DNA of 64,000 nucleotides, taken from the NCBI GenBank assembly GCA_015499995.1, contig JADNRV010000123.1, forward strand, positions 96,003 through 160,002, written 5' to 3'. This document shows positions 1 through 64,000 of the stretch, in pieces (positions within the stretch are counted from its first letter, which is position 1; every line of letters starts with the position of its first letter). Below the pieces are notes generated by a model. The model saw nothing but the letters and a program-made list of their open reading frames with translations. It ran no database searches and had not been told where the DNA came from. The stretch comes from Flammula alnicola (Eukaryota; Basidiomycota; Agaricomycetes; Agaricales; Strophariaceae). The translations under genes were made by a program, and so were the position numbers.

Positions 1-749
1 CACACCAGTGCGAACTGTATGTGCATCCTTCGTATGCTGTAGCCGCGCCTCTGCCAGTGGATATAACCCTGGCCATCATCCTTTTGGCGTAATTCCCTTG
101 GAGGATGGCTATCATTCACCCCGAATCTTCGCTGACTTCCCGGATCGATTGCCCCACTTTTTTGTCCCTCCTGTGACGCAGAGAAGGGATTTTGACCATC
201 CCTTCTCTGCGTTGCGGATTATGATTGGTGGAAATTTTTACGCCCCGTGGGGCGCAGTGGTTCTCATGTTGTGCGGCCGTATTCCGTCGATTGCATTGTG
301 CGCGACCAGGTATATAGTCCCGGTCTCGTTGCATATCTAAGACTATTGTCCATTGCCAGATGCACCATGCCATTGCCTAGAAGCTACCCCAGAAGCCATC
401 GTGAGTCCGTGACTGCCGATCAAACGAAAAAGAGGCCTATTACTGAGGAAAATCGAGTCCAAGCCGGATTCCCAGTACCTAATTGGCTGCCATCCGTCAT
501 TAAACTAGCATGGAAGACGAAACTACTGTACTGAGCGGCTGAGCCAGGGAAACATGTGCTAGAAACGGATTCTTGACCTCATAGTAATTTTGAGGTTTCA
601 CGCATGGTCTCCATGCATTGTTTAGAACGATCAACAGTCATTATTACGACTATTTCAACTTCAACCCTATTGGCCTTGATATACATTCGTAAGTCACTCT
701 GTAGCTACGCTTCGCATCATTCGCTCATAGCCTCCCTGAACAGAGCATC
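1..749. other. No supportable gene
   Basis: This is the left edge of the window. Open frames here are short and have no recognisable motif, signal peptide or splice pattern. The only clear structure is a perfect inverted repeat at 177-211. The last bases (about 600-749) are the 3' flank of the hydrophobin gene that reads leftward. Confidence 0.5.
177..211. repeat. Perfect 13-bp inverted repeat (hairpin)
   Basis: CGCAGAGAAGGGA and its exact complement flank a 9-bp loop. The arms are GC-mixed and perfect, so the hairpin is unlikely to be chance. No gene edge is near enough to call it a terminator; a transposon footprint is another possibility. Confidence 0.6.
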
Positions 750-1669
750 CTAGACGTTGATGTTGAGCGGGCTGCAGCCCAAAGCAATAACACCGTTCTA
801 ATTCAGTGAATTAGCCATACAGTATTCTCGAGGACGTTTAGACTGAATAACTTACGAATGAGTTATCCGAGCAGCAAACGGGTTGCTGAGAGCTTTGAGA
901 GAGGTAATCCACATTAGTCGACATTGGGATTTTCATGGTGACGAATATATTTACCAAGAGTTACCACCAACACCGATGATGTCGAGTCCACTGCAAGATA
1001 CTGAACCGCCAAAGTAAATTTCATGAATCATCTAAATTAAGTGGAAACGTACCTCCGATGAGACCAGAGATGTCAGGCAATGTGGTTCCAAGAATCCCTG
1101 AGAGCGCAGAGAGTATAGTTGGACTGGACTGTTAAATTATAATCAATGCCGACGAACTATTTTTTGTTATATAAATGACTCACTGTCTCGGTAGAGGTGC
1201 AGCACAAGGCGGACCCGGTGTTGCAATTGTCGGATGGGCCAATTGGCAGCGACGTTGGCAGTATGCCAGTTGGCAAGATACCAGTTGGCAAGATACCAGT
1301 TGGCAAGATACCAGTGGGAAGAATGCCAGTGGGAAGTACGTCCGTTGGGAGCACGCCCGTTGGGAGCACACCGGTTGGCAACACACCCGTTGGGAGTATC
1401 CCAGTCGGCAACACACCCGTTGGGAGTACACCAGTTGGCAATACACCGGTCGGGAGCACGCCGGTCGGGAGCACATCAGTTGGGAGCACGCCGGTCGGTA
1501 ACACGCCGGTGGGCAGTACGCCAGTGGGCAGGATGCCGGTGGGCAGCACGTCGGTGGGCAATATGCCGGTGGGCAATATGCCACCCAAGCCACCCAATTG
1601 ACGGCGGGGAAGCTGGATGGCAGCAGCAAAGATGGAGAGAGCGATAGCAAAAGAGGCTGAGGCACGCAT
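750..1669 (-). CDS. Class I hydrophobin with expanded pentapeptide-repeat N-terminus
   Basis: Secreted amphipathic protein that self-assembles at air-water interfaces on fungal walls. I read five exons (1669-1184, 1128-1053, 1000-955, 892-856, 797-750) with GT-AG introns of 52-62 bp, giving 230 aa. The start at 1669 is chosen because it opens a signal peptide (MRASASFAIALSIF) and a TATAAAAG lies 60 bp upstream; an upstream in-frame ATG would bury the signal. Residues ~30-139 are 22 tandem (G/D)(V/I)LPT units. The C-terminal half has the full hydrophobin cysteine pattern: CNTGSALCC, then SCSG with IGVGGNSC, then VCC, then GCSPLNINV at the stop, eight cysteines in all. Class I spacing and the GGNSC signature make the family call firm. 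Usual class I proteins are ~100-150 aa, so the repeat accounts for the extra length. Confidence 0.93.
1253..1582 (-). repeat. 15-bp coding minisatellite in the hydrophobin (22 units)
   Basis: Twenty-two 15-bp units encode (G/D)(V/I)LPT with silent and V/I or G/D variation. The length is an exact multiple of 15, so copy number can change without breaking frame. The antisense frames are also open through the array, but those are shadows of the repeat. Confidence 0.9.
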
Positions 1670-1728
1670 GTTGAAATTCAAGTTGAACTGGGTAATTGTT
1701 CGACTGAGGTTTCTGTCCTTGGAGCGCG

Positions 1729-1736
1729 CTTTTATA
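1729..1736 (-). promoter_or_regulatory. TATA box of the hydrophobin gene
   Basis: TATAAAAG on the minus strand, 60 bp before the chosen ATG at 1669. A strong TATA box fits the high, stage-specific expression typical of hydrophobin genes (known for the family, inferred here). Confidence 0.6.
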
Positions 1737-1869
1737 TCATTCAAGAGAACTCCATTGGCCCCGTTCCTCAAGAGTACTTGAATCATAAAAATTGTTACAC
1801 TTAGAAGGACAGTTTCCGTGTGTGCACCCACCCCCTGTCCGTTAATATCACGGAAGAACATGAAGACGG

Positions 1870-4800
1870 AATGATGTCAGTCGCCGAAGGTATTCTTGGC
1901 GCAATGGCTTCGGCAGCGACTGTGATTGCATTCTAACATGCACGGATCACTATCTGTGTACGGAAAGCCCTCGATAACGTTATTGTGCCTAGGTCTCTGC
2001 AAAATGAAAAGAATGTTCAGATGAATCTACGGGGATCGGACTGAAAATTGTCACCGATTCAGTGTGCATGGTTATATGGCAGTGTGTACTTTCGCACATG
2101 GAGCGACGCTTGCTGCATTGTAGCACAGAAATCAAGATGAAGAAGATACTCCCTGGTACAGGCTCCAGGGTGCTGTCCAAAGCTACTAGGTTCTCCGCCC
2201 GTGTGCGCATGAACCATACTCGAGTGCTCTTTGCGTAAAAGCGCGTGCCACTCTGGCAATGTTCATGTCTGGGCTGTACATACTTAGGCTGCGCGAAGTC
2301 AATAAACTCTTGATAGGACAATACGGAGAATGACGCCCATGTATTCGGGATGTACTTCAAGCTATACCTTCTTTGGAGTGGTTAGACATCGCGCTCAAGT
2401 TGTGATTTCCAGAGGCGGTTGGAATTCCGGACGCGTGGAATGCTAAGACAGTTAGGAGAACGGTGTCAACATAAACAAACGACTAATTATTGTCCATGTT
2501 ACAATGAAAGAACCTTTGTTATTTTGGTATCGCCATTTCGTAACTTTGCAATTTGACCAGACTGACACAAATTCGTTGCTGGACGGAATTAGCGAAACCT
2601 ACCAGTAAAGTAAATCCGATCTTTACGGATTGCTGAAAATCAAGCCTTGTGGGAGCTACATTGTAGCGACTAATTCTTCGGCAAAAGAGACAGACACTCT
2701 TTTTTTGGCATTGCTCCACTTCTGCCAAAGAAGACCTTCGAAAATTGACAGCCTCCACGAAAAACAGTGACTTCTGGAATGGATATAAATTCATAACAGA
2801 CGTCGGGATATGACTATGGAACCAGAGGAGTCACTGTCAGATCCACGGATCTCGACCATTGTTGGGGGGGAACCTACCATATTAGGGAAAATCGCACGAT
2901 AATACGGCTTGTTCTTTGAGATCAAACCGGCTTGAATTCGGCATCTGCTGAAGAATCACTCTTCCCACGCGTTAGTTTTCTTCACTACAAGCGTTCTAAT
3001 TTGCAAACTCATTGTACCTTCCATCCATTCACGACAGATGCGGCGATTCTCCCAGAAGGCCACGACGCGACGAGAGACCCTCAATCCTGCGTCGTCTCAT
3101 CCCCTTCCTCTTCAGCCTATCCGACTTCCGATACCCTTAAAATACTTACCTGCCATCTGCTTTGGGCAATATGTCTTCCCTTAAGTTGGATTCGGGATGA
3201 TGCCTTATCTGATCCTCTTTTCCTGCATTTCAAATCTCATTTTGTTGCTTCTTTCTGAATCTGAATGTTTTATACTATATACAGGTTACTTTGAAAATGA
3301 GTTTTTATGCCGACGCATTGCCGGCTCTCGGGAATTACCGATCAGAAATCGACAGACGGTCAAGAGTCGAGACTGACACCTCTTGCTATGGAACTCACTT
3401 TCCATCAAGATGTTTGATGTTAAAGACTGACAGCAGACAGCTGGCAGCGACTGGATGCGGGGCGCGGAGCGCCGGTCATACTGCGAGTTCGAAAATGGGA
3501 GTTGGGATCGGGAGGTGGCGGTGGGGTGAGGTGTTGTCCGAGTAGCAAGCGTTTATTAGGGCTTAGGGTGGAGCGCTGCTGTGTTCTGGGCGATTTCAAT
3601 CGCAGGAGTGAGATTCTCCACGCGCAAAGCTCGTGTCCTGTGCCCTTTAATTTAAATTCTTAAAGCGGCCGACGCCTAGAGTCCCAGCCGGGGCCAGCCC
3701 CCGTCATCTTCTTCCTCTTCTTCAGGCTTGTCAGAAAAATCCGAAGAGCCTTGGGTTGTGATGCCGAAACGAGTTAAAACGTTGCAATGACCATTGCAAT
3801 GCAAATACAAGATGCATAAAGTTAAAAGAAGGCAGTTTTTTTTGTACAATGTAGCTTTCTAACGATCAGGATCCTTTATAATTACATAAAACTACACTCA
3901 GCCATTTGACGAGGCTAGGTGTGTGTGGGCGGAGTTCATGCCATTGATTGCCGAACCCTTAAAGTTACAAAGCAAAGGCATTTGTAAGCCAATTGGGTAT
4001 GCGAGATTTCCCACTTTCTCTCTGCCGGCCTGCCGTGGACCACAATCTTGACGTTCACGCGTTCAAACGTTCACGCGCACGCGCACCCCCATCTCCCTGC
4101 AACCACGCTGTTTGCTGTTTGCTCAATCACTCATCGCTTCCAACACGAACGACCCCGGAGCCGCATGCTCGTTTCGTTCCCATTCCCGACCTGACCCAAC
4201 TTCTCCCCTCCTATCTCTAACCCTATCTCTCATGGTTCGCACTCTCAGAAATACCAACCTTGTCAACTTTCGTCGAGGATGAATGCGCACTTACAGTACA
4301 TCTGCGTCCTCAAAGCCTCACGGCGCTTATGCGACGTATGGACTGGGGGCGGAATGGCGGCGAACTGAGAGCGGATGGATGATGGATCTAAATCAGTGCG
4401 AGGATGGCGTAGTTCACTTCGAAGGAAGAGATCTGAATTGGAACGTCCGAACATGGCAGTTGGCGGTGGTGGGACTGGCGGGGCGGACCTGGTCCGGGGT
4501 TTCGTCGTTTGCGTTCATCGCCTTCAGCTGGATGGCATGTAGTGCATGAGTGGATGGCTGCAATAATATAGAAGGGAACTATATACAGCATCGGGAACTC
4601 TCCATCGTCCCCTCTGGCTAAGCTACGCATGCTTCTTTGTCTTTACCCAGTCTTACTTGCTCATAAGCAATTGAATCTGCTGTTGAATCTCTGTATTTCT
4701 ATTCCCGATGACGCCTAATACAGTATGCGTATAATACAACGAATCTAGCTTTCACTCCGTCAGAGTAGTAGAGGCTACAACATAGATTGAATATAGAGGA

Positions 4801-4921
4801 TATATATCGCCGTAGAGTAAACTAGGCGACAGTATGAAATTTTCATGGCCGGATTCCCCAACGCTAAAGATAATCTTAGTTGATGTTTTGGTCCGCCTAT
4901 GAGTCGCTACTTTACCACCGA
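1870..4921. other. Intergenic, no supportable gene
   Basis: About 3 kb between the hydrophobin promoter and the 3' end of the MFS gene. Open frames are short and unrelated to known families. A minus-strand frame at about 3680-3775 ends in an acidic stretch (five Glu, two Asp) and a tryptophan before a stop and could be a C-terminal exon, but I could not attach upstream exons to it. Confidence 0.4.
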
Positions 4922-7369
4922 TTAATGATTGGATACGGATTTGGAGGTAGACAAATCGGCTTCATCCAAGCGCTTCGCATGCTCGGCTTCCCGCAGTTCA
5001 GCTTCCACGCGCCATTGCTCGCCCTTCCACCACACGACGAGAATGCAAAGACAGGAGAGAGATGCGACGGCTGCCCATAGGGTATACATCCAGCCTGAAA
5101 AAAATTCAGTTTAAGTTGTACATTCATTTCCATACTATGGACGCACCGTCTCCGAGGTCATCCTAGTTATAAGAACATCAGTATCTGAACTAAACGCCAT
5201 CATTGGCAAGGAATGATCTTACTTGCAAAGGCGTAGCAGTCTCTATCCCAATAAACGAGAAGATACCGCGGAACGCGACGTTTCCAGCGACGGTAGTGGA
5301 TGATCGTCCAACATTTGCATCGACGATATACGCTAAAGAGCTGGAATATATCCAACTGCCCAGCCTCGTTTAGGATTTTCCAAGGTATGATAGAAACGAT
5401 ACCACTGACATGGAGAAAAAGCCTGACAGGAAGAGAAAAGTACACATCACAGCAACGGGGAGACGATGTCGACAAATCCACCCGAGGCCTATGATGCAAG
5501 GAGGAAGGAAGATCATCCCAAGTATCGTGCTTTTCAGGCGCATCTAAATTGTATAGGTGAGATAAGCAACCGTACAGGAGAAGGCGAATGAACCTACTTC
5601 AGGATAACCTTTGCCTCCGTTAGCGGCCTTCTGTCGTGCTAGCTCACGATCTGACCAGCGTCCGCCGAGTATACTACCAATTATTGACCCTAAAATATGT
5701 GCATGCCAGTTAGGGCTGGTCGACTCGGAGGAGAGAACCACAGTAAAAACAAACCAGCGCCATAGGAAATCGTGACGAGGCCAACTTTGAGCGGATTGTA
5801 GTGATATTGCGACGAGAGCGTACGGGAAGTTGTATATATAATAACGAATCCGTACGCGTAAATAAGGCCTAAACGCTTCGTAAGTCATTATGTCTGTATT
5901 GGAAAATATTGCGGACTTAATACCGCAGGAAATTAGCATAAGTAGATTACTCTTCCTCCGAAGGACTTGAAATAGAGGTTTGAGGAAGTTAATATCTTTG
6001 ATAGAAAGATGCACTGTGGGAAGAGCAGCAGCGATAGCCTTGCGTTGAACATCTTCAACGTTAGCATTGACCGTAGTTTTTTCTATGTCTATATTCGATT
6101 TTTTGGCTGGAAGAGAGCCTTGTTCGACAGTCGAAGGTAGATTTGGGTATGATAAGGGAAGGAGAGTCGAGGCGCGCAGACGCTTCTTGAGGACTTGTTG
6201 ATAGATTAAGCTGCGTTCACATCTAAATGTGTCTTGAAAGAAAATGAGAAAGCATAGCGAAGTCGTGGCCGAGATGATGGCAAGGAACCAGAAAATTGCG
6301 CGCCAATTCCACGTGGAGGTGAGAATGCCGCCGAAGGTAGGGCCGATAGCCTGTATCAATGTGAGATTGATTGAATAGAGCCACTATTAGAATCACTTAC
6401 CGGTCCAAGCAGCGGTGCTATATAGTAGACGCCCATCTGCGAGTGAAAGGTGACATACTGCGATTAACTGAGAGATTGAATGAAGAACCTTTGCACCGCG
6501 TTCCGCAGGCTCGAATATATCTACAAGTGACGCCGCTCCTATGGCTATCACCGCACTCGATCTATCGGTCCAATAGGAGGAACCAATTAGATACAGCTAA
6601 GCTGAACGAAAAATTTAAATACCCAGCAGCCTGTAGACATCGGAACCCGATCACTCTATAACGATGGGTTAGTATTTCGTAGCTGGGAATATTGATCGAA
6701 CGTACTCTCCAATATGTTGACTGCGCGCAACTATGACAGATCCAAGACTGAACAGAATAAGAGATAAGACATAAACCAGCTGCAAGACGGAATCATTGTT
6801 AGATCGACGATAATGACGAGAATAATTAAACGAAGAGCAATACCTTCCGTCCTTTCACTTCGCTGATGGCACTCCAGATTAACGGCATAAGTCCCTGCGT
6901 CAAGATGAATATCGAAATGCTCAAGCTGAACTGTGAGCCAGTGGCGCGTAAATCAGCCTCCATTTCCTGGACGGCCGCTGAAGGTAGAGAATATAAGTAT
7001 ATCGCTGACAGGAATATACAATATACTGACGATTTTGGATGTTGGCAGCGAGCGCTGCGACCAGGGAGGCTGATGAAATGAGCACTAGACTAGCATTCTG
7101 AAGAGACGGAGAGATGAATAAAATGTAGCATTGGATATTTGGGAGGTACGCACCTTTCGAAGCGGCGACCACGCCCGGGGATCGTTTACGACTGGCATAT
7201 GCTCGATGTCATATGTCGGAGGCTCAAGAGCCAGTGTTACGGTAGAACCCGTGCTCAAAGTTTCGGACACCTCTGTAGAAGACTTGACGAGAGCGGGCCT
7301 GTCTGGTTCGGCTGTCGATGGAATGGGATGGACCTCTTCGGTAATGGAACTCGATTTTTTCATGGCCAT
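4922..7369 (-). CDS. MFS transporter, DHA1 drug:H+ antiporter type
   Basis: Predicted 573-aa plasma-membrane proton antiporter with ~12 membrane spans, exporting drugs or small metabolites. Fourteen exons join in frame: 7369-7154, 7097-7031, 6977-6844, 6779-6706, 6655-6623, 6561-6489, 6436-6401, 6350-5924, 5868-5755, 5689-5598, 5543-5410, 5355-5223, 5162-5147, 5094-4922. The cytosolic N-terminus ends in NDPRAWSPLRK, as in QDR/AQR-like proteins. Key motifs are IWSAISEVKGRK (motif A loop between TM2 and TM3), a conserved Arg and Gly-rich TM4 (RCLQAAG), IFEPAERGAKMG, and GPAIGPTFGGILTSTWNWR (motif C region plus the WRxxFW loop). A ~100-aa hydrophilic central loop separates the halves. YNPLKVGLVTISYGAG and YIVDANVGRSS are in the C-terminal half. 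No frame breaks. The substrate cannot be read from sequence. Confidence 0.92.
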
Positions 7370-8776
7370 GGTTATGTCGTGAATAGGTCGTAATATGAAA
7401 GCTGGAAAAAGAGGACGGAGCAGCGAAGAGGAGCCGTAAATGTCGAGACAATCAGTTTTAAAAAATATTTACAAGAAAGAGGGACTTGTTTTATAGACGG
7501 TGGTCTACATACACCACGAGCTACCTTCCTGCCTCCGCATGACGAAAGAAAGAACTGGCACCCGGTCGAGCCCGACACGAAACTAGAAGGTGAAAGAGCG
7601 ATCTGCTATGATCGACTCCTTTTTCCATTGGCCGACGGCCTCTCCTTCTAACCATGCTTGCGGAGGACACGAGTTACTACGCGTCAGGCGCAGTGTCCAC
7701 CGTTAGTTGGAGGCTATTGGAGGTCCAAGGTGCCGGAGGAGCTAAAATAGCACTGAAAAATGAATAGCGTGACGTACGCTGCGTGGTTTCCACTCATGCG
7801 CTCTGAAACGGTTCGCTGAACAGTCTATCCCGAGGGGAAGAAAAGCACTGCTTTTCCGTTAGTTAATCAGTTGGCTAAAGAACTGACAAGAATGAATACT
7901 AACTTGGGTTGATTGAGCATTCGAAACCGGGGACGATGGCGCGGGTGGCCTTGGATAGACGGACACTACCTACAAGTTTATATCCCACATAATATCGCAT
8001 GCACCGCCAAAATCCAGGGGCAAGCGAATCATCGCTGTTGTTTCAAAAGGAAATTGTGCATAGAAAACCTAGCGTATCGCGGGGAAGATACGGAAGCGCC
8101 ATGGCCTTATATTATCCGGGATAACGCCGGAGAGTGGCAACAGACATGGCTGGTGCGACGTAGACATTCCCTCGTAATGAATAGCCTGTGGTTATCGTCA
8201 GCTACTGCTGAATGGAAAAGAGGTCTACAATGCACACTTTCCTGCAACACGACCTAAAGTCGTCGAGAGGTATTTTAACTTCCACAGCGGCTCTTCTTTG
8301 ACTCGACATGGCAAATAAAGCTCGTCCAGTACACATACACGTCATTACATTTCGGTCTCCTGCGGCACCTGGAGAAGACATTCAGTACCATCCCTGCAAG
8401 CAAGAAACCTTACTTTTCAGCACGAACGTCTCTTGACGTTTCTGTTTCGGCACCAAAGCTGCCCATCCAATCAAACCTAGGCGATTTATGCCCATGATGC
8501 CATACCGCCTCGCCGCCTCGCCGCAATGCCTTAAACGTGCAGGGATACAGCCATAGCACACGCGCCGAGATCGCCAGACTACGACACTTTCTCGTAGAAA
8601 GATGGTAAGTACTAAGTGACCGATAATTGAGGTTGGTGGTCGAAAGGAACAGCACACAGTCCACACCATTAGCTTTACGACAAAGAAGTCTGGTAGGCCC
8701 TCGGGTTACACGTCTAAATGCATTCTGCTCCGGGTCTTGAAGCTTTCGCGAGTTCGACGTGGCAATTTATACTCGT
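7370..8776. other. Intergenic, no supportable gene
   Basis: This stretch includes the promoter side of the MFS gene. Frames at 7913-8257 (+) and 8382-8669 (-) are open but show no domain, signal peptide or splice logic. I see nothing to annotate as a gene. Confidence 0.4.
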
Positions 8777-9205
8777 AGTGATGTGCGGGCCCGGCTTTTC
8801 AGAGCTCAAGGCTCGGAAATTTGAAGTCCGAGCCGTAGGACCCGCAAACCGCGGCCGGCATGAGCCCCGGCCTCGCATAGTGGCACGTGATTCTCACATA
8901 TTTTCGAAATTACATAACTTGCTTTTTCTGCCACATCAGAGGCGAGTGCGTCGAGCACCCATAAAGTGCTGTACTGCTCAGCAGGGACCCAGCTGGGCAA
9001 TTTTATCATTCAAAATGTTCAGAAATTATGTGCCTTAGGCACCAACTGATACATACACGAAGCGACGGCTCGAGCGACGGCTTACGGCCTGTCATTTTCG
9101 AAGGCCTTAACATTCACAAGCCGTGCGTCACGGCTCGCAAGGCTCGGCCGGCCGCGGCTCGGCTTTCACGGCTTGCGGCCTGAAGGCCGAGCCTTGCACA
9201 TCACT
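8777..9205. mobile_element. MITE-like element with 10-bp terminal inverted repeats
   Basis: The ends AGTGATGTGC and GCACATCACT are perfect inverted complements 429 bp apart. Just inside both ends and in the body are repeated palindromic blocks built from GGCTCGG, GCCGAGCC and CGGCTTGCGGCC, and the body is strikingly GC-palindromic compared with its flanks. A TA dinucleotide overlaps the left end, hinting at a TA target site (Tc1/mariner style), but the right side reads TT. No coding capacity. Small nonautonomous elements with similar ends are, from memory, common in agaricomycete genomes. Confidence 0.6.
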
Positions 9206-10067
9206 TGTGGCAAACGACCCCTTGTTATTGGACGCAATATCAGGCATTTTGCTTTCGAAGCGGTGCATTGAATCATTGATACTGACGTCAAAAACGGGAC
9301 GCGATACTGCTGTACGGGAAGAGGCTTTGCTTGACTGAGGTATGCAACCGTTTCCTCCTCAATTCCCCCTTTACAATCCACCGTGTGCTATGGGGGATGA
9401 AGGGACGTGGTCGTGCAATACGCATAAGAAAAGAGTATTGGAAGAATAAGAATGATGTAAGAGCTGTTTATGTCATTTTCGTTTCTTCTCGAAATGTACG
9501 CGTAGCCAACAAATCCAAGGGTGACCTCGTCTCTCTCCTCATCTCTGCACATGCTTGGTCGTTAAGAAGCAGAAATGTAGGGTGTCTCAACTTCCATACC
9601 GGTCTCTTCATTAAATCGTCCATCCCGACAAACGTCCCTCTCGCGCGTGGAAAAAATGGTCTATCACTATGAAGTGTGTTAATCTCCGTGCATACCTCCG
9701 TGCACACTTGGGGCCGCAATTCGGAGAAATGAGGGACAGTGTGTGCCATTAACCCTGCTGCGCTTAATTTTCGCTACCAAACGATTAAAATAGCAACGGC
9801 CTGATGTCGATGACGTTGGCTTACGAGCCACATGTTGATTGACGCGATCATTGATAGGGTATTACCGGCCAGTGTAGCCCTCACAATGGGCTTGCAAATC
9901 CGATGTCTGACATGTTGTGAAATCCCGACATCTTTGCTATCGCCCGAGTTGAGACATATCGTCAGTTATTCTCCGAAAAAAGTTAACTCGCGCTGCCGAG
10001 ATAATTGAATCTCACGCCTTTTGCCGCAATCGTGCTTGAACTAGCAACCCATTCATCAGAAGGAGTA
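9206..10067. other. Intergenic, no supportable gene
   Basis: This lies between the MITE and the 3' end of the dihydroxyacetone kinase. A 113-codon plus-strand frame at 9331-9672 has no recognisable motif. Nothing else stands out. Confidence 0.4.
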
Positions 10068-12112
10068 CTACTTTCCTGAATTCCGAGTTCCGTCAAGCAT
10101 CCCATCCAAGATCGCACTGACACCCCAAGCACCAGGATCCGGCGGTATATCCTTCGAGGACAGACTCAAATAAGCCGCACGGCCCAGCTGTGCCTGCATA
10201 CCCCGTGTACGCTGTGCCCCAGTGCAGGCTTCACAGACAGCTGTCTCGAAAGGTTTCCCTTCAAATATGGCGTCGCAGAATGGGGCTAGTGCGTCCATGA
10301 TCGTCCGATCTCCAATTTTTGCGGGAGTGTATCGTCCAAGAGCCGTTTTTGCGTCATGCAAAGCTCTTCCTAAGGGTGGATCGTCCGCCTTAAGAGATGC
10401 AGAGAGTGCGTTGAGGAAGATGGCAAAGACTGCGATTTGGGATGGCATCACTGATGGACCAACGGCTTTCATATGACGAAGAACACTCACGGGCACCAAT
10501 CGTCCCTCCCATTGCGTCTTCGAGGATATCAGCGATATCGCGCACAATTACTGATAGATCACCGCTGCTGACACCCAAAGATCCGTCCCCGAGTTTCGAG
10601 ACAACAGCTATAATGAATTGTAAGCAAAGGGCGTGAATGGGGCGGAAATATAAGATCCTGTACCGTTCGCACCCGCAGCAAAAGTATCCCCACAATCCCC
10701 ATCACCTACAACCGTATCGAATTCTGTGAGATCTTGGCGGACTTCTAGAACTCGATCGCACGCTCCTTGAATGGCGGTCCGAATGAAAGAGGCTGATATT
10801 CGCGTAGAATGTGATGGTTGTTTTGGTTCACCGCCTCTCGGGATTGGCTCTCCTACAATTTCTAAAGAGTCATCCATTTCTTCTTTCCAGCTCCCAGCTG
10901 CAGCGGATGATCCTCCTTGGTGAGTCCAACACGAGCGGGCACCAATCCACGCCAATGCGTCAGTCGGCGCATCCAAGAGTTCGTACACGTCGATGTTTGG
11001 CTGAGTCTGCAAGGACACGAAGCTCCTAATTGCGGTGACATTCAGCACGGATATCGAAAAACCAGGCGCGTTGAGTGACGTCATGTACGACGAACAGTAT
11101 ATACGTCGGGGGTGGATTCCTTCTTTCCCTACGGCATCCGTCAGTTTCCGATGTCATAAGACTAAGATAGTACGAACCGAAACGCTCCACAACATCGTGT
11201 ACGATGGCTCCCATCTCCAACTGCGACATTCCGCCCAAGTTATTGATGAACAGAACTATCTCGTCGTCCACTTCTCTGTCTCGCGTAGTGAGAATCATTG
11301 TTACCATTTGATCAAGGACTTGCGCCGCAGTGCGTAGTTCGCTTTTCGTCACTCCAGGTTCGTTATGCAGGCCTAGTCCAATTTCGTATTCATTCACGCC
11401 TAAACGTGCATGGCTTTCCTTCGGTCTCCCTGGGACGTGGCAGTGGTCGAGCCCGACGCCTAAGCTGATGAGGTTACCCACTAAAGCGTCGCCGAATGCC
11501 TTAAGCACATCTAAAGATTCCCCTTTCTCAGCCAGAGCGCCGAGAAGCTTGCAAACGAGGATGTTTCCAGCTAGTCCACGAGGACCAACGAGATTGTTGC
11601 CTGCATTCTGTCGAAGAAGGGAAATATCGTCAGCGACAACGATGCTCTCGATATTCACCCCAGGTAAGGCGATCCGGGCCTTCTCGATGGCGAGTCCAAA
11701 GTTCAATCGGTCGCCGGTGTAGTTGTTGATAATCACCAGAACGTCTCTTGCTTGCTGAGGTTTCCCAGAGAACGCCGCGAGGTGGATGGTGTTGAGGATC
11801 TGCTTTGCATTGGGGCTAGCGAAAATATCTCCAGAGACAGAAGCAGAGAGCATCCCCGTGCCTGTGTAGGACGCGTGTGCGGGCTCATGTCCTGCTCCAC
11901 CTCCAGAAATGACAGCGACACGTTTTTCGGCGGAATGTGCAGCTAGGTATACAGACTTCGAGGCCGCATGTCTACGGCCAGGCATATGAGCATGCTTCAC
12001 GATGCAATGAAGGATGCACGTACAATCTTAAAGCTGGGTTCAAGGCTACCGCTCCTCGGAGAGCGTTGAGAACGAGTCCATCCGGGGAATCGTACAGGTG
12101 TTTCGTAGTCAT
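10068..12112 (-). CDS. Dihydroxyacetone (glycerone) kinase
   Basis: ATP-dependent kinase that phosphorylates dihydroxyacetone to DHAP in cytosolic glycerol/DHA metabolism and detoxification. Five exons join in frame (12112-12024, 11971-11178, 11119-10664, 10607-10491, 10429-10068) to give 605 aa, the usual size for the single-chain eukaryotic enzyme. The start gives MTTKHLYDSPDGLVLNALRG, the typical DAK N-terminus. The DhaK domain has VAVISGGGAGHEPAHASYTG, FGLAIEKAR, and LDHCHVPGR containing the conserved histidine region that binds substrate covalently. MTSLNAPGFSISVLN closes DhaK. The DhaL (ATP) domain has FDTVVGDGDCGDTFAAG with the Mg-binding aspartates and later LGDGSLG and DAMGGTIGA. No frame breaks; likely functional. 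Confidence 0.95.
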
Positions 12113-14121
12113 AATAATGAGCAGTGAGGTGGTGAACGAATACTTGGGAATTGGATAGAGCGAAACCCTTTGAGGACGTGCGCCACCTGACCATAGAGAG
12201 GTTTCATTGGAGCCTAATTTTAGTCTAAGTCATGCAGAAGAGAAGATATGACGACGGAAGATATATCAACCGAGACAAAAACCTGCTCATTCAAAGTTTC
12301 GGAGAGAAGCCGAATAGAGCATGAGGGTAAGATGGTATAACGAACACAGAAATTTTGTAAAATCTACTTCGCTGTCCTGTAACCACCCTTCGTCCCGCTG
12401 CATCTCTGATTCCCTCCGCACAAGCCAAACTCTATTCCTATGTCAAGTGAAAACTCGGTTTTAGATTGCGTGACTTGGTTCAAGCCTGCGCAGCGTATCC
12501 GCATTGCATTTGTGGTATCGATATACAGTAGGATGGGAAGGGAGATATTATATGACAGAAGGCGAGAACAAGGCGAGAACCGACTCCCGAGAGCTCCCGA
12601 GTTACTTGCGTGGAGTAACGTTGCGTGTAAAAGTCCGGAGGGTGCATGTAATTATGTAATATACATATCCAGTTTTCTTCTAACGGCATGTCACATGATA
12701 TTCAGATTTACGGAGAGAGAACTTAAGGAGAGAAAATCCTTGGGAAATCCAGTTACTTTAATACTTATACCAATGCGTAAACGCTACATGAAAATGACTT
12801 CCAGCTTCAACCTTCGAGATTATGGGGCATTTGGAACTCAGCACACTGCGCTCAGGCTTTGAGGCCGAGGCGTTATTTATATCGGCCTCTGGTATTACTA
12901 CTGGAAGTCATCTGTCTTGGAAAGGCGACGTTATTTATGGCTGGTATTTGTTTGCCGTAACGGTGGAAAAATGTGAGCACGGACAGGTCTCAGAGAACTT
13001 TCCATGACTCATGCATGCGTCGCTCATGGAGCAACACTCAGCGACATTCACATCCGGTCCTTTCTCTTGGTCATTCAACCCTTAGCCAAAGATTGCGAGT
13101 GCAGGGAGCAATCATACTACGTTAGATCCCCGAATAGTTTTGTTTGTTCAGTTTGAGCTCATGGCGATGGATATCATGTCCGCAAATAACCTTCTTGTGA
13201 CGAACTGCACGGAAAATGATTCATTACGTAGAGTTGGAGGTATCGCGGAGTGGCCATTCAAAGGGGCGTCTCGAAAGTACTACAATATCTAAAAGTCATC
13301 TTTTTCCCGAAGCAATAGGACCCCGGTAGAATTACGATAGGATACCATTCAAAGCGCCATCATATAAATCAAACGCAGCAAGCTGGAATGATAGGACTGC
13401 CATTGAGTAAATTCTACATGCACTGTAATAACATAGAATGCGGCCTCAAGTAACTCCTCACTGAAGCAAATGATAGAGTTAGAATAGGATACATTAAAAT
13501 CCACTCACATAGAATGAAGGCAAAACTGCAGTCTAAAATCACTTCTATCGGCCGTTGAAATCGTTGATAGAATTAATTCTACGACATTCGGCAAATGCTC
13601 TCGTGGTGACCGTGTTCCAAGCTCTCGATCTGATGGCCGAGGTAGGTGGATCACGAAGTTAGGAAAATTTTGTACATGAACTCAAATCCACGTCATTCAA
13701 GGCAATGCTCTCTCAATCCCTCTCTAAATCAAGCTGAGACCATGATGCTTCCTGATTCCCTCTCGTGAGAACGGCCTTTTAAGCTCACGACCAAATGTCC
13801 GTAGCAGGTGGATCACGAAGTTCAGAACGGGGTGCATGCCCTTGGTGCAGTGATATTGGCCGTTTGTTCGGAACCATGTGACCTTCCAGAGCGCTCACGG
13901 GGAAACCTTTTCGTTCAAGGGAATGGTCCGGACTCTAGAGGCAAGGTCTGATAGAAAATGCATAAATACCTGTCCCTCTGCAGCTTTTTCACTCAGCTCC
14001 TCTTCCTACATTCGATCAGGTTAGCATTCTTTCCAAGCCTCCTCTTCATCATCCTGTTGTATAACCTTTAACTCACTCCACTTTTTTTTCGGTCATTTAG
14101 AAGCTACGCCATCTCACCATA
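12113..14121. other. Intergenic, promoter region of the next gene at its right end
   Basis: No gene is supported across 12.1-13.9 kb; frames are short and featureless. Two diverged copies of a block ending in GGTGGATCACGAAGTT lie at about 13595-13662 and 13755-13820, roughly 158 bp apart, upstream of the secreted-protein gene. A 5'-UTR intron of that gene is likely at 14020-14100 (GT after CGATCAG, AG before AAGCTACG). Confidence 0.45.
13961..13968 (+). promoter_or_regulatory. TATA-like box of the small secreted protein gene
   Basis: CATAAATA lies ~50 bp before a pyrimidine-rich stretch and the putative first 5'-UTR exon, whose intron is 14020-14100. The position is consistent with a core promoter for the gene starting at 14122. 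Confidence 0.4.
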
Positions 14122-14505
14122 ATGCAATTCAACGTTGTCTTCATCGCCACCGCTCTCCTCGCTTCCGCCTCTCTGGCGATGTCCGCCACAGTCACTGGCT
14201 TCGCCGGGGCGGGCTGCACTGGTACTAAGGGCCAGAGTTTCCAAGTGCCGTCTGGAGAATGTTTCAGTTTGGGAAGCGGCTCGACGAAGTCATTCAGCTA
14301 TTCTGGTGTCCCCAGTGAAATCGAGTTCTACGTTTCTGGCGGTGGCCATGATTCTTGCACCAATGGTCCGAGCTTGGTGCTTGGTGGTGGCTCTGGATGT
14401 GCAACCGCGCCTACCGGGTAAGCTCTGAGTGAACTTTTTGATGGGGTGGAACTAATGATGTTTGTTGGTGGTAGATTTAATTGGGAGAGCCTTGCGGTCT
14501 TTTAA
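14122..14505 (+). CDS. Small secreted cysteine-containing protein
   Basis: Two exons (14122-14417, 14475-14505) encode 108 aa. A signal peptide (MQFNVVFIATALLASASLA) is followed by a ~88-aa mature chain rich in Gly and Ser with cysteines in GAGCTGT, GECFS, DSCTN and SGCAT, likely two disulfides. The second exon adds FNWESLAVF before the stop. It resembles small secreted beta-rich proteins that are widespread in Agaricomycetes, but I cannot name a family or function. Effector, wall-associated or defence roles are all possible. Confidence 0.75.
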
Positions 14506-14660
14506 ATCTCTAGTGGTAGTCGCCACAGAGACAGCTCTCGGTTCCATCAGTCTTGATATGTGAAGCGATATGTATTGAATTGTAATCGCTCAAGGGATTT
14601 GTCGAAGTCAAATAAAACTGTTTTTTGAGATATGACGACGCTGGGCACGGGTTTTTGGCA

Positions 14661-14712
14661 GTGAGGCGTGAGTGCGTGAGTGTGAGTGAGTGAGTGAGTG
14701 GTGTGTGTAAGT
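14661..14712 (+). repeat. GAGT/GTGA microsatellite
   Basis: A run of GAGT-type tetranucleotides (GTGAGTGAGTGAGTGAGTGG) followed by a GT run. It is a simple sequence repeat just after the small secreted protein gene. Confidence 0.8.
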
Positions 14713-16970
14713 GTCGCATATTGTGTGAGTGCGTGTGCAAGCGCCCGTTGAGCGCCTACGGATAATGCACCCGGTCACACATGTTCCCACGGCACCTGGC
14801 ACACAAGCCCTCGCGCAAAAACGGCAACATGCACCCTCCTTCTTTAAAATTGGGTAGAACGAATTTTATAGGTACTACATTAAACATAAAAACTATTTGT
14901 AAGTACTCTAAATTCTTTTACCGGCTTGATAGAGGTAATCTGCTTGGCTTGATGTTCTCATAGGTCGCTCACACTACTAAAGCCTAATGACAGCGTAAGT
15001 TGTAGGTAAAAACTATATGTACAACGAGGAGTTGTCGACCTATAGATATCAACCATGGATCTTCAAAGCTTCATACTTGAGAATTTCCGACTGTGGTGAA
15101 AATTTGGGGGCCCAGAGAACCCTCCAAAGCAGAATCAATGGTTTACAATGGTTTAATATGGTGACGTCCACCATCTCCATTCAGAAGGTCAACGTTCAAC
15201 AGCAATCGATGGCCTAGCTTGCTCTTGTAGATATGCTACGCAGGAGCGGGCAGACGTGGGGGTTAAGACGACAAGTTCAGCCGGCGCATGCCATTCCGAG
15301 CTTCGTGCGCGCTCGGGGAGAAAAGCTGGAGAAGGGACGGCATGTTGAGGGTGAAGCTGCTGAGGATCAGTGCGAGCCAAAATATGGAGAGATGATGATG
15401 AGAGGAGGATACTAATGTCGATATACGTACTATACATTTTCTGCCACTGTACGGGCATGTATCTGACGAGTTACACTGCAGACAGAAAGATCGGAACTGT
15501 AGGGAAAAGAAAGCTAGTCGCTCGAGTTTTTCGTATCCGAATCGCTGGATTTTTGCACATTATTTTACGGATGGATAGACCAGGGAAGAACGGGCGGGCG
15601 CTGTGTGGCGCTGTGTCTTCTGTGAGCTGGCAGAGAGGGAGTGGCGACGGTTCACCGCGCTGGTGGGATGCATCACAGCCGTCTCCACGCTGAGGGTTTG
15701 TGAGAGGATTGATTGAGGTGAAGGAGCATGTTGACCATGCGGTGGGCTCGATGTGGCAAGGGAGAGCGAGAGGAAGGAGCTAGGGTGGCGATCGACTCAT
15801 TGTCGGTAACTAGTAAGAAAGAAAGCATACGACGCGAGCTGATACGGAAACTGCATAAGACTCAAATAGGGGAGAAAATATATGTTCAAGCCTATCTTTC
15901 CACGTCTCAATAGCTCGTTACCGTCCTCAACGTTCAACAAGCATGGGTTCCATCCATCCCAGTCTCCAGATAATGTTTTGGCATATATCGCCGGGGTGCA
16001 CGAAGACGGGTATGTTGTCCAGAGAATCGTCTATCAGCAGTGCAGAGTTTGTCTCATTAGCGATACGAGAGGCGGAGACCCGACGTTTCACGAGGATTGG
16101 TGGAAGCGGAGATATGCTGCGGTGAGAGTTGAGTCAGAGCGGGGAGGATAATCGATAAGCGATATCTATAAAGTGTTGGCTACATACCTGGCACTGTACA
16201 TCCGTGAGGCGGGTCAATAAATAAAAGTACCTCGTATACCAGGATTTTTTTTTTTGCATACCTCTTGCCCTCTTGGTTCAAATTCTCAAACGGAACATAT
16301 AAGTCATGTGAAGTATTGATTTTCCCTTTAAGGGAATGTCAAAGTGGGGGAGAGTTGGGCTAGTTTCTGTATACCTCAAACTTCTAGTATTCTAATATTC
16401 GTCATACCCGTATACCCCATGCCTCTTATCCGAACGTACCACCTCAACTGCCACCGACCCCTCCAGCACCTTCAGACTGGAATGCTGATCCTCGACTTTC
16501 CGAGTTTAGCCGTGTTCTTCAAACACTAGGTTGGTTTCCTCCTTTGACACCGAGACCTTGACACAGGCCTCCCCTGATGCAACGAGTTCGTGTGGGTGGG
16601 CACATGTGACAGTGAGATCAGGTCACACCGTGGAGTAGATTAGATAGCATAGGTCACATCAGCACGTGCATGTTCAAGTCCGTATGTAACAGTATAATGA
16701 TTAATAATAATAATGTACTATTATGTAGATGCCAGCGAGCGCGTAGCTGAATCCATTCTTGCCTTTCGCCATTGCCTGCGACGCCATCCGCACGGCTTCC
16801 CAGCTCGACGCGCATATTCGGTGAGCATATCCGAGAGCAGGCCAGATCGTCCTCCTCCAACGATGTTACCTTTTCGATAAGGATAAGTACTATAATCTTT
16901 TCCCTCGGTAGCTCGGCACATAAATAATCTACATGACTTTCCGCGACCCTCACAAATATTTATTTCTCAG
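14713..16970. other. Intergenic, no supportable gene
   Basis: No domain-bearing frame was found. A plus-strand frame at about 16380-16560 ends in a Pro-rich stretch (NVPPQLPPTPPAP) and could be an orphan C-terminal exon. I looked here for the missing N-terminal half of the glyoxal oxidase and did not find it. A T9-10 run is at about 16243. Confidence 0.4.
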
Positions 16971-18331
16971 CGTTTTCGGTCTTCCAGATGGTAGAGTCCT
17001 GATGGTGGCAAACAACCAAACGATCAATTTGCGACATCGAGAAGAATACTGAGACCATCCTCCCAGACATCCCGAACGGCGTACGCGTCACGAACCCGTT
17101 CGACGGCTCCGTGACCCTCCTCCCTCTCTCGCCACCACTCTACACCCCAGAGGTCCTCGTCTGCGGTGGAACCGCCACTAGCGACCTAATCCAACCCGCG
17201 AACCTGTTTTCGCAGGATCCTGCTTCTGACCAATGCAGTCGTTTAACCATTACGCCTGAAGGTATCAAGAAGGGATGGCAAGTCGAGAAGATGTTGGAAG
17301 CGCGCATTATGCCCGAGCTGCTGCTCCTTCCCAACGGCCAAGTCCTCATCGTCAACGACGGCCAGACTGGATATGCTGCATTCGACACCGTTCCGGATCC
17401 CGTCGGGTTCCAGTCGAATGCCGACCATGCAGCGTATGGTCCCATTCGCGCGATATTTCATGTTGTTATATGCTTACCTTACTCCTTGCAGGTTCACGCC
17501 GTCTCTTTATACCCCTGAGCTACCCCTTGGCCAGAGGATAAGCAACAAGGTCATGCCTACGACCGATATTCCTCGTGTATACCACTCCGTTGCGAGTTTG
17601 ACGCCCCAAGGGTAGGGTCGTTTTCTATGCCAGCATCACAGAAACACAATTAATCCCTCTTGCGTATAATTAGAAACATTCTCATCGCCGGCTCCAATCC
17701 CAACGGCCAAGTTGTAAACGGAACTGGAGAATTCCACACGTACATGTATTTTTGCCCCAACCCAGCACCGCAACTTTCCTCTAACATCTCAATCATGCAG
17801 CGAATACCGCGTTGAATACCTCAACTCCCCATATATGTCCCTGCAGCGCCCCGTCATGTCCAACGTGCCGGCCAAGATCGGGTTCAATAAGCGCTTCACG
17901 ACCAACGTTTCCGTCCCGAAGAACCTGAAAGCAAACTCTATACAAGGTGTTTTTTTCAAACTTAGTTCACACGTCTCGCGCCTTAATCATGCTAATGTCC
18001 ATTTTCTCGCCGTCTTCTAGTCGCTCTTATGGACCTAGGCTTCTCCTCTCACGCATTCCACTCGAGTTCGAGATTGGTCTTCATGGACGCTCAGCTATCC
18101 CCAGATCGTAAAACTCTGTCTATTATGAGCCCTCCGAATAGCAGAGTGTACCCACCGGGCCCTGGTGAGTTCATGTCCCGTCCGTTCTCGGATTTGGTTT
18201 TCTTAATGGTTTTCATGTCCAGCGTATATTTTCGTGACTATCGACGATGTTACTAGTGCCGGCGCACAGGTTATGGTTGGAAGCGGCGCTCCGCCACCAG
18301 TCGCTGACCAAGGCCTCCCAAACCAATTTTG
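16971..18331 (+). pseudogene. Glyoxal oxidase-like copper radical oxidase (AA5), 5'-truncated and frameshifted
   Basis: Glyoxal oxidases are secreted copper enzymes that make H2O2 for ligninolytic peroxidases. The frame enters at a splice acceptor (TTTCTCAG at 16963-16970) with [17 protein letters not shown], near the middle of the family's usual ~550 aa. A one-base surplus near 17025 breaks the frame before [18 protein letters not shown]. From there exons 17433/17492-17611/17674 onward read well: [31 protein letters not shown] (Tyr-His copper ligands), [19 protein letters not shown] (third His region), and a normal end at 18331. The half carrying the Cys of the Tyr-Cys cofactor is absent, so catalysis is not expected. 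Confidence 0.8.
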
Positions 18332-18544
18332 AAGTAAATATACATTGAATTGCATTCCGCTACAGTTGCCTGAACGTAATTCATGAAAAAGAGAGATAAG
18401 ATATGTCACATTGGGTTTTGTGTGTGAAATCTTTCACAGCCTCATGGCGTCAATACGAACAGCCTTGCGTGTGAAAGCTTCGTCCATGTCCCTTCCCTCA
18501 TACGCCCTTGCAGCTATTCCTACGCCGACACGATAACGCCCGCG

Positions 18545-20553
18545 ATGGATACTACTTCTCTGACCCATAACACAATGTTTTCTTCTACCTCCAATGCTGT
18601 GTTTACTGGCGGAACATTCACTCAGCACAACGGGCCCAGTAGTGTGAAAGTTGACAGTGCTAAAGGTGCGACACAGTAATGCTTCCCGAAGGATATGCTC
18701 AAATTGGTGGATGAGAACTAGGAGGGTTTGAGCGCCTCCTAGAGGTAGTGGCACCAGCTGCCTTCCACAACTCTGAACAGCGCGCCGACACTCCGAAATG
18801 TCACCCAAATACGAGGATTGCGGTCTTACAGAAGATTATAGACTGGATTCAGAATAGCGAAGACCGCGACGCATGGATAATGTGGTTACACGGTGCAGCA
18901 GGTGCAGGAAAGTCCGCGATTACCCAATCTATCACTGAGCTCTGCGTAAACTCGAAGCTCGCTATTGCGAGCTTCTTTTTCTTTCGCACAGATCCTACCC
19001 GCAATTCTGCACACCCCCTTGTCGCGACGCTCGCCTATCAGCTTTGTAGGACGAGTTCCGCTGCTCGGGAAATTATCACACGAGCTATCGAGAAGGATCC
19101 TCTGGTGTTCCAACAGTCATTCAAGTCACAGCTTGAATCCCTCATTATCGAACCTCTTCGCCAGCTCAAGCGCATCTCCGATGTTTCAACCGATCTCACA
19201 TTTCCATTGTTAATCGTCATTGACGGTCTCGATGAGTGCGAAGGCCGCGATGTGCAAACCAGTATCATTTACGCCATTTCTGATGCTCTTCGCGATAAAG
19301 ATCTCCCCGTTCTATTTCTCATTGCCAGTCGCCCGGAGCAACACCTCACGATGGCGTTCAGTTCGAGGAAGGTGGCCGACATACTTACACGATTGCCCTT
19401 GGACGATACATATTTTCCCGACAAAGACATTCGACTCTTCCTCAACGACAAATTCGCTGAAATAAAGATCGGCCATCCATTCAGGCATCTTATTGACCCC
19501 TCTTGGCCCGCTGCGGACGTCCTTGAAAGCCTCGTCGAAAAATCCTCTGGCCAGTTCATATATGCATCAGTTGTGATGAATTTTGTTTCCTCGTCTCGTC
19601 ACCACCCGGTACAACGTCTAGAAGTCATTCAGGGTATACGTCTTGTTGGCGTCCTCGAAACTCCCTTCGCGCAGCTCGATGCACTATATATGCATATCTT
19701 CTCATGTGTGGAGGATATCAAACTTGCAACGCTAATTCTCAGCTTTGCGTTGCTTGGGCGCGCCACCCGGCGTTTGTACATCGAGAAATTTCTCGCTTTG
19801 GCCGAGGGAGACGTAGAGATTGCTTTAGCCGACCTGCCATCAGTTGTGGTACTGGAATCCGACACCATCAAATTCCTTCACGCCTCCCTACCAGACTTTC
19901 TACTCGATCCTGCTCGATCCCAGAATTATTATATTGATCCTCCAAACGCACACGCCGATTTCGCTCACCGCTGGTTCGAACATTCAAAGGCTCGTCGTTT
20001 GATGTCAATTTTTTACTATACTGGTGTGCCTCAATCATACACATATGTCCCTCTATCCTTTACTGATTCAATGTCCATACCTGTTGCCGAATCGCTATAG
20101 CATCCCCTATCATGATGCTCAGTGCTCCATCAGATCAGGTTGTACGACACCTGGACGCTGCTGCTCCAACCAACGAACTTCACCAAGATATCTTGGAGTT
20201 TGTTCCTCGTCCTGAATATTTTATTGCCCTTGGGAGTGAGACGGCTTTCAGCCCTGTAACGGCTCCGAAGATGTCGAAGTTTCTCTCTTCCATCAAAGCC
20301 CTGGTAAGGTCCACTCATTAAAGCACAACTTTGTTTTATCTGAGAAATTTAACAGGATTTCGGGGACGAACACAGAGCGTACAATTATCAGCTTGAAATG
20401 ATGACTCGGATGGCCAAAAAGAAGTATCCGGATAGCTTCCGTGAATTGGGTAGGGATCACGACATTTCTAAAATCCTCATCAAACTCGAGGAAGAAGGCA
20501 TATTCAAGAAGTGGCCGTTACGCAGATTGTTGGAAAAGGTATTCAATATGTAG
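18545..20553 (+). CDS. NACHT-domain NTPase (fungal STAND / NLR-like)
   Basis: Signal-transducing ATPase of the fungal NLR-like repertoire, thought to act in non-self recognition or regulated cell death (family knowledge). Four exons (18545-18665, 18722-20023, 20101-20303, 20356-20553) give 607 aa. The start is MDTTSLTHNTMF, followed by VFTGGTFTQHNG, a typical N-terminal stretch of basidiomycete NACHT proteins. CHPNTRIAVLQKIIDWI precedes Walker A GAAGAGKSA (~residue 98), then FFFRTDPTRNSAHPLV, Walker B LLIVIDGLDEC (~201) and the sensor region LFLIASRPEQH. A helical C-terminal half follows with DFGDEHRAYNYQLEMM. No WD40 or ankyrin repeats are present. The stop at 20551-20553 is followed in the same frame by 75 more open codons to TGA at 20779-20781, so this may be a premature stop. 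Confidence 0.88.
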
Positions 20554-21029
20554 CTGGATGACAGAAGCAACACCTCGATTCTCAATTCGATTGACATCGG
20601 GGGGTTTGGACATTGGGTATCTTCATACGCTAAGAGCTGGTGTCGTGATCCAGATCGGTCTCTGTGTGGATCGGGTGTGTATGAATTATTTGCTATTTAT
20701 GACGAAGTAATCTTAAATGCACTTCGACTCCGAGCTAGAGGTAGCGAGTCGGATGTCCAAGACCTGGCGGTAGCGGGGTGACCTTGATTGTGCTCACGCC
20801 TTGGCCCGGGATACGTGTAGGCTGTTGTCATTTTAATATGCCATGTATGTGCCGAGGATGAACGAGGTGAATAACGGTGTGGAGAATGGAAGATCGCGCA
20901 TTCGAGACGGTTGGTGGTATGGTGTCCCAGCACCTGTGTACATCACAACATTGCAATTGACGGTTGCGTTGGGATGACGATCCATTCCAAGTTGCCTGAC
21001 GGCCTTATCCCGTTGGTATAGTGGACATC

Positions 21030-21300
21030 TATAGCTACTTTGACCTCTTGGTAAGTCTCCCTCTAAGTCCAATATCATAGAGTTTCTCATCAACGACCAG
21101 TCCCTGGGTATTCCCAAACGAAGGATGAGCCAACTCGTTAGGATCTTCCTTCGGCGAGGCTCCTGCTGCCTTTCATTTCTTTGAGGGGCTGGGTGTAATA
21201 TCCTACCTGCAGAGCAAGACACTACGGAGGTGTCCACATCGGCGAGGACGTTTAACAGTCCCAAACGACCGTTAATGTTGATTTCAAACGTACTTTGCGG
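21030..21300 (-). pseudogene. Fragment related to the RBR ligase gene at 33.2 kb
   Basis: Minus-strand DNA here matches the first exon of the RBR gene. It encodes GLLNVLADVDTSVVSCSAG against GLLNILADADTSVASGSAG there. At base level GAAGG-AGATCCTAACGA, CCTTCGTTTTGGGA-like and ATTGGACTTAGAG blocks recur in the same order with small gaps. The frame is broken and no later exons follow, so this is a decayed partial copy. Confidence 0.65.
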
Positions 21301-21527
21301 CTGTGTGGGGTGTTCGGATTCTTCATCTTCGCTAGAAGAATGCGCCGAATTTGTGGCATTTGAATTTTGAATGTTAGTCAGCTATTTTTTCATGCAGGCA
21401 GCAGGGTTCGGCGCGCTCGCCAATCGATTTCACTGACAGAGAGGGACCAAGATTGAAAATATTAACTAGTAAATTCGCATCTTATACACATCGTACTTGA
21501 ATATCACTGAAAAAGATGGTCGGCAAT

Positions 21528-22504
21528 TTACCATGGAAGGTTGGTTCCATCGAAATGCCAGAACGCGCTAGTCTTCTCGAGCGTGAGTGCCTCGGAGATC
21601 TTGATGACGTTGTCGGCAGCGGCCTCTGGTGGGAAATGAGGGACCTGGGGAGCGTATTTCGCCATCCACTCGTTGATGCCCTCGCCGAGAGCTGTCTGTG
21701 ACCAGCCTGTCGTGATATGATCGTGTAAGAAAACACAAGTATATTGTTGAAAGAGAGAAAGATGCGTACCCGGGTGGATAGCGGCGGTGGTGACGCCTTC
21801 ATATTTAAGGGTAGCGGCCCACTTGTGCGCCAGCCTGAGAGTATACATTGTAAGTATACCAGCATTCTGACGAATAAAAAGACAAGACACACATGTTGAG
21901 AGCAGCCTTGGCAACAGAGTACGCGTTGAATTGGCCAGCCATCAGGAATGTAATCTGGGACGAGGCGAGGACGGAGCTGATAAAGATGATCCTCTTCAAC
22001 TCGGACTTCTTGACGAGAGGAAGGAAGGCGCGGGAGACGCGGAGAGGAGCGACGGTGCTGAACGTCATTTCGTCTGCGAATTCATCGAGGTTTCTAGATA
22101 AATTTTAGTACAGCGAATTGATCTTCGTTTAAGATCAATGTGAACGTACAAGTCTTCAAACCGGGTGTTTGGTTGAGGGTTCTTGCCAGCGTTGTTGACG
22201 AGGTAGTCGAGCCCGTTGGGGAGGAGAGGGGTGACGGCTTCGACAGCCCTGTCAACGCTCTCTTGGCTCGTGATATCTAGTTCGACGATTTTCAGGCTCT
22301 TTGGGTGCTTCGAAGCGAGCGCCTGAAGCTCTGGGGAATCGACGCTGCGAGCAGTGGCGATGACGAAGTTGCCGTCGTTCTTGAGCTATAGTTGATCATT
22401 TCGTGAGCGCTTGAAATGGGCGTTCTGAGGCCGGTACGTACCAGATTCTCGACGGTGTTGTAACCGATACCCCTGTTAGCGCCGGTGATCAACCAGGAAG
22501 GCAT
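21528..22504 (-). CDS. Short-chain dehydrogenase/reductase (SDR)
   Basis: NAD(P)-dependent oxidoreductase of the classical SDR fold. Five exons (22504-22442, 22385-22150, 22093-21893, 21834-21770, 21706-21528) join in frame to 247 aa, the normal SDR length. Motifs in order are WLITGANRGIG (TGxxxGxG cofactor site), FVIATARS, LDITS, LDYLVNNAGKN (NNAG), FISSVLAS (catalytic Ser) and YSVAKAAL (YxxxK). The C-terminus is GTNLPW. Cofactor and substrate specificity cannot be told. A decayed relative sits at 36.8-37.7 kb. Confidence 0.93.
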
Positions 22505-24114
22505 GCTGAATTGGTGAGTGAGGTGAGTGGAGCTGTTGAAGATTGCGGGAGGTGGAGGCTGTTGTTCTGACTCGTCCCAACCATCCTGGAGGTCTTTTAT
22601 ATGTCAAGGATAGAAGTGAATAGAAGAATGTCGAAGGTGAGACAAGAGCAGGGACGGGACGCGTATGCTACTTGCAGGAGGAGCAAGACACGTCGAGTGG
22701 GCGTTTGACTAAGGATTACGAATAATTCATTGCGACCAGTCGTGCTATTTTTAGATTTGGTCGGAGGCGGCAGTGCCATTACCGATCCCCGAAGCCTCTC
22801 TCATTTTTGTCAGCGCACCGAGGTCGGGTAGGGTATGGGCGCTTCATTGATACATCAAATGCGCGGCGCAGATGATTGCTAGAGAGGTAGCACACTCGAT
22901 TTACAGTTTTGCTTGTTACAAATAGTTATCCTTTTTAGATCACCAGCGGCACTGATTCACGGGGAATTTAGTCAGTCGCCCGTCCTGCGCCCCTTGACGT
23001 TCTCGGGGAAAAGTGATGGGACAGCCGACAACGGTCCGCAGTCAACATTCGGTATAGCTGGCGGTGTTGTGATAAGTCGAAGGCGGCGAATAGGACAAAA
23101 AATCATATTGGTAGAGTACTTGGGCTCAGAGTGCTCCGTGGAACGATATTATTGCTATCGAGGCATCTATTACATTGAATAGTGACCGAATCGCGGAAGA
23201 AACCTGAGGAAGAAACTAAAAAATGAGTACCACGTATTTGTGAGCGCCAAATCCTAAGGATTCATGGAAATGGCGGACGCGATGCACTCGCCGCCAGGAG
23301 GTCGCTGAACGATGGCAGGACACCATGATGAGAATTGACACTAGTCAATTGAGACAGCGATTAGAAAGTCCGTGAAGTCGAAACTGGTTCACGACGCACC
23401 ATACAGGTTTCCCTCTAGTGTGTTTCAAATTTCCCCCGTTAATCACTCCAAGCTTGAACGAACGAATTATGAATGAGGCAAAGAGTTCACTATGCATTAT
23501 GAGAGCGTCAAGCCTGAGTCGAGCATGAAATTTGGCTGTCACTCTATGAACACATCCGCCAATTTCTCCTCGACGCGAGCTCAGATACCATCTTGCAAGA
23601 ACGACTCAAAGATATATCACCCATGAAAGGGCGTATATTACGTAGCATTTGGGTATTTTTATCGTCAATACTATTCGGTCTGACGGAAAACGTCAGGGAA
23701 ATTATAAACAAAAACGAGGACGGAGACCCACCTTTACATGGCACTTAACAAGGTCCTGGGCTGTTCACGATTATGTTAAACCCTGTTTCGAGGCAAGCAC
23801 TGTATCTGTCTGTAAACGTTGAGATATAAGCAAGGAGTAGGGTTAAAAAAACAAGACTAGAGAGAAACAAAAAAGCAATTCAGCATCAGCGCGCGGAATC
23901 CTTGCCTTTGTTGGATACGACGATACGACGTGGATATGAAGTGGATATGAAGTGGACGCGTGGTTTGTTTGTTGACAAAGGTGCCACGTGTGAAAATGAG
24001 TAGGGTTAAGGTTGGAATGGGTTCGTGCGGACGACAGGCTGTGACTCCCATCTGCCACTCATCCACTCTCCTCCTCCCCCGCCCCACTCTCCTCCCCGCC
24101 GCTTATCGTCAGTC
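22505..24114. other. Intergenic, no supportable gene
   Basis: Divergent promoter space between the SDR (leftward) and the FHA gene (rightward). Open frames are short. The last ~60 bp before 24115 are CT-rich with no intervening ATG, typical of a fungal core promoter or 5' UTR. Confidence 0.5.
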
Positions 24115-27100
24115 ATGGCCCCCGCTCCTCCTTTTACTTCCACAAACGGCGCCAATAATGCCCTCTTCCCCGCTCTTTATCTCTATCCACTCAACGACAC
24201 CTGGGCACCAAAACACATCGCCCTCACGAGCCAGCACACAAAGATTGGCCGACAAACGAGCTCAAAAACAGCACCTGGAGAACGGAATGGATTCTTTGAC
24301 TCAAAGGTTCTCAGTAGGCAGCATGCGGAGGTCTGGGAGGAAGGTGGCAAGGTCCGCTTTTTCACGCCTCAAATACGGGAGATACTGACGCTTCCACTCT
24401 AGATTTTTATCAAGGACGTGAAGAGCTCAAACGGTACATTTATCAATGGCGAACGGCTAAGCAGCGAAGGCCACGAGTCAGAGCCATTCGAGCTAAAAAG
24501 CGACGATATTGTCGTGCGTACACTGTCCTGGATCCTTCTCTTTCTACATCTCTAATTTTTTCCCTCTATTTGCAGGAATTCGGTATCGATATCGTAGGCG
24601 AAGACAACAAGACAATCATCCACCATAAAGTCGCCGCTCGTGTCGTGTGCGTCTTCTCGGAACAAGACGCCCAAGTCGCTGCCCGGGCGGAGCAGCACCA
24701 ACAGCAACAGCAGCTCCAGCAACACCAGTTCCTCCAGCAACAGCAGCAGCAGCAGCAAGCGGGCGCATCCACCATCGGCCCCGCCGGGCCTAGTGGCATC
24801 AACGGTGTCGGTGGCGGTCCCGGTGGGATGGCACCCCAGAACTTCCCTTTCGCCGCTCAGCGGAGAGCGCAGATCGCCCAGCAGGGGTTGGGCGGTATGG
24901 GTGGCGTTCGACCGCCCGGGAAGACGGGGCTGAGCTTCGATGTTATCCTGAGCCGACTCCAAGGCGAGGTCCAGAAGAGCCGCGAGACGGGCGCTGAGCT
25001 CAACTCGCTGACGGGCGCGATGGGTGAAATTCATGATACTCTCGGTGGCGCAGTGGTATGTTCTTCTGAGCCGTTTTCTTGTTATATGCATTGATCTTCT
25101 GCCACCCAGCCTGCTAATCTCCCTCCGTTCCCAACACATCTGCCACCGGTGCGACCGCCTCAAGAAGCCCACCCACAAGCGGGTGGATCGAACTCTCCCT
25201 CGCCTGAGCAGCCCTCCGTCAACCCTTCGTCATCGGTGTCAGCAGCTGCCGTCGTAGACCTTCAATCGCAATTAAGAGACACCCAGTCCTCTCTCGCCTC
25301 GCATCTCGACAAGGTGCGGGCACTCGAAGGCGCCCTCGCAGAGCAGGAGACGATAAAGCGCGAAGTGTCTTCCCTGCGGGAGATGATGGAGGAAAGGCGG
25401 CGTGAAATGGAAGCGCAAGCCGCTGCCCACGCCGAGCAGCTACGACACGAGCTCGAGGCGCAACTGCACCCCCCACACCACCACGAGCGACACGAGCACG
25501 AGCACGAGGAGGACGATGCATCCGACCGCGAGATCAGCGATGACGACGACGACGACGACGATGCGCGGAGTGTGTCGACGGTGCTGCCGCATGAGCTCGA
25601 GCGGGTGGATGAGGAGGACGAGGAGCAGCTTGCGGAGGAGGAGCGGAGGGAGTTAGCGCGTGACGAGGAGGAGCGGCATCTGGAGGGAGACAGGGAACTA
25701 AGGGACGAAGAAGATATGGAGAGGATCGACGAGAGCACGCTGCTGAGGGACTTGGGGAAGACGGAGGCCGAGGTCGAGGCGGAGGCGGAGGCAGAGGAGC
25801 AGGAGAGGAGGCGGGCGGAGGATCTAGGCGTGGGCAGACCGCGAACGCCCGAGCCTACGCGGATGGGTCTGCGCGATGCGGACTCGTATCCTGCCCGAGC
25901 GTCACTCCTCGGCAGTGGACCACGGCGGTCGTCCATGACATCTCCATTATCGCATGTATCTTCGTCTGAGCTGCGAGGGACGGACGATGTGTACGAGCAG
26001 GTGCAGAAGTTGTCGAAGCAGGTCAGCACGGTCATGGCATTGACGTCGACATTGGAGGCGCAGCATTCCACGGCGCAGATGACGATTTCAACGTTAGAGA
26101 GCAAGGTCGCGTCGTTGGAGGCCATGTTGAAGGCTGCGGAGGAGGCGTTGGCACAGACGCAGGCTCAGGCTCAGGCTCAAAGGCCGCCGCGTCAGCCTTC
26201 GGCTTCGACGTCTACAGAACCAGAGCAAGTTGCAGTTGATGCTGCTGCGTCGGCGGTGAAGCAGGAAAAGGAGTCGCTGGTGGAGATGATGGCCGAGTGG
26301 AAAAAGTCCGTCGAGGGCCAATGGGGTACCGTGCAGGAAGAATGGACCCAAGAACGCGAACGACTCGGAAAGGCGCGCGAGGAGTGGGAGGCAAAGTCGC
26401 GCCAAGTCGACACAGGGCTCGAGAAGATGGCCACGCTGCAGACGACGCTCGCCAGCCAGCAGCAGCAGATCCAGGTGCAGCTGCAGCAGCATATACAGCA
26501 ACACTCGGCGCTGATACACGGGCTGGGCAATGGGGATGCAATTAAGCCCAATGGCGGGTTGGTGACGCCTCCCAGTCCGAGGTCGCAGTCGAGCGATAGT
26601 GGAAGGTATAGAAGAAGAAGGAGGAGGTCTGGGGCCGGGTCGAGGGCCCGGGCGGCGTCGAGAGGGAGCAGTGGGTCGAGGGAGGAGGGCGAAGGCGATG
26701 ACGTGGACACGGACGCTACACTCGCGTCGTCTACGGAGGACGACGTCTCGAAGCACGGCATCGCGCGTGCGCTGGGCTTCGTAGCTGCTACCGCCGCAGC
26801 CTCCGTCGGCGGGGTGCATCAAGCCCAAGTCGCCGCCCGCACACTGGCCACGCCCGAGCCGTCGGTGTACAAGCTCTCCGCGTCCGTGGACTCACTTGAT
26901 ATTTCTACGGCAGGATCACCGCAAGGCAAAGGCCTCATTACGGCCCCTGCGACACGCGCGAATTCCCAAGATGTGGCAAGTCTCCTCGTTTCTCTGCTTG
27001 GCTTGATATGGGCATTGTCGCTGATGCTTTTCTCTGCAATTTTGTCTCTCTTGGGAAATCAGGATTCTATCGCTGGAGATGCCTCTTCGTCGTCGTCGTC

Positions 27101-27221
27101 TGCGGGCGGGTCTAAACAGATAGGCCCGCCGCGACCGACGATCAACGTGCAGACGGCGATTGGGGTGGTACTATTGAGCGTCGCTGCAGCTGCGGTGATC
27201 TGGAAAGTCAAGCCAGAATAG
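24115..27221 (+). CDS. FHA-domain, coiled-coil, tail-anchored protein (SLMAP / Far9-Far10 / PRO45-like)
   Basis: The predicted role is a membrane-anchored FHA subunit of the STRIPAK phosphatase complex (cell fusion, development, cell-cycle arrest). Four exons (24115-24351, 24403-24513, 24576-25055, 25110-27221) give 979 aa. The FHA domain covers ~residues 25-125: [43 protein letters not shown], with the phosphopeptide-binding Arg, Ser-x-x-His and SSNGT intact. A Gln-rich tract and a Gly/Pro linker follow. Long acidic Glu/Arg coiled coils span ~350-780. A C-terminal membrane anchor ([19 protein letters not shown]) ends three residues before the stop. The segment 26973-27060 ([17 protein letters not shown]) reads in frame as another hydrophobic helix but has GT and AG at its ends and may be an 87-90 bp intron. 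The family is inferred from architecture. Confidence 0.88.
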
Positions 27222-30200
27222 AGGATGACCTCAATTCGCATGGTCTCGTCTCGTTTCACATCAACCTACTTCTCCGACTCTCTCGTTTTGGTAGCCTCGT
27301 TAATTTTTTTTGGCATCTTGCGGACTCACGCCTGGAAGAAAACCCTCAAAAACGGGACGAACGCTTCGTCTTTTATCACATCGATTCGTCATTGTTACCC
27401 ATCATCCACCCGACTCACGACCCCCCAACCAACGCAACAACCAACGTGCGGCATAAACACACATACGTGCTATTGTTAAACCCCACCATCGTTCTAGCTC
27501 ATTTCCCAGTTTCTTTTATTACCCTCAGCCCCACGCCGCGCAGGCCATCTCTCGCACGTTCGTATACGTTAACGTAATCTCTCTTTTGTCTTGGTCCTTT
27601 CTAAAGTATCTCTTCTTTATCCACCTTTTCTTGCGTTCTCTTTTCTGCCGTCTCCTTTCCCGGTTCACATTGCTGTCCTTTTGATGGTGGACTTGGATGG
27701 ACGTGGTATTAATTAACGCTGTTCCTTATTCGATCTTGCTGCTATTCGAAAACGTCTTGTCCGTTTCTTAATCCTTACTTTTTTTCGCTATGTTTTCTCT
27801 AGGTTTCCTCCTCGTATTTAATAATGAACCCCTCATGACCATTTACCCGACTTCAAGATTGTGAGTTTGTTCGACGAAGATTATAGAATTTACAACAAGT
27901 TACTTTGGTATCCCAATCGATATCTTCGTAAGTGCACCCGTGCTCTTGCCCTTTCGCTGATCTCTTTTTTACGGTTGATATTCCTGGGCATCCAGCTGTC
28001 AAGTGAGTCATCGAATCGGATGTCGATATGTGAAGCACCTGCTGAGGGAAATCAGAATAAGGAAATAGCGACTGCCATGTCAGATATTCAATGATATTCG
28101 AAAGGTCCAGGCCCTTCTACGTCATCGGTATCGTGACTCCCGACATTTAATTTTTCATCCCAATGCTAACTTCTTTTGTGTGTTTTTCCGCCAGAAAAGA
28201 CGACAAAAACGTCATATCTGCCATCAGTGCCAGTACGACAGAGCGTCTAGCCTCTCGCTGTCCAGCAAATACCTGTTCGTAGATCTGATTAGATCTTTAC
28301 CTGCGAGGGAACTTCAGCAGATTGCATCTGTCGAAAGCGCAGCGCTGAAGTTCCAGTTTTTGAGCAAAAAAAGAAAGCCTTGATGACTCGAGAGCGTCTC
28401 GGCCGTCTATAATTATTGATTGGAAGGCAAGAGTTATACGTCACATCTGGAATGAGTCGACGAACGACAATCGGTGTTCGTCTTCTTGGAACAAGTTCGA
28501 CCTTCCAGATAACAATTTATTGGCCTGGAGATAGCTCCTCCCAACTTGGAGGTTCGCAGTCGTCAGAGGAGGCCTAAAATGCAGATCAGCCGGTCCCGGG
28601 AAATTCGACAACAACATTGATACGGTGCAAAAATTGAATGACGGCATCCCACAGTAATTATGGTCTTCGAGAAAGAGGAATGCTAACGACTCTGAGCTCC
28701 GGAGCAGGTTTTTGACAATAAACGTCGATGGGTTTATTTGGCCTAAATGCCCGTCATAGCGCAGATCCGGTTTTTGCGCCACCGCCATCGTCCAAGGTGT
28801 GTAAGGTCCGTGGATCTTGTCATTCGAGGAGTCATTTCTTTGCGTATTGACGAGTAGAATGTGATAAACGTGCCGCGGGTGGGCACAAGAACGACAGCTG
28901 GAAACCTTGTGCATTCCAGTCGAATCCATAACACCATTCTAGCTGCAGGCGTCCCCTCCCCATGGCCGGAGTACTCGGCAAGAATTCATGTGTCGCGCTT
29001 GCTGTTCAGGATTCCACCCTTCGAAGAAATTGTAGAAAGGAGGTTTTGGTGTCACTTGACGAGTAACATAAGTAGCACATGACGAGTAAGGAGCATTCTA
29101 GACGAGCAACGCCATGTTCCGAGAATTGGATGCGGGAAACCACCATATGTATGCATTCCGACTATTCCGTAGGGGTTAGAATTCCCTAGAGCCGAATGAG
29201 AGAAAAGGCGGCGCCATATAGCAGTGTCAGGTTTAACTTTTCCGGTGGCGTCGTGGAGGGCATTTATGTTATTCAACATGATCCGCTGGTGTTATCTGGG
29301 TACGAGCACGGATATGTATGACGACGGAGAGTTTGAGCCAAAACGCCGAGTTCAAGGAGGATGGTAGAGCTTTTCACCGAGAGCGCACGGCTGGGGGTGT
29401 TGAAAGGTAAAGAGGGACCTGGAAGTGGGGTGCAACAAAATGGAATCAAAGTGGAAGTAATTTTTTTTCGTTCCGCGAGGCCGGAGAATGGCGAGTTTCA
29501 CTTGTCACTCCGCTTTTCCGACCTATGGCGACATGCGAAACTACCCCAAGTCATCGTCATCTGGGAGGTGCACATATGGGTTCTTTTAGACGACATATAT
29601 AATAAGACGTAAAGTTGGATGGATTCACGACGCTACATAGAATAGATACACGGGTATAGATGCACATAAACACAGCAGACGTCGAGACAAGGAGTAGATT
29701 GATATTTCGCCATAATGGTGTCATGGCACTCACCGTACACGTACACGAACAGGAATGCCAGATAGTGGGAAGACAGGATTATGGGTGGGCCCCTAAGACA
29801 ATTGCTGCGCCGCGGTTATAGCCTCAAACTAAAATTCCCCAGCCGAGGCAGAGAGAGCCTCCGACGCTCATGGGTCTGTAATGTCGTCGTTTGCGACGCG
29901 TTACATGTGATCTTCGATTGTGGCATGGTTTGAAATTGATCGTGCAGTTGGGCAGACCTTGTGACCTAGAGGTACGTAGAATGATGTGTAGGCGTTCCTG
30001 ACGTATGTGCCCCAAGCGATGGCGAATCTCGTTGCAATTGAAATGGCTTGTGACAAGTGGACCCAAGTATGTACGGAATCATGTATGGAAGGGGACCTCG
30101 AAATGTTCGAGACAGGTCAAGCCAAGACGTGCCGATCGGGAGGTGACGGCTGGGTGAATGTTTCTAGGAAGGACGAATGGGAGTTTGAGAACGAAAGACA

Positions 30201-30730
30201 CGTTCAGAGACATACATAGGTCGGCGGATGGAGCGAGTGCGCGGGGAAGAAAGGATCCTCCAACGTGCGTCATTCGCGAACCCCAGGGAAAGAAACTTCT
30301 GGACTGGCCATATGTCGAAAGGGTACCCCTGCCTGGAACCCGAGTAGGCCCCCCAAAAAGGAGTGGATGAACATGACATGGCAACGCACCCTCGAATGGA
30401 ACAGATCCGAGCCGGCCACAGCGAGAATACACCTGTCGCAGCAGGGAATACAGTGGGACACGAGGGAAAGATTGGCGCGTAAAGAGACTAAAAGAAGACG
30501 ATGCAAAAAATGAGCCATTGATCACGATGGATGGCGCCTGTAGCCGTAACAAACCCTTGGTGAGAGAATAGCGGTGATTAAAAACAAGAGACGAATGGGA
30601 GAAACATAGCCGGCCGCACATGCATCAAAAAGGATTTTACCAGCTGCGATCCCATCCACCCTCTTCTGCTTCCACTCCGCCGCGCCAAGGATCCACACAT
30701 ACTCTTTCCTCTATCCCTTCCACATTGACC
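27222..30730. other. Intergenic, no supportable gene
   Basis: About 3.5 kb with only short frames. A plus frame at 28180-28383 contains KRHICHQCQ and a minus frame at 28441-28929 is 162 codons long, but neither shows a family signature or splice context. The pyrimidine-rich stretch 27240-27800 is the 3' flank of the FHA gene. Confidence 0.4.
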
Positions 30731-30899
30731 ATGACAGACATCCTGACTGAACGACACACCTCGCCGTCGCCTACACGGCGGACACTGGGCGATAAAATTT
30801 CGGCCCTCGGCGCCAAGCTAAGCCGGACGCTGAGCCACGCTGACTCGAACGAGCATGAGGAGGACAGGGACTCGGTGTCGCCGATACTGCACAGGGCGG
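30731..30899 (+). CDS. Short open exon upstream of the DUF3602 gene
   Basis: MTDILTERHTSPSPTRRTLG starts after a CT-rich leader and continues for ~56 codons with Ser/Arg-rich, low-complexity character. It ends at a good donor (GGGCG/GTGAGT). It may be a separate small gene or an alternative first exon of the gene at 31268, which has its own promoter-like leader. I cannot decide between them. Confidence 0.3.
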
Positions 30900-31267
30900 G
30901 TGAGTGTCCTTTTGTACGCTTGGGAGGAGATGGTGGTGGTTATGGTTCAAGAATGGGTGTTTGGGCGATAAGAGATAAGAAAGTTTGGCCCCGCGTTGTT
31001 GCTATCTCCAACAGCCTATCTATCTTATCTCGCACGGATTGGTGCCCTGATTTTCCCACCAACGAGTCCGTTTCGTTCATTATCTCGGGCGGCCTGGATC
31101 GTGGCGGCCTTGACAAGGAGGCTGTGGGGACGGATGGGTGCGGCGCTGTCTGTGCCTGCACTTGTGACCCGTCCGTCTCATTTCTCGGATCTGACCATAT
31201 CCCTATTTAACCCTCCGCCCTCCTCCATATCTCTCTTCTTCATACTTCTTTCTTACCTTCTCTCACA

Positions 31268-32155
31268 ATGACAGAAACCGAACGCTCTACTTCCCGCGGC
31301 CGCGAAGCTTTCGTATGTTTTCCTCATTTTCCCCCTTTCCAGCAGTACCTGATCTTATCTTCGTTTTTCTCCAGCAATCAACAGGACGAGGAGGACTGGG
31401 TAACATTCGCCAGACCTCCGCCTCCCGCGATGCCAGGCCAGACTCTGGTCCTGACGATTTCTCTGTCACCCGAGGCAGAGAACCCGTTCCCAGCCAACAC
31501 CAGGTGCGTTGCTCGCCCACCAATCTCGCCCGATCCTCCTGATCGCTTATCTATCTTCAGGTATACTCTACCGGCCGCGGTGGCGCAGGCAACCTCCGTT
31601 CTCCATCCCGCGACACCAGCAAGGCTCGTCCCGACTCAAATGAACAAGAAGTCATCAGGGAATACGTAGTCGCCCACGAAAATGCACCTGTCAGTATTCA
31701 CATCACCCCCTCCCCTTGTCGTCGTCATTGACAATCATCTGCAGTTTTCCAGCGGACGCGGTGGAGTCGGCAACATCAACCGTTCGCGCTCGCGTGATCC
31801 CAGCGGCTCACTCTCGTCTGTCGTTCACTCCACCGGACGCGGAGGCGCTGGCAACATCGTCTCAGGCGACGGTGCGGCTTCCGCTTACATCGATGAGGAA
31901 GAGCGCAGAAAGCATAGCACCAGCCATGACGGAATGTGCGTACTCTCCAATGTGTCCTGTGTCACAGGCCTGACCATAACACCTTCCTCTAGTCACTCCA
32001 CTGGCCGTGGCGGAACGGCCAACCTCACCCACACCGGAGAGCCCGCCATTGAACACCATTCGCATGACCATAAAGAACCAGAGTTCGAGTCGACCGGCCG
32101 GGGTGGTGTAGGCAACATCGTCCGCGAACGGTCCGCTTCCCGCACACGCGCTTAG
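31268..32155 (+). CDS. DUF3602 / Par32-like protein with six GRGG(x)GN motifs
   Basis: Small intrinsically disordered protein. The yeast relative Par32 is a TOR-pathway-responsive phosphoprotein that inhibits ammonium transporters (family knowledge; function here is inferred). Five exons (31268-31312, 31375-31503, 31561-31689, 31745-31935, 31993-32155) encode 218 aa. The signature recurs six times: STGRGGLGNI, STGRGGAGNL, SSGRGGVGNI, STGRGGAGNI, STGRGGTANL, STGRGGVGNI. Introns tend to fall just before a motif, so the gene seems built from repeated motif-exons. The TATTTAA at ~31201 and a CT-rich leader precede the ATG. No frame breaks. Confidence 0.88.
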
Positions 32156-33236
32156 ACCACCCTTCCTTCCTCCCTTATCCCGAATCGAAGTCGAAAAAAT
32201 AGGTTTATCATAAACACAAATTGTACTACCTCCAGGCCGTGTTTTTCTTTGCTTTTTTTCTTTATTCTTGTTCCGTTATGCACAATCTACCACTACCAAT
32301 GCCATCCATCGTCGGCACCCAACAATCCGCGTGCCTTTCATCAGCTGATTGCGCATCGCTCTTCTCTTACTCCAACCCACTCCTCGTATATTACCTATCA
32401 CCTACTGTCCCGCCCTGCTTCCTCTTCCTGCTCGACTTACCCATATCTTTGATGCACGTTTATAATGGATTGCCTCTGACTTATTTTTGAATTTTTCTCG
32501 TGTAGGAAGCTATGTAAGGATGGATATTTGGCAATCAATGTATCTTATTTCTTTCTTTGTATGTCTGGTGCTGTTGAGCAATGAATTGGATCTTGCGAAC
32601 GCCGTAGTCTTCGAGGGTCTAGATGTTGGTAGGGATTACTAATACCGTAACGTCTCGGCACGTGTTCTCGGATAGACATTACATGATGACTTTGGTCGCG
32701 TGCACAAATGGATGGGCCTAGGCCCCGACAGTGCTTCCGAAATGGTTCAACTTCAACATGTTGCGCATCGCTACAACGTCGGCCACATATGTCTTCCACC
32801 CACTCAAGACGAAGAATTATTCTATTTTCAAAAGCTTTACGAACAAAAGCGGCCATGGCAACTGGAGCAGCGCCTTCACTACTCCGTGACCCGTCTCTCC
32901 CAAGTCTCTCTTACGTTCTTTTGTTTCGGTCAAGTTTGGGTTGCGATTGTGGGTTATAACTTATTGTGAGTGTGCAAATATCCTATTCTTCCTCCTTTAA
33001 GCTCGTTAACGACGTGAATATGTATGTTGAATAGAGCCATTTTGTATTTAATACGCCAATTAATCGCCTTTTTGACCTTCGTCGTGCCTTCAAATCTCGC
33101 GTCATTTTGCTCTTCTGTGAGCTTCACGCAACGTACTTAACTGTTGGTGGTAAGTGTACCCTGCGAAGAAATAATTTCAATCTGCTCCACGGCACGTCTC
33201 GCAACGCTGATAAGTAATACGTTCAAATTAGTTTTA
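32156..33236. other. Intergenic, no supportable gene
   Basis: 3' flank of the DUF3602 gene and 5' flank of the RBR gene. Frames such as 32545-32856 (-) and 32700-32969 (+) overlap each other and show no motif. Confidence 0.5.
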
Positions 33237-36200
33237 ATGGACGCGACCACCAAGCTCGACGACTCAGAACCCCCACCTAACCCACGTTCAAATATGGAAG
33301 ACCCTTCCAGCGGGCATCCTGCTCGTGAAGAATCCGCGAATCCTGCTATACTGAGACTCAATTCACCTCGGAGTGCGTTCCAAACCAACCGTGACGGTCG
33401 TTCGGGGCTGTTGAACATCCTCGCCGATGCGGACACGTCCGTTGCATCTGGCTCCGCAGGCAAGAGTGGATTAGTATCCAGCCCTTCAAAGAAAAGAAAG
33501 GCACGCGGAGCATTGCCCGAAGGAGATCCTAACGATATGGCTGGCCCTTCGTTTTGGGACGTCCACGGACTCGATGATAACGCAACGCTCGTTGACGCCG
33601 TCAACAACGCTGTACACTTTATGAATGAAGGAGATGGCGGTGACGAGAAATTGCACCAGCTAATGCAGCAGGATGATCTTGGACTTAGAGTGCGACCAAA
33701 GAAGAGATTGAAGGTCGAGGTTGACTATGCGAGCATGCTTAGGATGTTCACAGGTACTCGGGGTATCATGAGCTTGCTTTGGTACGTCATTTTCAATCTG
33801 CTCAGTATTTCAATTTACTCCTTGTCAAATGAGAAGCTCACAAGTAATTCTTCGCATAGATCTACCTCCAACACGACTTTCCCCTGATCCCCAAAGACTA
33901 TCTGTTCAGATTTTTCGAGCGGCACCGCCGGTTCTACGCCCCAACCCACCTTGCACTCGCCAGAGAGGAGAGATCCACTGATGGAAAATCTAAGGCGTAT
34001 CATCTCCAGTTGTTTGCGTACAATCCTGCTCAGGATCAGGAGAGGCTCAGGGTGCTCGTCGATGGCTCATTCAGAGAAGAAAGAGAGTGGTTGGAGAAGC
34101 GGCTGAATTTGCCGCCCATCATGGGTTTGTCCGAGGCCAGGGGAGAAGGAAAGAAGAAGGAGAAGGCGTATGCGTCGAGTGGGCGAGGTCAGCAAGAAGG
34201 GAAACAGGAGGACCGGTGGGCTGACTATATCATGCGGATGAGGGAGGAGAAGGAAAAAGTGGATTATGCGAGTAAAATCAGGATGTTTACCGGAACTCAG
34301 GCATATCATGAGTTGGCGTTGGTGAGTCTTTTTCAATTTCTCTTTTCATTCCCCCCAATCCTTTCCTCGTTACCTGTGGCCAATTTTGAAGACTATCATT
34401 CTCCTGCACGTTCATAGAGATATGCGATCCTTCTGAAATCATTCTTCATATTTTTCACTCCCCTCGTTCTCCAACACGGACTACGACCCTAACTAAGACC
34501 TCCTTTTGTCTCGCAGATCCACCTCCAAGCAGACTTTCCACACATTCCCGAATCCTATCTCAGGGAATCCTTACAGCTAAACCGCCGCTTATATGTCCCT
34601 ACGCATTTGTCGCTCGCCGTCTCTGAGGCAGAGTACCCCACAGATCGACGTGGGCGCACAAAACGCCCATATACCCCCAGCGCTGTGCCATACGACCCCA
34701 CTACACACCGTGAGAGGCTTAACACGCTAGCTGATCAAGCGTTCAGCGAGGAAAGGGCGTGGTTGTCGAAGACCCTAGAGTGTCAGTGTTGTTTTTCTGA
34801 ATACCCTCAAGTAAGTAGTGCTCCACTTATCCAGAGACTGCGCAGCTAATCTTATCGTTCTCCTTGCTCAAACCTAGTCGAAACTCGCGCCCTGCCCATT
34901 CAACCATCTCTTCTGCTCGGACTGCATCTCTCGATACGCATCAACCAAGCTCGGGGAAGACAATGCCTCCTTGGAATGCATGCATTCGTCCGGGTGCGCA
35001 GAGCCCTATGATCCTTCGGTTTTGCCGCGCGTGCTCCCACGTAAGCTCCTGGAGCAGTATGAGCGAGTGCAGCAGCGTTTGGAAATTGAGCAGGCTGGTA
35101 TCGAGGGGCTGGAAGAATGTCCTTTTTGCGAGTTCAAGTGCGTGATGGAGGTCTCGAAGGAAGAAGATAGCCTATTTTGGTGTGCGAATGAGGAAGGGGG
35201 ATGTGGGTTACTTAGTTGCAGGCTGTGTAAGAAGAAGGCAAGTCCTTCCTGCTCTAGGAGATGATGAGAATTCCGTTGATTCTTATTCGTCCTGCTGTTG
35301 CTCGTTGTTCAGGATCACCGCCCAAAGAGCTGTATGGGTGCGTTGCTCTGTTTTTTTCTTACGCGGCGGTTAATGTCATTTTTCAGAGGCCGAACATGAC
35401 GACTTGCTGCTTAATGGACGCCACGCTATCGAAGAAGCTATGAGTATGTTATAATTTTCCTTCTTGGCCCATTTATTACTGTATCTCACTGTAAAATAAT
35501 GATGTAGCTCGGGCCCTGATGCGCAACTGTCCTAAATGTAGTAAAGGTGCGTCGGTATATGATATTCTTTATGAGCAAGCTCAATTTGAACCATGAATCG
35601 GCCATAGCTTTCATCAAAGAATCTGGCGTGGGTCTCCATTTTGCTGACGGCAATAGTGCTAGAATCCGTTACTCATGGTAATCCGCAGTGCAACAAGATG
35701 ACGTGTCCAAAATGTGGCACCCAGTCACGCTATGTGTGTCGTCAAGTCGTCAAAAATAATTATGACCATTTTGATCAGATGGTAAGTCCACACATTCTTG
35801 TCGCAACCTTTGTATATCATGACACCAGAGGCCGCTCTCTTTTTACTCGTATCCAATTATTTAAGGTAGATCATATACTAAAATTGTCTTTGCTATAGAC
35901 GGCAAGTAGACAAAAGTGTCTGTTGTTCGACAAAGTAGAGGAACGACATGCAGCTGAGGTTTGTGAGGTTTTCACCTCCCTGATTCATCGTTGACACTGT
36001 AAAAGGTCAGGGAAGCTGAAGAAAAGCCATAGAAGCGTTTAAACTTGCCCATCCAAACATCGAGGAGTGGGATATTCGAGTGGTAGGTATCCCCGGCACC
36101 GTGATTCCGGCGCAACGGCCACATGAAGATGCCCCTAATCGACTTCTGCAGCGCGCCCAACAGTGGGTATACCGTGCCGCGGCCGCGGCAACAGCTCTCT

Positions 36201-36528
36201 TCCCTACTCCGGCGCCGGTCGACAGACAAGGGGAGTTTGCAATGGCTGATGAACGTGCTGTCATGCGACGACGCCCAGTGCGAGGGAAAACAATCCCGCC
36301 ATAAATCAAGATGGAGCGGTGGGTGGAATGGATCCGCAAGACGACGAAGAGATGGAGGAACGCGAGATGATGTACCAAGATGCGCTTAGACGGCATGCGA
36401 GGCGGGTTCCAAGGCGCGCAAGGAGGGAGGCGCCTGATCTTGCTGCTGGCGCAGCTCCTGATCCCGTAGTCGCAATGCAAATAATCGGGGCAGATAATCC
36501 GAGAGAAGCCCGCTTTAAAGAGACCTAA
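33237..36528 (+). pseudogene. RBR (RING-IBR-RING) E3 ubiquitin ligase, RNF216/TRIAD3-like, with frame breaks
   Basis: RBR ligases transfer ubiquitin via a RING2 cysteine. Exons: 33237-~33784, 33860-34321, 34517-34810, 34878-35237, 35313-35337, 35387-35444, 35510-35546, 35609-35628, 35690-35781, 35899-35958, 36006-36528. RING1 reads CQCCFSEYP ... HLFCSDCISRYA ... LECMHSSGC; the IBR has CPFCEFKC, FWCANEEGGCG, CRLCKKKDH; RING2 has NCPKCSKAFIKESG then CNKMTCPKCGTQ and YVCRQ, so the catalytic Cys region is present. An ~130-aa N-terminal module is duplicated (exon 2 and exon 3 align). The intron after 35237 is GC-AG. Single-base breaks near 33763, 36024 and 36302 interrupt an otherwise well-preserved frame. 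These could be real decay or uncorrected sequencing indels; if errors, this is an intact gene. Confidence 0.82.
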
Positions 36529-36661
36529 TGCGGTTGCTCAGCGAGGCTGCATTTCCGAGTCGGACCTGCACCCTCGGATTCTTCCTCTCCAGTTATATAG
36601 GTGCATCTGTGGACATCATTTGATTAGAATCTTAGATTAGATTGTGCTGCACCTCTGTGTT

Positions 36662-36674
36662 GGGTTAGGGTTAG
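36662..36674 (+). repeat. Interstitial telomere-like repeat
   Basis: GGGTTAGGGTTAG, two telomere units in the same orientation as the chromosome end, sitting between the RBR gene and the decayed SDR copy. It may mark an ancient chromosome end or a junction. Confidence 0.5.
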
Positions 36675-36792
36675 CATACGCGTCCCTGTTATCTCGCCTT
36701 CAACATTCTTCTATTCATGTCTATTGCTGAGGTATCAAAGGGTGGTTGAGCAACAACCTCCACTTCTCGCATTCTTGAACAACAACACGCAT

Positions 36793-37707
36793 CAATGGAT
36801 CATTAATCGATCATTGGCACTAACAGACGTATCGGTTACAACAGCGTCCAAGCCCTAGAATGCCTACTTCAAGCGCTCATGGATTGACAACTCGTACTCA
36901 GGAACGAAGCAAACTTCGCCCTTGCCACCGCCCGTAGCATCGATTCCCCAGAGCTTCAGGCGCTCTCTGTTAAGCACCCAAAGACCCTGTATATTGTCGA
37001 TCTAGATATAACGAGCCCAAAGAGCGTTGACAGGGCGGTTGCAGCCGTCACTCCTGCCCTGTCTAAGTGTCTCGACTATCTCGTCAACAACGCCGGGAAA
37101 AACCCACAGCCAGATTCGAAGACGTACGTGCACATTTTTCTTATATATTCGAGCGCTAACCGTGTCTTATTTTGATACAGGTCCAATGAATTCGCAGACG
37201 AAATGTCATTCAGCACCGTCGCTCCTCTCCGCGTCTCCCCTACCTTCCTTCCTCTCGTCAAGAAGTCCGAGCTGAAGGGGATCATCTTCATCAGTTGCGT
37301 CCTGGCTCTTCGCAGATTACATTCCTTAAGGCTGGCCAATTTAACACCTATTCTGTAGCCGAGGCAGCTCTGAACATGTGCGTATATTCTTCGTCCGTCA
37401 GCCCTTGATATATCTACAATACATACGTTTCTCGGCTGGCGCATAAGTGGGCTGCTGCTCTTAAATACGACGGCGTCACCACCGCAACCATTCACCCTGG
37501 TACGCACCTGTCTCTATTTCAAAAATAGCCTTGCATTTTCTTACAACATTACGACAGGCTAGTCGCAGACACCTCTTGGCGAGGGCATCAAGGAGTAGAT
37601 GGCGAAACACTCTCCCCGGGTCCATCATTTCCCACCAGGGGCCGCTGCCGACAATGTCATCTAGCTCTCCAACGCCCTCATGCTCGAGAAGACAGTCATT
37701 TTGATGG
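36793..37707 (+). pseudogene. Decayed SDR copy (paralogue of the SDR at 21.5 kb)
   Basis: DNA and protein align along the whole length of the SDR at 21528-22504, in opposite orientation. Conserved pieces include LATARSIDSPELQAL, LDYLVNNAGKNPQP, FSTVAPLRVS and the four intron positions. There is no start codon at the expected place (ATGGATCATTAATC with a stop), several frame breaks, and TAG codons. The copy stops before the GTNLPW-type C-terminus exactly where the subtelomeric repeat begins at 37708, so its 3' end was lost at that junction. Confidence 0.85.
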
Positions 37708-38785
37708 AAGGGTTATGGGACTATATTGCTAGGGATCCCTAGGGATTTTTAGTAGGGATCCCTAGGGACGGAGTAGGGATGCAGAGAGATGGTGTAGGGA
37801 TGCAGAGAGTTGGCGCAGGGACGGTGTAGGGATTGCGGAGGGACAGTGTAGGGATTGCGGAGGGACAGTGTAGGGATTGCGGAGGGACAGTGTAGGGATT
37901 GCGGAGGGACAGTGTAGGGACAGCATAGATATGGTGGCGTGGGGCTCAGTGCACCCCACGGGACACACTCATGTCGCATAGAGACAGTGGTGGCGTGGGG
38001 CTCGGTGCACCCCGCAGGACACACTCATGTCGCGTAGAGACAGTGGTGGCGTGGGGCTCGGTGCACCCCACGGGACACACTCATGTCACATAGAGTCAGA
38101 TTATGCGAAGTGTACATAGACGGTAGCCACCATCAGTGTACTGGAAAATTTGCTTGTCTGTAAGATTTTAAAGTCCAACTCCTTCACAAACATGTTACCA
38201 TAATCAAAGAGGATTCATAAAGTGTTATTGCTATTTCAGTTTGGATAAAGGTGCATTGCACCGCCTACTCTCGGCCTGTTCCACCGCCTAACTCGTCGCC
38301 CGTTTCAGTGCCTACTCACCGCCCGTTCCAGCGCCTACTTGGCGCCCGTTTCAGTGCCTACTTGGCGCCCGTTTCAGCACCTACTCGCCGCGGGCCATTC
38401 TGCGACCAATAGCTGTAGATGATGATACAGCAAAAAGACTTACCGCGATCCAGAAATATGAGCTACAAATGGCCGAAATCCAACTCAAACGGCAGAAACT
38501 TGAGCTTGAAGTCCAAGAAAAGAAGACTGCAGCTGAAATACGCTGTATCGAGGTGAAAGCAGAGGAACGCCGTCATGCGTTAAATGACAGATGACAGCGC
38601 GAGAAGGAGAAACATGAAATTATGATACGTTTCACGGCACTTGTCACTGGATCGAGTAGCAAAAAGAACATGGTAGAGCAGCTAGGAAACGCGTGAAGTT
38701 CAGTTTGTAATTTGGCCTTCAGTACTAAATACACATGCATCTGAACAGTTCTCTGGCTGTGATAACTCTATTTATTCAGGCGCTA
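37708..38785. repeat. Subtelomeric repeat, copy 1 (1078 bp)
   Basis: Begins AAGGGTTATGGGACTATATT and matches 45205-46304 almost base for base. Inside are a 22-bp minisatellite (GGATTGCGGAGGGACAGTGT core, 4 units, ~37830-37920), three 56-bp units containing GGCTCGGTGCACCCC (~37931-38096), imperfect ~24-bp repeats with CGCCCGTTTCAG (~38265-38390), and a decayed coiled-coil ORF. It is cut at GCGCTA by telomere repeats at 38784-38800. Confidence 0.9.
38394..38696 (+). pseudogene. Coiled-coil ORF fossil in subtelomeric repeat copy 1
   Basis: A 101-codon frame encodes KRLTAIQKYELQMAEIQLKR and further heptad-like charged sequence, then one TGA at 38592-38594, then QREKEKHEIMIRFTALVTG to a second stop. 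Upstream the frame falls in repeats and has no start. It looks like the C-terminal coiled coil of a transposon-encoded protein, carried along in the repeat. The parent element is not identified. Confidence 0.5.
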
Positions 38786-38800
38786 GGGTTAGGGTTAGGG
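38784..38800 (+). repeat. Interstitial telomere repeats at a healed break
   Basis: TAGGGTTAGGGTTAGGG joins the interrupted subtelomeric repeat to the Penelope-like element. The orientation matches the real telomere at the right edge of the window. Confidence 0.85.
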
Positions 38801-38865
38801 TAGTGGAGATCCTCACCACCGCCGGAGCAGTGGCAAGGGCGTACCGTTGTGTTGGGGTTCAAGCG

Positions 38866-38933
38866 GGATGCAAAAGGGCTCAAGTCGTCTTGACTTGAAA
38901 GCAACTTTTCGGTTGAACCTCTTCAGTGCATCC
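38866..38933 (-). ncRNA. Hammerhead ribozyme (type I topology), copy 1
   Basis: On the element sense strand: stem I TGCATCC pairs with GGATGCA (7 bp). The conserved box is CTGAAGA (CUGANGA). Stem II is GGT-TCA-ACC, followed by GAAA. Stem III opens AAG/CTT and contains a further TCAAGTC/GACTTGA hairpin. The unpaired T17 precedes stem I, so cleavage is predicted between 38873 and 38872. Every core position fits. Hammerheads are documented in Penelope-like elements, which supports the reading; activity is inferred. Confidence 0.75.
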
Positions 38934-40007
38934 TGGCTCGTATTTGTACTGCCTGAGCATAGGCAGTGTGCCAACGTGTGGGTATTATTGCGCGAGATGG
39001 CGCAATAATGGTGCGATAAGGTGTGTTAAGCCTTGCCGTCCAAGCCGACCCACGGTTCTTAGCTTCCGCCTGGACAGGTGACCACGAATGGACCCATCGA
39101 AGCATGGCATGAAACACGCGGCCGATTACCCGGAACCCATGCATGTACTTTTCATACATGACTCACGTTCCAGCAGCATGTGGTGGGGCCTAACCGGCTG
39201 AACACCGCTGTACTGGAAACAAAAATAGCGTGTGCGTGCGCCACAATTCTAATAATAATAATGCTTCTAAAGAAGCCGGAACCGGCAGCGGTACAGTTTT
39301 CCCACTGGCGACCCCAGGTCTCTAAATATAGCAACACGTGCGTAACCAACGTGTGACAGGCAAGGGGTATCCGGCTTTCCATGCCGTGCCCGCACTAGAC
39401 CGGTTACTACCCGGCCCCGAGCATGTACTCCCGCGCTTAACATTCGGAACCTAGCGCCTAAATGTAATTAGAGCGCGCGTTAACGCACGGGTATATCTCA
39501 ACCACAATACGTCCGCAACGATAAAAACACAAGTCGGACCGAGATGCCCGAAAAGCCCGAAGCTCCCCGAACACCAGCCAGAATAGCAGTGTACGTCCTT
39601 GCCGTCACCCCTGGACTACTCCAACTGTTCCCGATCTCAAGACCGAAGCCTTGCTAAGGTTGGTATATTCTCCGCTCCCACCCCGACGAACTTCCCGCCG
39701 GGTCGCGGTCCCTTAACCACACCACTGCGCTGCACCGCGACTAAGCCGTATCGAACGTTCTGTTCCCCGCACAGCCACCGTTAGGCTACCGTTTGGGCGT
39801 ACTAGTAAGAGATCGAGGGGTGCATCGGCGAACCTTCGCCCCAAGATAGCCGTCACTTGGCGTATCCTCGCGTTTTGATATCTCGAGTACATAGCTCGTG
39901 TTTAAGACCCGAGGGCCCCCTTACTAACCGAAGCTTTTAGGGTACTTGCGTCACTTACAGACATAAACTCTGGGACTCCTGTCGGTAATATTTCAACCTA
40001 AGGGCGC

Positions 40008-40080
40008 CTACAGTCCACTCAGCTGGTCCGATCACTGAAGCGATCATCTGCAGGTTGGGGGATCAAATCCCAATGACAAC
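40008..40080 (+). other. tRNA-like (Pol III box A/B-like) block, copy 1
   Basis: CACTCAGCTGG resembles box A and GGATCAAATCC matches box B at 9 of 11 positions, 43 bp apart. CTGAAG lies between them in a GATC/GATC mini-stem, like an anticodon arm, and TTGGG/CCCAA flank box B. The acceptor stem does not pair, so this is not a tRNA gene. It is antisense to the retroelement. Confidence 0.3.
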
Positions 40081-40288
40081 TTGCACTGTCTTATTTTAGA
40101 ACGAACGACTACGCTCGATACTAACGAATTACCTAGTGCCTGATATCGATTAAGACGAACCAGGGCCTATTACGGTTTCCATACCTTCCATACTACCTTC
40201 GGCTAGGTTTCTGGGTTAACGGTTAGGGTTCGGGTTCGGGTTTGAACCGAGCCTAAAAGGCAAATAGTAAATATCTTCGTTTGGATAT

Positions 40289-42558
40289 TTAACCCAACGA
40301 GGGCTCTTCTCCGAAAAATGTATCGTCGAGGAGTACCAGATCGTCCGCAATAATGGGACTATCTTCTTCAGAATTTTGTAGAGGTAGAGCATGTGTTACC
40401 GAGCTCAATACCTCACGTCTCATCTTACCCACAACATCGCCCAGGTTAGGCAAACGTTTGCGGGAGACAAGCCATCGTGCAGTCGCTAGACCAACTTTAC
40501 GAACGTCGATCACGTCCCTGACCTCCATACTATTACTGGTAAACCCCATGGGGCGCAGATACGTAAGGGAGATATCATCCCAACCGAAGTCAGGATTGTT
40601 CAGGGTATCAACCGCTTCCAAATCTATAGGCAACTTAACAGCCGGAACTGACTGGTCACCGTTCGACTCGTCCACTGACATCGACACTTCCTCCTGGGCT
40701 GGATCCGAAGACCCACTCACGTCAACATCCATCGGTTCGGCCGGAGCCAACCCGCGACGAACATCGAACCCAAGTCCTTCCGCGTACTTTGCAATGGTAG
40801 TATAATCAATACTAGATATATCGGCTCCGTAACGGGACTTAGCGAATTCGTAAAGTCGGGATAACCTGTTCGAGCGAACCTCGGACAGACTGGTTATCCA
40901 GCGTTTAACGACAACATTCTGAAGTTCTCGTAGGTCGAACGCTTCCCAGATCGGGTTGAACTCTGATTTCAGGACCAAGAGATCGATTATGGCTCCTCCG
41001 GTATCCGGTCTTTTGGACCGGTCTCCATTTGCGCTCTCCTCAAAGCGCGCATGCCATCTCCTGTTGGTGTTGTCCTTTAACCATTTGTTTAACAACTTCA
41101 ACGGGTAGCCTCTACTGATGTAGATACTTCGAAGATCTTGGAGAGCCTCGAAGTAATTAGCAGGATTACTACTAAGTACGGCTAGCCGTGACATCTCTCC
41201 CAAGAAGGTGCCCTTTCGGACATCGAGGGGGTGGTGAGATGCGAACGGGATGCGTTCAAGGTGGTTACGTGCTTTGCGGTAAGGTTGCCATTCAAGCCGG
41301 TTGCTAGCCGGGTTGATGTACAACATCATGTCCAGGAATGCGAGATGAAACTCGCTCACGTCCCACGTAAGTTCGTGCTCGTCAAACTTTATGAATGACT
41401 GACAATACTCAAGCGCTTCTTCGCGAGAGTTGGCATACACTAAAGCAAGACCGTCGTCGATAAACCGTGCGTAGAACGCCAGTTTACCTTTGTTTAGCTC
41501 GACGGGAGCCCATTTTTCCTCAAAGACAGCGCCCCACAGGTTAGCAACATCCGGGCTACAAGCTACGCCCATTGCTAAACCGCGCTTCTGCAGGTAAAAT
41601 GTTTGCTCGAACTTAAAATTAGATCCATGCACGCAAGCCGCATCGCTCTATCAGTGAACTTGAAGAGTTGTGTAGATGGGCGTGGATTAGATTTCCTCAA
41701 CCATAGCGATAAAACCGCTTTGATCGCTTCTAAGGTTGGTATCGTTGGATAAAACGCTACGATGTCGAATCCAACGAGGAAAAGTTTGCGTGTAGGATCA
41801 AACGTTGTTTTGGATAACCGAATCGCTAGGTCCTTAGTCCCGCGAAGGACGTAAGGACGCTGTGCTAGGAACGGTTTCAACGTTTTAGATACAAACTTGG
41901 CAGCCGGGTTTACAAGCGCGCTGTGACAAGGCACGATAGGTCTCATCTTTACGGGTTCCTTGTGAATCTTGGGTATACCGTAGAACACAGGCACGATGAA
42001 CTTATCGAGCGCTAACTCGTCCGGGACAAATTGCCGCAAAAAATCTGCCAATTGATCATTACTAAAAATAGCACGAGCGTCCGCCGACAACTCAATGACC
42101 GAATTACATGTTTGTATCAACATGACTTCTGCGTTCTCCCGACTAACTATGGTGTAATTAGCCGCGTCTGAGAGGAGCGCACGTGTGTTGTCTAAGAACC
42201 AGTCCCGAGTTACTATGGATGCACCTAGATTCTTATCCGTTGGCAAAACGATATAGTTATTGCTTCGGAGGAAGTCCTGGACACTCTGGTAGTCTACCAG
42301 CTCGGGGCGTGGTTCGACTTTGAGTAGCTGAGGTACGACGTTGGCACAGAACGAATCTATGTACGACCTTCCGGCAGCAAGTCCATCTTCAATGTATGGG
42401 TGCAATTCGACCGCCTCTGACCGGGGGCGGCGAATATCATAGTCTGGGTTAGGGTAGTGGAGATCCTCACCACCGCCGGAGCAGTGGCAAGGGCGTACCG
42501 TTGTGTTGGGGTTCAAGCGGGATGCAAAAGGGCTCAAGTCGTCTTGACTTGAAAGCAA
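40289..42558 (-). pseudogene. Penelope-like reverse transcriptase, truncated and frameshifted
   Basis: Single-ORF PLE polymerase that would copy element RNA from a telomeric primer. Motifs in order are VPTDKNLG-like N-terminal sequence (YIVLPTDKNLG), PKIHKEPVKMRPIVP, motif A GFDIVAFYPTIP, motif B QKRGLAMGVACSPDVANL, and motif C ARFIDDGLALV with the two catalytic Asp. These are characteristic of PLE rather than LTR or LINE RTs. The frame shifts once near 41630 between motif A (frame ending at 41575) and motif B. The first ~35 codons of the open frame (42558-42455) come from the neighbouring copy 2, so the native N-terminus is missing. The C-terminus is acidic and lacks an endonuclease domain. 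Confidence 0.85.
42446..42454 (+). repeat. Telomere-repeat junction between two retroelement copies
   Basis: GGGTTAGGG (1.5 telomere units) separates the broken 5' end of copy 1 from the 3' end of copy 2. It shows that copy 2 was attached to a telomere-like end formed on copy 1. Confidence 0.75.
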
Positions 42559-42587
42559 CTTTTCGGTTGAACCTCTTCAGTGCATCC
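42520..42587 (-). ncRNA. Hammerhead ribozyme (type I topology), copy 2
   Basis: Identical core to copy 1: TGCATCC/GGATGCA stem I, CTGAAGA, GGTTCAACC, GAAA and AAG/CTT stem III. Predicted cleavage lies between 42527 and 42526. Conservation between copies is uninformative by itself because the copies are nearly identical throughout. Confidence 0.75.
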
Positions 42588-43662
42588 TGGCTCGTATTTA
42601 TACTGCCTGAGCATAGGCAGTGTACCAACGTGTGGGTATTATTGCGCGAGATGGCGCAATAATGGTGCGATAAGGTGTGTTAAGCCTTGCCGTCCAAGCC
42701 GACCCACGGTTCTTAGCTTCCGCCTGGACAGGTGACCACGAATGGACCCATCGAAGCATGGCATGAAACACGCGGCCGATTACCCGGAACCCATGCATGT
42801 ACTTTTCATACATGACTCACGTTCCAGCAGCATGTGGTGGGGCCTAACCGGCTGACCACCGCTGTACTGGAAACAAAAATAGCGTGTGCGTGCGCCACAA
42901 TTCTAATAATAATAATGCTTCTAAAGAAGCCGGAACCGGCAGCGGTACAGTTTTCCCACTGGCGACCCCAGGTCTCTAAATATAGCAACACGTGCGTAAC
43001 CAACGTGTGACAGGCAAGGGGTATCCGGCTTTCCATGCCGTGCCCGCACTAGACCGGTTACTACCCGGCCCCGAGCATGTACTCCCGCGCTTAACATTCG
43101 GAACCTAGCGCCTAAAGACAATTAGAGCGCGCGTTAACGCACGGGTATATCTCAACCAACAATACGTCCGCAACGATAATAGCCTAAGTCGGACCGAGAT
43201 GCCCGAGAAGCCCGAAGCTCCCCGAACACCAGCCAGAATAGCAGTGTACGTCCTTGCCGTCACCCCTGGACTACTCCAACTGTTCCCGATCTCAAGGCCG
43301 AAGCCTTGCTAAGGTTGGTATATTCTCCGCTCCCACCCCGACGAACTTCCCGCCGGGTCGCGGTCCCTTAACCACACCACTGCGCTGCACCGCGACTAAG
43401 CCGTATCGAACGTTCTGTTCCCCGCACAGCCGCCGTAAAGCTACCGTTTGGGCGTACTAGTAAGAGATCGAGGGGTACATCGGCGAACCTTCGCCCCAAG
43501 ATAGCCGTCACTTGGCGTATCCTCGCGTTTTAATATCTCGAGTACATAGCTCGTGTTTAAGACCCGAGGGCCCCCTTACTAACCGAAGCTTTTAGGGTAC
43601 TTGCGTCACTTACAGACATAAACTCTGGGACTCCTGTCGGTAATATTTCAACCTAAGGGCGC

Positions 43663-43735
43663 CTACAGTCCACTCAGCTGGTCCGATCACTGAAGCGATC
43701 ATCTGCAGGTTGGGGGATCAAATCCCAATGACAAC
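43663..43735 (+). other. tRNA-like (Pol III box A/B-like) block, copy 2
   Basis: Second copy of the block at 40008-40080, with box-A-like CACTCAGCTGG at ~43671 and box-B-like GGATCAAATCC at 43715-43725. Confidence 0.3.
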
Positions 43736-44135
43736 TTTGCACTGTCTTATTTTAGAACGAACGACTACGCTCGATACTAACGAATTACCTAGTGCCTGAT
43801 ATCGATTAAGACGAACCAGGGCCTATTACGGTTTCCATACCTTCCATACTACCTTCGGCTAGGTTTCTGGGTTAACGGTTAGGGTTCGGGTTCGGGTTTG
43901 AACCGAGCCTAAAAGGCAAATAGTAAATATCTTCGTTTGGATATTTAACCCAACGAGGGCTCTTCTCCGAAAAATGTATCGTCGAAGAGTACCAGATCGT
44001 CCGCAATAATGGGACTATCTTCTTCAGAATTTTGTAGAGGTAGAGCATGTGTTACCGAGCTCAATACCTCACGTCTCACCTAATGCTATTGGCGCCAGAT
44101 TCGGCCCCCCGAATCCGCCAGTTTCTGCGATGCCG

Positions 44136-44860
44136 GGACTTATCCTTAGCGGCGCGGACTTATTGCTCTTCTAGATACTAAGTGCCTAAATACAGCGCCC
44201 CGGCACATAAGTCCAAGTCCTCGGGTGGTTTCGGGGGCTAAACCTTCGGAGATAGGGTAAGCATGGAGGGGCAGGCCTGCCGTTGCAGCAGTACTCGGAC
44301 TTATCCTTAGCGGCGTCGACTTATTGCTTATCTGTGTAGTATATATCTAAATACAACACCCCGGGACATAAGTCCATGTCCTTGGGTGTGGTTGGTGGCT
44401 AAACCTTTGGAGATAAGGTAAATATTAAAGGGGTAGGCTAGCGGAGGCATTGATACTTGGACTTATCCTTAGCGGTGTCGACTTATTGCTTATCTATGTA
44501 GTATATATCTAAATACAACACCCGGGCACATAAGTCGGTGTCCTTGGGTGTTTTCGGTGCCTAAACCTTGCAGAAACCGGTTATTTATACACCAGTTATT
44601 AGCCGAGCAAGTGTCAGGAGGTGCGTGAATTGTCCTGGGCTGTTTCCGTGACAAAACCTTCGGAGATTTCGACGTATAAGGGGCAGGGCAGCCAGGACAG
44701 TAATACTTGGACTTATGCTTAGTTACGGTTGACTTAATATGTATCTATATGGTAGGTAATAGTATACCAAGTGGTAGCAGATAAGTCATTGTCGTTGAAT
44801 TTTCCGGACACTACACCTTGTATGATATAGCTGATATGTTGCGACTATGCGGGATATTAT
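44136..44860 (+). repeat. 161-bp subtelomeric tandem repeat (3 units plus a diverged fourth)
   Basis: Units start at GGACTTATCC at 44136, 44297 and 44459, and at GGACTTATGC at 44709. Each begins GGACTTATCCTTAGCGG and later contains ACATAAGTCC, the inverted complement of its own start, so each unit can fold on itself. Units also share CTAAACCTT-GGAGAT blocks. No coding capacity. Confidence 0.75.
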
Positions 44861-45204
44861 ATAGTCCGCCGGGAAATTATATATGTTGACCGGACATTAT
44901 AAATCTCGACCGGACATTACATATTTCAATGCAAAGTCTTTGTTTATAATAGAAAATCAATAGTCCACTGCGAAATATCTAATTTCCACCGGAGATTGTT
45001 TATTCCGCCCGGAAATATCTAATGTCCGCCGGAGATTGTTTATTTAGTCCGGAAAATTGCTATTTAGTCCGGAGAATTGAGATTTAGTCCGGAAAATTGA
45101 CCTGCAATTTGGACAATGTTTATTGCATTGTAAAGTATTTATTCCGGTGAGAAATTGTTTATTCCCCGCGGAAATATTGTATTTTGAGCGGACATTACAA
45201 ATCT
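44840..45204. repeat. AT-rich degenerate short repeats (CCGGA core)
   Basis: Many copies of a ~20-30 bp motif around (A/T)CCGGACATTATAAAT and GTCCGGAAAATTG alternate through this block. The array is diverged and ends where subtelomeric repeat copy 2 begins. Confidence 0.6.
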
Positions 45205-46304
45205 AAGGGTTATGGGACTATATTGCTAGGGATCCCTAGGGATTTTTAGTAGGGATCCCTAGGGACGGAGTAGGGATGCAGAGAGATGGTGTAGGGATGC
45301 AGAGAGTTGGCGCAGGGACGGTGTAGGGATTGCGGAGGGACAGTGTAGGGATTGCGGAGGGACAGTGTAGGGATTGCGGAGGGACAGTGTAGGGATTGCG
45401 GAGGGACAGTGTAGGGATTGCGGAGGGACAGTGTAGGGACAGCATAGATATGGTGGCGTGGGGCTCAGTGCACCCCACGGGACACACTCATGTCGCATAG
45501 AGACAGTGGTGGCGTGGGGCTCGGTGCACCCCGCAGGACACACTCATGTCGCGTAGAGACAGTGGTGGCGTGGGGCTCGGTGCACCCCACGGGACACACT
45601 CATGTCACATAGAGTCAGATTATGCGAAGTGTACATAGACGGTAGCCACCATCAGTGTACTGGAAAATTTGCTTGTCTGTAAGATTTTAAAGTCCAACTC
45701 CTTCACAAACATGTTACCATAATCAAAGAGGATTCATAAAGTGTTATTGCTATTTCAGTTTGGATAAAGGTGCATTGCACCGCCTACTCTCGGCCTGTTC
45801 CACCGCCTAACTCGTCGCCCGTTTCAGTGCCTACTCACCGCCCGTTCCAGCGCCTACTTGGCGCCCGTTTCAGTGCCTACTTGGCGCCCGTTTCAGCACC
45901 TACTCGCCGCGGGCCATTCTGCGACCAATAGCTGTAGATGATGATACAGCAAAAAGACTTACCGCGATCCAGAAATATGAGCTACAAATGGCCGAAATCC
46001 AACTCAAACGGCAGAAACTTGAGCTTGAAGTCCAAGAAAAGAAGACTGCAGCTGAAATACGCTGTATCGAGGTGAAAGCAGAGGAACGCCGTCATGCGTT
46101 AAATGACAGATGACAGCGCGAGAAGGAGAAACATGAAATTATGATACGTTTCACGGCACTTGTCACTGGATCGAGTAGCAAAAAGAACATGGTAGAGCAG
46201 CTAGGAAACGCGTGAAGTTCAGTTTGTAATTTGGCCTTCAGTACTAAATACACATGCATCTGAACAGTTCTCTGGCTGTGATAACTCTATTTATTCAGGC
46301 GCTA
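45205..46304. repeat. Subtelomeric repeat, copy 2 (1100 bp)
   Basis: Essentially identical to 37708-38785. The length difference of 22 bp equals one extra unit of the internal 22-bp minisatellite (5 units here, 4 in copy 1). Copy 2 continues past GCGCTA into CATAGACATCC, whereas copy 1 is cut there by telomere repeats. Confidence 0.9.
45913..46215 (+). pseudogene. Coiled-coil ORF fossil in subtelomeric repeat copy 2
   Basis: Same fossil frame as 38394-38696, with the in-frame TGA at 46111-46113. The shared stop shows the frame was already broken before the repeat was duplicated. Confidence 0.5.
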
Positions 46305-46850
46305 CATAGACATCCAATAACTCCCGCCATCAAGCAGAAGTCTTAGTATTACAGACTCTGGCGGAATGGGGGGGGGCCATTCTGGTACTAATAGCTGGAA
46401 AAATGGACGGGGAGTGGGAAAGCGGGTGGAGAGTGTGTTCGCAGCAGGCGCTGGAACGGGCGGCGAGTAGACGCTGGAACGGGCGCCAAGTAGGCGCTGG
46501 AACGGGCACCAAGTAGGCGTTGAGGGCCGATGGCGGCGGAGGCAGAGCAGAAGTGGCGGAGCAGAAGTGGTGAGGTGAGAGGTGGTCCCGGAGTATGACG
46601 GTGTAGGGACAGCATAGATATGGTGGCGTGGGGCTCGGTGCACCCCGCGGAACACACTTATGTCGTGTAGAGACAGTGGTGGCGTGGGGCTCGGTGCACC
46701 CCGCGGGACACACTCATGTCGCGTAGAGACAGTGGTGGCGTGGGGCTCGGTGCACCCCGCGGGACACACTCATGTCGCGTAGAGACAGTGGTGGCGTGGA
46801 GCTCGGTGCACCCCACGGGACACACTCATGTCACATAGAGTCAGATTATG
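46305..46850. repeat. Related subtelomeric repeat with a four-unit 56-bp minisatellite
   Basis: GGGCCATTCTGG-TAATAGCTG echoes the start of the coiled-coil fossil. A stretch at 46430-46540 carries the ~24-bp CGCTGGAACGGGCG repeats in the opposite orientation to copies 1 and 2. Then four 56-bp units with GGCTCGGTGCACCCC run from ~46617 to 46840. Confidence 0.7.
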
Positions 46851-46918
46851 CTCAGTGTACATAGACGGTAGCATGGGAATCAGTGCACCCCATGGAAAAC
46901 ACACCATCAGTGTACCCG

Positions 46919-47181
46919 AAAATTTGCTTGTCTGTAATATTTCAAAGTCCAACTCCTTCACAAACACGTTACCGTAATTCAAAGAGGATACATAAAGTGT
47001 TATTGCTATTTATGTTTGGATAAATCCAATATATAGTACAATGCACGCCTCTGGCGTGTATTTTACTATATATTTGACTTTACCATACAAATAAGCTCAT
47101 TCACTTATGATATACATCCAGAATTCACAAAGGGTTTCGGTTGAGTTGGACTTAGAAATATTACAGACAAGCAAATTGTTA
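46919..47181. repeat. Inverted repeat, ~34-bp arms
   Basis: TTTGCTTGTCTGTAATATTTC with AAGTCCAACTC at 46919-46952 is repeated as its inverse complement at about 47147-47181. Between them an imperfect palindrome centres on GCACGCCTCTGGCGTG (~47044). This looks like the two ends of a small transposon or a fold-back element. Confidence 0.55.
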
Positions 47182-48447
47182 AACCATACAGAGCGAAAAG
47201 GAATTTTTATTGAACGTCTCACGAAATTTATTAAGTTTCCCACACACGCAGATGACAACAATGAGAAGCTGGTTGAATAGATAGACTTAAAATAATATAA
47301 TACACGAGTGCTAACACAGAGTAAAAACTATGTAGGGTGTATCACAAAGAATCGGACCCGGGATCAGAAGTATTTGGGTTGAGGGGTCTGAACGTAACAA
47401 AGTTCGACTGTATAAACTCTAACAGATGGTCATACAGTGAGGAAACAATTTGTTTTATTAAAAACACTAATATGCGGCAAGAGTTATATTCTATTTAAGG
47501 TAAGCTAAGCGCTCGCAGAGGCGCGGAGGGTGCAATTGGGCGGTAAGAGGCAAACGAACACGCTGTAGGCAGCCTGGAGACTCCAGTGAGGTGACACCAA
47601 GGGGCAGGATATATGACTTGTCCGTCGTCGAGAAGTCGGACAGCGAGGAGGTGCTGCAGGTGAAAGAACGAGCGCAAAGCTTGTTCGTTTGTCGAAGTAG
47701 ATGCAGAGGAGGTTAGCGGCACCGCGGATGATTGAGTGCAGAGGATCGGGATTAACCCGACTTGTGGGCTTACGTCCTCCCTAACCCATGGGTGATGAAC
47801 GAGATATACCAGTCTCTTGCCAAAAGCCAGATTTTATTATTGAGAAGGATTGATTCTAATTGAATGCTTCTCAACAACAAAATATAGCTTTTAACAAGAC
47901 ACTAGTGTCTCGTTCAAAACTCAGAGGTCCGGAAGGATGCGAGCCACAGGGTCGCAACTGCCCCAAAGTCTTAGGGTGGAAGCGGCCGTGGGGACTCGAG
48001 TTGAGTAGCGCCAGGGTTGTGGCTTGTACGAACGATCTCTAGGCTCCTTCGTCGTCATGTGGAGGAGCGTTACGGCTGCGCAGAGGGCAGAATTAGGCGG
48101 CGAGGACGCTCGCGGGTGCATGGAAGCTCTCGGAGAGCAGACGCCGTCGAAGAGGGAGGTGTTGGTGTGGACAAATGAGCGCGGAGCACGTTCGCCAAGC
48201 GGGCACGATCATGATTAGCACGATAGCGGACGATTGAGCGCGGAGGTTCGGGATTAATATGACTTGTGGCTCACGTCCTCCCAAACCAGATGACGTTGGT
48301 CCGGTCTCGCCATTGGTAAGGCAGAAAGTGCGATGTATTCGTAAATATTAAACAACTACATATATCTGGGGATCATCGCGCGTCACCATTTGAGACTGGT
48401 GATGGCACCCGGCCCCCATCTGAGGAACGTCTGTCCCACGGCTGATC
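47182..48447. other. Subtelomeric sequence without a supported gene
   Basis: A ~60-bp block (GATTGAG-GC-GAGG-TCGGGATTAA ... GACTTGTGG ... ACGTCCTCCC) occurs at ~47727-47790 and again at ~48228-48290. GGGGATCATCGCGCG at ~48369 is a variant of a motif seen again at 51169, 54756 and 54823. Frames are short. Confidence 0.45.
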
Positions 48448-49738
48448 CTATTGGCCGGTGCTGAGTATATACAGGAGCCTGAGGGTTATATGGCCTGCAT
48501 AACGTACCAAAAAAATGAAATCTTCGCTAAATGTCTTGATGAGCGAGCTCATCGAGGGAAATTCGGGGAACACAATGATCTTGCGATCCTGGGTTGCAGT
48601 CTCGCCCTCGCGGAGCTGGGGGTTAGGCGGGTAATGGACGGTTACGTCGGCAAATGTCGGAAGAGGGAGGTCATCATGCGTTAGCTCAACGAGAGGGACG
48701 TCGTCGGCTGCATTTAATGGATTGTCGAAGGACTCGCGATAGAGGAGAATGATATCCTGAACGGCCTGCTCGCTAGCTAGCGACCTCAACATCTCCTCCG
48801 AGAGTTTGAATAAGCCTAAAGAAAAGAGACTTTGTCAGGCGGTCATCGACTTAAAAGAATAAAGGAGAATGACTTACGGGGAGCAGGGGTTTTCTTCGTC
48901 TGCTTCTTCTTCTTGCTGACTTGCGCTCCCAGTCCTTCCATCAGGCGCTCCAACTCCAACTCCATCTTCTCCATCTTCTCAATGTTCTCTGGTGTGTTCA
49001 GGAGCTCGGCGGCATTGCTGCATTTGGCCACGGCGCGAATGACGGCGGTGATTTTAGCCCCGGTCAACGTCGAGTCGTCGAGATCTGGTAGATACAAAAT
49101 AATAAGCATCATGTGGCAGGAAGTAGTAAGAAATCTATTTACCGTTGAATGCTTCAAGAGCTTCCTGCTCGTAGATAGCGAAGCGCTTCTTGGAGCGATC
49201 GAGACGCTCGGTCAAGTAGCTCCAAGTCCGCTGGGCAAGGGCCTGGGTGGGAGCACGGAAGCGTTCGGGTAGGCATCCCATTGCATCTAGACACTCGTCG
49301 CCGAAGAGTTCGACAGCGATAGCGTCCAAGCAAACTGGCAGCCAGATAGCGCCCATAGGCCACGAAGAGGCATCCTCCGTTTGCTCGAGGGATGGCAGTT
49401 GTTGGCGGCGATGACGGCGATGATCTTGTCGTGGATCCCAGCAGATCGCCAGATGGCGTTGATCCAATCTCGCCATTTCTCGCGACCAGGAAGGGCGGTG
49501 CTCGCCTTTGCGAAACGAAAGCAATCTTCTCGTCTTCCGTGGGCTTAGCGCGGTATTGGTCGAAATAGGATGCGATGTTGCTGGCATCCTCGGGCGTCCA
49601 TCCCTTCGGAAGTAGCTTAGGGTCCTCAGGAAACAGGCCGTGCTTGACGCCCGTAGCAGCCTGCCAGACGGGATAATCCCATGGGATGCCGAGGGTGTGG
49701 AGTTCGATGATAGCGCTCGCGATGGTATGGGTGGGCAT
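48448..49738 (-). pseudogene. Hypothetical protein gene, frameshifted; repeated basidiomycete family
   Basis: The start at 49738 gives MPTHTIASAIIELHTLGIPW. A frame switch near 49520 leads into EKWRDWINAIWRSAG, and another near 49385 into MGAIWLPVCLDAIAVELFGD. Introns follow at ~49140-49085 and ~48880-48818, with a Lys-rich coiled coil (ENIEKMEKMELELERLMEG) between them, and the last exon ends at 48448. I recognise the style as a repeated uncharacterised agaricomycete family, from memory and without a name. The frame breaks suggest decay or indel errors. Confidence 0.45.
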
Positions 49739-50204
49739 TTGAACAACGGGATTTCTGAGAGATGGGGATGAGCGTTCGATGTAACATTCAAGATATGTAA
49801 ATAGGACTACTTACCAGCAACAGAGCAATGCACGGTAGGGACGGATAAATAAATCACGAGTCGAATCGGAGAATCTGAAAGGAAAACGTCGTTAGCAGGT
49901 GTAATCGGACGGAGACAATAGAAAGGAAAACTTACGATGAGGCGAATGGGGCGCGACGCGCGTCAGGAGACGATAGTAACAGGGGATGGGGACGTGAATT
50001 TGAAGGCGAGAGCGACAGGAGGCTGGCGACCGCATGGAACGTTTGTCCCGAGACTCCGGGGGCACGCATACTAGCTAACAGTCGGGTTCAGACGGAGACA
50101 GGGGAAGGGAGAGAAAGGAGAAAGGACATACCGTCGATTGCAAATATCGCGCGGAAATCAGTCTACGGAGCGCGACGACAGATTTGGCAGATTGAGTCGC
50201 GAGA

Positions 50205-50760
50205 GCTATACTCCGGCGACCCGTTTTCTTCTATGGATAACGCAGAGGATAGAGCAGTCTAGTTTAGCCACGGAGAGGGACGGAGAATAGGGAAAGCACA
50301 TACCGGTTGCATGAAATATCATATTGGCGCGATCCGATCGCGAGCCCAAACGGATGAGATATGTTGGATCTTGAGGTATGAGTCGCAAGAGATATACTCC
50401 GGCGACCCGTTGTCTTCTTTTGACAACGCAGAGGATCAACCAGTGCGTTGTCGGCGTCGTTGAACCCGCCTCCATGGTGGAGGCGGGTTGAGGATCAGAA
50501 ATCAAACGTTGCGTGGTTGTGTGATGCTATTTGTTTACATCAGAGGCTTTCGCTCTGCCGCCGCGCCGTGCAAGTATTTATTTACATCAGAAGCTTTCGC
50601 TCTGCCGTCGCGCCGGTTATTTGTTTGCATCAGAGGCTGATGGCTGGGCGCCTAAAACGTTGGAACTCATGTCTCTCGCATTGGTTTGTGTTCAACGACA
50701 CCGGACAGCACTGGTCTATCCTCTGCGTTGTCAACGGGTCGGCGGAGTATATCTCTTACC
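50205..50760. repeat. Direct and inverted copies of a ~55-bp block
   Basis: TATACTCCGGCGACCCGTT followed by ...AACGCAGAGGAT occurs at ~50210 and ~50394 in direct orientation and at ~50706-50756 inverted. Between them lie a perfect palindrome (50463-50489) and three ~45-bp units containing CATCAGAGGCTTTCGCTCTG (50529-50640). Confidence 0.65.
50463..50489. repeat. Perfect 27-bp palindrome
   Basis: Arms AACCCGCCTCCA and TGGAGGCGGGTT around a 3-bp centre, perfectly complementary and GC-rich. It would form a strong hairpin. Confidence 0.75.
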
Positions 50761-51261
50761 ACCCAATTCACCAAATCGCTCGCCGTGCCCTATAGAAAAT
50801 TTCTTATTCGTCCGTTGTTGAAAGTTGCAATCCCACTGTCTCGTTCTTTTAGTCTGTCGATTAGCATGTAAATTAGCATCTATTTCTCCGCCCGCCACGG
50901 TTTCGCACAAGAGCTCACTGTTCCCTCCTCATTATCCATGTTACAATGTCCAAAGTGTTCTGGTTGAGTTGAATCATGATATTCATATTTTAAGGCAAAT
51001 GAAATGCATTCGTGTGTCGCTTACCCCGCTGTAACATTCCTTCAGGGCGTTCTATTGCTTCGTACAAGGATCTCGCCAATGACCTTCAACAATCTCACTT
51101 GAACCGTGTGCAGCTCTACTACCCAGTTCAATTTACTTAGGTTCTCCGACCTGCACTTTGGGCATGGGGATCGTCGCGCGTCACCAGAGAGATTCGCGCT
51201 CACGTTGACTTATGGTCTGAACTAAGTCAGGGCAAAATACTATCATGTTGACGGCTATATA

Positions 51262-54200
51262 TTACAAAAGATAAATAAAAAAAAAACCCGAGGACGCAAG
51301 CCAAAGAGCATGACACAAGAACGACGAATAATAAAACACAGATGTCATGATTTGGGCCTGCTGCAAGAATTCAGTAAGTTGAATTTGAAGAACAATCGAG
51401 TGCGAACTTACAGAACACGCAAGAATGGAGTGCTTAGGGACGGAACGCAGCACACAAGCTATCGACGATCGGAATTCTACAAGAAATGGCAAGGTAAATT
51501 GCGTCACGCAACAGTCAATCGAATGAGCACTTACGAAGCGACTTTTCTGACGCCGAACCCAATCCTCTACATACCCTGCCTGGTAATGGTCGACACCCAC
51601 CTCGATCCTCTTCGTTATCAGGTTGGCTTTCCGTAGGGCAGACCTCCACGCGCTCGCAGACAGAAGTTGGAAAGGCTGCGTACGGTTACGCGTGAGGCGC
51701 TTCTGATAGAACTCCTCCGCCAACGGCGTCCACTCCATTCGCAAGAAACAGCCCGTGGCACGCCACGTGCTATCCTGAGGCCACCACGAAAGCTGGGCGC
51801 GCGTTCCGTCGACGAAAACTCTCCTCCATACCCTTCGGAACAGAAGCGGTCTGGACGAAGTAGACGCCGCAGATGATGTCCTTGTCATTTTCGGTCAGCT
51901 GGTCGTCCACGAGCGTGAAACGATTGAACCGGCCAATGACATTACCGTGCGACGACGGCCCATCCAGAACAGTGGATGCCTCCAGGACGTCGCGAGCGAT
52001 CCGGGCAATGATACCGCCGTGTAGAAGTGCCGCGCGACCCTTGGACCCCTGAGAAGGTTTTCCCGAACCCGCAAATACTGCAGGTAGTCTTCCTGAGTCG
52101 GGGCGTACGTTTCTGGTCGACATCCAAGGCCAATCGAGGGCCGGGGATTGGGATAGAGGGGTGGAGGGGCTTCCACAGCAGCGACGGTGTTGAAAGGAAC
52201 TCCACGTCGAACAAGTTCCCGCGCAATGACGTCCACGGTTTGCCATTTCTCGCGGAAAATGAGCAAGACGGTGGATGGATCCGACGTCGCGATCATCCAA
52301 GGCTGCGTGTCCACCCAACCTCGCTTGTGGATGAGGTAGAGCACTGGAGTGCCCGTCGTTACAATATCGATGTCCAAGGTCTCGCTTTTAAGAGACACGG
52401 GTGACGGGTGCTGCGGCGTGTGGTCGAAAGCAGCAGGAAGATGTTCGAATGTCCAACTCGTGTTCAAGAGCATGTGGACGAGGTTGAGGACTCCATCCTC
52501 GACCCCGGGTGCTATTACAACCTGCGAGAGCGACAGGGCCGTCAGCGCCTTTTTGAACGAGATGCGCTCTTTCCGATCCTTGGAAAGCTTGATGTTCCAA
52601 TTATGGGGCGAATACAGGTCGAAACCGAAACGATCCCGCAGGAAAGTGACGGAGTCGACGGTCTCAACGTGGGATGCGTTGAGACGATTCTCTTCCGAGT
52701 GTCCTCTGCCACCGCATTCGGCCCCAAAACTGGTTGTCGCAGGTCTTCGACAATGGCGGTATCAAGGGAAGCTGCGTGTCGGTCGTTAGGAACCTGAAGA
52801 CGAGGCTTCACTGGGAGGATATAAGAGTCGTCATCAGATTCATCTTCGCTATCGAGGGGTTCTGCGGACTGGGGGTTCTCCTCCGAAAACTTAGGAAGCT
52901 GCGGGCACAGGTCCCACTCGTTCCGATGGGATGTGAACCGGCGTTGGTTGCGCGTGAAATTCGACCACTCGCATTCGACTTCCTTCGAGTTCACCTTCTC
53001 CCGGATATACGAGCCGCTATTCCCAATCTGCGTCCACACGTAGACCGTAGATGTTTTGCTGTAAAGGTGCTTCTTCGCATTCTCCTCTCGACTTAGTCGT
53101 CGCTGCCGCTCTGGCGCAGTCTCGGTGAGGAGACGAGCAGCCCGAGCCTGCTCTGCTTTCGCGAAGAACTTCTCCAGCTCTATCAACGCCTCGGATGTAG
53201 ACGTAGACGGCGCAAAAGGTGAGGCCGAGGGGGCGATTGGCACGGAGGTGGAGGTGGAGGGCGTGGATGACGACGGCGCATTCTGCTCCGGCTGTGAGGA
53301 GAGAAAGGAGGATCGTAGGGGTCGTCGACTGCCATGTAATCGTCAACGTCGCCTGAAGCGAAGTCATCGCGTCTGCCTTTCCCAGTGCGACTAATCTTGG
53401 GATCGTAATGGTAACTCGGTAAGACGAGGTTATTGGATGTTTGCGTCTTGACCTTGGCGGATTCAATGACATCTAGGGGAGGGAGAAGATCTAAAATGTG
53501 ACGATCTTGCGGCATTGTGGTCATGAAATCGTGGCCCCATAAGATCCAGACGGGAACACGCGCCAGAACGAAGTGGGGCAGCCAGCGCACCCAATGACTT
53601 TGGTAAGGATTTGACGACGACGCCGACACGGAAGCTTCCGCTAAAATTGGCCACGTACGACGTCCCGAGCAGGTCAAGCCATGCCCCATGGACCGGGCAA
53701 GAGCGTCGAGACATCAGTCTCAGGAAAGCAGTGTCATATGAGCCCGATGGGTCCATGTTCAACGCGAGGCCGAAGCTGACCACAGTCGCTAAGTCCTTGA
53801 AGGCATCGCGCGAACGAATAGCACATCGGAGTGCGATCTCTTTGGTTGCATGACCGTTACGATAGCCATATTCGTAAGGAGAACTGGGGAGGACGAGGGA
53901 GGGAAGGTCCCGAAGACTGAGTAGCTCGCCGCCGATATCGAGCAAAGCGTTCTCGAGGCGAATCCAGCGAATTGCGATGTTTTCGTCCAAGGCGAATTTA
54001 CGGTCGGAAGTACAGACGATAGCCTTAGAAAGCGCGTCCCTGGTAAGATTGAGACGCCCGAAGAGGTCTCCACTGTTCCTGACGAAGCGGGTTTGAAGGC
54101 CATATAGATTTCGGAGTCAGCGAGAATCGATGGCGTTTGAAAAATCTCGGCGGCCGTGGCGGTATGTGGGGATCATTTTGGGAACGTAGGAAGCGTTGGG

Positions 54201-54377
54201 AGAGACGACAAGACCTGACTCAGGATGCCACATTGCCGTTTTTATCGAACAGAGTAGGCGGAAGGAGGCCAGCATTGGTGCTAGAAGGAAGAAAATATCA
54301 GCTGGGGTGTAGAGAGAGTTGCAAAGTACGAACCGCGAAGAGGAGGACGGAGCGGCAGAGCGGGTGGAGGACGACAT
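51262..54377 (-). pseudogene. Large hypothetical gene, multiply broken; repeated basidiomycete family
   Basis: The start at 54377 (MSSSTRSAAPSSSSR) is followed by a short intron. In-frame stops and frame switches interrupt NASYVPKMIPTYRHGRRDFS, ALDENIAIRWIRLENALLD, PKSLGALAAPL, VPVWILWGHDF, then Ser/Asp-rich sequence, EKFFAKAEQARAARLLTE, FTLVDDQLTENDKDIICGVY and QLSWWPQDSTW. The pieces run in the same order and orientation, so they come from one ancestral gene. I recognise the last motifs as part of a common uncharacterised agaricomycete protein, but I cannot give it a function. Confidence 0.5.
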
Positions 54378-54539
54378 GTCGACGCGTCGAATAGCTATTG
54401 GAATGGAAAGTCTTCGTCTTGAGGGTCCAAGGTCTTGAAGAGTGCTACGCGATGAACGCAGTAGCACCAGTAATCCGTTGGTGGTGATGTGGCTAACCCT
54501 TCGTCTTGAGGTCCAGAGTCTTGAATAGTGCAATGCGAT

Positions 54540-54900
54540 AAACGCAAGACACCGGGAATCTTGAGTAGTGTGCTACGCGATAGACGCGGAGCACGCTGGT
54601 GGTGGTGGCGGTTGGCGAGTGAAAGTGCGTTAGAATCAGATCAAAACTTGACCATCGAAGGTCACGTGCCTCGGCATGCCTCCGTCCCGTGGGATCAGTG
54701 ACGATGCATCATGGCATTGTCCGTGAAAGGTCACGTGCCTCGGTCTGCCTCCCGTGGGGATCGTCGCGTCCCAGCACGACGACGCGCGTGATATTAATAA
54801 AAATCACGATTGCATTACATAGTGGGGATCGTCGCGCCCCAGTACGATGACACGGGTAATAAAATATAGCATCATAGCGCACCCCAGCACTTACAGATTT
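54540..54900. repeat. Repeated GGGGATCGTCGCG blocks
   Basis: GTGGGGATCGTCGCG with C-CAG-ACGA-GACGCG follows at 54756 and 54823, and GGTCACGTGCCTCGG-TGCCTCC occurs at 54659 and 54731. Related motifs lie at 48369 and 51169, at the edges of the two decayed hypothetical genes, so they may be element termini. Confidence 0.45.
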
Positions 54901-55042
54901 ACAGGAGAATATGTGGGCATTCTATGTCAAGAAAATGTACTCCGACCGTAATTTACTCTAAGTAGAAATGATAAGAACACCCTTAGGGTGCCGCCGTGTA
55001 AATCTCGTTGTAAATGTGAGGTTCTGTAGAAAATAGAAAAGC

Positions 55043-56564
55043 TCAGAGGTGAAATAGACATTTAGAATTATATTTACGCACTGTAAGCCTGGCCGCATAC
55101 GCACAATCCAATCGACGCACGGCGTTCCTACCCATCAGCTCCAACTCTCGCGTTTCTTCACAGTGTTCGAGCGCGTCGCCGATGTCGTTGGGTGCGGCGT
55201 CAAATTTGAGCATCGCAGTTTCACTGACCACCAAATGCCGGATGAGATCGAAGGCAGCACGGCTCCGCGCAATGGAATAAACGTCGAGTCCCAAATCCCT
55301 CTGTGTACGCCGACGTTAAAGTTAAGTCGCACATTCAGATTGAATATACAAAAAATGACTTACGATCCTACTCGCGATTTTCCTAATGATCAGTACTCCA
55401 AGAGAGGTGTTCAGGGATCTGCGTGTGGAAAGGTACTCCCAATCGAACCACTCGAGCTCCGCTTCGTGAAAATCCAATACCGCCTCGCGCTCGTGAGGAG
55501 TCATGATAACGTAGGGCAAGACATTATCCGAGTCGGGACTCCCGCGTGGAAGATTTGCGGCGGCTGCGGGTATAATCCCATTACTTCGCTCCTCTTCAGT
55601 CAGCAGGAGAAAGCGAGGGACAGACATGACGGATTTATGATTACGGTGAAATTTGCGACGTACTTATAGGATAGATCGCATTCAGATCTGGGTATGGAGC
55701 CGGCAGTAATGTGCATCGGGTTATATTGACACTACAAATATGATTGTTGTACGGAATAAGGAACTAAACGGCGTTTGTTTACACGACCGGATACTCGCAC
55801 CATCTAATCAAAACGCGCGGGGCGGGTTCCAATCTATCAGATTCTGGGTACCTGTCGAACGAATAGTCCGGCTTCGTCCACCAGACGCGATCCGATTGGA
55901 CATTTGGGATCCATTTCAAGTAATTGAAGCGTTTTCGAACGGCCTTGCGCATCTCTTCGATGGTTGCGTCGTCGGCGTCGGAAATCAGAACACCCCAGGC
56001 CAAGTAGTATTGCATAGAGGGGAAGTTCTGAGGTTTACCGGTTAGCTGTGTCCCCTTCTCAGGCCAAAATTTGTTGAACGCTGCATCCCAATCCTTTTGC
56101 GACGCTTTTTTAAACTGGCAGTCGCTGAAGTAGTCGCGCAATCGGAGGTTCTGATAGGTGGCGTCGTTAACGTGATCGCGCTGGTCTTTGCTCAGCATGC
56201 AGTACGAGGATTGCGAGGCATCTCTGCGGTTGGGAACCTTCGCTGTGATATCCACGAGAAACTGGCGCCACAGCGCCGTAAGTTTCGTGTCGATATCGAG
56301 CTCTTCCTCTTCCACCTCTGGCTGTTCATACTCTAAGTCGGACCCTTCATCGCGCATCAGAGGTTGAAGTTCATATCCACGCTCGCCCAGATTGAAGATC
56401 TTCGGCGCTTCTTCCTCGTCCAGGAGTCTCCTAGCGGTCCGACGGGTCTTGTTCGCTACGCGAAGAGGATTGGATGGGACGACGAGTTGGCCTTTAAAGA
56501 ATTCGGTATCGACTTCATCCCTGTCAATGCCAAAGATATAGCGGAATGTCTGATTGGTGATCAT
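55043..56564 (-). CDS. Hypothetical protein, repeated basidiomycete family (possibly 5'-truncated)
   Basis: The first exon (56564 to about 55779) encodes ~255 aa including LTALWRQFLVDITAKVPNRR, LRLRDYFSDCQFKKASQKDW, NKFWPEKGTQL and FPSMQYYLAWGVL. The middle exon (~55627-55355) gives MSVPRFLLLTEEERSNG and LDFHEAELEWFDWEYL. A last exon gives LIRHLVVSETAMLKFDAAP to the stop at 55043. Motifs match an uncharacterised family repeated in agaricomycete genomes (from memory). The upstream edge meets a hairpin and subtelomeric repeats at ~56620, so the original N-terminus may be missing. Confidence 0.5.
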
Positions 56565-56930
56565 CGGCGCATCCGCCTATCTATAGTGTTCCTACATTCC
56601 TCGCTCGGATGTGACCCGAATTCAGCCGGGGACCCTGAAAATTTTTTTGGGGGGTCCTTGACCAATTACAAGGTCCCAAAAAAATTCTTGGAGCGGCACA
56701 GTTCCTCGGTCCCTCGGGGCGGCGTCCGCAGACGTCCTGACACCGCACAACCCGACGCGAGGTCCTTTGACTGTAAAATGGAGGGCTGTCTATCCGGAGG
56801 GCCGGGTTAGGGCTATCTGACCCTGAAACAAAAACTTTGACCTTGATCGGTTAGGGTTCAAGGTCTCTGTGGCCCGATCGGTGCCTTTCCTCCGACGTTT
56901 TGGAGGGTAATAGCCTTCCTGTGCGTGATT

Positions 56931-57820
56931 CAAGAACTGTGCCACTCCAAAAACATGACAGATAGGTTCCCACAGGCCATAACTATTATCCCTGAACACC
57001 ACTAAGATGCACAGTTCTAGAAAACTGAGCATTGCCCCGAACGGTGGTGGCGTTTCAGCGTAAAAGGGCCGTCACGTCAATAGCGGCCGCGTCTTGAACT
57101 GTGCCAGCCTATGTTTTATCTCATGATTTTTTATATATTTTAAACTATTTTTGTGCCAAGCCACTAAGCTGCACAGTTCTTGGTTGTCTCTCAGCGCTCA
57201 GATGGCGTTTTGGCCCTGGGATCGACTAAATATTCACTGAGGCTGATCCAAGAACTGTGCCACTCCAAAAACATGACTGATAGGCTTCTACTGGCCATAT
57301 ACATTAGCAGTAAACACCGCTAAGATGCACAGTTCTTGAAAACTGAGCATTGCCCAAAACGGTGGTGGCGTTTCAGTATAAAAGGGCCGTCACGTCAATA
57401 GCGGCCGCGTCTTCAACTGTGCCAGCCCGTCTCCTATCTCATGTTTTTTTATATATTTCAAACTATTTTTGTGCCAAGCCACTAAGCTGCACAGTTCTTG
57501 GTTGTCTCTCAGCGGTCAGATGGCGTTTTGGCCTTGGGATCGACTAAATATTCGCTGCGACTGATCCAAGAACTGTGCCACTCCGAAAACATGACTGATA
57601 GGTTGCTACAGGTCATATACATTAGCAGTGAACACCGCTAAGATGCACAGTTCTGGAAAACTGAGCATTGCCCCGAACGGTGGTGGCGTTTCAGCGCAAA
57701 AGGGCCGTCACGTCAATAGACAGGGCATCTTCAACTGTGCATAGCTGGATTGTGTGGTGCAATTATCATTCATATATATCAACCCCTATGCCAAACAGCT
57801 AAGCTGCACCATCGATGGTT
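56931..57820 (+). repeat. 318-bp subtelomeric tandem repeat, ~2.8 units
   Basis: Units start with CAAGAACTGTGCCACTCC at 56931, 57249 and 57567, exactly 318 bp apart. Each carries GCACAGTTCT twice as inverse complements of AGAACTGTGC, plus GGTGGTGGCGTTTCAG and GGGCCGTCACGTCAATAG. The third unit diverges after ~57730. Confidence 0.85.
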
Positions 57821-57898
57821 GGCCATCAGTCTCCTAAATATACTCAGCGTAGACGTAGAATACTTCGACGTAGACGTAGAATACTTCAACGTAGATGT

Positions 57899-58265
57899 AG
57901 TTTATATCAACGTTATATCAACATAGACGTAGATTATATCAACGTAGACGTAGATTATATCAACGTAGACGTAGATTATATCAACGTAGACGTAGATTAT
58001 ATCAACGTAGACGTAGATTATATCAACGTAGACGTAGATTATATCAACGTAGACGTAGATTATATCAACGTAGACGTAGATTATATCAACGTAGACGTAG
58101 ATTATATCAACGTAGACGTAGATTATATCAACGTAGACGTAGATTATATCAACGTAGATGTAGATTATATCAACGTAGACGTAGATTATATCAACGTAGA
58201 CGTAGATTATATCAACGTAGACGTAGATTATATCAACGTAGACGTAGATTATATCAATGTAGATA
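57899..58265 (+). repeat. 21-bp minisatellite, ~17 units
   Basis: GTAGACGTAGATTATATCAAC repeats with rare single-base changes. Because 21 is a multiple of three, the array reads as YINVDVD repeats inside a 233-codon frame (57815-58516). The flanks degrade gradually (CTTCAACGTAGA, CTTCAGAATAGA), as expected of replication-slippage DNA rather than a gene. Confidence 0.9.
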
Positions 58266-58396
58266 GACTTAGAGTACTTCAGAATAGACGTAGATTACTT
58301 CAGAATAGACGTAAATTATGTCAATATAGACGTAGATTATGTCAAAATAGATGTAGTTTATATAGACATGTAGCTAAACCAAAGATTGGTCAGATG

Positions 58397-58684
58397 CTAA
58401 AGTATAGCAGATGGTGCTGCATTCGTCATAGCGCTATGTCGCAAATCCAAATAATTAGATGGTGCAGAAATGACTTTGGTGGCTGTAGCACATGCCCGAC
58501 GGTCATCGTCGGTTAGGGAGGGATGTACAACATCCCTTGAAAAAAGGACAGCGAGTCCGCATGTGAGCTTGGAGCCCGGGGGGAGTTCTGCGTTAGGATC
58601 GGTGGCACAACTGAGATGTCTGCCTGGGATGCACAGCTTGGTCTTGAAAGCGAGTAAAATAGAGACGCCGGAGGTGAGTCGCAA
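58397..58684 (-). other. Open frame of unknown origin
   Basis: A minus-strand frame contains LCIPGRHLSCATDPNAELPP and LTDDDRRACATATKVISAP, which look protein-like in composition. I could not assign a family, start or splice sites. It may be a fragment of a gene displaced by the repeats. Confidence 0.25.
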
Positions 58685-58869
58685 CTGAGCTTGGAAAGCC
58701 GGTGGTCATACAGGAAAGGAGAAGACGGTCGGAGTCTGTCTACAACTTCACAAAAAAACAGGGCACGCACCCAACTCACTTGAACCGCAGTGCATACTGG
58801 AAAGACAGTGAGTCGACGGGAGGAGCGACATTCGCCGCAGGCATTTGGAGCGACGACCCATGCAGTGAG

Positions 58870-58979
58870 TTAGGGTTCATACTTCTGCGGTGCGGTTAGG
58901 GTTGTCTCTCTCCCTATTAGAAAAACCACACCCCTTCCTTGCACAGGTTAGGGTTCTCCTTTATCTCCCAGAGTTAGGG
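58870..58979 (+). promoter_or_regulatory. Cluster of four telobox motifs upstream of the telomere-linked helicase
   Basis: TTAGGGTT occurs at 58870, 58896 and 58948 and TTAGGG at 58974, all in the same orientation, isolated from each other by 20-45 bp. They are not an array, so they may be binding sites for telomere-repeat (Myb-type) proteins in the promoter of the gene at 59121, or traces of past healing. Confidence 0.45.
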
Positions 58980-59120
58980 CTCTCTTATTCTACTTGAAAT
59001 AAAAAAAACCCTCCTGTCTCAAAGGTATGGATGCCTGCCCTAAACTGCCAGATCAGTGATTGCCTGATTAGGAAAGTCTTGTTCTTCTCTTATCAACCAC
59101 CACCATCTATCTGCAACAAC

Positions 59121-62100
59121 ATGAGGTATGACTGTCTTTCCTTGCTCTTTGACATCTGTTGACTTTGTCTGAGCATAGCTCTACCTGTAAACTCTGTGAC
59201 ATGACCTTTCCCAATAGCCAGAAGGGTGGAAAGGCCCTTGCAACACACACCAAACGTCAACACTGTCAGTCTGTGACTGTCTCTAAGACCTGTAAGTTTT
59301 TCCTATGGAATTCTCTTTAGCAAAGTCTGATGCCCTCTACACTAGCCACCAAGGAGCTGCTGGGCAGCTGCGTCCGATCGACATTTTCCGACGTCCTCGT
59401 CTGCTACGTCGAAGACTGCGGCTTCGAAGACACTAACTGGACCAAGCTAGAGGCCCACATCAAGAGGCTTCATACTAATGGGGCCCCCATCTCCTCCCAG
59501 TTTTTCATGTTCCCGGCAATCATCAGCCACAACTCACTTGACGTGAATCGGTTTACTGCGCTTCCCGTCGAGGACGCAGACGAGGACGGGTCAGAATCTA
59601 CTTCTGCATCTGGTGATTCTGGTTCACTTGAACCTGCCACTACCCGAGCGTCTCGCCCCATCACCTCACCTCTCATCATCCCCAGGCCGACACGTAGCAG
59701 GAGTCGTCCATACCGACGTACATCGCCTGCGTCGACACGCAGTTCCTCTCCTGTGCTTGGGCAATCTCTGGCAGTGCTTCTGGCGTCGACACCAGTTCTG
59801 CCGTCTCCACTTGGCCAGGAGCCCTACTCCCGTCCACAGACGCCATCAGAGGAATCGTCGGAGGCCGACAAGGACGTCTCGATGAACGACATTGCGGATG
59901 ATGTCTTCTCGATGGACATTGATCTTCCTGCTGCGCCTGCAAACTTGACTGGCGATCTGGATGACGGGGAGTCTCTGCTCCCCAAGGCTGGCTTGTTGCT
60001 CCTGCGTTTAAGTACACTTGGTGAATTCCCTGTCCCTCTTCTCCTCGTGTGCATAGAGTGTCAGTGTGGTGTGCCTCCCAAGAGTGCTAAAAGCCACGTC
60101 GCCTCTCATGACATCCATCTGACCAAGAAAGAGAAGAAGATCTTGTCTGGATGGTTGGCGGAGACGAAGCTTGCCCAGGAATCGAAGGACGTCTCGACTC
60201 CCAGGCCACGTCAGGCGCCGCTGCAGGGTCTCCAGGTGCAGCCTGGCTTCTCCTGCAAACTCTGCCCATTCTGCGCCCCAGTGAAACGCACGGTCGAGAA
60301 CCACGTCTATGAAGAACACCCTGAGCGCCGGGGCTCCTCTGCTTCAAAGTTCATAACAGCCGCCGCCCTTCAGGCGTACTTTCGCAAACATCCCAACTAC
60401 TTCTCCGTCACTGAATCTCTCGCCGGTCTCGACGTTGATGACCCTTCACTTTGTACATGGAGCAAATCGTTCCTGAGATCGACGCATCTACGCTGGTGAA
60501 TGCGGCCACGTCCGTCAATGAGATCCCTCCTCTCTTGAAGATGACACAGTGGCATGAGCACCTGGCACCCTTTCTCACCGACAAAACCACCATCCATGAC
60601 CTCTGCTCACTGATGGATCTCCCGACGTCGAAGCGCGGTGACGCATGGCTGGGCACACCCCTCGGCAACGTCATTCTTGACTACATGAAGGACATTCGGA
60701 GCAAGGCGAACAAGGCGTCTCTTGGTATCAAATGCCTGCTGATGGAATGCCCAAGGTAAGGTGCAGTTTCTCACTCCAACACCACAGCTAATCGACTTGT
60801 TCTGCGTCACGCAGACCGACGCAACATGGTGAATGGTGGCAGACGCTCTCTGACAATGTCTCGCTTGCAAAGTATGCAAAGCTTCTGCACCGCTGGACCC
60901 ACGCCGTCATCGTTTCCATGAACAGCCATCCATCGGGCTATCAGTTCCCTCTGACGGACGAGATTCGCGAACACGCCAAGACGTTGACGGACATTCTGAA
61001 GTCGACATCCCAGGAGGGAGGCGTCGATGCCTTCCACGATTTCATCAAGCTCATCTTGTATCCCATGGACCGCTCAGAGGACGACGATGACGAGTACAGC
61101 AAGTGGGATGAGCCCATTGAGTGCCTCCTTGCAATCGACGCCCTCCGTGAAGATGGGAACTTCAAAGCCGCCCATGAGATTACCGGTATATTTGCCAAGT
61201 TCTTCTACCACCTCCGTGGCGCAGTTTTATACCAAGGCCTACGCAACAAGTTCAACTTTGGCAACAATGCATACAAGTACGTCTATCCTCACTATTGATC
61301 ACGTCAGCCAGAGGCTGATAAGATTATGTGCAAGATCTGTCGAAAATGAGGCTATGCAAAACCTGCAGCCAGGTGTCCTCTCGCCCTACAATAGCTGTGT
61401 CGACTATCAACGATACGCCACCGCACTTGCTCTCAACACCAACACGCCCCCGACCACTCGCGTCACTGCAGACGGTATGTTCGTCACGTTCAAAGAGCAC
61501 ACGCTCGACATCGCCAAGTGGCGACATGGACTTCATCGTCTTGCAGCAGAGATCAAGTCCGACCTCGCCGAGCTTTGCATGGGACAGGAAAGGCACCTGC
61601 AAATCCCTGATATCGTCCCCGATGACTGGACCAACGAGGTCCGTGGTTATGGCTGGACGAAGAATGCACGCTTCTTGGGTGAAAAGCGTCAGTTACTAAA
61701 GGCTTTGCTTGCTGATCCCGCCGTCAACCTCGCCAGGATCGAAGACAGCAAGTTTACGTTCAACGCCACCCGCTGCTGGGACTTTAGCAATAGATGTGAC
61801 GCAGTCCTCGAGAAGATCCTCCTCTTCGCCTTTCTGACTCCTGGACAAACACCGCGCATCACCGAGTTCATGGATCACAAGTTCGCCAACTCGACTCGCC
61901 CACGCTCGATCTTTAGAGATCAAGACGGACTCTGGCTCGTCACCCGCAGAGTCAAGACAGAGACGCAGACACGCAAGGAGACCTTCCTTCCCATCAAGTG
62001 CCACCCGATGCTGACGCAGTTCTTGGAGACGTACCTCCTTCTTGTCCGACCGGCGCTAGCTGAGTTGGTCCATCACCTCAAGGGCGAAGAGGCGTACCAC

Positions 62101-63950
62101 GTCTACTCAGAGTACATGTGGACCAAGCAAGGTAGGCGCATGACGGAGGACGACACTTACAAGATCCTCAAGACGTTCATGAATACGCACTGCGACATCG
62201 ACGTTGGCAGCCACGACTACCGTCAGATCTGCGTGGAGGTGGGCAGGGTCTTTCTTGGCTCTGGCTTCGAGGTCGATCAGGAGGAGCTCGACGTTCTTGC
62301 CTCTCAGGCTGGCCACACTGCGTCGATGGCTCAACTCAAGTACGCCGCCGAAGCAGGCCGTCTCCCGTCCATGTCCAGCGATCTTCTTCTTCGCTATGGC
62401 AGGATCTCTGAATCGTGGTGGGCCGTGACGGGTTTCAAGCCAAACACCCCTCCCATGCTTCCTCTGCGTTGGAGAGCGCAGAACAGGCTCTCGACAGTAG
62501 GTCTGACTGCCAGCAGCTCTGACGACAGAGCCCAGACTTCATCTGTCACTCCTGCATTTGATGCGTCCCAGTTCCTCGAAGTGCTTACCGCTACGCTGAC
62601 CAACGAAATCCAACAAGTCAAGGTCGGTCTCAGAGACGAAGTGCGCAACGCTGTCGCCGAAGCACTCGCAACCTTCCAGCAAGCCGTCCCGCCAACCAGG
62701 GCACCTCAGGCAGTTCCAGCCGCTGTCTCCGTCGCTGCGCCGCCTCCTAGTGTTTCCGCTACAGTCCCTGCAGACGTCGACGATGACGACATGTATATGC
62801 CTGATCACGCAGAAGTGCTCCCTTTACCTGCACCGTCTGCGCCGTCTACTTCCTCTGTCTCATCCACCCTTCTACCACCTTATGTTCCTGCAGAGAATAC
62901 ACGTGCGTATCTGGAGGGACTCCTCGCTAAGCATTTTGCAGATATCGACCATCCCAAGTTCAAGTCGGAGATGCAGATGCAGGTGGTCGAGATGGCATTG
63001 GCGAGGCAGGAGAACTTTGTCGCCGTCATGCCGACTGGATCTGGGAAGAGTCTTCTCTTCACGCTGCCTCCTTTCAACGAACCTGGCTATCAGACATACG
63101 CCGTCATTCCCAATCGGGCACTGCTTCTTGATCAGGACAGAAAGGCGCAGAACGTCGGGCTTTCAACGCAGACGTGGAGGGTGGACCACCAACAAGTGCG
63201 GTCAGCGACGCAGCTTGTGTTTGTGGCGATTGAGAGCGCCACTCATGTCAAGTTCAATGCGTGAGTCTCACGTCTTCTCTGAATCCTTCTGAGACTAATG
63301 TTACGTCAAAAAAATCCACTCAGGTTCTGGCTTCGACAGGAGAACAAGGCCATTCGTATCGTCGTCGATGAAGCGCACCAACTGCTCACGTCGCGCGAGT
63401 TTCGTTCCCACTTCAAAGACTTGCAACGTCTTGCACAGCTCAAGGTGCAGAAGATCATGGTGACGGCGACGTTGGCCATTCGTCTTGAACACGCCTTCCT
63501 CCAGGAAGCTGGGCTTCCCCTCTCTACTCGCATTATCCGCGCTCCATGTGATCAGCCGCATATCAGCTTCAACCGCATCACCTACTCGACCATGAATACC
63601 AAGGTGGTCCGCCTTGCCATCGACGTGGCGAAACTGCTGGAGACGTCCTTCATGGCTCCTGATCAGTGTGGCATCATCTTCGTCAAGGACCACAAAACCG
63701 CAGACGCACTCCACGCCAACTTCACCCAATGCTCCACTCATTCTGTGCGCCAAGCAACCGACAGACTGCATGACGAGAACGCTTGGAGGGAGGGCCACAA
63801 GAAGTGGATCGCCGCGACTACGACACTCATTCAGGGGATCGACCAGCCGAACGTCGGCGCCGTCATATTCCTTGAGGTGCCCTATGGACTTATCAATTTC
63901 TACCAAGGTTCAGGGCGGACAGGTCGGGACGGACGCAAGTCGTGGTCTGT
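59121..63950 (+). CDS. Telomere-linked RecQ-type helicase with zinc-finger (OrsD-like) and tyrosine-recombinase-like domains, truncated by the telomere
   Basis: Proposed exons: 59121-59125, 59179-~59290 (CKLCDMTF...HTKRQH finger), ~59320-60450, ~60451-60755, 60815-61276, 61335-63260, 63324-63950. N-terminal C2H2 CYVEDCGFEDTNWTKLEAHI and paired fingers CIECQCGVPPKSAKSHVASH and CKLCPFCAP resemble the OrsD family. The middle domain has the tyrosine-recombinase set: Arg in TPRITEF (61855), HDYR (62212), AGH then Tyr nine residues after the His (62314-62343). The helicase has motif I AVMPTGSGKSLLF, DEAH (63367), TATL, TTTLIQGIDQPNVGAVIF and GSGRTGRDGRKS (motif VI). It then reads straight into TTAGGG repeats with no stop, so RQC/HRDC are absent. 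A -1 frame break near 60450 and an awkward second intron suggest a nonfunctional copy or an indel error. Confidence 0.82.
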
Positions 63951-63954
63951 TAGG

Positions 63955-64000
63955 TTAGGGTTAGGGTTAGGGTTAGGGTTAGGGTTAGGGTTAGGGTTAG
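63955..64000 (+). repeat. Telomere: (TTAGGG)n
   Basis: Seven and two-thirds perfect TTAGGG units run to the end of the window, preceded by one imperfect unit (GTTAGG, 63949-63954). The G-rich strand runs 5'->3' outward, as at a right chromosome end. Confidence 0.98.

What the first reader, a model, noticed from the sequence alone, without database searches (positions are those of the whole stretch)
59121..63950. Tyrosine recombinase and RecQ helicase fused in one telomere-linked gene
Seen: between the N-terminal zinc fingers and the helicase, the protein has Arg (TPRITEF), a basic Lys-rich hairpin segment (VKTETQTRKETFLPI), HDYR, AGH and a Tyr exactly nine residues after that His, in the order and spacing of the R...HxxR...GH...Y signature of tyrosine recombinases. 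The helicase motifs I, II (DEAH), III, V and VI follow in the same frame across one clean intron. Known: fungal telomere-linked RecQ helicases exist, and OrsD-type fingers can accompany helicases. Inference: an integrase plus helicase in one chain could be a self-moving, telomere-targeting element rather than a host repair gene, with the recombinase cutting or joining subtelomeric DNA and the helicase opening ends. I do not know of a described system with this architecture.
Basis: partly seen in the sequence, partly recalled or inferred. Interest (0 to 1): 0.9.

Follow-up and report, generated by a model that had tools for sequence, protein, structure and literature searches.

The report
Mushroom telomere gene fuses recombinase, helicase
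Near chromosome ends of the mushroom Flammula alnicola lies a gene whose single protein joins a DNA cut-and-rejoin enzyme to a DNA-unwinding enzyme; the copy in this window is broken, but relatives in other mushrooms keep the active-site residues, which gives a puzzling class of telomere genes a new, testable activity.

Summary
Window 59121-63951 (Flammula alnicola, contig right end) encodes OrsD zinc finger - tyrosine recombinase (YR) - RecQ-like helicase. YR and helicase N-half share one 1.9-kb exon. Two fold models rank only YRs, topoisomerases and protelomerases as their top 16 and top 24 PDB rows. R, K, R, H, Y are kept in 59, 61, 59, 62, 62 of 62 aligned proteins; the first His of HxxR is not (17 of 62). 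43 of 61 homologues carry the helicase Walker A in the same ORF. A helicase-only search found four very distant helicases that also carry the YR with R-K-R-H-Y. Five copies of this family were found; all lie next to a telomere, pointing at it. The window copy is dead: frameshifted, and cut by the telomere after helicase motif VI. Self-transposition is not shown: no element ends were found. Best reading: a telomere-linked helicase family with an unreported, conserved YR, probably a selfish chromosome-end element. Closest precedent: KolobokH transposons (DDE transposase plus RecQ).

The parts
58870..58979 (+). cluster of four TTAGGG hexamers 142-251 bases before the ATG; the stretch with the first two is found unchanged in all five telomeric copies
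   Evidence: no such cluster just upstream of the paralogs C678, C150, C851, C117; C30:126515 has three hexamers in 288 bases, but more than 4 kb before its YR match
59121..59125 (+). exon 1 (start codon)
   Evidence: splice sites from sequence; the annotation P0062 starts at a later Met
59179..59291 (+). exon 2, C2H2-like zinc finger (CxxC..HxxxxH)
   Evidence: zinc-finger reading by eye
59346..60448 (+). exon 3; OrsD domain PF12013 at about 60041-60319; frame lost at its 3' end
60442..60755 (+). exon 4, in another frame than exon 3 (frameshift in this copy and its identical C30 copy; the OrsD frame is longer in C39 and C181: 483 and 479 aa against 392)
60815..61276 (+). exon 5, N-terminal region before the YR
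61335..63260 (+). exon 6: tyrosine recombinase and N-half of the helicase in one open frame
61492..62499 (+). tyrosine recombinase catalytic domain; R 61855, K 61954, variable position 62212, R 62221, H 62314, Y 62341 (first base of each codon)
62968..63165 (+). helicase domain 1, motif I (Walker A at 63031-63051)
   Evidence: PF00270
63324..63951 (+). exon 7: DEAH box to motif VI; gene cut here by the telomere
   Evidence: (PF00271)
63952..64000 (+). terminal TTAGGG array = contig end

Best explanation
The gene is a member of the fungal telomere-linked (subtelomeric) RecQ-like helicase genes whose N-terminal half, unrecognised by Pfam apart from OrsD, is an OrsD/C2H2 zinc-finger region plus a tyrosine recombinase whose active site the family has kept. 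Shown: the domain order, the fold by prediction, the conservation, the telomere-proximal position of the five family copies found, and the death of this copy by frameshift and telomere truncation. Inferred: zinc fingers bind subtelomeric DNA; the RecQ motor opens the duplex or G-rich DNA; the YR nicks through a 3'-phosphotyrosine link and rejoins DNA, so that the protein recombines chromosome-end DNA and thereby copies or inserts its own subtelomeric unit. It is most simply a selfish chromosome-end element, a YR counterpart of the RecQ-carrying KolobokH/AcademH DNA transposons, helped to spread by ordinary subtelomere exchange.
Confidence: 0.6

Rival explanations
1. Host-serving chromosome-end gene: the same enzyme is active, but acts for the cell (backup telomere maintenance, subtelomere recombination or resolution of fused ends) and spreads only by homologous exchange between subtelomeres, like yeast Y' elements.
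For: Copies share satellite upstream and telomere downstream; purifying selection; several U. maydis TLH-related genes are upregulated in telomerase-negative strains (PMC10532341 passages).
Against: Many broken copies; several deeply different paralog lineages in one genome; in Agaricus bisporus one variety has subtelomeric RecQ genes and the other none, without telomeric abnormality (PMC7473861 passages).
Confidence: 0.25
2. The YR domain is a relic that only binds DNA, as proposed for domesticated Crypton domains (DUF3504); the protein works as a helicase.
For: DUF3504 precedent (PMC3212892 abstract and passages); Pfam recognises no YR in the window protein.
Against: R-K-R-H-Y kept at 39-72% identity and also at 16-22%; DUF3504 lacks most of the tetrad.
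Confidence: 0.08
3. The fusion is an artefact: two neighbouring genes, or a misassembly, read as one.
For: Frameshift and truncation in this copy; the annotated model patches both.
Against: YR and Walker A lie in one 754-codon frame; 43 of 61 homologues have both in one ORF; co-divergence.
Confidence: 0.02

Closest known systems
Fungal telomere-linked / subtelomeric RecQ-like helicases (TLH; U. maydis UTASa/UTASb, Magnaporthe TLH1, S. pombe tlh1-4, Fusarium tlh, A. bisporus var. burnettii)
   Same: RecQ-like SF2 helicase, several copies next to telomere repeats, truncated copies common; in U. maydis an OrsD-bearing UTASb can lie 5' of the helicase UTASa (PMC10532341 passages), the same order as here
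   Different: No YR described in the passages read; the A. bisporus paper says no domain other than the helicase core was found (PMC7473861 passages). Whether those proteins hide the same YR was not tested
KolobokH and AcademH DNA transposons
   Same: transposition enzyme and RecQ-type helicase in one element; KolobokH found only in fungi (PMC9587614 passages; AcademH in PMC10799480 passages)
   Different: DDE-type transposase (for AcademH recalled), not a tyrosine recombinase; no telomere linkage in the passages seen ('telomer' 0 occurrences in PMC10799480)
Cryptons
   Same: eukaryotic DNA elements with a YR and no inverted repeats
   Different: no helicase mentioned in the main text of PMC3212892 (0 occurrences); their short terminal direct repeats not found here
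Xer/Cre/phage integrases
   Same: fold and R-K-(H)-R-H-Y site, His-to-Tyr spacing of nine as in Xer and lambda integrase (spacing recalled)
   Different: about 8-14% identity over the aligned parts; fused to zinc fingers and helicase; position II variable

Membership tests
Tyrosine recombinase superfamily | catalytic-domain fold | tested here: met
Tyrosine recombinase superfamily | R, K, R, H, Y active site | tested here: met
   59/61/59/62/62 of 62 rows; 68/70/68/71/71 of 71
Tyrosine recombinase superfamily | His (or Lys) as first residue of HxxR | tested here: inconclusive
   Q 22, H 17, R 17, K 3, A 1, S 1, gap 1 of 62; this position is known to vary (recalled)
RecQ helicases | SF2 DEAH motor closest to RecQ, RecQ-type Zn region | tested here: met
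   Zn-like CRR..C..C..C in copy C39 and P0064, by eye; P0077 weak PF16124 (E 0.034); no Pfam RQC or HRDC
Telomere-linked helicase (TLH) genes | within a few kb of telomere repeats, several ends, truncated copies | tested here: met
   5 of 5 family copies found
Telomere-linked helicase (TLH) genes | sequence homology to the published TLH proteins | not testable with these tools
   their sequences were not at hand
Crypton transposons | YR-mediated element with short terminal direct repeats | tested here: inconclusive
   no termini found
Starship captain (DUF3435) / Phage_integrase Pfam YR families | Pfam profile match | tested here: not met
   window YR segment 0 families at E up to 10; none of these among the 25 families shown, of 39 matched by the 62 members; distant kinship is not excluded
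KolobokH / AcademH | DDE transposase upstream of RecQ | tested here: not met
   the upstream enzyme is a YR by fold and residues

The most novel reading that the evidence does not exclude
Telomere-linked helicases across fungi are descendants of one ancient OrsD-YR-RecQ protein, a chromosome-end recombinase that inserts or copies its own gene into telomeric DNA: a tyrosine-recombinase element whose home is the telomere.
Probability: 0.3. Interest if true: 0.92.

Novelty: new variant of a known kind. Interest (0 to 1): 0.76.

Why it matters
[quoted passage not shown] the passages I read treat them as helicases only. If they carry a working tyrosine recombinase, their role at chromosome ends becomes directly testable (one tyrosine, one mutant), the variability of fungal subtelomeres gains a candidate enzyme, and a YR-RecQ fusion would join the DDE-RecQ fusions as a second way to pair a transposition enzyme with a helicase.

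Tried and rejected
Element ends. (1) L018/L019 and L028/L030 pairs: no inverted repeats or target duplications seen by eye; L019 is interrupted by another insertion. (2) C117/C9, a lineage with OrsD-like (25.5 bits, under the 26.6 cut-off), YR and helicase parts whose YR is 24% identical to the window's: an 8.5-kb block shared at 99.4% with sharp ends looked like a discrete element, but in 10 of 10 other loci examined (L046-L055) the sequence at its left edge continues across that edge, inside a separate repeat about 1.67 kb long (one search lists 52 matching stretches), so that edge is not a terminus; the right edge matched only these two copies. I withdrew the transposon reading of this pair.

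Foldseek against PDB and BFVD gave nothing at E 0.001; the fold evidence rests on the VIA-align second look, on residues and on predicted secondary structure. The models' coordinates were not at hand, so I could not superpose the active site. PDB sequence search of the YR alone: no match at E up to 1. In the profile search of A2 all matches at E below 0.001 fall in the helicase part. IMG/VR scan: 65 pattern matches, no relative confirmed. One search missed a C30 match that certainly exists, so the genome DNA searches can miss places and the five copies are a lower bound. The telomere-abutting 898-codon ORF in C39 gave no Pfam reverse-transcriptase match.

Counts and drops: one search's YR profile used 60 of 62 rows (two too short). 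The 43 of 61 include two altered Walker A motifs (P0041 PAGENQS, P0046 RTGDGKS; letters). Of the 77 proteins, P0064 is the query itself, and its nearest hit P0068 (80%, 760 aa, starts just before the helicase) has no YR. One search skipped codons with gaps; numbers are small (YR 5 synonymous to 1 nonsynonymous for C39, 11 to 3 for C151); other ratios were 0.20-0.28 for the OrsD exon, 0.10 and 0.14 for all of exon 6, 0.27 for L031/L032, 0.11 for L024/L026; C151 exon 7 had no difference. The pooled test (p 7e-8) uses the window twice. In one search, 17 loci were given; 11 had all five residues in one ORF, L034 had them split over two ORFs, L018/L019 covered only the N-part, L028/L030 were degenerate, L035 had no match; the 11 include the window itself, its identical copy and two near-identical pairs. 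The telomere-contig count (14) is read from the first 100 of 108 places listed.

Full report
What the window is. The window is bases 96003-160002 of contig C28 (160002 bases) of a 74.4-Mb, 861-contig genome. The annotated protein that matches this locus at 100%, P0062 (BDZ97DRAFT_1925070, longest contig 160002 bases), names it Flammula alnicola, an agaric of the Strophariaceae. The window ends in TTAGGG repeats.

The gene. Exons 59121-59125, 59179-59291, 59346 to about 60448, 60442-60755, 60815-61276, 61335-63260 and 63324-63951 read through GT..AG introns, apart from the step between the third and fourth, which is a frameshift. Pfam finds OrsD in exon 3, DEAD in exons 6 and 7, and Helicase_C in exon 7; in the YR stretch it finds nothing. 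The copy is broken twice: exons 3 and 4 are in different frames, and the reading frame runs into the telomere just after helicase motif VI. The database gene model hides both faults with introns (P0062). Copy C39, 95-99% identical by stretch, continues past that point with a RecQ-like Cys region and, in another frame, a Cys-rich C-terminus; C39 itself has frame interruptions in the YR exon, real or assembly errors.

Is the fusion real and old? Of 61 homologues found with exon 6, 43 carry a Walker A motif in the same ORF, two of them with altered letters; several of the other 18 are short fragments, but gene models of Laccaria and Crepidotus (P0063, P0065, P0066) have an OrsD match (in P0065 just under the cut-off) and the YR without helicase. 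Named fused relatives are in Agrocybe chaxingu and Infundibulicybe gibba. A search with the helicase half of P0064 alone returned 77 proteins including P0064; the YR profile found the domain in P0064 and in four others (P0069, P0077, P0086, P0129), in 0 of 77 reversed sequences, and in none of the hits that one search lists with RQC or HRDC domains. The four distant ones are 16-22% identical to the window segment and each keeps R-K-R-H-Y; P0069 also has OrsD. YR and helicase distances among 42 sequences correlate at r 0.87, reached by 0 of 5000 permutations. The fusion thus looks old and stable.

Selection. In the own genome, the 11 loci whose YR ORF spans all five positions keep all five, down to 22-24% identity to the window. 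Between the telomeric copies dN/dS is 0.058 (C39) and 0.077 (C151) for the YR and 0.059 (C39) for helicase exon 7; for C151 exon 7 has no difference at all; the OrsD exon is less constrained, 0.20-0.28. Numbers are small.

Telomere linkage. DNA of window 59100-61000 was found at five places: C28, C30 (100%), C39, C151, C181. Each lies near a terminal TTAGGG array on the same strand, pointing at it. C28 and C30 are identical for at least 8.5 kb and cut at the same base; they may be two ends, two haplotypes or one end assembled twice. C151 has a TTAGGG array starting at that same base and replacing about 60 bases of gene, then continues as C39 does, which suggests one break, healed by telomere addition and later recombined (inference; misassembly of C151 is not excluded). 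C181 is cut at the start of the YR exon and followed by more subtelomeric repeat. Four TTAGGG hexamers stand 142-251 bases before the ATG, and the stretch with the first two is unchanged in all five copies (the other two were not checked); no such cluster stands just before the C678, C150, C851 or C117 paralogs, while C30:126515 has three hexamers more than 4 kb before its YR match. Other lineages with the order YR-helicase are C150, C117/C9 and C30:126515/C376; C851 shows no helicase within 1.4 kb, C678 ends 388 bases after the YR match, and C734 had no helicase match.

Mobility. Not shown. The telomeric copies also share upstream satellite. The pair C117/C9 shares 8.5 kb with sharp edges, but one edge lies inside another repeat. 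So duplication by subtelomeric or segmental exchange explains the present data as well as transposition.

What is known. Papers seen as passages describe subtelomeric RecQ-like helicases in A. bisporus var. burnettii (PMC7473861, and part of the Discussion), Ganoderma (PMC10817607), U. maydis (PMC10532341; PMC7593156), Fusarium (PMC12857005), Mycosphaerella graminicola (PMC4522978) and S. pombe (PMC7840980). None of these passages gives the helicase a recombinase domain; PMC7473861 states that no domain besides the helicase core was found. PMC8381367 (one passage) only names the gene in a legend. Cryptons (PMC3212892, passages) have no helicase mentioned. KolobokH carries a RecQ helicase downstream of a DDD/E transposase (PMC9587614, passages); PMC3627910 (passages) names a RecQ helicase in Academ. 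Searches for YR with RecQ, TLH, Crypton or OrsD gave no description of this combination in the listings (open-licence papers only).

Verdict. It is best filed as a telomere-linked RecQ-like helicase gene with an unreported, conserved tyrosine-recombinase domain. What it works like: a site-specific DNA recombinase with its own motor. Whether it is a transposon stays open.

Noticed in passing
window 38784-44081; also L033 7306-9999 (-) and L034 7307-10000 (-): A reverse-transcriptase-like ORF (FIDDG motif, no Pfam RT match) of 898 codons abuts the telomere in C39 between TTAGGG arrays; two partial copies at 97-98% lie inside the window. It resembles endonuclease-deficient Penelope-like telomeric retroelements (resemblance recalled).
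   Followed up: partly
L034 2977-3012 (C151:66483-66518): Interstitial TTAGGG array at exactly the base where the window copy is cut by the telomere, replacing about 60 bases of the helicase gene: a scar of chromosome healing and later joining, or a misassembly.
   Followed up: partly
window 58870-58979: Four TTAGGG hexamers in 110 bases just upstream of the gene; the stretch with the first two is unchanged in all five telomeric copies: old telomere remnant or binding site for a telomere protein.
   Followed up: partly
window about 57800-58370: A minisatellite upstream of the gene with long open frames in several phases (VDVDYIN repeats); related repeats lie near other chromosome ends.
   Followed up: no
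L040 (C117) and L046-L055; 52 matching stretches: A dispersed repeat of about 1.67 kb, with ends that match each other inverted over 59-87 bases in two comparisons, lies next to an OrsD-YR-helicase paralog; a non-autonomous DNA transposon by its look.
   Followed up: partly
genome-wide: All 108 matches of four TTAGGG in a row are on the + strand of the contigs (0 reverse), an oddity of the assembly's orientation.
   Followed up: no
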